From IMG/VR virus record IMGVR_UViG_3300044984_002477, positions 1-34,724 of that record: a stretch of 34,724 nt of DNA, one strand, 5' to 3'. Below are positions 1-34,724 of this stretch, piece after piece. Position numbers and translations under genes: made by a program. Source of the DNA: a virus. The notes below the pieces were generated by a model that saw nothing but the letters and a program-made list of their open reading frames with translations, searched no databases and was not told the DNA's origin. Position 1 is the first letter of the stretch. Each line of letters starts with the position of its first letter.

Positions 1-53
1 TTAATAGCCATCATATATTGGATCAATCAGTTCATACCTGAGAGTGCAACACA

Positions 54-824
54 ATGAAAGTCGCGTACTGCTCTGACCTGCACCTAGAATTTCGGGAGCT
101 ACAGGTAGATATCGTGGATGCTGATGTTCTTGTACTTGCAGGCGACATCATGTTAATTAAGTACTTGATTGATGATGTTAAGTATAATGAACGAAGCTAT
201 CTTATTGATTTCATTGATACTGTTACTCAGAATTACAAAGATGTGTTATGGATTATGGGTAATCATGAGTATTATAGTGGTGCATTAGAAGATATTAATA
301 TATTACGAGAAGCACTTGCAAGCTATTCTAATTTGCATATACTAGAAAACGAAAGTATCATCATCGATAATGTTAAATTTGTTGGTGGTACGATGTGGAC
401 TGATTTAAACAATTATGATCCAATTACTGCATTTCAAGCACATCGTCTGTTAAATGACTTTAATCAAATATCAGATGACGGTGGTAGATTTACATCTGAT
501 ACATGGTTAACACTACACAGCAATTTCATGAAGTTCATCACTAATGAAGTTACCGATAACTGTGTAGTTATCACACATCATAGTCCGACGTTTGCAACTA
601 TTCATGAAAACTATCAAGGTTCAAAAATTGTAAACGGCTTGTATGCATCTAGATTAGAGAGCTTTATAATTGATAATAACATTAAATTATGGATTCATGG
701 TCATTTACATGATGCACATGATGAAATGATTGGAGATTGTTTAGTTACCTCTAATACACGTGGATATCCACGAGAAGAATGTTTTAAATCGTTTAAAATC
801 AAAGTAATTGATGTTCCTAATTAA
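54..824 (+). CDS. Calcineurin-like metallophosphoesterase
   Basis: This 256-residue protein has the full metal-binding motif series of the calcineurin-like phosphoesterase fold, in order: SDLHLEF near residue 8, AGDI near 30, GNHEYY near 69, THHSP near 175 and GHLHD near 216. Such enzymes hydrolyse phosphomono- or diesters with a two-metal centre. The length and motif spacing fit the compact soluble phage and bacterial forms. The substrate cannot be read from the sequence; nucleic acid ends, cyclic nucleotides or phosphoproteins are all possible. It lies just upstream of the virion-protein pair on the same strand, but a separate late-type promoter follows it, so it probably ends an operon that begins outside the window. 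No strong ribosome binding site precedes the ATG. Confidence 0.9.
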   Translation: MKVAYCSDLHLEFRELQVDIVDADVLVLAGDIMLIKYLIDDVKYNERSYLIDFIDTVTQNYKDVLWIMGNHEYYSGALEDINILREALASYSNLHILENESIIIDNVKFVGGTMWTDLNNYDPITAFQAHRLLNDFNQISDDGGRFTSDTWLTLHSNFMKFITNEVTDNCVVITHHSPTFATIHENYQGSKIVNGLYASRLESFIIDNNIKLWIHGHLHDAHDEMIGDCLVTSNTRGYPREECFKSFKIKVIDVPN

Positions 825-838
825 TATACTATCCACCT

Positions 839-846
839 GATAAATA
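839..846 (+). promoter_or_regulatory. T4-type late promoter box GATAAATA
   Basis: GATAAATA lies 37 bases before the start at 883. T4 late promoters are defined by TATAAATA at -10, and related phages use shortened forms. The same kind of box, with identical spacing, precedes the paralogous gene at 2602. Confidence 0.6.
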
Positions 847-882
847 AGCCTATATGCAATTACATTATAGGCTAGTTACCAG

Positions 883-2538
883 ATGTCGGACCCTAATTAC
901 AACATACAATATCAGAATGGTAAGAACAATTTATGTTTGACGCCATCATCATATGACTCATCTACATCATTAGATTTATTTGGAAAAAGTGCTACCGATT
1001 TCGGCAGTGGTTTTTGGTCTAATATTGTACATTTGTTGGAAAATTTTTATAGTGAAAATGAACCAAGAAATGCGATTAAGGGTCAATTATGGTACTCCGG
1101 TACAGAATTAAAACTATGTACCGAACCTTCAACCACTACTCTTACTAACGAACAGTATAATTTACTCGTCTCTAGTAATGTTAAATACGTATCAGACGCA
1201 ACCTGGGCAACAATTAACACCACTGACAGCGTTAATGCTAGTGCATTTCCAGGTGTTGATGAGTTTGTGCGACGTAAATATGTCGACAATAGATCAAGTG
1301 TAACATCAGTTGAGCCAGACACCACTAATTTATCAGCAGGTGCTATTTGGTATGATGATAATACTGGCGCTTGTAAGATACTCGTAGATAATGGCACTAA
1401 ATTCTGGGACCCATTAAACACCATTTATGTTGCAAATAAAGCATTTGCACACGCAAGTTTAGGTCAATTATATTTCAACACGAGTCCAGCATCATACGGA
1501 CTTAACATATGTACAGGATTTGATGCACGTAGCAATAATCCTATCTGGACAAACGCAACAGCTACAAGTCTAACTCCAACGATTACTCCTATTATTGGAA
1601 CTACTCCATCTGCGTTAATGAACAATCAATTATATGTTGATAACAACACATTGACGTTTAATATGCAAGGACGTGGAGTTAAATTAGCTGGATTAGTCAA
1701 CGGTACATTACAAGTAACAGAACCAGTTAATGACAACGATGTAGCTACTAAGAAATTTGTGCTAGCTAATGTACCAGTTAAGCTTAATGCTCCATCATCG
1801 ACAGCACAATCTGGTGAATTATTTTACATGCAGCCTGCTGGATATACAGCTAATGGGGTGTTCCTTAAAACTGATGACGGTTTAGTATCACTCTTAAGTG
1901 CAACAAACGTATTATCACTGCCAATTAATTCTAGTGTACCAGCTACTACCGCAGCAGGCTCGTTATGCTTTACAGCAAATGACAGTTCATTAAACTTATT
2001 TGCTTACGGTAAATGGAATACAATACCAACAAATCAAAATACTAACAACTTTACAGGTGTAAATAGATTTACGCAGCCTGTCACCGTAAACACTACTGAT
2101 GCACCATTTAACGTATCATCTACAAAATTAGTACCGAATTTAAATGTTGGTTATATTAACGATGTTCAGATCACCGGTGTAGCAACTACTGGCTCAGTAT
2201 TAACCGCATTAGATGATCACACCGCTACATGGAGTGCTCCACAGATTCAACCAGTGTTTGATAATGGTAAAAAAGTATTAGAGTTAAACAATACTAACGC
2301 TGGTGTTTATACATGTATTAATGTAGCTGCAAGTGTAACAATTAAAGATGATATTGCAATTGGTAAGAAAACTACGATTTACAATAGCAAATCAACAGAT
2401 ATTTCTATTACCGGACCATCATTAACTGCAAGATTAATTGGATATGTTAAATCAGTTAAGTTACTAAGCTACGGTGTATGTGAGATTACTTGTATTAACA
2501 CCGGAGTATTTTTAATTACCGGTGATATTCGTGCATAG
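883..2538 (+). CDS. Virion tail/fibre-type protein, short paralogue
   Basis: The protein has 551 residues. Residues 1-85 hold a domain typical of myovirus structural proteins (SLDLFGKSATDFGSGFW, then VHLLENF and GQLWYSG), nearly the same in the next gene. The middle is rich in Asn, Thr, Ser and Val with beta-type repeats. One copy (about residues 395-450) has the pattern PFxVxSxxLVPNLNV followed by ATW, which is repeated three times in the neighbour. The C-terminal 75 residues (GVCEITCIN, FLITGD) also match an internal segment of the neighbour. There is no signal peptide or membrane segment. This reads as a baseplate-attached tail fibre or adhesin component, and the two genes look like a duplication. 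The exact structural role is inference. Confidence 0.75.
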   Translation: MSDPNYNIQYQNGKNNLCLTPSSYDSSTSLDLFGKSATDFGSGFWSNIVHLLENFYSENEPRNAIKGQLWYSGTELKLCTEPSTTTLTNEQYNLLVSSNVKYVSDATWATINTTDSVNASAFPGVDEFVRRKYVDNRSSVTSVEPDTTNLSAGAIWYDDNTGACKILVDNGTKFWDPLNTIYVANKAFAHASLGQLYFNTSPASYGLNICTGFDARSNNPIWTNATATSLTPTITPIIGTTPSALMNNQLYVDNNTLTFNMQGRGVKLAGLVNGTLQVTEPVNDNDVATKKFVLANVPVKLNAPSSTAQSGELFYMQPAGYTANGVFLKTDDGLVSLLSATNVLSLPINSSVPATTAAGSLCFTANDSSLNLFAYGKWNTIPTNQNTNNFTGVNRFTQPVTVNTTDAPFNVSSTKLVPNLNVGYINDVQITGVATTGSVLTALDDHTATWSAPQIQPVFDNGKKVLELNNTNAGVYTCINVAASVTIKDDIAIGKKTTIYNSKSTDISITGPSLTARLIGYVKSVKLLSYGVCEITCINTGVFLITGDIRA

Positions 2539-2557
2539 ATTTTATGATTTTGTAACC

Positions 2558-2565
2558 GCTAAATA
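2558..2565 (+). promoter_or_regulatory. T4-type late promoter box GCTAAATA
   Basis: GCTAAATA ends 37 bases before the ATG at 2602, exactly the spacing seen for the paralogous gene at 883. A purine-rich ribosome binding site (AGAAGG) lies between box and start. Confidence 0.6.
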
Positions 2566-2601
2566 ACATAACAAAGACAAACAACAGAAGGTATATACTA
2601 C

Positions 2602-5600
2602 ATGTCTGATCCAAATTATACAATTCAGTACCAGAATGGCGAAGAGGTCATTACGGTACAACCAACAGCGCTAGATGCCTCGACATCTATCGACCTGTTT
2701 GGTCGATCTGTTACAGATTACGGAAACGGGTTCTGGAGTAATCTAGTTCACTTATTAGAAAATTTTAATCGTACTGATGAGCCTAGAAACGCAGTCATCG
2801 GGCAATTGTGGTATAATGGAACGTCATTATTAGTTTGTACTGAACGTCCAAGCGAGCTTCTAACAGCGGTTCAATATGAAGCAGCTATTGCAGGAACTTC
2901 AAATTATAGATCTGATGCAGTGTGGAGTGAAGTAGTATTAGCAAGCAACACTAATGACTCAACTCCAACACTGGAAAGCTATGTTAAAAGAAGTTATGTA
3001 GATAGCCGTACAAGAGTTACATCTCAAACACCAGATACTACTGATTTATCAGCAGGTGTAGTTTGGTATGATAGTGTTACTAGCGTATGTAAGATATTAG
3101 TAGTTGATGGCACTAATAAGCACTGGGCACCATTAAACTCTATCACTGTATCAAACTTTGCTAATCCGCAACCTGTTGTAGGTGAAGTATATTTAAATAC
3201 ATCACCAAGTACTCGTGGTTTATATGTATGTACTTCATATGCCGCAGGAAACACTCCAGTCTGGACAAATGTTACACAATTAGATACTAATGTTACACTA
3301 ACACCAATGATTGGTGCAAAGCCTGTATCTGTTGCAACTAATCAGATGTTTGTTGAAAACAGTAAGCTAAAGATAGGGCTTGACCCATCTGCACCTGTAA
3401 CAATTGCTACATTAGCGGCTAGTGGTAGACTTCAAGCAGTTGATCCAGTAGATAATTTAGATGTTGCAAATAAACAATATGTACAGCAATCAGTAATACC
3501 TGTTAAAATTGGTAATGCTGCTAATGCAGTTATTGGTGAATTATACTACGGTCGACCAACAGGTTATGCAGTTGATTCTCTTGTGCTCAAAACGGTTGAT
3601 GGTTTAATTTCATTTATGCAATCAGGTGGTTCCGGTAATCTTATACTACCTACAGCCGTTACCTCATCGACAGTTGCTGTAACTGGTAGCATATACTTCA
3701 ATACAACTGATAAAGCAATTAAATATTTTGATAGTGTTAGCTGGCTTACAATTGCATCGAGTAATGGTGATAACAATATTTCAGGTAACAACACCTTTAC
3801 AAAACAAGTTAAATTATATGCTCCAGATGGTACACCTCCTTTTGAAGTAACATCACAAACATTAGTACCTAATTTAAATATTAGAACTATAAATGGTGTT
3901 ACTGTTCAAGGTAATGCAAAACCAGGTACTGTGTTGTCATGTATTGATAGTACAACTGCAGAATGGACACCAGGCCTAACTGCAACAGCTGATAATGTGT
4001 TAACTGGTAATAATAAATTTACCAAACATTTAACTGTAATTACAGATTCTGATACACCGCCATTTACTGTAACATCTAATAAATTGGTACCAACGTTAAA
4101 TGTAGGTACCGTTAACAACGTTACAATGACCGGCGGAGCAGTTCCAGACTATTCACTTAGAGCAACAACTACAAATGATGCGACGTGGTCTCCAAGTATA
4201 TGGGCTGACACTGCAAATACATTTAATAACACTAATACGTTTACTAGTCCAATTACGATAACATCATCAAATGCGCCGTTGGTGGTAAGTTCAACTAACT
4301 TAATTCCTAATTTAAATGCTGAATTAGTAAACTATACAAAAGTATCTGGAGCAGCTCAAGCTGGATTTGTATTAACTGGTACAGGGGTTAACGCTGCAAC
4401 ATGGCAACTTCCAGGATCATCAGTTTTACCAGAGGTAGTTACAACTAGTAACGCATTTACAGTATCAAGTGCTACTACTGCAATGTGGGTTGTATCAAAT
4501 AATAGTGTTTCTCTGGCACATCATAATAGAGTGGGTGCAAAAATTACTGTATGTAATTCAAATGCACTTAGAATGCTAATTACCCCACTTGAAGGTATAT
4601 CAGCATACGTACCAGGTACTGGATACGTATCATCATCCGTAAAATTACCACCACACGGTGTATGTGAAATTACATATATTGGTCAAGATTCATACTTATT
4701 AACTGGTAGTGCATTAGATGCATCTGTAAATCATCCACATATGGGTGGATTGTTTATTACAGGTAGTTTGTTTGTTGGATCAACATTAACTGTTAGTAAT
4801 GATTTAACTGATGAAGATGGATTAGGTACATTTAGTTATCAATGGCTTGCTAATGGAGTTGCAATTGCAGGCGCTACAAGCCCAACATACTTACTTACTC
4901 TTGCAGAGGCATACAAGTTTGTTGCAGCTAAGGTGTCATACTATGATAATAGTGGTAACTTTGAAGTTGCAACAGTTAGCACTGCATCTATAATAGCTAA
5001 AGTAAATCAAGCAGCATCCGGTACAGTTACTATCACCGGTAAGCTCAAACCTGATGAATATGTTACAGCAGTACTCAATATTACTGATCCAAACGGGTTA
5101 GCAGTGAACACCGAATACACGTATAGATGGTATGTTGCCGGTATTGCTGTACCAAACAATAACTTCAACCGCTACGCAATCAGTCTTTCAGATGTGGGTA
5201 AACTTATATCTGTTAATGTTTCATTCTTGGATGGTGACAGCTTTGCAGAAAGCATTACAGGTACCGCAACACGTGTTGTTAGTCTTGGTAACGTTGCAGG
5301 TACTGGCACGGTTACGATTACAGGTACTGCAGTTATCGGACGTACACTGCAAGGTGTTAGCACATTAGCTGATGCTAACGAACTAGGTACATTACAGTAT
5401 CAATGGAAAGCTAATGGTATTGCTATACCTGATGCTATTGCGGCTACGTATGTAGTTGCTGAATCCGATCACGGTAAAGTTATTACATTAACTATAAGCT
5501 ACACCGATGGTGATGGGTTCGCAGAATCTTCAACTAGTGCACCAACAACTATGGTTATTGGTGAAAACGCTGCTCCAACTGGAACGGTAGTAGTTACAGG

Positions 5601-7509
5601 TGGATTGACTGTTGGATCAACTTTAGTGGCTAATACATCAGAATTAGTTGATGCTAACGTGTTAGGTACATTGAGTTATCAATGGAAAGCTGATAATGTT
5701 AATATCGTTAATGCTACTAACGCTACATATCAAGTTACTCAAGCTAACGCAGGTAAATTAATCACTGTGACAATTACCTACACTGATGGTGATGGTTATC
5801 CAGAGAGCTTAACTGCAACAGCGGGAACAATTAGTACTGCTAACGTACCACACACTGGTGGTGTATCTATCATTGGTGCATCTATTACTGGATTCAACTT
5901 AACTATTAATAACACTATTGCTGATCCAAACGGATTAGGTGCATTTAGTTATATCTGGTACGCAGATAATATAGCAATACCTGGTGCAACTAATGCAAAC
6001 TATATTACAACAATGGGTGATACCGGTAAGGCAATAAAAGTACAAGTTAGCTACACTGACGGTGGTGGTCATTTAGAAACTGCAGTGAGTGTACCTACTA
6101 ACCCAATCGTACATGCACCAATTGCACCGACAGGTAATGTAATTCTTATTGGTGATACAGTACTAGGTAGTGAACTAACTGCAGATACTAGCACAATAGG
6201 TGATGGTAACGGCTTAGGTACATTGCATTATCAATGGAAAGCTGATGGAGTTAATATATTAGGTTCAAGTAACATTCAAACATATACGTCAACCGAGGCT
6301 GATCTAGGTAAAGTTATTTCGGTAGTAGTTGCGTGGATCGATGATGATGGTTATAGTGAGTCATTAACAGCTACAGCGGATGATATAATTAAAGTTGTTA
6401 ATATTGCACCAACAGGTAGTGTATCAATAACTGGGAACTTAATAGTTGGATCAACGTTAACAGCAGATACATCGTTATTAGCAGACGGTAGTGGATTAGG
6501 TATATTCCATTATCAGTGGAAAGCCGATGGGGTTAATATCGCAGGTGCAACCCATGAAACATACTTGTTATTACAAGCACAAGCGAGTAAAACTATAACA
6601 GTTGAGGTAACATATAAAGATCAAGCAGGTTGGAATGAATCAATGGTTGGTACAGCTGCTGGATTAGTTAATGCTCATCCATTAGGTACTGCAACAATAA
6701 CTGGTAATTTAATTAACGGTCAAGTAATAACTGCAAATACATCAGCAGTTACCGATGGTAATATACTAGGTACATTGCATTATACATGGAAAGCTGACGA
6801 CATCGTAATTGCTGGTGCGACCGATAGCGCTACTTATACATTAACTAGTGCGGAAATTGGTAAAATAATGTCAGTAGATATTAGTTATGTTGACGGTGAT
6901 AGTTTTGCAGAAAGTTTAAGTGCTACTGCATTGATTGTTGTTAAACCTATTAACGTATTACCTACTGGTACATTACAGATAACCGGTAACTTGATTACAG
7001 GTGAAACATTAACTATTGATACTACCAATCTCGTTGATGCTAACGGATTAGGTACATTACAATATCAATGGAAAGCTGATACTGTAAATATCGCTAATGC
7101 AACTAACACTACGCTTGTGTTAACATCTGCTGAATTAAATAAAACCATATCAGTAGCTGTAACTTACACTGACACTGCTGGATATGATGAATTAGTATTA
7201 GTAACAGCAACTGGTCCAGTGCTCACACCAAACAATTCACCTACTGGCACAGTAGTGATAACAGGTGATTTATTTGTTGGGGCTACATTAACAGCTGATA
7301 CAACAGCATTAGCTGATGTTGATGGGCTCAGTGCATTCTCATATCAATGGAAAGCTGATGACATTGTAATTAATGGTGCAACTAATGCTACTTATCTATT
7401 AACCTTTGATGAGGTTAATAAAACAATGTCGGTAGCTGTTAGTTATACTGACGGTACTGGTCATAACGAACTAATGGTTGGAACTGATTCTGCATTAGTA
7501 CAAGCATAA
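2602..7509 (+). CDS. Giant tail fibre/adhesin with ten Ig-like repeats
   Basis: This is a 1635-residue protein. Residues 1-710 repeat the architecture of the preceding gene: the N-terminal domain (SIDLFGRSVTDYGNGFW, VHLLENF, GQLWYNG), three copies of the LVPNLN...ATW module in place of one, and the GVCEIT segment. Residues 711-1635 are ten tandem modules of about 92 residues with the consensus TGxVxITG, GLGTLxYQWKADG, GATNATY, GKxIxVxVxYTDGDG and ES. These resemble Ig-like beta-sandwich repeats of bacterial adhesins and phage surface proteins. The likely role is host recognition or surface attachment from the tail, with the N-terminus docking on the virion. The protein ends directly in the last repeat, with no cap or enzymatic domain. 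Two perfect or near-perfect hairpins follow. Confidence 0.8.
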   Translation: MSDPNYTIQYQNGEEVITVQPTALDASTSIDLFGRSVTDYGNGFWSNLVHLLENFNRTDEPRNAVIGQLWYNGTSLLVCTERPSELLTAVQYEAAIAGTSNYRSDAVWSEVVLASNTNDSTPTLESYVKRSYVDSRTRVTSQTPDTTDLSAGVVWYDSVTSVCKILVVDGTNKHWAPLNSITVSNFANPQPVVGEVYLNTSPSTRGLYVCTSYAAGNTPVWTNVTQLDTNVTLTPMIGAKPVSVATNQMFVENSKLKIGLDPSAPVTIATLAASGRLQAVDPVDNLDVANKQYVQQSVIPVKIGNAANAVIGELYYGRPTGYAVDSLVLKTVDGLISFMQSGGSGNLILPTAVTSSTVAVTGSIYFNTTDKAIKYFDSVSWLTIASSNGDNNISGNNTFTKQVKLYAPDGTPPFEVTSQTLVPNLNIRTINGVTVQGNAKPGTVLSCIDSTTAEWTPGLTATADNVLTGNNKFTKHLTVITDSDTPPFTVTSNKLVPTLNVGTVNNVTMTGGAVPDYSLRATTTNDATWSPSIWADTANTFNNTNTFTSPITITSSNAPLVVSSTNLIPNLNAELVNYTKVSGAAQAGFVLTGTGVNAATWQLPGSSVLPEVVTTSNAFTVSSATTAMWVVSNNSVSLAHHNRVGAKITVCNSNALRMLITPLEGISAYVPGTGYVSSSVKLPPHGVCEITYIGQDSYLLTGSALDASVNHPHMGGLFITGSLFVGSTLTVSNDLTDEDGLGTFSYQWLANGVAIAGATSPTYLLTLAEAYKFVAAKVSYYDNSGNFEVATVSTASIIAKVNQAASGTVTITGKLKPDEYVTAVLNITDPNGLAVNTEYTYRWYVAGIAVPNNNFNRYAISLSDVGKLISVNVSFLDGDSFAESITGTATRVVSLGNVAGTGTVTITGTAVIGRTLQGVSTLADANELGTLQYQWKANGIAIPDAIAATYVVAESDHGKVITLTISYTDGDGFAESSTSAPTTMVIGENAAPTGTVVVTGGLTVGSTLVANTSELVDANVLGTLSYQWKADNVNIVNATNATYQVTQANAGKLITVTITYTDGDGYPESLTATAGTISTANVPHTGGVSIIGASITGFNLTINNTIADPNGLGAFSYIWYADNIAIPGATNANYITTMGDTGKAIKVQVSYTDGGGHLETAVSVPTNPIVHAPIAPTGNVILIGDTVLGSELTADTSTIGDGNGLGTLHYQWKADGVNILGSSNIQTYTSTEADLGKVISVVVAWIDDDGYSESLTATADDIIKVVNIAPTGSVSITGNLIVGSTLTADTSLLADGSGLGIFHYQWKADGVNIAGATHETYLLLQAQASKTITVEVTYKDQAGWNESMVGTAAGLVNAHPLGTATITGNLINGQVITANTSAVTDGNILGTLHYTWKADDIVIAGATDSATYTLTSAEIGKIMSVDISYVDGDSFAESLSATALIVVKPINVLPTGTLQITGNLITGETLTIDTTNLVDANGLGTLQYQWKADTVNIANATNTTLVLTSAELNKTISVAVTYTDTAGYDELVLVTATGPVLTPNNSPTGTVVITGDLFVGATLTADTTALADVDGLSAFSYQWKADDIVINGATNATYLLTFDEVNKTMSVAVSYTDGTGHNELMVGTDSALVQA
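3790..4404 (+). repeat. Three tandem LVPNLN...ATW modules in the long fibre gene
   Basis: Three consecutive segments of about 65-70 codons each read FTxxVTV, PFxVxS, LVPNLN, then GxVL and ATW (or AEW). A single copy occurs in the upstream paralogue at about 2060-2233. Boundaries are approximate. Confidence 0.7.
4732..7506 (+). repeat. Ten tandem Ig-like repeats (about 92 codons each)
   Basis: Ten modules run to the stop codon. Each has an ITG strand, a D-x-N-G-L-G-T-(L/F)-x-Y-Q-W-K-A-D core, a GAT-x-x-T-Y turn and a V-x-Y-x-D-G-D-G hairpin. Repeats 3, 4, 6, 7 and 9 are the closest to consensus. Repeats 1, 2 and 5 are more diverged, as at an older edge of an expanding array. Confidence 0.85.
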
Positions 7510-7514
7510 ACACC

Positions 7515-7540
7515 GAAGGTGCTGGCTAGCCAGCACCTTC
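7515..7540. terminator. 26-base perfect palindrome between convergent genes
   Basis: A perfectly self-complementary 26-base stretch (half-site GAAGGTGCTGGCT) starts six bases after the long fibre gene's stop. It also contains the TAG stop of the 44-residue gene on the minus strand. There is no proper T-run on either side, so it is a strong transcript hairpin rather than a textbook terminator. The next hairpin may complete the function. Confidence 0.55.
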
Positions 7541-7660
7541 ATCATTAATTGTAAAAACACAAATCACCTGAGCTGTAAAACCATATAGTTCAGGTGTTTT
7601 TATTCGTGACCAATCATAATTTCCAACTAATGGTGGTAGATATGTTACTGAGTAGTTCAT
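7526..7660 (-). CDS. 44-residue small protein of unknown function
   Basis: The ORF encodes 44 residues beginning MNYSVTYLPPLVG and ending INDEGAG. It is supported by context: its ATG overlaps the TGA of the upstream gene as ATGA, the coupling used by many genes here, and its TAG falls in the centre of the palindrome at 7515-7540. It contains a short hydrophobic stretch (GFTAQVICVFTI) but no clear membrane helix. No family was recognised. Confidence 0.55.
   Translation of the reverse strand: MNYSVTYLPPLVGNYDWSRIKTPELYGFTAQVICVFTINDEGAG
7565..7603 (+). terminator. Candidate terminator hairpin CACCTGA...TCAGGTG + T-run
   Basis: CACCTGA (7565-7571) pairs with TCAGGTG (7590-7596) across an 18-base loop and is followed by TTTTTATT. 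It would serve plus-strand transcripts reading out of the long fibre gene. It lies inside the small minus-strand gene, which tolerates it. Confidence 0.5.
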
Positions 7661-7947
7661 AATCTAGCCTCAACCAAGCCATTTGCTTTGCGGTATTGTT
7701 GTATTAAAATTGTAGCATAATTAGTATTAACCCTAAGGTTTTCTACTAACTGTGCAATAATTACTCTTCTTTTATATCCTAATTTAATCATATCGCCAAT
7801 AATTTGAAATGCGATAGTTTTTCTATTATATCTATTGCATACGATTTTATTTTCAACTTGCTTAAGTGTAAGCTCTGTAGTTGATTTAACATCAGACAAT
7901 GAAACTGGTTTGTAAGTGCTAGTGATGTGATTATTGATATAATTCAT
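7657..7947 (-). CDS. Small helical phage protein, HTH-like C-terminus
   Basis: The protein has 96 residues and is basic and helical. The C-terminal half (YKRRVIIAQLVENLRVNTNY, then ATILIQQYRKANG) resembles a motif recurrent in small phage proteins, where an 'IIxxLxxELxxxxxxASTYxxxxRK' pattern suggests a helix-turn-helix-like element. DNA binding is therefore possible but unproven. The start is preceded by AGGTA. The stop overlaps the start of the 44-residue gene (ATGA), so the two are probably translated together. Confidence 0.55.
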   Translation of the reverse strand: MNYINNHITSTYKPVSLSDVKSTTELTLKQVENKIVCNRYNRKTIAFQIIGDMIKLGYKRRVIIAQLVENLRVNTNYATILIQQYRKANGLVEARL

Positions 7948-8013
7948 TTTATGTACCTGTAAAATATTATTTTAAAATTTGTTGAGCAGCGAACCACTCA
8001 ACAATACAACTTA

Positions 8014-8304
8014 TTACTCTTTGATTAACATGATCTCAGTTTCATTTGTACGCCAAAGCTTTACACCGTCAATATCAAATCCATCAGTCCATCTTAGGTT
8101 TTCAATTAACACGACATCACCAACTTTAACAAACTCACAATCTGGACCAACTACTTTAATTGTGCCCCATCTATGAGAGTTTACATCGTGATCATACGAT
8201 GAAAATACAATACCGCCAGCTGACACGTTATCAAAACCTTTGCTGTTTGTATTATCATTAAAGACAAACAGCACACCATCACGTTGTACGCGAGCATTAA
8301 TCAT
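8014..8304 (-). CDS. GroES-like co-chaperonin (gp31 functional analogue)
   Basis: The protein has 96 residues, the usual GroES length. It carries a mobile-loop motif, SAGGIVF at residues 28-34 (GroES has SAGGIVL), then GTIKVVGP at 47-54, VKVGDVVLIE at 59-68 and a C-terminal strand ending TEIMLIKE, each matching the order in GroES. T4 replaces host GroES with gp31 for folding its capsid protein with GroEL; this gene is the likely counterpart, although it is closer to true GroES in motif than T4 gp31 is. Its ATG overlaps the TGA of the upstream gene (ATGA). The same phage encodes a DnaJ (22309-23328). Confidence 0.85.
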   Translation of the reverse strand: MINARVQRDGVLFVFNDNTNSKGFDNVSAGGIVFSSYDHDVNSHRWGTIKVVGPDCEFVKVGDVVLIENLRWTDGFDIDGVKLWRTNETEIMLIKE

Positions 8305-8513
8305 TTTACTACATCCTTAGCTTTTCTTACAGATTCAGGTTGTGCTACAACTAAGTTAGCGGGTACCTCTTCAACGATAGGTTCGTTGTTTGAATACTGT
8401 GGCGATGGTGCAGCCGGACGAGGTTTTCTAGGTGGTGGAGCATTAAGCTCACTCATAATTTTTAACATTTCAAAATCTACCACTTGACCTAAACTACTTG
8501 TTACTCTTGCCAT
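8301..8513 (-). CDS. Small conserved-type phage protein, Pro-rich
   Basis: The 70-residue protein begins MARVTSSLGQVVDFEML, an N-terminus that looks like a recurring small family of T4-like phages (MA-x-V-x-x-S-x-G-x-V-x-D-F). The middle is proline-rich (APPPRKPRPAAPSP) and probably disordered, and the end is charged. Function is unknown. It is translationally coupled to the GroES-like gene downstream. Confidence 0.55.
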   Translation of the reverse strand: MARVTSSLGQVVDFEMLKIMSELNAPPPRKPRPAAPSPQYSNNEPIVEEVPANLVVAQPESVRKAKDVVK

Positions 8514-8531
8514 TTTTATACTCCTATTAAA

Positions 8532-8759
8532 TTAATCTGATCCACCACATGACCCACCGTCACTAGATGAGCTACAATCACTATGTGAGCTGCTACTATG
8601 TGAGCTGCTATCACTATATGATGAACTACTATCACTAAACACACTAGATGTACTACTAGCTCTACGATCACTACTTGATGATCGACTGTTTATACTTTTA
8701 CGCTGAACTGTTTCTAATTTCGACTTTAAAAAAAAGTTTTTAAATCTATCAAAGCTCAT
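8532..8759 (-). CDS. Serine-rich low-complexity protein
   Basis: The protein has 75 residues. The first 25 are basic and aromatic (MSFDRFKNFFLKSKLETVQR). The remaining 50 are almost wholly Ser with Asp, His, Tyr and Cys in a regular SSS-x-SD pattern, ending GGSCGGSD. The coding region begins one base after the stop of the DnaE-like fragment and sits in a tight operon, so it is likely expressed. The Ser/Asp tail is presumably disordered. No family was recognised. Confidence 0.5.
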   Translation of the reverse strand: MSFDRFKNFFLKSKLETVQRKSINSRSSSSDRRASSTSSVFSDSSSSYSDSSSHSSSSHSDCSSSSDGGSCGGSD

Positions 8760-8760
8760 A

Positions 8761-9279
8761 TTAACCGTCCAAAAATTCTGAAAATTCTAAATCATACAAT
8801 ACACTATCAATATCGTGTACTTCTAATAAGTATAGTATATAACTACTAACACTACTACCTCTACCCACACCCCATACTACATTATGTTGCTTATATGTAT
8901 CGATAATATAAATCATCGTACGTAATAAGTCTAATAGATTTAACGATTTATAAACATTTAGCTCATACTTTACCCGATTAAATCTTTTATAAAACTCATT
9001 ATCAGTACAACCAATGCACATATCTATTAATTTTGTTGTAATATACTTATCCACATCTAATGTTAAATATTGATTAGGTATATTCCAACTTGTATCTAAT
9101 GCACCAATCTTACTCTTAACCGTTATTGGATGCTCTACTAATTTATTATACTGAATTAACTCATCAGTTAAATGATTAACACAAATATTAGGTAAATTAA
9201 TATATTGCATGATATCAGCTGAATCAACTTCATACGACCCATCATACCATAAGATACCATTATTTAATTGTGTTTTCAT
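8761..9279 (-). CDS. DnaE-like (C-family polymerase) palm fragment
   Basis: The protein has 172 residues. Residues about 97-170 follow bacterial DNA polymerase III alpha in order: a helix like YRERLEYELEVI (here YKRFNRVKYELNVYKSL), a second helix before the motif, VWGVGRGSSVSSY (135-147, DnaE: GPGRGS-x-AGS), then HDIDSVLYDLEFSEFL (DnaE: TDIDPLxYxLLFERFL). The protein stops exactly where DnaE continues into its catalytic P-D-x-D-x-D segment, so it lacks two of the catalytic aspartates and cannot be a polymerase alone. Nucleotide or primer-template binding is a guess. T4-like phages replicate with a B-family enzyme. Its ATG overlaps the upstream gene's stop (ATGA). Confidence 0.65.
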   Translation of the reverse strand: MKTQLNNGILWYDGSYEVDSADIMQYINLPNICVNHLTDELIQYNKLVEHPITVKSKIGALDTSWNIPNQYLTLDVDKYITTKLIDMCIGCTDNEFYKRFNRVKYELNVYKSLNLLDLLRTMIYIIDTYKQHNVVWGVGRGSSVSSYILYLLEVHDIDSVLYDLEFSEFLDG

Positions 9280-9590
9280 ATAAATTCAGCTGCTTGTCCG
9301 TTATCATATGTTACTGCAGTTAATGGCACCTCTAATGGACTAGCTTGCTCTGGAGTCCATAATGGTATATTTGGTTGTTGATAGCCATAATTTTGATTGT
9401 ATTGTGGTTGCTGATACTGTGGTTGCTGAGCAAGCGCAATATCTTCTTGTTCGGATAATAGATTAATCTTATCACGAATTTTATTCCACTGTGATTTATT
9501 TGGAGTCCAGTCACCTTCCTGCATATCTTGAATACCTGATATCCAAGATTTAAACTCACTAACTGAAATTTCTGATCGTTTTTTTGCCAT
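9276..9590 (-). CDS. Phage protein with Gln/Pro-rich linker
   Basis: The protein has 104 residues. The N-terminal half (ISVSEFKSWISGIQDM, WTPNKSQWNKIRDKI) resembles a small conserved family of T4-like phages with a W-T-P-x-x-x-Q-W-x-x-I signature. The second half is a Gln/Tyr/Pro linker (QQPQYQQPQYNQNYGYQQ) and a short hydrophobic end. Function is unknown. It is coupled by ATGA to the DnaE-like fragment. Confidence 0.55.
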   Translation of the reverse strand: MAKKRSEISVSEFKSWISGIQDMQEGDWTPNKSQWNKIRDKINLLSEQEDIALAQQPQYQQPQYNQNYGYQQPNIPLWTPEQASPLEVPLTAVTYDNGQAAEFI

Positions 9591-9607
9591 CTGTAATACC
9601 TTAATAA

Positions 9608-10099
9608 TTAATAATTAATTAAATCGTTTGCTGTTTTGTTCTTTAAGAACCGACTATACGCATCAGAGAACGATAAGCAGACCCACTTACCATCACCGAC
9701 ATCATGGCAGGTCATTAAGTTTCTATTATAGGTAGGATAAATGTTTGATTCAACCGGTAACCAATCTACAACATGTATCTGTAAAAATTCAGGTTGTGAT
9801 ATATGTGCACCATATACTAACGCATAAAAAGTGCTATTAGATAACCCAGATGCCTGAACAGCATCTAATTGAGTTGTTTCAGGATCGCATACCAGTACAT
9901 ACCAATATGAAGGAACGTTTAATAATCGGCCATTAATATTGAGTGTAACAGTACTGCAATTATTTTCTTCAAGTACTCGTATATTAACTAATACAAAATC
10001 CATTTCTTTTAGATTTAAATACCATACAAAGTTAGTTCGTAATGGTGTTCTAATATCATTAATTACCAGCGGGAGCCCTTCCGGATCATGTAAGATCAT
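9608..10099 (-). CDS. Unknown protein downstream of uvsW
   Basis: The protein has 163 residues, a balanced globular composition, many aromatic residues, and no signal peptide or membrane helix. Visible elements are RTPLRTNFVWYLNLKEMDF near residue 20 and a C-terminal CHDVGDGKWVCLSFSDAY segment with a Cys-x(9)-Cys pair. The family was not recognised. It starts nine bases after the UvsW C-terminal half and is probably co-transcribed. Confidence 0.5.
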   Translation of the reverse strand: MILHDPEGLPLVINDIRTPLRTNFVWYLNLKEMDFVLVNIRVLEENNCSTVTLNINGRLLNVPSYWYVLVCDPETTQLDAVQASGLSNSTFYALVYGAHISQPEFLQIHVVDWLPVESNIYPTYNRNLMTCHDVGDGKWVCLSFSDAYSRFLKNKTANDLINY

Positions 10100-10108
10100 G
10101 TATCTACC

Positions 10109-10996
10109 TTATTCTATTTTGTCGTAATTAATTAAACATCTTTGATGCGGGTACCCCGCTGCCTTATAATATGAAACTCTTTTCTTCATGCGCCCATTAG
10201 CTGATGATAAGTTGCTGCATATATCAATAATATTAACATTATCCTTATCAGCACTCTTACGTAATCCCCGACCTATTTGCTGAATAGTATTAATAAATGA
10301 TTTACCTGCATCTATATAAATGAGGTTAAAAATTCTATCGATACTTAATCCAACACCAGCAATTTGCTTTGTACATATTACCACCATATCATTATTTGTT
10401 TCAAATAAATCATAAATGGTTGTTCTAAGATTTACCTTATCTGCCCCATTTAAAACATAAGAATTTGGAATTAATTCATGTAATTCTTTTCCAAACTTAA
10501 TGGTGTTTACTAATATTAACGTATTACTTATGCTACTTTTTTGTTGGGTTTCAATTACAAAATCCGCGATCCACTTCTTTCTATTGAGATTTACTTTAAA
10601 GAAATGCTCTTCTTCTTCATACATAAGATCGTGTGGCTTTGGAACACCATTTGCAAGTAAGTAATTAATATCGTTTAATTGCATTACAGTTATGTTAGGA
10701 ACAGCTAACCACTCTTTAGCAATCAATTCTTTAGCACTTACTGAATGAATTACCGGACCTAATGCAATATGAGTTCTTAATTTCTCAATTGGCTCATCTG
10801 GTAGCGTACCGGTTAATCCGTACCTATGAACTATATTATTACCATAATCGGTTAATAGTTCAAACAGCTTACTAGCTTTAGATCCGTGGCAGTTGGAAAC
10901 AACTACGTTATTAGCGACGTAGTTGTTGTTCTTAGATACGTGCAAGTTATACACGATGTCTGGTCTTTCAATTTCAATTTTTGATTTTATTTTCAT
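10109..10996 (-). CDS. uvsW: UvsW helicase, C-terminal half led by C-intein
   Basis: The protein has 295 residues. Residues 1-35 are a C-intein (VYNLHV, NNYVANNVVVSN). Residue Cys36 resumes the helicase with CHGSKASK, the second half of the DECH box. Further SF2 motifs follow: YGLTGTLPDE (motif III region), then GVGLSIDRI and QQIGRGLRK (motif VI). UvsW in T4 is a 3'-5' helicase that unwinds R-loops and branched recombination intermediates. This half lacks the Walker A and DE residues and can work only after trans-splicing to the product of 11295-13313. A TATAAT lies 7-12 bases before the ATG with no ribosome binding site, suggesting its own nearly leaderless transcript. Confidence 0.88.
   Translation of the reverse strand: MKIKSKIEIERPDIVYNLHVSKNNNYVANNVVVSNCHGSKASKLFELLTDYGNNIVHRYGLTGTLPDEPIEKLRTHIALGPVIHSVSAKELIAKEWLAVPNITVMQLNDINYLLANGVPKPHDLMYEEEEHFFKVNLNRKKWIADFVIETQQKSSISNTLILVNTIKFGKELHELIPNSYVLNGADKVNLRTTIYDLFETNNDMVVICTKQIAGVGLSIDRIFNLIYIDAGKSFINTIQQIGRGLRKSADKDNVNIIDICSNLSSANGRMKKRVSYYKAAGYPHQRCLINYDKIE
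10892..10996 (-). other. C-terminal half of split intein (IntC, 35 residues)
   Basis: MKIKSKIEIERPDIVYNLHV leads into NNYVANNVVVSN, ending at Asn35 with Cys36 as the +1 nucleophile. Length and motif order match natural IntC pieces such as those of cyanobacterial DnaE and gp41-1. The penultimate residue is Ser, not the common His, and block F has Asn (VYNL) where Asp (VYDL) is usual. Confidence 0.85.
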
Positions 10997-11002
10997 TCAT
11001 GT

Positions 11003-11008
11003 ATTATA
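11003..11008 (-). promoter_or_regulatory. Candidate -10 (TATAAT) for the UvsW C-half gene
   Basis: TATAAT on the minus strand sits 7-12 bases before the ATG at 10996. A transcript starting at normal distance would begin at or next to the start codon. Confidence 0.35.
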
Positions 11009-11049
11009 GTATGAATAATATTAGTTATCAACTAATTTAGTACCACATT

Positions 11050-11277
11050 CTACATATATTTTGCAAACTTTACTGCTTCTCTTGGACGTAACGTCTTTTT
11101 GTTGTCTGATATGACGATAAAATCGCCATCAAAAACGTACTGCTTGTTACCATGCTGATCGTAAATAAATGGTACTACGGCTGCTCTATAAAATTTTGAT
11201 GTTCTTGTATCTGATGTATTTACATACCCGTCTTCTAACCCAGGCACGTATCGTACTACACTAAAACTATGATTCAT
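11050..11277 (-). CDS. Small gene inserted between the two uvsW halves
   Basis: The 75-residue protein starts MNHSFSVVRYVPGLEDG and ends RPREAVKFAKYM. An AGGA ribosome binding site precedes the ATG. It is mixed beta in appearance (YVFDGDFIVISD), without the His/Asn/Cys clusters of HNH or the catalytic signatures of GIY-YIG, LAGLIDADG or Vsr-like homing nucleases. It separates the N-intein gene from the C-intein gene, the position often held by a free-standing endonuclease in fractured phage genes. No function is recognised. Confidence 0.6.
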   Translation of the reverse strand: MNHSFSVVRYVPGLEDGYVNTSDTRTSKFYRAAVVPFIYDQHGNKQYVFDGDFIVISDNKKTLRPREAVKFAKYM

Positions 11278-11294
11278 AGATAAATCCTTGAAAT

Positions 11295-13313
11295 TTAATA
11301 ACTAATTATGTCATGTGTTTCATTTAGCATATCCGCTCGTACGTATCCAATATCTGTTAATATCATATGATTACCAGTTACGTCGATAGTTGTATTATCT
11401 TCAAACGTTAATCTATACATTTTTTCGTTCGACGACTTTATCAGATTACGATGTGTTTTAATCACTATATCCGATTCAAATCTATTTTCGTTTACATTAT
11501 ATGATATTATTACTTGCCCAGCTATTATATTTTGAATTTCCTCGTAGTTCCCATTAGCTAATAATACCTTAGTATCACCAGCTAAACATTCATCAACCAC
11601 CACCATTTGAAATATTTTAATAAGGTGAGGGCAATGCTGTAAGGTTTGCCAAGTAGTTACAATATGATCATGATCAATCTCAGGTGACTTTGAGTTGTAA
11701 TGGTGTACATCTAACCCTAATTCCTTAAACTGTTTAATTGTTTGTACAATTAATGATGTAGCTGGCACAATGGTGAGTGTCTTACATCCCTTTTTAGCAT
11801 ATACATCACATATCACTGCGTTGAGAATAGTGTTATGTGTTATAATACAGTCGTCCGTTACATATAAATGATCCGGGTCATCAATCGATATACATCTAGT
11901 TAACTCCGGCTCACATCGCTCAATTGAATACACTCTGCGCATATGTACTCGTTTTTTCTCTTCCTGGTAGCACAAAAATACTTTCTTGGCATCGTGGTCT
12001 ACAAAAAAGAGATCAGGGTATTTATGATAGAAGTTGATTGTTTTTATCGGTCTGTCACCAGTCACTGGTTCATCTACCTCATCAAAATCTTCAGTTAAAT
12101 TTGATGTACTACCTTGTATGATACGACCACCTTGTAAGTGTATCATATCCTTGAGGTCATTGATGATATCAGTATTAATAACAACAAACGTAACAACACC
12201 TTGAATGTATGATAGTGAGCAAGTAGTGCTACACACACCTTGTAAGAAATTTAATCGATCAGCTGCAGTAGTAAAAATATATTCATGTGGAATCCCTTTT
12301 ACTTCTCTAGTTACATATGATAAGTAATCATATAACCGTTGCGAATCATCGTTAGTGGGCTTAATTACTATTTTTAATCCGTAAAGTATTACTCTAAAGC
12401 CTAATAATTCAAGCCAGGGTACCATCGTATTAACAGAGAATCCATTACCGGTTTTATTACGAACATGCACATATAAGTCATAACTTGTAGCCTTTACCAG
12501 TGGTAATAATGATCCTAATACAAACGGATCAATAACATACTCACGTTGTGCAAAATCTATTGGAATTGGAATTACTGGAATAAATGTTTTTTGTTTGGTA
12601 TTGTTTACACGGTGTAATAACTCAGTAGTGCTCTGAATATTAAACGCATCTTTACCATGGCGCAACCAATTACTATTATACGTCTTCCAAAGATGTTCTG
12701 GATTAGCATAAGTAAATCCGCCATCTGACATAGTAACTTTATATACCTCTGTAACACCTTGATTAAAAACACCGTTTATAGTAGCTATAGTGTTTTTAGG
12801 TGTTACTACTTCATCACCTACAGCTAGCTCACCCATAGTGCGCCAACCAGATGGAGTTAAGACCTTGCAATGCAAAGGTTGAGCTTTACCAAACCCGGTA
12901 CCAGCTAATGCAATACCGCTACCAGCAGCCAATAATTTATTAGCTGTTTCTATTTGATGATCTAATAACTCATATGGTTTGTTTGTCTTGTGAAATATCT
13001 TATGACTAAAGTATGTTTCATCAACATCATTAGCTTCATAGAAGGGAAACGTACGATTATCTTGAATATTAACTACATAACCTAAGCGTTTTAATCTACT
13101 AACGATCTCTGGCAATAGATAAAGAAAGGTATCACCATTTTTTTTAAAATATGCAATTTTACCATCCCAAACACCTAACTGGTATTTTGGCATATACTTA
13201 TAATTTGATTCAAATAAATTATACTTGTCAAATAAATCATCTATATGTTGACGCGCCATACCAACAAAAGTGCAGCGCACTTCGTCGTGTATCGTAACTG
13301 TAACATTACTCAT
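11295..13313 (-). CDS. uvsW: UvsW helicase, N-terminal half with cis intein and N-intein
   Basis: The protein has 672 residues in four parts. N-extein: residues 1-143, including LLDHQIETANKLL (Q-motif-like) and AGTGFGK (Walker A). Contiguous intein: 144-494. Middle extein: 495-575 (TILNAV, TIVPATSLIVQT, VTTWQTLQ, MVVVDE). N-intein: 576-672, followed directly by the stop. After cis-splicing the Walker A motif GFGKT is restored; after trans-splicing with the C-half gene, VVVDE joins CHGSKA to give a DECH box, as in T4 UvsW. The ATG overlaps the stop of the upstream gene (ATGA). No frameshift is needed to explain the break, because both edges coincide with intein ends. Confidence 0.9.
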   Translation of the reverse strand: MSNVTVTIHDEVRCTFVGMARQHIDDLFDKYNLFESNYKYMPKYQLGVWDGKIAYFKKNGDTFLYLLPEIVSRLKRLGYVVNIQDNRTFPFYEANDVDETYFSHKIFHKTNKPYELLDHQIETANKLLAAGSGIALAGTGFGKAQPLHCKVLTPSGWRTMGELAVGDEVVTPKNTIATINGVFNQGVTEVYKVTMSDGGFTYANPEHLWKTYNSNWLRHGKDAFNIQSTTELLHRVNNTKQKTFIPVIPIPIDFAQREYVIDPFVLGSLLPLVKATSYDLYVHVRNKTGNGFSVNTMVPWLELLGFRVILYGLKIVIKPTNDDSQRLYDYLSYVTREVKGIPHEYIFTTAADRLNFLQGVCSTTCSLSYIQGVVTFVVINTDIINDLKDMIHLQGGRIIQGSTSNLTEDFDEVDEPVTGDRPIKTINFYHKYPDLFFVDHDAKKVFLCYQEEKKRVHMRRVYSIERCEPELTRCISIDDPDHLYVTDDCIITHNTILNAVICDVYAKKGCKTLTIVPATSLIVQTIKQFKELGLDVHHYNSKSPEIDHDHIVTTWQTLQHCPHLIKIFQMVVVDECLAGDTKVLLANGNYEEIQNIIAGQVIISYNVNENRFESDIVIKTHRNLIKSSNEKMYRLTFEDNTTIDVTGNHMILTDIGYVRADMLNETHDIISY
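11298..11588 (-). other. N-terminal half of split intein (IntN, 97 residues)
   Basis: The segment begins CLAGDTKVLLANG (block A) directly after VVVDE. Its block B is T-G-N-H (residues 646-649 of the host protein, consensus TxxH), and it ends HDIISY-stop. The size matches natural IntN pieces of about 90-105 residues. Its partner IntC starts at 10996. Confidence 0.87.
11832..12884 (-). other. Class 3-type intein in UvsW Walker A, decayed LAGLIDADG
   Basis: The intein has 351 residues, from Ala144 (AQPLHCKVLTPSGW) to Asn494 (ITHN), with Thr495 as +1. The first residue is Ala, not Cys or Ser. Trp209 (PEHLWKT, block B), Cys474 (RCISIDD, block F) and Thr495 match the W-C-T triplet of class 3 inteins, in which the block F Cys is the first nucleophile. 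The central 180 residues resemble a LAGLIDADG endonuclease: FVLGSLLPL at 264-272 and FLQGVCSTTCS at 356-366 fall where LLGLLLGDG and FLQGLMDTDG would be. The catalytic Asp residues are gone, so the nuclease is probably dead. Confidence 0.85.
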
Positions 13314-13777
13314 GAAATTATCCAGTCGTTGCTTTGAGCTACTATTAATCGAGTTAAATTGTTTAATGCGTAACCACGTGTGTGAAAGCTTTCATTAACT
13401 CGTTGAAATTGTTCGTATAATTCACTTATTTTTAGATACGGTTGTATCATTGCTAGGTATTCTGGATCATGTTTAATGTAATGATCTTTATCTTTAACTA
13501 CTAACACTCTATCCATCTTTTCAGTGCATTGCTTCCATAGCCGACCATACACTTCATCAAGTAGAACACTTACGTGTTCTTTTAGATATTTTACTTCAAT
13601 GCTCTGTTGATGATAATAATCAGCCCAACCAGTTTGCTCTGCATTAGCGATATCTATACGTTTACCAGATAAATGCAATACCTTTTCAGCTTCACTTAAA
13701 TCCTCTTTATAAACCGTAATTATTTGATCTAGGTTTTTAATATCTTTTTTAAGTAGTTCGAGGCTATTCATAGTCAT
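13310..13777 (-). CDS. Coiled-coil protein between uvsX and uvsW
   Basis: The protein has 155 residues and is nearly all helical. Heptad-like stretches run through residues 1-75 (SLELLKKDIKNLDQIITV, YLKEHVSVLLDEVYGR) and again at 118-140. It contains no enzymatic motif. It lies between two recombination genes and is coupled to uvsW by ATGA, so a recombination or replication accessory role is plausible. A second in-frame ATG lies at codon 3 and cannot be excluded as the start. Confidence 0.55.
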   Translation of the reverse strand: MTMNSLELLKKDIKNLDQIITVYKEDLSEAEKVLHLSGKRIDIANAEQTGWADYYHQQSIEVKYLKEHVSVLLDEVYGRLWKQCTEKMDRVLVVKDKDHYIKHDPEYLAMIQPYLKISELYEQFQRVNESFHTRGYALNNLTRLIVAQSNDWIIS

Positions 13778-13781
13778 CTTT

Positions 13782-13791
13782 TATATTATAA
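13782..13791 (-). promoter_or_regulatory. TTATAATATA promoter-like motif
   Basis: The minus-strand decamer TTATAATATA ends 5 bases before the ATG at 13777. The same decamer occurs twice upstream of gp32. It contains a perfect TATAAT; no good -35 is visible, as expected if a phage activator is used. Confidence 0.4.
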
Positions 13792-13800
13792 GTTATAATT

Positions 13801-13826
13801 GGTGCTGTATCAATAGACACAGCACC
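13801..13826 (-). terminator. Hairpin just after uvsX
   Basis: GGTGCTGT (13801-13808) pairs with ACAGCACC (13819-13826) eight bases past the uvsX stop. The minus-strand 3' flank is AATTATAACTT rather than a T-run, so it may attenuate or protect the uvsX mRNA rather than fully terminate it. Confidence 0.5.
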
Positions 13827-13833
13827 TACAAGC

Positions 13834-14889
13834 TTAAGGAGCTATTGGTGTTGTTGGAACTGTAATGCCAGACATATCTACTTCTTCATCATCACTGATT
13901 TGTAAGAATCGATTTTCTTGTGCAGCTAGCTCAAGAATTTGATCTGCATACTCAGCGATATCAGCTCCACGCCACTTTTTATCGCTATCTTTCATTGCAT
14001 ACCAACCACCAGTTTTAACAACAATACCGGTATTAACAGCAACATCAAGCAATCCACTGCATTCATTCATACCTGTATCATAAGGTACTTCAATGGTAAC
14101 GCTTTGAAATGGTTTAGTAAAGCGAGTTTTAAAGCCCTCAACTTTCATTCTAATACCTGATACATCAGTACCATCTTTTAATTTTAATCTTGATATTAAA
14201 AGAATTTGCGATAGCGGGTATCTAATCGAATCCGTAACTACCCATGCACCTTCACCTTTCATTAACTGCTCACGGCTAGCTGGATATACCTGCTTAGTCA
14301 CGATCATACTAGCATTTAAAGGTTTAATATCATTAACGAACACTTTAAGCATTTGTTTTATTTGTTTTGGATGTTGGCCTTGATCAGCATTAGCATCACC
14401 TTTATCATACTTTTCAGCTTCAGACTCAGTCATTAACATATCACAGCTATCTAGAGCTATTAATACTTGAGGACCTTTACCATCAGGGTAATCTTCACGA
14501 TAACCTTTAAAGAACGCACTAACAATAGAAATTACATGAGATATTTTACTAACTTGAATACAATTATAGTTTTCGTTAGTAACATCAATACCAATAGCGG
14601 TTGCCCAATCATCATCGAATGCATTTTCACTATCAAGTAGAAGAATATAAGCTCCTTCTTTTTGTGCTTGCTTAATGATATTAGCTAATAAAAAGCTTTT
14701 ACCTGCACCACTTGGACCAGCTAAGCCGGTTACACGACCTTGACCAATACAATGCTGAAAGTTACCACTTATAATTTTATTTAATACGTAGTTGCCTGAT
14801 CCAAACCAATAATTAGGTGGAGATGTATCAGTTGACACACCATCACCCATCTTATTGACTGTTTTATTGAAGTCTTTAAGAAATTTCAT
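13834..14889 (-). CDS. uvsX: UvsX RecA-like recombinase
   Basis: The protein has 351 residues, close to T4 UvsX. Walker A is GPSGAGKS at 58-65; ILLLDSENAF follows near residue 75 and VLIALDS (Walker B) near residue 140. The DNA-loop region includes GDANADQGQHPKQIKQM. The C-terminus is acidic (ISDDEEVDMS), as in the T4 protein. UvsX forms filaments on single-stranded DNA and drives strand exchange and recombination-dependent replication with UvsY, gp32 and UvsW. It contains no intein, although the homologous P-loop site is a common one. It sits between queD and the coiled-coil gene on the minus strand; a hairpin follows it. Confidence 0.95.
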   Translation of the reverse strand: MKFLKDFNKTVNKMGDGVSTDTSPPNYWFGSGNYVLNKIISGNFQHCIGQGRVTGLAGPSGAGKSFLLANIIKQAQKEGAYILLLDSENAFDDDWATAIGIDVTNENYNCIQVSKISHVISIVSAFFKGYREDYPDGKGPQVLIALDSCDMLMTESEAEKYDKGDANADQGQHPKQIKQMLKVFVNDIKPLNASMIVTKQVYPASREQLMKGEGAWVVTDSIRYPLSQILLISRLKLKDGTDVSGIRMKVEGFKTRFTKPFQSVTIEVPYDTGMNECSGLLDVAVNTGIVVKTGGWYAMKDSDKKWRGADIAEYADQILELAAQENRFLQISDDEEVDMSGITVPTTPIAP

Positions 14890-15075
14890 GTTTATACCTT
14901 GTAAACTTAAGGGAGAACAAGTGACAATAATAAATCAATAGATGTGTATTAAAATATTACGATCACTTGTTAGCAATGGGAATAACAGCTATTAGCGTTA
15001 TACTATCGTTATAACAATACCATTGAACAGTAACGCTAGAGTAATCTCACTGTAGTAGTCTTAATACCAGACATA
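14890..15075 (-). promoter_or_regulatory. 186-base structured leader region upstream of uvsX
   Basis: This is the longest gene-free stretch of the replication cluster. It holds two nested inverted repeats: TAGCGTTA (14993-15000) with TAACGCTA (15031-15038), and AACAAGTGA (14916-14924) with TCACTTGTT (14963-14971). A minus-strand TATAATATG lies at its upstream edge, just before 15070. No plausible small gene was found beyond a 12-codon frame. It is probably the promoter plus a folded 5' leader of uvsX. Confidence 0.45.
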
Positions 15076-15657
15076 TTATACCTGTTGTTCTACTACTGGG
15101 TTAACAAATGGAACACCATTTAACAATTTATTCCACATATCAGGATCTTTCCACTCACTCTTAATTTCATCGCTGATATGAATATCAGATAGTTCGTATG
15201 GAAAGTAAACTAAATCGTCTTGGAATGACTCAGCATAACCTGTAGTAGTTTCATGAACACGAACTGATGTTATACGAACACCTTCTTCACCATTGTTAAA
15301 CTCTGTATTTTTTACAATCTTATCTAAAACGAATAAGAACATAAGTGAAAGAGCTTCAGCTGAAGGACTTACAGGCATTTCAATATAACGTGATGAGTTC
15401 TTAATCATAAAATCTTTAAACTCTTGAGTTTCAAGATTCCAAGCTGTATAAGTATGATCAAACGAGTCGATAAAATTACCGATCGTATGTTTCATAAGAC
15501 CAAAATCCATTACCATTTGACCGTTATCTAATCCGTCAGCGGTAAAGAATACTTCTACTACATATGAATGACCGTGAATTGATTGCTTACATCTAATAGA
15601 TGAGCAATTACGTACGATATGAGCGCCTTCAAATTTAAACTGTTTTCTAATAATCAT
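15076..15657 (-). CDS. queD: QueD / 6-pyruvoyl-tetrahydropterin synthase family
   Basis: The protein has 193 residues. Zinc ligands His13 (FEGAHIV), His28 and His30 (IHGHSY), catalytic Cys23, the DH pair at 67-68 (FDHTYT) and Glu136 (VHETTTGYAE) are all present. QueD converts dihydroneopterin triphosphate to 6-carboxytetrahydropterin, the first committed step to 7-deazaguanines (preQ0, queuosine). Phages use the pathway to modify tRNA or to replace guanine in their own DNA. The protein is about 70 residues longer than bacterial QueD, with insertions around 70-105 and an added C-terminal tail. No queC, queE or folE is in the window, so the pathway must be completed elsewhere. Confidence 0.85.
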   Translation of the reverse strand: MIIRKQFKFEGAHIVRNCSSIRCKQSIHGHSYVVEVFFTADGLDNGQMVMDFGLMKHTIGNFIDSFDHTYTAWNLETQEFKDFMIKNSSRYIEMPVSPSAEALSLMFLFVLDKIVKNTEFNNGEEGVRITSVRVHETTTGYAESFQDDLVYFPYELSDIHISDEIKSEWKDPDMWNKLLNGVPFVNPVVEQQV

Positions 15658-15668
15658 TTTAAGTTTAC

Positions 15669-15854
15669 CTATTGTTGTTCAGGTTGATTGGATTTAACTG
15701 ATGCTGATGGTGAATAGCTATGGTCGTATGAAGTTCGTGCGAATGCTTGGTCATCGAGCATTATTTTAGCTGCAGGGCTAAATATCTCACCAACTACAAA
15801 ACTAATCATACCAAAGACCGTAATCAACCAGAACACTATTGCTAGTTTTTTCAT
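15669..15854 (-). CDS. Small single-pass membrane protein
   Basis: The 61-residue protein has two lysines and then a hydrophobic segment (LAIVFWLITVFGMISFVVG), followed by a polar tail rich in Ser, Pro and Gln. It is likely an inner-membrane anchor with a short exposed tail. An ideal ribosome binding site (AGGAGG, 7 bases before the ATG) argues for strong translation. It lies between the gp32 terminator and queD. Function is unknown. Confidence 0.6.
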   Translation of the reverse strand: MKKLAIVFWLITVFGMISFVVGEIFSPAAKIMLDDQAFARTSYDHSYSPSASVKSNQPEQQ

Positions 15855-15869
15855 AAAACACCTCCTAGA

Positions 15870-15893
15870 TAAAAGACGGACGTCCTTGTCCGT
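15870..15893 (-). terminator. Terminator after gp32
   Basis: The stem ACGGAC (15876-15881) and GTCCGT (15888-15893) begins six bases beyond the gp32 stop. On the minus strand it is followed by CTTTTAT. T4 gene 32 likewise ends in its own terminator. Confidence 0.6.
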
Positions 15894-15898
15894 GTAGA

Positions 15899-16768
15899 TT
15901 ACTGAACTTTATTGCGTCTTGCTCTTAATTGAGCAAGAACCGCTTCAGCATCATCATCTACACTATCGTCACTTACCACAGGTGTTGGAGTTGCGACTGG
16001 CGCTGCAGTAACTGCTGCGGCAACTGATGGAGCACTATATGTTGGTACAGCTGGCTCAGCTACACCACCATTTAAATGATTATTAAGTAATTGAGACAGC
16101 GCCTCTGCACCTGGATTAGCAGGTAACAATGAAGTTAGCACAACTAGTTTATCTTCAATACCATCAATTAAATCTTCTGCGATAGGAGTTGGACGTCTTT
16201 CAAATTTGCTTCTTGAATAATCTGCGTACTTACCATCTTGACTCTTTTTAATGATAAAGTTAGTACCGTCTTCATACGAATGCGGTGCTTCATCTAACTC
16301 ACCAGTTTCAATTGAGTCTTTAATAGATGCATAAATTTTAGGACCTAATGATACAATTTTAACTTCACCATTACTATTCACACCAGTTTCTTTATCAGCT
16401 GGTAATGCATCATCCACAATCAATACTTGACCAAGATATTGGCGCTTACGATATAATTGTTGACCAGATACTTCATCACCATTCTTATAGAACTGTTGTG
16501 ATGCTTTACATATAGGGCAATCTTCATTATAATTTTTTAAGCAGTTTACACGTTTTTTCTCACCATCAACGACTAAATCATGATGACTTTTTTCGAGTAA
16601 GAACCAAGGATTTGCTACATCTTTGTCAGGTAAGAAGCGAACAATTGATTGTTCACCGAATCCGATATTCCAGAATGGATAGTAGTTGCCGTTACCACCA
16701 CTAGTTGGTTGTTTTTCAGCAGCGAATTGTTGTTTTAATGCATCTAAGCTAAAAGTACGTTTTGTCAT
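15899..16768 (-). CDS. 32: gp32 single-stranded DNA-binding protein
   Basis: The protein has 289 residues (T4 gp32 has 301). The N-terminal basic B-domain carries KRTF and LDALKQQF. The core carries the zinc site as His62/His63, Cys76, Cys84 and Cys87 (CPIC), matching the His-Cys-Cys-Cys set of T4 gp32. The core also has the conserved aromatic run YYPFWNIGFGEQSIVRFLPD. The C-terminal tail is Ala/Pro/Val-rich and then acidic (SDDSVDDDAEAV), the region that in T4 recruits replication and recombination partners. It ends with a basic stretch (RARRNK) after the acidic patch, unlike T4. A terminator follows, and two copies of TTATAATATA precede the gene. Confidence 0.93.
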   Translation of the reverse strand: MTKRTFSLDALKQQFAAEKQPTSGGNGNYYPFWNIGFGEQSIVRFLPDKDVANPWFLLEKSHHDLVVDGEKKRVNCLKNYNEDCPICKASQQFYKNGDEVSGQQLYRKRQYLGQVLIVDDALPADKETGVNSNGEVKIVSLGPKIYASIKDSIETGELDEAPHSYEDGTNFIIKKSQDGKYADYSRSKFERRPTPIAEDLIDGIEDKLVVLTSLLPANPGAEALSQLLNNHLNGGVAEPAVPTYSAPSVAAAVTAAPVATPTPVVSDDSVDDDAEAVLAQLRARRNKVQ

Positions 16769-16800
16769 TTTATTTTCCTATTATTTTAAAGGTTTTGGTT

Positions 16801-16810
16801 TATATTATAA
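16801..16810 (-). promoter_or_regulatory. TTATAATATA promoter-like motif, proximal to gp32
   Basis: The minus-strand decamer with an embedded TATAAT lies about 33 bases before the gp32 ATG. It is identical to the motif at 13782. Confidence 0.5.
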
Positions 16811-16863
16811 GTCTGTATTACTACTCACTGCAGGACTTCAACTACAGATACTACGATGTATTC

Positions 16864-16873
16864 TATATTATAA
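16864..16873 (-). promoter_or_regulatory. TTATAATATA promoter-like motif, distal to gp32
   Basis: This is a second copy of the same decamer, 63 bases farther upstream of gp32 and just after the cysC stop. Two copies suggest a double promoter for an abundantly needed protein. Confidence 0.45.
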
Positions 16874-16893
16874 TCGATACAAAATCAACTATT

Positions 16894-17445
16894 TTATGCT
16901 CTACGAGCATCAGTATTTAGTACTAAATCAGCAAAGGTTGTTAATATGTTGATACTTTTCTCAACATCATTAACAGCAGTGTCTATTACTAGATGTGGTG
17001 TCATTGGATGATCATATGGTGCATCTAACCCAGTGACCTCGTGAACTACACCATCTAACGCTTTAGCATATAACCCTTTCGGATCTCTGTTAATACATAT
17101 ATCGACCGGACACTTAACATAAATTTCTAGAAAGCCGGAACCAATTAAGTCACCAGCTTTCTGACGATCATCCATTGATGGAGAAATCATAGCTACTATT
17201 GGAATAATACCTTCACGCACTAACTTAGATGCCATAGTAGCAGCTATCTTTATATTTTCAGATCGATCAGTTGGTGAAAAGCTTAAGTTTTTAGATACTG
17301 TTTGTCGTAGAACATCACCATCTATAACTTCTACATTGTGGCCTTTATCTATTAAGTGCTCACGTAGCTTAATAGATAAAGTACTCTTACCAGCTGCCGA
17401 TAATCCAGTTAACCAAAAGGTTGGTGTTTGTAGTTTATTTTTCAT
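16894..17445 (-). CDS. cysC: Adenylylsulfate (APS) kinase
   Basis: The protein has 183 residues. It shows the APS kinase motif set: Walker A GLSAAGKST (14-22), DGDVLR near 42, FSPTDRSENI near 56, MISPSMDDRQKAG near 87 (bacterial CysC: xSPYRxDRxxAR), CPVDICINRDPKGLYAKA near 111, a TGLDAPYD segment and VIDT. The enzyme phosphorylates adenylylsulfate to PAPS, the sulfate donor for assimilation and sulfotransfer. No sulfurylase or PAPS reductase is nearby. In a phage it could supply PAPS for a sulfotransferase or alter host sulfur metabolism. The start overlaps the end of the upstream gene by 11 bases. Confidence 0.92.
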   Translation of the reverse strand: MKNKLQTPTFWLTGLSAAGKSTLSIKLREHLIDKGHNVEVIDGDVLRQTVSKNLSFSPTDRSENIKIAATMASKLVREGIIPIVAMISPSMDDRQKAGDLIGSGFLEIYVKCPVDICINRDPKGLYAKALDGVVHEVTGLDAPYDHPMTPHLVIDTAVNDVEKSINILTTFADLVLNTDARRA

Positions 17446-18043
17446 TTTTAATCAATAGTTTAGCGGATATTGCAAGACGTTTATCAAAGCCATATGTATC
17501 CCAAATCTTATATTGCTTATCTACTCGCATAACATCCTCATATGAATGTAATTGCTCTAATCTATTATATTGAAAATCAATATAATATACGTGTAGACCT
17601 TTAGCAAGCGCATCTTTAATTCGTCTTAACCAGAAGTCTCTACCATCCCAGGTTTGAATAGAGTCTGTAAGTACAGTACCATATTGTTTAACTAATCCAA
17701 ACAATATACGCTTTGGTAATCCAATTGCAGCACTGCACGTTTTATCGAGCCATACGAACGACTGAAATACAAACTGACCGATAAGCGGTTCCGACTCTGT
17801 TTCAAACATCATGTAATATACTATCTTGCTAGTAGATTTATCAACCGCAAAAAAGACTTCATGCTTTCTTTCTACTGCGTGAAATACACTAACATCGTTA
17901 TTAATCTTAGATACTAGCGCTACATCTAGTTCCAATAACTCTTTTAATCTACGTGAGTTATCTTCTTCATTACTAAGATAAAAGTCATCATCCATTGGTG
18001 CAGATAGTGCGGGAGTTTCTAATAATATATCACGTAACAGCAT
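17435..18043 (-). CDS. Unknown 202-residue protein, upstream of cysC
   Basis: The start is chosen at MLLRDILLETPALS rather than four codons earlier (18055). This N-terminus resembles the (M)L(L/K)DLLLE leader of many T4-like phage proteins, and a late-type box at 18069-18076 would leave almost no leader for the earlier ATG. The body has a beta-rich centre (FFAVDKSTSKIVYYMMFE) and a segment GLPKRILFGLVKQYGTVLTD followed by GRDFWLRRI. This layout, with a strand that reports on other proteins' activity, is reminiscent of a GNAT-like fold, but no acetyl-CoA motif is clear. It overlaps cysC and is probably co-expressed. Confidence 0.55.
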   Translation of the reverse strand: MLLRDILLETPALSAPMDDDFYLSNEEDNSRRLKELLELDVALVSKINNDVSVFHAVERKHEVFFAVDKSTSKIVYYMMFETESEPLIGQFVFQSFVWLDKTCSAAIGLPKRILFGLVKQYGTVLTDSIQTWDGRDFWLRRIKDALAKGLHVYYIDFQYNRLEQLHSYEDVMRVDKQYKIWDTYGFDKRLAISAKLLIKNEK

Positions 18044-18068
18044 AATAACATCCAATGATCAAAACGAG

Positions 18069-18076
18069 TATTTATT
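18069..18076 (-). promoter_or_regulatory. Late-type box AATAAATA upstream of the 202-residue gene
   Basis: The minus-strand AATAAATA overlaps the stop of the 46-residue gene and lies 26 bases before the preferred start at 18043. Confidence 0.4.
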
Positions 18077-18212
18077 CATCGCCATCAGCATCATCTTCTA
18101 TTACTTCTTTAGCAAGAACTAATTGTAGTTGTGATAATGTCTCGTAATGATGATCATCTGATAAGTTAGCATTGAACATACGATTGTATTCTGCTATTGT
18201 AAGTTGGCACAT
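18072..18212 (-). CDS. 46-residue acidic small protein
   Basis: The ORF begins MCQLTIAEYNRMFNANLSDD and ends VIEDDADGDE. An AGGTGGAAATC ribosome binding region directly precedes the ATG. The predicted peptide is helical and strongly acidic at its end. It fills the otherwise empty space between two divergently read groups. No family was recognised. Confidence 0.6.
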   Translation of the reverse strand: MCQLTIAEYNRMFNANLSDDHHYETLSQLQLVLAKEVIEDDADGDE

Positions 18213-18236
18213 GATTTCCACCTATTTGCGTTTTAA

Positions 18237-18244
18237 GGTAAATA
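18237..18244 (+). promoter_or_regulatory. Late-type box GGTAAATA
   Basis: GGTAAATA ends 36 bases before the ATG at 18280, the same distance as at the two fibre genes. It would drive the short plus-strand pair 18280-18774. Confidence 0.45.
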
Positions 18245-18279
18245 ATATTATACTTAACTAATTACAATGGATCAACCTT

Positions 18280-18459
18280 ATGTTACTTAATCAAGCAACA
18301 CAATATGCAATTAAATTAAATGGTGCGGTAGTTGCTAAATTTCAAACTCAATTGGAAGCACAATCTGCATTGATTTCGTTGAAGTCTAATAACCCGTTAT
18401 ACGAAAACGCTAATATTGCAGTAGTATCTGAAAATAATCAAGAATTATTACTTGGTTGA
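18280..18459 (+). CDS. 59-residue small protein
   Basis: The ORF begins MLLNQATQYAIKLNGAVVAK and ends VVSENNQELLLG. The pattern (YAIKLNGAVVAKF, then a helix EAQSALISLKS, then IAVVSENNQEL) suggests a small beta-alpha-beta domain. No strong ribosome binding site is visible, but a late-type box sits 36 bases upstream and the next gene follows after nine bases. Function is unknown. Confidence 0.5.
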   Translation: MLLNQATQYAIKLNGAVVAKFQTQLEAQSALISLKSNNPLYENANIAVVSENNQELLLG

Positions 18460-18468
18460 GATATCACC

Positions 18469-18774
18469 GTGTATACACCTGATGTTAAAACTATTTACAA
18501 TAGATTAAAATCATCTGCAAAGAAGCGAAACATTGCGTTTACACTAACAGTTACTGACCTGCATGAATTAAGCTACCCAATTACTTGCCCAATTTTAAAT
18601 ATTCCGTTACGATTTAATCGTGGACGAGTACAGGATAACTCTTATTCGATAGATAGAAAAGACTCTTCACTTGGATATGAGCGAGATAATATCCAAGTGA
18701 TATCTTATAGAGCTAACATGCTTAAAAATAATGCTACAGCTGATGAGCTTAAGCAGCTAGCATTACACATATAG
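18469..18774 (+). CDS. EndoVII/HNH-like treble-clef protein
   Basis: The 101-residue protein starts with GTG. The pattern Y-x-R-L-K-x-S-A-K-K-R-N-I-x-F-T-L-T, CPILNIPL, SIDRKDSSLGYERDNIQVIS and RANMLKNNAT matches a common phage and bacterial family of small HNH/treble-clef proteins. In these, SID(R/H)xxxxxGYxxxN is the metal-binding hairpin. Only one Cys-Pro is present, so zinc binding may be reduced, and nuclease activity is not certain. It converges on, and overlaps by 12 bases, the minus-strand gene at 18763. Confidence 0.6.
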   Translation: MYTPDVKTIYNRLKSSAKKRNIAFTLTVTDLHELSYPITCPILNIPLRFNRGRVQDNSYSIDRKDSSLGYERDNIQVISYRANMLKNNATADELKQLALHI

Positions 18775-18972
18775 TATTAAATCTTTACGGATTTGATACT
18801 CACGTGCATTTAATCCATGTGATACACAGAACTCATTAACTTGATCAGAAACATCGTCAGATGGACTGTGAACTGTAATTCCAGTGAAAATAGATTCTTG
18901 ACCTGATACTAAAACTGATCTTGGTGTTAAAAATATATTGTATCCAAAATCAGTAATCTGCTCTGCCGCCAT
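18763..18972 (-). CDS. Unknown 69-residue protein
   Basis: The protein begins MAAEQITDFGYNIFLTPRSV and has mixed alpha/beta composition without membrane segments. The start is preceded by AAAGGAG on the minus strand, a strong ribosome binding site. It lies 21 bases after the dUTPase stop and probably shares its transcript. The overlap with the convergent gene leaves no room for a terminator. No function is recognised. Confidence 0.5.
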   Translation of the reverse strand: MAAEQITDFGYNIFLTPRSVLVSGQESIFTGITVHSPSDDVSDQVNEFCVSHGLNAREYQIRKDLILYV

Positions 18973-18993
18973 TGTAACATAACTCCTTTAATT

Positions 18994-19650
18994 TTATAGT
19001 TTTGAATACTCAACAGTTAATTGATTGAGCACGTTTGAATATAAGTTCTCATCGAGTTGAAGAGACTCTAAAATATCAGTTAAATATTCGTTATCTTCAC
19101 GATTATTCCAGATCTTAATATAAGTACCAGATTTATAACCATTCAGCTGACGAAACTCGTTTAATGCGTTTTTACCTATGTACCGCTTATATAAGTCATC
19201 AAATGTAAGCCCTAATGAATGCCACATTAAGAAGAATATTTCTGTATCAAACATAGGTTCAATACTGGTGACACCATTAACTAATATAGTAACAGCACAC
19301 TTAAATTGCATTGGATCAAAATCAGGCTTACTACTAAACGTCTCAACAGCATACTTAATATCGGCTTCATATCCAGCAACTAATGATGTAAAATCATTGG
19401 TATCCATATCAGCATATAACGCCATATCTAAGCTCATACCAAAGTGCCAGATATCCACTAACTCCATAACCATTTGATTTATATCAGGTGTTTGCTGTTT
19501 CCACCATTTATAACCAGTATGTTCTAGTAACTCACCAGCTTCACATAAGATTGCTTGATCCCAAGCGTAACCTTGTTCAATCCATTCCGGATGAACTTTT
19601 TTATTAAAGATGTCTTGTAGCTCAAGCATTGCGTGTATTTTAGATTTCAT
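18994..19650 (-). CDS. Dimeric (all-alpha) dUTPase
   Basis: The protein has 218 residues. Metal-binding motifs of the all-alpha NTP pyrophosphatase superfamily are present: ILCEAGELLEHTGYKWWK (E37, E40) and MELVDIWHF (E63, D66). They are followed by the dUTPase-specific YIGKNALNEFRQLNGYKSGTY near 160 and EDN near 187. The enzyme hydrolyses dUTP to dUMP, keeping uracil out of phage DNA and feeding dTMP synthesis. It is unrelated to the trimeric beta-barrel dUTPases. The ribosome binding site AGGAG is clear. Confidence 0.9.
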   Translation of the reverse strand: MKSKIHAMLELQDIFNKKVHPEWIEQGYAWDQAILCEAGELLEHTGYKWWKQQTPDINQMVMELVDIWHFGMSLDMALYADMDTNDFTSLVAGYEADIKYAVETFSSKPDFDPMQFKCAVTILVNGVTSIEPMFDTEIFFLMWHSLGLTFDDLYKRYIGKNALNEFRQLNGYKSGTYIKIWNNREDNEYLTDILESLQLDENLYSNVLNQLTVEYSKL

Positions 19651-19674
19651 AATTGCTCCTAATATAAAAATGAT

Positions 19675-19688
19675 ATTATAGTATTATA
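19675..19688 (-). promoter_or_regulatory. Double TATAAT upstream of dUTPase
   Basis: Two minus-strand TATAAT hexamers (19675-19680 and 19683-19688) lie 25-38 bases before the dUTPase ATG. Confidence 0.4.
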
Positions 19689-19700
19689 ATATACTAAAAT

Positions 19701-20159
19701 CTACTTTATTAATTTATGATAGTTGACAGTCCAATCACCTACAAATAAGCTTTGTGCATACGCTAGAGTAATTTTACCGCTACATAGCGCTCTATGCGCC
19801 CAACCTTCAAGTACATCTTTCTTACGAGCTCCCATGGTGCCAGCCCAAGGTTGAGGCCATAAATTACGTGGGTCCCTTGGATGACCACCAACAGCTAATG
19901 GAATCAAATGATCTTCTTCGTAGTGCCGCATATCTTTATCGGTGTATTGATACTCATCGATCTGTTGTTTTTTTAATTTATTTGTATAGTTAACACCTGG
20001 TCTAACGGTAGATGTGTATCCTGTAACACAAACTGTATTATGTAAATTCTTTTGAGTTACACTAATATCAATTGCACCTGGGGTTAATGCAGGATTAGGT
20101 ATTACATCTGCAGATACTAGGATTGGAAACAGCAGTGGTACAAAATATATTAATTTCAT
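19701..20159 (-). CDS. Secreted HNH-family nuclease-like protein
   Basis: The protein has 152 residues. Residues 1-17 form a signal peptide (MKLIYFVPLLFPILVSA, cleavage probably after SA or ADV). The mature part has EEDHLIPLAVGG (81-92) then DPRNLWPQP (96-104), the histidine-metal core of an HNH-type nuclease family common in bacteria. Cys44 and Cys126 could form a disulfide, fitting export. Periplasmic action on DNA, for example against competing phage genomes or released host DNA, is inference. It starts 10 bases after the next gene upstream. Confidence 0.75.
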   Translation of the reverse strand: MKLIYFVPLLFPILVSADVIPNPALTPGAIDISVTQKNLHNTVCVTGYTSTVRPGVNYTNKLKKQQIDEYQYTDKDMRHYEEDHLIPLAVGGHPRDPRNLWPQPWAGTMGARKKDVLEGWAHRALCSGKITLAYAQSLFVGDWTVNYHKLIK

Positions 20160-20169
20160 GTAGTTAACC

Positions 20170-20847
20170 TTAATTTAAGAACGATTGCACAATATGCGAT
20201 ATATTGCTCTGAGTATAGACGCCATATTTAGACATAGCTGATATAGGTATAATTCTACCATGTCGTTCAAACTGATAATGTAAAAACGACCTACCGATAA
20301 CAAAATGCATCCCATTGAAAATATCTACGATATGAAACCGGGTTGATTTTTTTGTTGGAGCAAACCAATCTGGGTGACATTTAATAATAGGTTCCTGCGT
20401 CCAATCTGTAGTCGACACTTTAACATCAGCTGTTATATAATGCTCATTATGATAGTATTCGATGTCATTACCATGTAACTGATTAGTATTATCTTGTAAT
20501 AACTTTACATCTTTATAAAGCTCTTGACATGCAGCATATGATATGTACTCTCCCATCAGTCCCATAATTGATGAGTACACACCGCTTCTGATATTATATG
20601 GCATGTAAGGTAGTTCATCTTTATATTCAGATGCTGGACTATACCTCTTATACATTTCAACAATAAAGTCTTTATATTTTGATCCAATGATATGTTCTTT
20701 AACACTGATATCTGGATACATTTTAATTAATTCATCTAATAATAGAATCTCATCAAATCCATGAGTTACATCTAATTTATCTTCTAATGATATTAATAAT
20801 TTGGTACAATCTGTTAGTAGCTGTTTTGCATTAGTCGGTTTGTACAT
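20170..20847 (-). CDS. Unknown protein, possible PD-(D/E)xK nuclease fold
   Basis: The protein has 225 residues. A helical N-terminal half leads to GLMGEYISYAACQELY, then HGNDIEYYHNEHYITADVKVS, in which ND, about 14 residues, and DVK resemble the core of restriction-type PD-(D/E)xK nucleases. An upstream Glu (GEYISY) could complete the site. The C-terminal part is aromatic and basic. The fold assignment is a pattern match by eye only. Its start overlaps the end of the 73-residue gene by 17 bases. Confidence 0.5.
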   Translation of the reverse strand: MYKPTNAKQLLTDCTKLLISLEDKLDVTHGFDEILLLDELIKMYPDISVKEHIIGSKYKDFIVEMYKRYSPASEYKDELPYMPYNIRSGVYSSIMGLMGEYISYAACQELYKDVKLLQDNTNQLHGNDIEYYHNEHYITADVKVSTTDWTQEPIIKCHPDWFAPTKKSTRFHIVDIFNGMHFVIGRSFLHYQFERHGRIIPISAMSKYGVYTQSNISHIVQSFLN

Positions 20848-21052
20848 TAGCTAGTGTAATTAATGTTTGGCTTAATTGATTAGAATAATCACTAAGTACT
20901 TGTTGAGGGTTTTGTTGATATGTATTAGCGCAAAGGTTAATTATATCCACCATGTGTTGCCATTCATCGTCCACTGTTCCTGTCGTCTGCAACTTCCGTA
21001 TTGCATGATATACTAAATTATCAATTACTTGAACGTACCCTGTATTACTCAT
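20831..21052 (-). CDS. Unknown 73-residue helical protein
   Basis: The protein begins MSNTGYVQVIDNLVYHAIRK and is predominantly helical, Gln/Asn-rich, with no membrane segment. It opens the minus-strand operon that leads to the possible nuclease and the secreted HNH protein, and it overlaps the former by 17 bases. No family was recognised. Confidence 0.45.
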   Translation of the reverse strand: MSNTGYVQVIDNLVYHAIRKLQTTGTVDDEWQHMVDIINLCANTYQQNPQQVLSDYSNQLSQTLITLANVQTD

Positions 21053-21149
21053 AAATTAAACTTCCGTATTAAAAAGTAAATATTTACTATAATTTAATGA
21101 AGGGTGGATTTTTATAATAATCTCAATAGTAGAAAAGTGCAAGTTTTTC

Positions 21150-21157
21150 AATAAATA
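21150..21157 (+). promoter_or_regulatory. Late-type box AATAAATA
   Basis: AATAAATA ends 41 bases before the ATG at 21198. Confidence 0.5.
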
Positions 21158-21197
21158 ATATGATAACCCGAGTTTTACCATTAACTAAGGAAAACTG

Positions 21198-21425
21198 ATG
21201 GATACTACATTAATCAAGCATCATGATAAACTAATCATATTTCAGAATAGAGCACAAGTACTAGAAGTTGAATTACCTGAAGGTGCTAGGTACTTACCAA
21301 TGAATGTTTTTTCTGAATTTAAAGAGTTCTTTATGGAACGTGCAGTGTTTGAACCACTTAATACCAGAACAGTATTAAATATATACGAAGACTGGAAAAA
21401 TTATTTTACTGAGAACTTAACGTAA
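21198..21425 (+). CDS. Unknown 75-residue protein
   Basis: The protein begins MDTTLIKHHDKLIIFQNRAQ. A beta-hairpin-like start is followed by a helical aromatic end (FSEFKEFFMERAVFEPLN, YEDWKNYF). AAGGAAAA precedes the ATG as ribosome binding site. It is the first of two small genes running into the palindromic terminator at 21700. No function is recognised. Confidence 0.55.
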   Translation: MDTTLIKHHDKLIIFQNRAQVLEVELPEGARYLPMNVFSEFKEFFMERAVFEPLNTRTVLNIYEDWKNYFTENLT

Positions 21426-21429
21426 CTAT

Positions 21430-21705
21430 ATGATTATTAACAATGTTCCAATGGTGTACAGCTACAATCACAAATATACAGATTATGTTAGTACTGCTAT
21501 ACCAGTGAATCACCAGTTTACTGATGAGGTTAATAACTTGTTATCAGCTAAGCAAGATGTTCAACGTATCAATCAGTTGCAGGCGATAATTAGCCGCATG
21601 AATGCGGATGCAAAGTTGAACATCCCTTATTTTATTAACAACTGTAATTATGTAGCTTCATTATCACGGCACAACTACATGTATGCTCCAGGTGTACATC
21701 GATAG
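21430..21705 (+). CDS. Unknown 91-residue protein
   Basis: The protein begins MIINNVPMVYSYNHKYTDYV and is rich in Asn and Tyr, with a central helix (DVQRINQLQAIISRMNADAK). The C-terminus reads NYMYAPGVHR, and the final Arg-stop codons are part of the perfect palindrome that also ends the gene on the opposite strand. It follows the previous gene by four bases. No function is recognised. Confidence 0.55.
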   Translation: MIINNVPMVYSYNHKYTDYVSTAIPVNHQFTDEVNNLLSAKQDVQRINQLQAIISRMNADAKLNIPYFINNCNYVASLSRHNYMYAPGVHR

Positions 21706-21723
21706 GCGCTATAGCGCCTATCG
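21700..21723. terminator. 24-base perfect palindrome shared by two stop codons
   Basis: The half-site CGATAGGCGCTA is followed by its exact complement. On plus it is followed by TTTATTT, a terminator for 21198-21705. Each strand reads CGA TAG, so the palindrome supplies the last Arg and stop of both the plus gene (stop 21703-21705) and the minus gene (stop 21718-21720). Confidence 0.75.
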
Positions 21724-22134
21724 TTTATTTGCTAACTTAACTTGAAGTGAGTTTATTACTTCTTGTTGAAGCTCTACTTGAGCTTTCAATGTCTTAACTT
21801 CGTTTTTAATCTCTGTAAAGTCTGCAAATTTACTTTCATTTGATGTTTTATACAATGTTAGCTGCGTATTACTATCATCAATTCCAGTTTTTAATATATT
21901 ATATTGTGATATAACCGCAATAGTAAAAGTAATAACTTGCACTACTGTTGAGATTGAAAGTTTTAAGTTGTTCACGTTCATGTTATCAGCTTTTTTATTT
22001 TTATCATCTTCATCAACCGGTGCACGTTCATCCTCTGGATTAATAAATGCGCCGTGCTTATCTACGTAAATATTCCGCTGCTTATCGAAGTAAACATCAA
22101 GTTGTGGGATGTATTCGACTTCATTGCTACCCAT
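21718..22134 (-). CDS. Membrane-anchored coiled-coil protein
   Basis: The start is placed at MGSNEVEYIPQ (22134), which has a strong GGAGG site seven bases upstream; the longer frame to 22197 has none. The 138-residue product has an acidic, Lys-rich N-terminal part (EDERAPVDEDDKNKK), one membrane helix (LSISTVVQVITFTIAVIS) and a C-terminal coiled coil (EIKNEVKTLKAQVELQQEVI). This layout resembles small phage inner-membrane proteins, including spanin- or accessory-lysis-type proteins, but nothing specific confirms lysis. A late-type box lies about 68 bases upstream. Confidence 0.6.
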   Translation of the reverse strand: MGSNEVEYIPQLDVYFDKQRNIYVDKHGAFINPEDERAPVDEDDKNKKADNMNVNNLKLSISTVVQVITFTIAVISQYNILKTGIDDSNTQLTLYKTSNESKFADFTEIKNEVKTLKAQVELQQEVINSLQVKLANKR

Positions 22135-22201
22135 ATTAGCCTCCTTATCTCTATATGAATGGTTATGAAATATAAGCAACCGTGCACAATACTTCACTTT
22201 G

Positions 22202-22209
22202 TATTTATC
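22202..22209 (-). promoter_or_regulatory. Late-type box GATAAATA, minus strand
   Basis: The minus-strand GGATAAATAC lies upstream of the membrane/coiled-coil gene and back to back with the plus-strand box at 22231. Confidence 0.5.
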
Positions 22210-22230
22210 CTTAACATCAAAACATATTTT

Positions 22231-22238
22231 GCTAAATA
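22231..22238 (+). promoter_or_regulatory. Late-type box GCTAAATA upstream of dnaJ
   Basis: GCTAAATA is followed at once by GGAGG, yet the dnaJ ATG is 70 bases away. A TATAAT at 22273-22278 is a second candidate promoter closer to dnaJ. Confidence 0.45.
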
Positions 22239-22308
22239 AGGAGGAATACTGGCTATCAATTGCCTTTAGTATTATAATGTTAATATTTAACCAATTTAAT
22301 GAGCAAAT

Positions 22309-23328
22309 ATGTCTGAAGATCTGTATAAAATTCTAGGTGTGTCTCGTGATGCATCACAAGATGAAATTAAAAAACAATATCGTAAGTTGGCGATGAAGCA
22401 TCACCCTGATCGGAACAATGGTAATGCAGAATCGGAAGCTATATTTAAAAAACTAAGCACTGCGTATGATACTTTGTCTGATCCTGCTAAAAGATCAGAG
22501 TATGATAATCCTCAACCAGATTTTAATCCATTTGGTGGCGGTTTTGGTGGATTTAATCCATTTGATCATCCAGCGCATCAGCAAGCTCATGAAAATTTAG
22601 ACTTGTTATATGGTATTGATATTACGCTAGAAGAAGCTTACCATGGCACTACTAGAGAAGTTAAGTATAATAAGCGTATTAAGTGCTCTACATGTAATGG
22701 TCAGGGTACTTCTAAACCAAATGAAACTGTTAGATGTAGTTTATGTAAAGGTAGTGGTGTGCATGTAGTTCAAAACGGACCATTTATGCAGCAGAGCATC
22801 TGCCAGCCATGTAAAGGTAGTGGTAAAATTATTCAACATCCATGTGGTAGCTGTGATGGTGAAGGAACTGTTGTTGATAGAGTAACTATCGATATTAATA
22901 TACCAAAAGGATTATCAGGTAATCGATTACAAATACACCACGGTGGACATTGTGGTAAAAACCATACCGGTAATCTGTATATTGATGTTACGATATTACC
23001 GCATCCAAGATTTGATAGAAAAGGTCCGGTTGATCTTGTTTGTCAGATTGACTGCACATACGATACGTTATGCTTAGGTGGAACTGTTCAAGTATCTACC
23101 ATTGATGGTGATATTAACGTTAAAATTGCAGCTGGCACACAAACTGGTAGTGTTGTACGTGTTGCTAAAAAAGGTATGCGTGTAGGTCAGATGACCGGTA
23201 ACTTGTTATGTGTAGTTAGATGTATTATTCCAGCCAATTTAACTGATAAGCAAAAAGAACTAATTCAAGAGCTCGCTAACAGCTTTGAAACTATCGAACT
23301 AAATAGCGAACCAACTACTGCGGAGTAA
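22309..23328 (+). CDS. dnaJ: DnaJ (Hsp40) co-chaperone
   Basis: The protein has 339 residues, shorter than bacterial DnaJ (about 375). It has a J domain at 4-65 with the HPD motif (KHHPDR), then a Gly/Phe-rich linker (NPFGGGFGGFNPFD). Four zinc-finger repeats follow (CSTCNGQG, CSLCKGSG, CQPCKGSG, CGSCDGEG), then the C-terminal substrate-binding domain (NIPKGLSGN, LPHPRFDRKG). All parts needed to stimulate host DnaK are intact. The gene leads the plus-strand cluster with the gp26-like and portal genes, suggesting use in virion protein folding. A complete DnaJ is unusual in a phage, and a GroES-like gene is also present. Confidence 0.95.
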   Translation: MSEDLYKILGVSRDASQDEIKKQYRKLAMKHHPDRNNGNAESEAIFKKLSTAYDTLSDPAKRSEYDNPQPDFNPFGGGFGGFNPFDHPAHQQAHENLDLLYGIDITLEEAYHGTTREVKYNKRIKCSTCNGQGTSKPNETVRCSLCKGSGVHVVQNGPFMQQSICQPCKGSGKIIQHPCGSCDGEGTVVDRVTIDINIPKGLSGNRLQIHHGGHCGKNHTGNLYIDVTILPHPRFDRKGPVDLVCQIDCTYDTLCLGGTVQVSTIDGDINVKIAAGTQTGSVVRVAKKGMRVGQMTGNLLCVVRCIIPANLTDKQKELIQELANSFETIELNSEPTTAE

Positions 23329-23331
23329 CAT

Positions 23332-24117
23332 ATGACAACAAACGTTTTACTAGATCGATTAAAACTACCTGGTGAGGTTGTAAGACTACCATCGTGTGGT
23401 TTATTTTATGCAGATGGAGTGCTTGCGGACGATGTAGTTGATGGAGAGGTAATGGTTTATCCTATGTCTGCGTATGACGACATTAGTATGAAGAATATCT
23501 CAGAGATTATTAATGGTAACGCTATTAATATTGTGTTTGCTAGATGTATACCTCAAATACTTAGACCAGATGAGCTATTTGGTAAAGATGTAGATATGTT
23601 GTTGATAATGTTACGTAAGGTGTCTACAGGGCCTACCATTCGTATATCGTATACACACAATTGCGCTGAAGGTAAAGCACATAAATATACAATTCCATTA
23701 GCTCACATAATTGCTTCATCTAAAACTATTGATCCAACATTAGTTGATACCGATTACACTGTTGCTTTAGATAATGGACAGATTGTAACACTTCAACCTA
23801 TCAAGTTTAAAGATGTTCTTTCTATTATGAAAGACGCAACTGAATATGAGTCGATGTCTAATCTTGAAATTAAAACAAAGATGTTAGAGTCGACTGTAAG
23901 AATGATTAAATCAGTTGATGAGGTTACCGATTTTGATTTAATTAATGAATGGGTTCACGCATTACCTAAAAATGATTTTACCAAGATTACAGATGCAATG
24001 AATAATGGTAAAGACTGGGGACCTAATATGAGGTATCCTATCATTTGCGAAGATTGTGAAGGAGAAGCTGAGGTTGAGGTTCCCCTCAATCCATTAACTT
24101 TTTTTTTGGACTCCTGA
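23332..24117 (+). CDS. 26: gp26-like baseplate hub protein (zero-frame product)
   Basis: The protein has 261 residues. It begins TTNVLLDRLKLPGEVVRLPS and has the layout of the T4 gp26 baseplate-hub family: an N-terminal beta domain (FYADG, MVYPMSAYDDI), a central RPDELFGKDVD segment, and a C-terminal region with C-x2-C and PLNPLTFF (residues about 240-258). T4 gp26 belongs to the hub of the baseplate, where it is needed for assembly. Close spacing after dnaJ (3 bases) and before the portal gene suggests a shared transcript. The last codons run through a nine-T tract, and a long open frame continues in -1 beyond the stop. Confidence 0.65.
   Translation: MTTNVLLDRLKLPGEVVRLPSCGLFYADGVLADDVVDGEVMVYPMSAYDDISMKNISEIINGNAINIVFARCIPQILRPDELFGKDVDMLLIMLRKVSTGPTIRISYTHNCAEGKAHKYTIPLAHIIASSKTIDPTLVDTDYTVALDNGQIVTLQPIKFKDVLSIMKDATEYESMSNLEIKTKMLESTVRMIKSVDEVTDFDLINEWVHALPKNDFTKITDAMNNGKDWGPNMRYPIICEDCEGEAEVEVPLNPLTFFLDS
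24099..24108 (+). promoter_or_regulatory. Slippery site for -1 frameshift
   Basis: Nine T's followed by G read ACT TTT TTT TTG in the zero frame. This provides T-TTT-TTG, on which both tRNAs can re-pair after slipping back by one. The zero-frame stop (TGA at 24115) follows within three codons, as at known phage tail-gene shift sites. Confidence 0.65.
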
Positions 24118-24341
24118 GGTTTAAAGATAGAGCTCAAATAAATCAATATGTTAACCAACTATCACATGAAACTAGTAATATTATTGAACAGATAGTTGAG
24201 TTAACATACTTTATGAGGGGATCGATTCAGTATTATGATATGATGCATATGTCTATCCCGGAGCGTACAGCAGTAAGCGACTTTATTTCAAAAAGGCTTG
24301 AAGTAGAATTAAAGAAACCGTCACCACAAGCAATATATTAA
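24108..24341 (+). CDS. -1 frame extension of the gp26-like gene (gp51-like?)
   Basis: From the T-run, the -1 frame stays open for 77 codons to a TAA ten bases before the portal start. It reads GLLRFKDRAQINQYV, IIEQIVELTYFMRGSIQYYD, MMHMSIPERTAVSDFISKRL and KKPSPQAIY. Composition and the Y-x-M-R-G-S-x-x-Y-x-D-M-M...ER pattern look fully protein-like. No suitable in-frame ATG with a ribosome binding site lies near its beginning; the first ATG is about 35 codons in. The best reading is a 336-residue fusion made by frameshifting, comparable to the G/GT pair of tail-assembly chaperones. Equivalence with T4 gp51, which acts with gp26 in hub assembly, is a guess from gene order. Confidence 0.7.
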   Translation, partial: GLLRFKDRAQINQYVNQLSHETSNIIEQIVELTYFMRGSIQYYDMMHMSIPERTAVSDFISKRLEVELKKPSPQAIY

Positions 24342-24351
24342 TGAGTTAACT

Positions 24352-27336
24352 ATGGGCAAATTTACCGATTTTTACCGTATCGTTTCACCAGCACAGCCAT
24401 CTGTAACGGTAAACGATAACCAAATAATGGATCATGGATATGCATCCACGTCTAACTTTAATTGGTATCAAAAAATTATTCAAGGTAGCTCATCTAGAGT
24501 TTCTCGATATAATGAGTATAATATCATGGATCAAGATGTTGAGATCGCAAGAGCTCTCGATATCGTTGCTGAAGAAATGACACCGAGAAATAATAAGAAT
24601 AATATGCCTCTTGAAATTGATCTTCAGGTTGAAGAAGGTCACGAATCAGATGATACATTAGTTCTTACTATTAGAGCAGCATTACGCCATTGGTGCTCTT
24701 TACATGGCTTTGATAATAATAGATTATTTAAACTATCACGTAATATGGTCAAATACGGTGATTGTTTCTTTAGAAAAACATCTAATTATAAGCAATGGGA
24801 ATGGATTCCAGCTAGTGATATCGCAGGTGCGGTAGTTGATGCTAACGATGTTACTCGCATATTAGGATACCAGGTACGTACAAATTCTAAAACACCAAAC
24901 GCACCTAATATGGCAACATCTAGTTATCGTAGCATATCTAGCAAAGATGAATATGAGATTATTGATGCTGATAAAATGGTTGTGTTCTCTATCAATGATG
25001 ATATGTCTGATAGTGCTCCATTTGGTGAATCAATTTTACGTACTGTATATAAAACTCATAAACAAAAAGAATTATTGGAAGATGCGATTATTATCTATCG
25101 TATTCAACGTGCTCCAGAACGCAGAGTGTTTTATATTGATGTAGGTAAAATGCCGCCTAATAGAATTAAAACATACCTGGAAACTATAAAAAATGAAATG
25201 CGACAAAAACGGATTCCTAGCCAGAGTCCAAATGGTACCAATGCGGTGGATGCGGTGTACAATCCACAATGTTTGGCGTTGGATACTCTTATTCCCCTTA
25301 TGGATGGTAGAACGCTTTCATTATCAGATATTATTGCTGAGATTGATAACGGCAATGAATTGTGGGCCTACTCAGTAGATCCTGAAACTAATACATGCCA
25401 CCCAGGTATTATTTCTTGGGCTGGTGTTACTCGTGTTAATACAAATGTTATTAAGGTTACTCTAAGTAATGGTAACGAAATAATTTGTACACCTGATCAT
25501 AGCGTTCCTGTTAGAGGTGGAGGGTTTGTACCTGCAATATTGTTAACTCCTGATGATGAGTTATTTGAGACATGCACTACTGAAACCGATCTTACTACTG
25601 CACATGCTCAATTTGAACGATATAACCATTGGGATGAATACACCAAAGATTTAACACCAGGTACTATATCAATCGTTAATATTGAAACTGTTACAGAGTT
25701 AATGGATGTAGGTACGCTTACTATCGATCAACACGACTATTACCACGCACATCATACGTTTGCAACAGCATGCGGGTTATTCGTTAAAAATAGCCAGATG
25801 GAAGACATATTCTTGGCTCAAAGAGCAGATGGTGCGGGTTCAAAAGTAGACGTGCTTCAAGGTGGTTGCTTAGACTTAGATACCAAAATTGATTTAATAG
25901 ATAACGAATCTAAAACTCTTAGAGATCTAATTACTGATTACGAAAATGGTATTGAAAATATCACTATTAGTTGCTGCCCATGTAGCGGTAAATTACTACC
26001 CGGTAAAATATCTTGGGCAGGCATTACACATGAAAGCACAGGGGTAGTTGAATTAGTACTAGATAATAATAACAAAATTATTTGTACGCCAGATCACAGG
26101 TTCCCAGTTTGGGGCAAAGGTTTCATACAAGCGTCTGATCTAGCAGATAACGATATTATTATAGGTTATACATCTACTGATACAACTGTTTATTATCATC
26201 CAGAAAAACGCTACATTAAAAGCAAATATTTAATGGACTTACAGAAGCATCATATTAGCGCTTCACAGTTCTATAACGGAACAGTTCATAAGTTAATTCA
26301 AATCATTACTAATGCGTATCAAAATACAGGCTCCGTAAATTTAATACCTGCATGGATACACAATAATGATGCAGCGACGTTTACAACGTTATGTGCTAAC
26401 CTATTACATGAGTCACCTGATGATATTAACGATGATACTTTGCAATTAGTTGCGCAAAATATCGGTTATTCTAATCTTAATCATCTTGTTTCTGATATTC
26501 CTAGATATGGACATAAAGTTGTTTCGTACACCGTTCTAGATGAATTCCGCACTGTTGGTACATTAACTATCGATCAAGAAGAAAAAGATCATGATTTTCA
26601 TACATTTAGCTTAAGTTGTGGTGTATTTACAAAGAATTCACAACTAGGTGAGCAGAACGATCTTGATTATTTCGCTGATAAAGTATTAAGAGGTTTACGA
26701 GTTCCAATTGCATGGATGAAGCCTGGTACAAATAACGCGATATTCAATGATGGTAAGGTCGGTGCAGCTTATATAGAAGAGCAGCAATTTGCTAAATTTG
26801 TTGAGCGTTTGCAAACTTATATAGCTGATACATTAGACGAAGAGTTTAAAACATATTTGTTCCAAAGCAATATTCATGTTGATAACTCATTATTTAAAAT
26901 TAAGTTACCACCTCCATCTAACTATCAAAAATATCAGCAAGCTGAAATGGATAGTGCGTTATTGAATACTATTAGTTCAGCTGACGGGTTACAGTACTTA
27001 TCTAAACGATTCATTTTATCACGATACTTGCAGTTATCTGAAGATGAAATCTTGACTAACGAACAGCTAATCAAGCAAGAAAAAGGCTTAGTACTTAATG
27101 CTGATAAGAACCTTACATCTGTATACGGCGTTCCAAGTGAAGGTGGTATGGGAATGGGCGGTGGTATGGATATGGGCATGGGTGGTGGTATGGATATGGG
27201 CGCTGGTGCTGATATTGGTGGGCCAGGTGATGATACCATTAATATGGGTGGTGCTGGAGCAGCTGGCGCGGGAGATGCTGGTGCGACGGGTGGTGCACTA
27301 CCACCAACTGGAGGAGCATTACCTCCAACTCAATAA
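24352..27336 (+). CDS. 20: Portal vertex protein (gp20) with two inteins
   Basis: The ORF has 994 codons; removing the inteins at 307-480 and 506-762 leaves a 563-residue portal, close to T4 gp20 (524). Extein signatures include SRYNEYNIMDQDVEIARALD near 52, FGESILRTVYKTHKQKELLEDA near 224, YRIQRAPERRVFYIDVGKMP near 249, VYNPQ joined to SQMEDIFLAQRADGAGS, and VLQGG joined to SQLGEQNDLDYF, followed by LRVPIAWM. gp20 forms the dodecameric DNA gate at the head vertex and nucleates prohead assembly. The C-terminus adds a Gly/Met/Ala-rich tail (GGMGMGGGMDMG) absent from T4. Both splicing events are required for an active portal. Confidence 0.92.
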   Translation: MGKFTDFYRIVSPAQPSVTVNDNQIMDHGYASTSNFNWYQKIIQGSSSRVSRYNEYNIMDQDVEIARALDIVAEEMTPRNNKNNMPLEIDLQVEEGHESDDTLVLTIRAALRHWCSLHGFDNNRLFKLSRNMVKYGDCFFRKTSNYKQWEWIPASDIAGAVVDANDVTRILGYQVRTNSKTPNAPNMATSSYRSISSKDEYEIIDADKMVVFSINDDMSDSAPFGESILRTVYKTHKQKELLEDAIIIYRIQRAPERRVFYIDVGKMPPNRIKTYLETIKNEMRQKRIPSQSPNGTNAVDAVYNPQCLALDTLIPLMDGRTLSLSDIIAEIDNGNELWAYSVDPETNTCHPGIISWAGVTRVNTNVIKVTLSNGNEIICTPDHSVPVRGGGFVPAILLTPDDELFETCTTETDLTTAHAQFERYNHWDEYTKDLTPGTISIVNIETVTELMDVGTLTIDQHDYYHAHHTFATACGLFVKNSQMEDIFLAQRADGAGSKVDVLQGGCLDLDTKIDLIDNESKTLRDLITDYENGIENITISCCPCSGKLLPGKISWAGITHESTGVVELVLDNNNKIICTPDHRFPVWGKGFIQASDLADNDIIIGYTSTDTTVYYHPEKRYIKSKYLMDLQKHHISASQFYNGTVHKLIQIITNAYQNTGSVNLIPAWIHNNDAATFTTLCANLLHESPDDINDDTLQLVAQNIGYSNLNHLVSDIPRYGHKVVSYTVLDEFRTVGTLTIDQEEKDHDFHTFSLSCGVFTKNSQLGEQNDLDYFADKVLRGLRVPIAWMKPGTNNAIFNDGKVGAAYIEEQQFAKFVERLQTYIADTLDEEFKTYLFQSNIHVDNSLFKIKLPPPSNYQKYQQAEMDSALLNTISSADGLQYLSKRFILSRYLQLSEDEILTNEQLIKQEKGLVLNADKNLTSVYGVPSEGGMGMGGGMDMGMGGGMDMGAGADIGGPGDDTINMGGAGAAGAGDAGATGGALPPTGGALPPTQ
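25270..25791 (+). other. Portal intein 1 (mini-intein, 174 residues)
   Basis: It begins CLALDTLIPLMDG after YNPQ, has TPDH in block B (residues 380-383) and TLTIDQHDYYHAHHTF in block F, and ends GLFVKN before Ser481. The size leaves no room for a homing endonuclease. The penultimate residue is Lys where His is usual. Confidence 0.9.
25867..26637 (+). other. Portal intein 2 (257 residues), paralogue of intein 1
   Basis: It begins CLDLDTKIDLIDN after VLQGG, has TPDH in block B (579-582) and TLTIDQEEKDHDFHTF in block F, and ends GVFTKN before Ser763. It shares KISWAGIT, KIICTPDH and the VGTLTIDQ end with intein 1. It contains about 85 extra residues (roughly 615-705) without visible LAGLIDADG, HNH or GIY-YIG motifs, possibly a nuclease remnant. 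The penultimate residue is again Lys. Confidence 0.9.
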
Positions 27337-27353
27337 CCGTATCATATTAATAT

Positions 27354-27392
27354 AAAAATGAGGTGCTGTAGTAATATGGCACCTCATTTTTT
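27354..27392 (+). terminator. Terminator after the portal gene
   Basis: The stem ATGAGGTGC (27358-27366) and GCACCTCAT (27379-27387) has a 12-base loop, a run of A's before it and TTTTTT after it, so it could work in both directions. Confidence 0.85.
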
Positions 27393-27408
27393 ATGTGCAA
27401 CATATATT

Positions 27409-27416
27409 GATAAATA
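27409..27416 (+). promoter_or_regulatory. Late-type box GATAAATA before the paralogue cluster
   Basis: GATAAATA ends 31 bases before the ATG at 27447 and directly follows the portal terminator. Confidence 0.6.
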
Positions 27417-27446
27417 GTTATTTAATATGTAACTTAAGTGTAAATT

Positions 27447-27884
27447 ATGGCATTGTTAGATCTCTATAAATTTCATACATCGCCTGAGATATTACCGTAC
27501 TATGATAAACGTAAACTAATTTTTAATGATGACGATAAAAATAAGATTATACAATACGTTGATATCTGGTTAGGTAATTTTTTGGATGATGTACATACTT
27601 ATGACAACGATGGTTCAACTAAAGGTATTTTAAGTCAATTTCTTTTAGATGAAGAGTTTGAATTAGGTGACGTAATCGACGGCGATGATCGAATTTTCAC
27701 TATTGAAATTCAAAATGTTACAGTAGGTCATATATTATTTAATAGAGACTCTATGATTGTATCAGCGGATACTGGATACTATAAAAACCTAAAATACACC
27801 GATGTTACCTTTATTGGTAGAGAGGTCCCAATGATTGATAATATTTTAAATGAACTATTTGACGACATAGCCAAGAGTATATAA
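27447..27884 (+). CDS. Leader-family paralogue 1 (145 residues)
   Basis: Residues 4-18 carry the signature LLDLYKFHTSPEILP, preceded by two extra residues (Met-Ala) not seen in other members. Then come a helix, an acidic centre, a beta segment (IFTIEIQNVTVGHILF) and a C-terminal helix (MIDNILNELFDDIAKSI). The body order, helix, beta sheet with a V-G-x-I strand, closing helix, recurs in several members. It is the first gene after the late promoter and overlaps the next by one base (TAATG). Function is unknown. Confidence 0.7.
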   Translation: MALLDLYKFHTSPEILPYYDKRKLIFNDDDKNKIIQYVDIWLGNFLDDVHTYDNDGSTKGILSQFLLDEEFELGDVIDGDDRIFTIEIQNVTVGHILFNRDSMIVSADTGYYKNLKYTDVTFIGREVPMIDNILNELFDDIAKSI

Positions 27885-28285
27885 TGCTTAATTTATATCA
27901 ATACCATACCAATCCAAGCACACTAATTCAACGAGGGCTACCAGCCAAGCTTGCAGAAGTATTCAGTTATATGCTCATGTACTTTGAACATTATGCTGAA
28001 CGATTCAATGAAGATCCAGATGACAGCGGTGATAGTGTTACGATAAAAACATCAGATGAATCAGATATGTATCGAATAGAATTAGTATTTAAACACAAAG
28101 GTAGCTCAACGTACTCAAAAGCAACTTTTATTTTACTGTTACGAGAAACCGACATAGCAATAGCTGGACGCAACTCCAGTATATATGAAGCTAGACCATA
28201 CACGCAAAATTTGAGAGTGTATGAGGACGGTACATTTGACCGCGATGCAGTTGATGATTTTATTGATGATATACTACACCACTAA
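27884..28285 (+). CDS. Leader-family paralogue 2 (133 residues)
   Basis: The signature is MLNLYQYHTNPSTLIQ. The body has an acidic linker (NEDPDDSGDS), a beta segment (DMYRIELVFKHKG, then ATFILLLRETDIA) and a final acidic helix (DRDAVDDFIDDILHH). It is most similar to the member at 30963 in the segment after the leader (RGLPAKLAEVFSYM against RPLPYSMPDVVDMI). Function is unknown. Confidence 0.68.
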   Translation: MLNLYQYHTNPSTLIQRGLPAKLAEVFSYMLMYFEHYAERFNEDPDDSGDSVTIKTSDESDMYRIELVFKHKGSSTYSKATFILLLRETDIAIAGRNSSIYEARPYTQNLRVYEDGTFDRDAVDDFIDDILHH

Positions 28286-28287
28286 TT

Positions 28288-28878
28288 ATGCTTAATTTAT
28301 ATAAATTTCATACAAATGCGAGTACATTAGATGGTTTTGGTGATGATAATTACGTCTCATTAGCCTTAACCATTATTAATCCTAGCGAGCGTCAGGAAAT
28401 GATTGATAATATTCTAGCAGAACCTAACGGTAAACAGCGACTTGTAAGTAGCATGAAACATGCATTAGCACGCAACAATGGTTCTATATTTAAGATATCT
28501 GATCGTCCATTATGGTTAGGCAATAGCGCGCCTGGTGCGATGTACGTCGCATATGAAAATATACCCATATTAACTATCATGCGCTCAATATGGGGCGATG
28601 GGTTTCTTAAAAAACAAATTAAAAAACTAGATAGTGATATTTTAAAGGTAGTTAAATCAGGTGATTATAATTGCATAGACTTAAGCGCTATCTGGAACAT
28701 ATTAAAACCAGGTGATTTACCTAAAACAGCTAAACTATTAGGTGAGCTGTATAATAAGTTAAGTAGTCGCGAGAGTAATAAGCGGTTATCAGCGCTACCT
28801 AAAGCTGAACAGGATGCGGCTCTAGATGCGTACAAGAATGCACTTATTCAAATATTAGATACAATGCAGAGAATATAA
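28288..28878 (+). CDS. Leader-family paralogue 3 (196 residues, helical body)
   Basis: The signature is MLNLYKFHTNASTLDGFG. After it the protein departs from the others. The body is mostly helical and basic, with LTIINPSERQEMIDNILAEP, a short beta piece (GAMYVAYENIPILTIM) and a long Lys/Ala-rich C-terminal helical part (KRLSALPKAEQDAALDAYKN). It looks like the same leader joined to a different domain. It overlaps the next gene by one base. Confidence 0.65.
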   Translation: MLNLYKFHTNASTLDGFGDDNYVSLALTIINPSERQEMIDNILAEPNGKQRLVSSMKHALARNNGSIFKISDRPLWLGNSAPGAMYVAYENIPILTIMRSIWGDGFLKKQIKKLDSDILKVVKSGDYNCIDLSAIWNILKPGDLPKTAKLLGELYNKLSSRESNKRLSALPKAEQDAALDAYKNALIQILDTMQRI

Positions 28879-29258
28879 TGTTAGATCTCTATAAATTCCA
28901 TACGAACCCTGAATCATTAGATCAACGTATAATTAATCATCAGAGTTTAGATAAAATCTATAATCTTATTAAAGATATGTTTAATATCCTTTATGCAGCA
29001 GCAGATTTTAAACTAGAATGGAAGTATGATACAGTTGGTAATACTGAGCAATATATTGAGCTTACTATGGAGATAGGTGGTGAGTATAAACACGGTATGA
29101 TTAGAATCTTTTATGAAGATGATCAAGCTATGCTTAGAACATCCTTAAATGGTAAAGTATATACTCGAGCGTATGGTTATCTATCTGATAATAGATTTAA
29201 TGATGACGGTGTCTACACCGCCATCCATAGATTTATTAGTGCGTTGAAGAGATCTTAA
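28878..29258 (+). CDS. Leader-family paralogue 4 (126 residues)
   Basis: The signature is MLDLYKFHTNPESLDQ. Its first 30 bases are nearly identical to those of paralogue 1 (TTAGATCTCTATAAATT in both), stronger DNA conservation than codon choice requires. The beta segment reads YIELTMEIGGEYKHGMIRIF and the closing helix YTAIHRFISALKRS. Its stop overlaps that of the convergent minus-strand member by four bases, leaving no terminator between the two arms. Confidence 0.68.
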   Translation: MLDLYKFHTNPESLDQRIINHQSLDKIYNLIKDMFNILYAAADFKLEWKYDTVGNTEQYIELTMEIGGEYKHGMIRIFYEDDQAMLRTSLNGKVYTRAYGYLSDNRFNDDGVYTAIHRFISALKRS

Positions 29259-29710
29259 TCATTAATATCAGCAATAGCTAATGCTCTTAACCCTTTAATT
29301 ATTAGATCTCTTACTATATTTGGTCTTACTTGTAGGTCATGTAACACAGGCTCGCTCTGGCAAAATCTAGAACGTGTTTTATAATGGACGTAATCACCAT
29401 TAATGCTGTTCTCGTAGGTATATAAATGCACTGCAAGCCCAACACCAGCCCAACTATCGGTACCTATTGGTAAAATAGAACATTCCTCGCCTTGTGATGA
29501 TACCCACACATAACACTTATTAAATTGATCTTTAAAGACTTTTGCAATTTCTTTAAACTCATCGGCGATCTCGTCATCGTCAACCATTATATGCTCACGA
29601 ATATAATCGACAGCATCTTCTACTGTATCATAATCGAATTTATATTCAAACGGTCCTTCTGATTGAAGTAATGATAGTGGTTCGGTATGGTAATCATATA
29701 CGTTTAACAT
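29255..29710 (-). CDS. Leader-family paralogue 5 (151 residues)
   Basis: The signature is MLNVYDYHTEPLSLLQ. Then follow an acidic helix region (HIMVDDDEIADEFKEIAK), a beta segment with two Cys (KCYVWVSSQGEECSILPIG) and a final helix (VRDLIIKGLRALAIADIND). It is the last gene of the minus-strand arm and overlaps the previous one by one base (TAATG). Confidence 0.67.
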   Translation of the reverse strand: MLNVYDYHTEPLSLLQSEGPFEYKFDYDTVEDAVDYIREHIMVDDDEIADEFKEIAKVFKDQFNKCYVWVSSQGEECSILPIGTDSWAGVGLAVHLYTYENSINGDYVHYKTRSRFCQSEPVLHDLQVRPNIVRDLIIKGLRALAIADIND

Positions 29711-30141
29711 TAATCCCTCACGTCCGCTAATGCTTTATCTGCTAAGTGATCTAGCGTTTTTTTAATTAATTGATACGTTTGTTCGATTGGATCTTTTGTT
29801 AATTCGTCTGAGCATACACCACGTCGGGTATTATTATAAACTAAGATAACATCTAATGCAAAATCACTTACTGAACGACCTTCATATAATCGTATACGAA
29901 CTGCACAATCACGTCGATCTAAACCTAATGGATATATCCCACACAAATCTCCATCAGCATTACATTTAGATTGAAATTTAGATACTCCAAATGCCTCCAT
30001 AACGTTAGGGAACTTACCAGCTTGCAATTCGCTTAGATAGCGGCTTAAGATCTTGTCAACAATATGATCACGATATTTAAATGATTCATCATATTGCACT
30101 AATGTTTTAGGATCTGTGTGGAACTTATATACGTTTAACAT
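29710..30141 (-). CDS. Leader-family paralogue 6 (143 residues)
   Basis: The signature is MLNVYKFHTDPKTLVQYDES. The beta body contains KCNADGDLCGIYPLGLDRRD, whose C-x-I-x-P-(I/L)-G element is shared with paralogue 5, so these two adjacent genes are probably a recent duplication. The C-terminal helix is TYQLIKKTLDHLADKALADV. Confidence 0.67.
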   Translation of the reverse strand: MLNVYKFHTDPKTLVQYDESFKYRDHIVDKILSRYLSELQAGKFPNVMEAFGVSKFQSKCNADGDLCGIYPLGLDRRDCAVRIRLYEGRSVSDFALDVILVYNNTRRGVCSDELTKDPIEQTYQLIKKTLDHLADKALADVRD

Positions 30142-30143
30142 AA

Positions 30144-30557
30144 TTAATACATATCATCCGGGTCAAGGTCAAATAAATGACACAAATATTCAAATAGTAT
30201 TGAATGGTCACTAACGACGTTTTCGCTAGTGGAGTCAATAGATGCGTATTCTTCATCATTTCGATCATAGAATACGATCATATCACCTTCTAAATCAATA
30301 TGACCAACGTATTCATTATTGTTATCAATTCTGTATATTTTAGCTGTCGTAGTATTAACTTTATAATCTAGTGAAATAAATCTTATAACATCATTAGCAT
30401 TACCTTGATCATCCATGACCTCTAAACCACCATTTACATCTAAAAGAGCTTCACTTAATTCTTCACGCGTTAATGCAAACCATTTTACAGGTAACACATT
30501 TTCTTGATAGTTAATTAATTTTTCAGGCTCTGTATGAAACTTGTATGGGTCTAACAT
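30144..30557 (-). CDS. Leader-family paralogue 7 (137 residues)
   Basis: The signature is MLDPYKFHTEPEKLINYQEN, with Pro in the usually aliphatic fourth position. The beta body (AKIYRIDNNNEYVGHIDLEG, then MIVFYDRNDEEYASID) closely follows the last third of the 264-residue member (QKVGSVELSGKRLEFFDDDN). The end is an acidic helix (ILFEYLCHLFDLDPDDMY). Confidence 0.67.
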   Translation of the reverse strand: MLDPYKFHTEPEKLINYQENVLPVKWFALTREELSEALLDVNGGLEVMDDQGNANDVIRFISLDYKVNTTTAKIYRIDNNNEYVGHIDLEGDMIVFYDRNDEEYASIDSTSENVVSDHSILFEYLCHLFDLDPDDMY

Positions 30558-30560
30558 AAT

Positions 30561-30962
30561 TTATAACCTCATTGTTTTTAGTACTTTACCAATAAATGAT
30601 TCTATTGTTACTTCTTCACTAGGTTCAATGGTATTAGTGCTAGTATCAAATATGGTTGCTGTTGCATCACGAATATCAAATGCGTCGTCGTATCTAGGTA
30701 TTTTGATAACTGCTATGCATACATGCCGATGCTTAAATGACATACCAACCGAAAATTTTATATGACTTAAATCATCTACGTGTGTTGAGGTATAACTTAA
30801 CCCCGTGGGATTATACTTATCTGCGTCTTTTGTATCAATTATTTGAGCATAATGCTGTGCAAACACTACATTCATATCCTCAATGAATTTAAACGCACGC
30901 TGATGTACTTCACTTTGACTCAATTCATCTGGATTAGTATGATATTTATACACGTTTAGCAT
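30561..30962 (-). CDS. Leader-family paralogue 8 (133 residues)
   Basis: The signature is MLNVYKYHTNPDELSQSEVH. Then come a helix (RAFKFIEDMNVVFAQHYAQ), a beta segment (IKFSVGMSFKHRHVCIAVIK) and a basic terminal helix (TIESFIGKVLKTMRL). It abuts the neighbouring gene with no spacer. Function is unknown. Confidence 0.67.
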   Translation of the reverse strand: MLNVYKYHTNPDELSQSEVHQRAFKFIEDMNVVFAQHYAQIIDTKDADKYNPTGLSYTSTHVDDLSHIKFSVGMSFKHRHVCIAVIKIPRYDDAFDIRDATATIFDTSTNTIEPSEEVTIESFIGKVLKTMRL

Positions 30963-31361
30963 TTATCTATGATCCATTTTATATAATAATGCACCTATAG
31001 CTTCTATTATCTCATAGTCATCTAATCTTCCATTTTCATATAGAATAACATTATCTATATTTTCGTTTTTATAGTAAACCTTAAATAAGAAATCACCACC
31101 TGCTGTTTCAGGTGCGTTAGCTGTAACTAACCCTGATGCTTTATCACCATTTGGGCTGAATAATATGAGCGTAAAGGCAATAGTTTTATCACCTTCACGT
31201 CCATGCACGCTCCATCTCACAACCCTATCTTGTTCTTGATAAAATTCGACAAAATCAATTAATACTTTTTTTATCATATCAACAACGTCTGGCATACTGT
31301 AAGGTAATGGACGTTGTATTAACTCTAATGGGTTCGTGTAAAATTTGTATACATTTAACAT
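30963..31361 (-). CDS. Leader-family paralogue 9 (132 residues)
   Basis: The start is placed at MLNVYKFYTNPLELIQ (31361) rather than at MMNN four codons earlier. All other members begin at ML, and this start leaves a one-base spacer to the preceding stop. Tyr replaces the signature His (KFYT), the only such change in the family. The body has IKKVLIDFVEFYQEQDRVVR, a beta segment (KTIAFTLILFSPNGDK) and a terminal helix (EIIEAIGALLYKMDHR). Confidence 0.67.
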   Translation of the reverse strand: MLNVYKFYTNPLELIQRPLPYSMPDVVDMIKKVLIDFVEFYQEQDRVVRWSVHGREGDKTIAFTLILFSPNGDKASGLVTANAPETAGGDFLFKVYYKNENIDNVILYENGRLDDYEIIEAIGALLYKMDHR

Positions 31362-31362
31362 A

Positions 31363-31716
31363 TTATTCATCACCTTTAAATACTATATCGTGCACATAAT
31401 CACTTAGCTTGTCTAATAACTCATCATATGTTAAATCATACGCAAAACTCGTATATTCTTGACCATCGAAGTCCTTGCATTGTATAGTATCATTAATTTT
31501 TTCAAGCATGCCACAGTACATCGTACCCTTAGTACGATCAAATATAGAGATTGACTTTTTATGTAAATTACATAATATTGTGCGCTCAGTTTCTAACTTA
31601 TCATTCTCAGCATCAATATAATGTTTTAGTGCACGCTGAACATTTACCCACCAATGATCAGCATAATAATTATCTAATGATTCTGGATCCGCGTGGTAAT
31701 TATATACATCTAACAT
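31363..31716 (-). CDS. Leader-family paralogue 10 (117 residues)
   Basis: The signature is MLDVYNYHADPESLDNYY, with Ala for Thr after His. A helical stretch (WWVNVQRALKHYIDAENDKL) precedes a beta body (KSISIFDRTKGTMYCGMLEK, then CKDFDGQEYTSFAYD) and a closing helix (YDELLDKLSDYVHDIVF). The G-x-x-E/D-x...F-D-x-x-x-E-Y element matches paralogues 7 and 13. Confidence 0.67.
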   Translation of the reverse strand: MLDVYNYHADPESLDNYYADHWWVNVQRALKHYIDAENDKLETERTILCNLHKKSISIFDRTKGTMYCGMLEKINDTIQCKDFDGQEYTSFAYDLTYDELLDKLSDYVHDIVFKGDE

Positions 31717-31720
31717 AATT

Positions 31721-31852
31721 TTATCCAGCTAAATCATCAGAATTAGGATCAACTACTAACTTGTTTACAGCTGCTCTTGGACTTAATTTCCAGCGGCTTT
31801 CAAACTCATGTAATGTATCAGGCGCTGTATGATATTTGTATAAATCAAGCAT
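31721..31852 (-). CDS. Leader-family mini-member (43 residues)
   Basis: The ORF begins MLDLYKYHTAPDTLHEFESR and ends VVDPNSDDLAG. After the leader it matches only the start of the inserted domain of the 264-residue member (RWKLSPRAAVNKLVVDP against RWSIDPMLALEVLKKDP), then stops. It directly follows a terminator and late box, so it is the promoter-proximal gene of this arm. It may be a truncated remnant or a functional minimal form. Confidence 0.6.
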   Translation of the reverse strand: MLDLYKYHTAPDTLHEFESRWKLSPRAAVNKLVVDPNSDDLAG

Positions 31853-31881
31853 GCTTAGTCTCGTCTAATTTCTCAATCTAG

Positions 31882-31889
31882 TATTTATT
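31882..31889 (-). promoter_or_regulatory. Late-type box AATAAATA, minus strand
   Basis: The minus-strand TAATAAATAC ends 30 bases before the ATG at 31852, immediately downstream of the terminator at 31894-31919. Confidence 0.55.
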
Positions 31890-31893
31890 AACA

Positions 31894-31919
31894 TAAAAAA
31901 AGGCGATACATGATCGCCT
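31894..31919 (-). terminator. Rho-independent terminator
   Basis: The stem AGGCGAT/ATCGCCT has a five-base loop and is followed on the minus strand by seven T's. It ends the 33861-31929 operon. Confidence 0.85.
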
Positions 31920-31928
31920 GTTATTCTA

Positions 31929-32288
31929 TTAATCTGATTCAAGCCCTAGTATAACTCTAATGTAGTTGGATATCTTTACTTGCAATAACACTAATGATAT
32001 ACCAGTAAGATCAATCGTCTGATACAAATCCGGTCCGTGATAGCAATGTATGGAATTGAACCCCTCTAATTCAATATGATCTGACCCCATTGTGATCAGC
32101 TTTCCACTAATTTTACAGTTGAGTTCTAGATCATCTACACGTCCCTGAAATTCATTTATTTCATTGATGGATTCAACTACGTCATTAATTGCATCTACAA
32201 TAAATGATGTTATGTCACTCGTAAACTGCTCTTTGCTAAAGTCGACTAGCAATGATGGATCTGTATGATACTTGTATACGTTTAACAT
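31929..32288 (-). CDS. Leader-family paralogue 12 (119 residues)
   Basis: The signature is MLNVYKYHTDPSLLVDFSKE. The body has an acidic helix (ITSFIVDAINDVVESINEIN), a beta segment (LELNCKISGKLITMGSDHIE) and a terminal helix (LLQVKISNYIRVILGLESD). It is the last gene of its operon, with the terminator nine bases past the stop. Confidence 0.67.
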   Translation of the reverse strand: MLNVYKYHTDPSLLVDFSKEQFTSDITSFIVDAINDVVESINEINEFQGRVDDLELNCKISGKLITMGSDHIELEGFNSIHCYHGPDLYQTIDLTGISLVLLQVKISNYIRVILGLESD

Positions 32289-33083
32289 CTATATACCTAT
32301 GATTCGATCTACGAAATCATATATGGAGTCCCATGCTTCGTCCTGCGGTTGAGTTAGTTGCATTGTAGCCCACATCTCGTTGTCGTCATCAAAAAATTCT
32401 AATCTCTTACCCGATAATTCTACCGATCCAACCTTCTGGGTACCCTTGAGTATAATTAATCGCTTACCTTCCGGCTTGTAAGTTAAATGAACTTCTTTCC
32501 ATTCTTCGATATCATCAAAGTCATCCTCGTCCTGATCCAGATCTAACTGGTTCTCGTTTATTCCTTGAACTATGTCGTCAATTATTTCCTTGACGTAATC
32601 CTGCCAACTCCAACTCTCCTTGTCAACTCGCTGACCTCGGTCAAATTTAGCCCAGTCTCCTCCTAACCACATCCGCACATATTCACGCGCATGGTATTCA
32701 GATTTGGCTAATACCGCTTCCGCTTCCTTCCATGGACCCTCAATTACGTTACTGATGTATCGGTTTATTAATGTGTAGTTGTCTGTTGCTAGTAACCGCT
32801 TCTCTATTTGCGGATCTCTCTGCTTGATTAATATTGCATAATCTATTAATACCATAATATCATTACGAGCCATCAATACCTTTAACCCAGCTGGATATGC
32901 CTTTCCTGTATTAGATACATACGCAAGCACCGCTCTGTAATCTGTTAATACTATCCGCTCTGCTTTCTTGTTACTCGGATCCTTCTTTAATACCTCTAAC
33001 GCTAACATCGGATCAATACTCCACCGCTCTGCAAATCCAGGCAATTTCTCCGGCGTAGCATGGTAATTGTATATGTTTAACAT
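32289..33083 (-). CDS. Leader-family paralogue 13 (264 residues, with helical insert)
   Basis: The signature is MLNIYNYHATPEKLPGFAER. Residues about 20-160 form a helical-repeat region (WSIDPMLALEVLKKDP, then YISNVIEGPWKEAEAVLAKS, EYHAREYVRMWLGGDW). It resembles the 'W-x-E-A-E-x-x-I...YA' repeats of other large-phage proteins. Residues 160-264 return to the common body (YVKEIIDDIVQGI, VGSVELSGKRLEFFDDDNEM, IYDFVDRIIGI). So it combines leader, repeat domain and family body. Codon use is slightly richer in C and G than in the plus-strand members. Confidence 0.7.
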   Translation of the reverse strand: MLNIYNYHATPEKLPGFAERWSIDPMLALEVLKKDPSNKKAERIVLTDYRAVLAYVSNTGKAYPAGLKVLMARNDIMVLIDYAILIKQRDPQIEKRLLATDNYTLINRYISNVIEGPWKEAEAVLAKSEYHAREYVRMWLGGDWAKFDRGQRVDKESWSWQDYVKEIIDDIVQGINENQLDLDQDEDDFDDIEEWKEVHLTYKPEGKRLIILKGTQKVGSVELSGKRLEFFDDDNEMWATMQLTQPQDEAWDSIYDFVDRIIGI

Positions 33084-33116
33084 GTTATTTCTCTATTATA
33101 AAAATTAGTTACCTGT

Positions 33117-33485
33117 CTACAGCAAATGAACAAGGAATTTGTCTAATGCATCCGATACCTTGTCATATACCGACTCTACATCTTCACCGGTCAAATTAAA
33201 TTTGAGACTTTGAAATATCTGCTCTTTACGTTCAACATATTCGGCAGTTAAAATATATAACTTTCCTATCTCACCCACATCAAATGAAATATATCCTATC
33301 TTATCAGCCTTGTTCCGATATATCCGGTATTGAGTCTCTTCATATATCTGTCGCGTGTTCCATTCACACTTGTACTGATCTAACTTGGATATAATCAATT
33401 CTTGTATGGATTGAGTTATTTCTGATAGTTGACTGTAACCCACTAAGGTCTCAGGCGATGTATGATACTCATATATGTCTAACAT
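33117..33485 (-). CDS. Leader-family paralogue 14 (122 residues)
   Basis: The start is placed at MLDIYEYHTSPETLVGYSQL (33485), 42 codons inside the longest frame, because that extension lies wholly within the upstream gene and all family members begin at the ML signature. The body has a helix (QSIQELIISKLDQYKCEW), a beta segment (YRIYRNKADKIGYISFDVG) and a terminal helix (VYDKVSDALDKFLVHLL). Confidence 0.68.
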   Translation of the reverse strand: MLDIYEYHTSPETLVGYSQLSEITQSIQELIISKLDQYKCEWNTRQIYEETQYRIYRNKADKIGYISFDVGEIGKLYILTAEYVERKEQIFQSLKFNLTGEDVESVYDKVSDALDKFLVHLL

Positions 33486-33486
33486 G

Positions 33487-33861
33487 CTAACCACCAGCTT
33501 CCGCCCATGCATGGGCAATATCACTGAACGATTGACATATCGACTTGACAGCATCATGCACATCTTTAAATCGTTCGTCTTTAACCTGAACACTTGCATC
33601 ATTATACTCAAGCACCGCGGTTATTACACCAGTGTCCTCGTTGTATCCTAGTTTACCCCATATGTCAACTCCGTTTAACCTTAACGATATAGCTATAGCC
33701 TTACTACCTAAAGGCGCAATGTCATAGTCTACATCAAAATAATCTCCGGCATACATCTGGTCTTCTAACATCTCTAACATCTCATCCGTAGATGGAAATA
33801 ACTGACCCGCCCAACCTGTTAATTCTTCTGGATTTGTATGGTAATTGTATATGTTTAACAT
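33487..33861 (-). CDS. Leader-family paralogue 15 (124 residues)
   Basis: The signature is MLNIYNYHTNPEELTGWAGQ. The body has an acidic helix (STDEMLEMLEDQMYAGDYFD), a beta segment (GSKAIAISLRLNGVDIWGKL) and a C-terminal helix (VHDAVKSICQSFSDIAHAW). It is the first gene of the distal minus-strand operon, 30 bases after a late-type box. Confidence 0.68.
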   Translation of the reverse strand: MLNIYNYHTNPEELTGWAGQLFPSTDEMLEMLEDQMYAGDYFDVDYDIAPLGSKAIAISLRLNGVDIWGKLGYNEDTGVITAVLEYNDASVQVKDERFKDVHDAVKSICQSFSDIAHAWAEAGG

Positions 33862-33890
33862 GTTGCATCTCTATAAGTTCCGTAATATCT

Positions 33891-33898
33891 TATTTATT
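33891..33898 (-). promoter_or_regulatory. Late-type box AATAAATA, minus strand
   Basis: The box ends 30 bases before the ATG at 33861 and lies just downstream of the terminator at 33904-33930, the same module as at 31882-31919. Confidence 0.55.
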
Positions 33899-33903
33899 AT
33901 TCA

Positions 33904-33930
33904 TAAAAAAAGGCGATCCTAAGATCGCCT
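33904..33930 (-). terminator. Rho-independent terminator after the small membrane gene
   Basis: The stem AGGCGATC/GATCGCCT has a four-base loop and seven T's on the minus strand. It is nearly identical to the terminator at 31894, and it ends the phoH operon. Confidence 0.87.
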
Positions 33931-33935
33931 CCATA

Positions 33936-34031
33936 CTACTCTTTGGAATCCTTTATGTAATACTTGAATTCTATCTTTGTTATTACATATCCGACTACCG
34001 TGGCTGCTAATGCAAATACTAAGTATGGCAT
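33936..34031 (-). CDS. 31-residue membrane peptide
   Basis: The ORF begins MPYLVFALAATVVGYVITK and ends YYIKDSKE. It has one membrane-spanning stretch and a short charged cytoplasmic-type end. An AGGAG site lies seven bases before the ATG, the stop is just before a terminator, and phoH is immediately upstream. It is therefore very likely translated. Function is unknown. Confidence 0.65.
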   Translation of the reverse strand: MPYLVFALAATVVGYVITKIEFKYYIKDSKE

Positions 34032-34039
34032 CTGTTCTC

Positions 34040-34724
34040 CTAATGATATGCTAGTATTATCTCTCTACATATTCCAGATCGCACTACGTCGTCTATACCA
34101 AATCGCGTTATTCCGACCCCGGTTATGTCTAAGATCCGCTCAACCGCGTCTACTAAACCAGATACTCCTCGTATGTCCTTCTGCGATTCGTCTCCGTTAA
34201 TAATAACTTTACAGTTCTCACCTATTCTCGTTAAAAATAATTTCATCTGACTCGGCGTACAGTTCTGCGCCTCGTCTAATATTACTATCGCATCCTCAAA
34301 TGTACTACCACGAATGTATGCTAATGGCCGCACATCTATTACCTTAACCTTGATTAAATATTCTGCATATGTCTTACCTAATCGCTTGTATAATATGTCA
34401 CGCATTGGCTCAATATATGGCTCATACTTCTCCTCTAAATCTCCTGGCAGAAATCCATACGATTCACCAGCCTCTACTCCTGGTCGAGTTAATATAATCT
34501 TGTTTATACGCTTTGCTCGCAATTGCTCACATGCGTATGATAATCCAACATACGATTTACCGGTTCCTGCTACCCCTAGCCCTATCGTTATTATATTGTG
34601 CTTCATCGAACTTAAGTACTTACGCTGCGAGTTCGTTAATACCTCTATCTCACGCTCTGGCAATACCTCCGCTATGTATTGCTGCTCTATAACACCCTCT
34701 TCCTGCTTACGACCGTGTTTGTCT
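34040..34724 (-). CDS. phoH: PhoH-like ATPase (N-terminus outside window)
   Basis: The frame stays open to the window edge, so the true start lies beyond 34724; the first in-window start-like codon is a TTG at 34663. Visible motifs are TIGLGVAGTGKSYVGLSYAC (Walker A), ILTRPGVEAGESYGFLPGDL, the helix LEEKYEPYIEPMRDIL, VILDEAQNC (Walker B), MKLFLTRIG and VIINGDESQKDIRG. These define the PhoH family of P-loop ATPases, common in marine phages and linked by some authors to phosphate stress or RNA metabolism. The biochemical role is not settled. It shares a terminator with the 31-residue membrane gene. Confidence 0.92.
   Translation of the reverse strand, partial: DKHGRKQEEGVIEQQYIAEVLPEREIEVLTNSQRKYLSSMKHNIITIGLGVAGTGKSYVGLSYACEQLRAKRINKIILTRPGVEAGESYGFLPGDLEEKYEPYIEPMRDILYKRLGKTYAEYLIKVKVIDVRPLAYIRGSTFEDAIVILDEAQNCTPSQMKLFLTRIGENCKVIINGDESQKDIRGVSGLVDAVERILDITGVGITRFGIDDVVRSGICREIILAYH

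Follow-up and report, generated by a model that had tools for sequence, protein, structure and literature searches.

A T4-type uvsW helicase gene apparently fractured at its DECH box by a split intein, with a second intein in its Walker A loop

Fractured genes with split inteins (gp41-1, NrdJ-1, IMPDH-1) are said to have been introduced in a founding paper by Dassa et al. in 2009, reportedly for eight enzyme types, and a homing endonuclease gene is reported to lie between the two halves. In cyanobacterial DnaE, the halves are encoded in separate genes that lie far apart in the chromosome, and no endonuclease is known there. Class 3 inteins are defined by a WCT triplet and the absence of a nucleophile at position 1 (PMC6195587; PMC4031507). 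The mycobacterial DnaBi1 intein is a class 3 intein found in a P-loop (PMC6195587).

IMGVR_UViG_3300044984_002477 is an IMG/VR record that is classed as linear and is probably a fragment. The entire record of 34,724 bases was analysed and is termed the window. The split uvsW locus is at positions 10109–13313 on the minus strand and consists of two genes. The N-half open reading frame (13313–11295, minus strand) has a chain length of 672 aa and ends with FQMVVVDE/CLAGDTKVLL...HDIISY and a stop codon (a slash denotes an intein boundary). The C-half open reading frame (10996–10109, minus strand) is 295 aa in length. An initial annotation had placed a separate gene and about 300 bases between the halves; the distance is indeed 298 bases, and it holds one 75-aa open reading frame (11277–11050), termed ORF75. 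The features of the locus are:

12885–13313, minus strand: uvsW extein N1, 143 aa, the N-terminal domain through Walker A GTGFGK; sub-threshold UvsW_N match at aa positions 27–83
11832–12884, minus strand: intein 1, contiguous, 351 aa, class 3 type, inserted at GFGK/T; Ala1, W209, C474, T492-H493-N494 and Thr+1, with the LAGLIDADG motifs lost
11589–11831, minus strand: uvsW extein N2, 81 aa, beginning at the Thr of Walker A and ending with VVVDE of the Walker B box; ResIII match at aa positions 495–596
11298–11588, minus strand: N-intein of the split intein, 97 aa, with Cys1 and TGNH in block B; stop codon at 11295–11297
11050–11277, minus strand: ORF75 in the gap, 75 aa, without a family match; all homologs found lie between UvsW halves
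10892–10996, minus strand: C-intein of the split intein, 35 aa, ending in VVVSN; penultimate Ser, Asn at F:13
10112–10891, minus strand: uvsW extein C, 260 aa, beginning with C+1 HGSKA, second RecA domain; match to 2OCA; stop codon at 10109–10111

With high probability, this is a T4-type uvsW gene, encoding a DNA-repair helicase, in which a class 1 split intein has fractured the Walker B/DECH box; the two halves would be trans-spliced and intein 1 would be removed in cis. The host gene had been named as T4-type UvsW, and both sequence and fold bear this out. Among PDB sequences, T4 UvsW (2OCA, E-value = 3e-12) matches the C-half best, and the structure model of the C-half likewise has 2OCA as its best fold match. 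PHROGs helicase families match both halves, with phrog_16 in both, and the N-half has a sub-threshold match to the Pfam family UvsW_N (21.8 bits, cut-off 25.3). Two families, phrog_16259 and phrog_9690, each span helicase sequence plus an intein fragment; thus such halves are already present in PHROGs as “DNA helicase”. UvsX-like (RecA), gp32-like and gp20-like genes are found elsewhere in the window, consistent with a T4-like phage. A search of the phage record collection for close relatives of the N-half gave no match spanning 80% of its length, and the full-length structure model of the N-half is of low confidence (pTM 0.46). Without both inteins the exteins comprise 484 aa (143 + 81 + 260), which is near the 505 aa of an intact, empty-site UvsW (L018).

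The split intein is located at DE/C of the DECH box. As initially described, a 97-residue N-intein directly follows VVVDE at the end of the N-half, and the C-half starts with a 35-residue C-intein that ends in VVVSN and is followed by CHGSKA. The junctions match intact UvsW exactly. Joining of the exteins had been proposed to give VVVDECHGSKA, the Walker B box of T4-type UvsW. This holds for the junction, but a 351-aa intein that had gone unnoticed would remain in the N-half unless it is also removed.

The N-half covers positions 1–89 of the Pfam Intein_splicing profile (155 positions) and the C-half positions 122–155; thus the matches are complementary. Neither reaches the curated cut-off, which is to be expected of fragments. 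The class 1 split intein residues present in the window are C576, TGNH, N35 and C36, and the splicing domain is broken between blocks B and F. The N-half structure model matches Npu DnaE structures. The isolated C-intein is predicted to be disordered (pLDDT 33–38), which is uninformative for a lone fragment.

The proposed split intein at DE/CH is supported by inteins at the same site in 105 distinct loci, which display C1, a block B of TxxH type and C+1. Cys1 and the DE/C junction are found in 105/105, and Asn followed by Cys+1 in 96/96 of the loci whose C-half is seen. The TxxH-type block B is nearly universal among the 105: 101 conform to the strict pattern, 3 more display TGNH or TANH, and 1 displays SxxH. 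Histidines at the penultimate and F:13 positions often assist splicing (PMC4031507). The window C-intein has no His at either position, with Ser at the former and Asn at the latter. A penultimate Ser is the family norm (79/96, with His in 4/96), and F:13 varies widely (Asn in 17/96). The same anatomy is present in independent contigs (L002, L006–L009, L024, L026, L028, L031) at 45%–66% identity, and therefore it is neither chance nor misassembly.

Intein 1, which was missed in the initial annotation, encompasses N-half residues 144–494 and is complete and contiguous (AGTGFGK/AQPLHCK...IITHN/TILNA). It is similar to gp41-1 and to the class 3 inteins of mycobacterial DnaB, with matches to 6bs8 and 6rix. 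The class 3 residues are A144, W209 (block B), C474 (F:4) and T492 (G:5). Trp209, Cys474 and Thr492-His493-Asn494 do not vary among nine relatives, and position 1 is Ala in relatives, except for Ser in L031. Like DnaBi1 (PMC6195587), intein 1 is in the Walker A loop and has Ala1 and the WCT triplet; unlike DnaBi1, it sits in UvsW and retains a LAGLIDADG domain without its motifs. Both motifs are lost in every UvsW copy examined, which read e.g. GSILPFVE and LQGMCDVGG (PLVK and CSTTC in the window). Relatives in other P-loop genes keep them (LLGVLLGDG, LLRGLMDTDG). The two intact motifs with acidic residues that characterise an active LAGLIDADG homing intein are thus not found in intein 1.

Same-site relatives were collected by scans seeded with split-intein sequences. 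Loci were taken as distinct at 95% N-intein identity and were classified by profiles of extein and intein pieces. The counts are not frequencies, and contiguous and empty forms are under-counted because of the split-intein seeds. A first scan yielded eight loci with the same layout and 62%–66% identity, L002–L005 being identical across the compared region. Of the 105 distinct UvsW loci that have an intein at DE/C, 92 are split, 4 are contiguous and 9 show no C-half, mostly at contig ends. The contiguous form is seen in L124, L141, L156 and L232, and also in L051 (810 aa, with an intein of 316 aa).

An endonuclease is found in the gap of 75 of the 92 split loci, and none is recognised in 17. 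Seventy-two of the endonucleases are free-standing and of EDxHD type, including those of the cultured phages S16 and PM2; two (L036, L211) are in-frame fusions with the N-intein and overlap the C-half open reading frame, and one (L031) is of HNH type. A comparison of the EDxHD fold with solved structures gave no convincing match, and thus the label is based on phrog_15427 (“endonuclease”), a TnsA-like Pfam match and the residue motif. Shortened gaps are seen in L114, L150, L130 and L218, the endonuclease match of L218 being in two open reading frames. Eleven of the 17 endonuclease-free loci (L042 and ten others) have a gap of 144 b or less. The other six belong to the clade of the window (the window locus, L002, L006, L007, L008, L024 and L026), which has small non-endonuclease open reading frames in the gap and is the only clade seen with halves separated by non-endonuclease genes. 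Further small open reading frames accompany ORF75 in L002, L006 and others.

As in the fractured genes of Dassa et al., a conserved phage DNA-metabolism enzyme is broken here by a split intein, and in most same-site relatives a free-standing, EDxHD/Vsr-like-looking endonuclease likewise separates the halves. The clade of the window differs in that the gap is without an endonuclease and holds the 75-aa orphan gene, and in that the host is UvsW at DE/CH. The initial label of “fractured gene” is apt with respect to the broken enzyme gene but not to the endonuclease, which 75 of the 92 split relatives have. Since it lacks this defining feature, the window locus appears to be a derived variant of a fractured gene. 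Cyanobacterial split DnaE (Npu, Ssp) has a similar split position (roughly 100 + 36 aa), but the host protein and site are different, and the UvsW halves are only 0.3–1.4 kb apart.

Trans-splicing of the two halves into an intact UvsW is very likely, judging from the sequences. The N-half and C-half would be produced as independent proteins. Their intein pieces, of 97 aa and 35 aa, would then bind and fold into one HINT domain, and trans-splicing would join VVVDE to CHGSKA. Intein 1 would excise itself in cis from the Walker A loop (GFGK/T), and the 484-aa UvsW with both ATP motifs would form only after both splicing events. Trans-splicing is the best explanation because the catalytic residues are conserved, purifying selection is present and 12 records of 50–180 kb hold only one UvsW match each (the IMG/VR records among them may be fragments). 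The dN/dS values in four close relatives are 0.13 for the N-intein, 0.19 for the C-intein (which has few sites), 0.10 for intein 1 and 0.04–0.14 for the exteins, all from pairwise sums that are not independent. These values show purifying selection on both split-intein pieces.

Two-chain enzymes that stem from endonuclease-split phage genes are known, e.g. nrdA of a T4-like phage (PMC2988022). The UvsW halves might likewise form a non-covalent two-chain helicase in which the intein pieces are inert leftovers, and the deviations of the window C-intein at F:13 and the penultimate position are in keeping with this. It is very unlikely, however, as the break between E and C of DECH would burden the ATPase site with 97 + 35 extra residues, and the intein catalytic residues are kept over 105 distinct loci with both pieces under purifying selection. 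More unlikely still is a decaying pseudogene in a phage that relies on another helicase. The window is a fragment and another gene could be present elsewhere in the genome, but every frame is open, the dN/dS values lie well under 1, and the contigs of relatives, up to 180 kb, show no second UvsW match. It is hardly credible that the halves are joined at the RNA level (intron, trans-splicing, ribosome bypass), for although T4-like phages commonly carry introns, there is no Rfam match at threshold anywhere in the window, the gap is within a recognisable intein and is flanked by the N-half stop and the C-half start codon, and gaps in other members (-20 to 144 b) are too small for an intron.

Intermediate forms are found at the same site: contiguous inteins, a fused endonuclease, free-standing EDxHD-type and HNH endonucleases, shortened gaps, loci with the endonuclease gone, and the clade of the window. 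The most economical history would be that an endonuclease-carrying intein invaded the site and the endonuclease open reading frame then broke the gene in two. In the clade of the window the endonuclease would later have been lost, and other small genes would have come to occupy the gap. At the UvsW DE/CH site, nearly all the natural stages by which a gene becomes permanently split can be seen, from the contiguous intein to a gap held by other genes, and by comparing them the origin of split genes can be put to the test.

Exchange or replacement of split-intein cassettes has probably taken place at the DE/C site, i.e. the element has moved between hosts, because the intein and helicase trees conflict and the intein of L036 is closer to that of the window than its exteins are (N-intein 46% identical, exteins 27%). 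The extein tree places L031 as the sister of the clade of the window (99/99). In the intein tree L031 groups with L042, L046, L053 and L064 (99/96), and the clade of the window with L036, S16 and PM2. Placement of L031 with the clade of the window in the intein tree is rejected (AU p = 0.005, from a short alignment of 134 columns).

The ORF75 family is present in 11 contigs. All carry a fractured UvsW of the window's clade, and ORF75 is always between the halves. It is absent from six whole-searched records of the intact-UvsW or L031 type. There is no Pfam or PHROGs lead, and by profile comparison with the EDxHD set ORF75 is not a relic of the endonuclease (hhalign probability 2.5%). The dN/dS of 0.21 (four close relatives) shows purifying selection. 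ORF75 is most likely a lineage-specific small phage gene that ended up in the gap. Because it is found only between fractured UvsW halves and is under purifying selection, it might instead be a factor dedicated to the locus, e.g. one that aids the meeting of the halves or times the completion of trans-splicing, the two ATP-site inteins acting as a double lock on helicase activation; this is unlikely. A sigma-70-like site (11/12) is located directly before the C-half (11031–11003). The regional total of such sites (26) equals that expected by chance (24.4), and the site is therefore noted only as a possible promoter.

The initial annotation knew of no described UvsW example. In the literature searched, which did not include Dassa et al. 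2009, no mention of split inteins with UvsW was found, and to this extent the statement stands; however, deposited genomes of cultured phages carry one. An N-half ending in a homologous N-intein is present in Salmonella phages S16, STP4-a, SEA1, CF-SP2 and others and in Proteus phage PM2. The whole split was read in S16 (gp114, gp114.1, gp115; HQ331142) and PM2 (MF001355), where it is annotated as two helicase genes around a “hypothetical” gene. Both resemble the window in that uvsW is split at DE/CH by a homologous split intein (N-intein 46%–48% identical). They differ from it in the EDxHD-type endonuclease between the halves, the penultimate His, and the absence of a detected Walker A intein. 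The same-site loci provide about 90 split inteins for protein engineering, for which no published characterisation was found; most have a penultimate Ser and not His. The presence of the same split site in cultured Salmonella phages (S16 group) opens the mechanism to laboratory test.

In phage S16, inh and uvsW are in addition separated by a homing endonuclease gene, gp113. This is the position of segE in T4 (PMC2988022).

The T4-type portal protein (gp20) gene of the window appears to contain two inteins in addition to those of UvsW.

24352–27336, plus strand: gp20 open reading frame, 994 aa, matching Pfam Portal_T4 and Intein_splicing.

The first candidate intein reads CLALDTLIPL...GLFVKN and the second CLDLDTKIDL...GVFTKN, and each is followed by S.

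Another, broken intein is possibly present in a related locus, L053, where the UvsW C-half (L053:6336–7127) is truncated and continues in frame into an intein-like sequence, YTILNFGDYTIDVRSDFKILLSNGEWK; the remaining helicase sequence is found further downstream. In locus L173, which has a fractured UvsW N-half, a C-half was not found in the ~3.5 kb downstream and may be located elsewhere.

L006 and L007, two loci of the window's clade, show no differences over the 260 codons of the C-half extein, but 10%–48% of synonymous sites differ in the parts adjoining it. An identical extein beside diverged flanks points to either recent recombination or a chimeric assembly.

Two cultured phages have a gene annotated as "hypothetical" between the UvsW halves.

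L098:3791–4666: gp114.1 of Salmonella phage S16.
L099:3794–4669: gene of Proteus phage PM2.

Both look like EDxHD/Vsr-type homing endonucleases. PM2 has one more gene, HNH-like, downstream of the UvsW C-half.

Two promoter-like sites in the window have identical hexamers and identical spacing (TTGATA-17-TATAAT).

11031–11003, minus strand: directly upstream of the UvsW C-half gene.
13813–13785, minus strand: directly upstream of the open reading frame at 13310–13777.

The total of such sites across the region is at chance level, with no excess.

Two other open reading frames of the window display domain similarities.

8761–9279, minus strand: 172 aa, matching PF07733, the NTPase domain of DNA polymerase III alpha.
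22309–23328, plus strand: complete DnaJ-like co-chaperone, with a J domain, the CXXCXGXG motif and the C-terminal domain.

The 172-aa frame is much below polymerase size.
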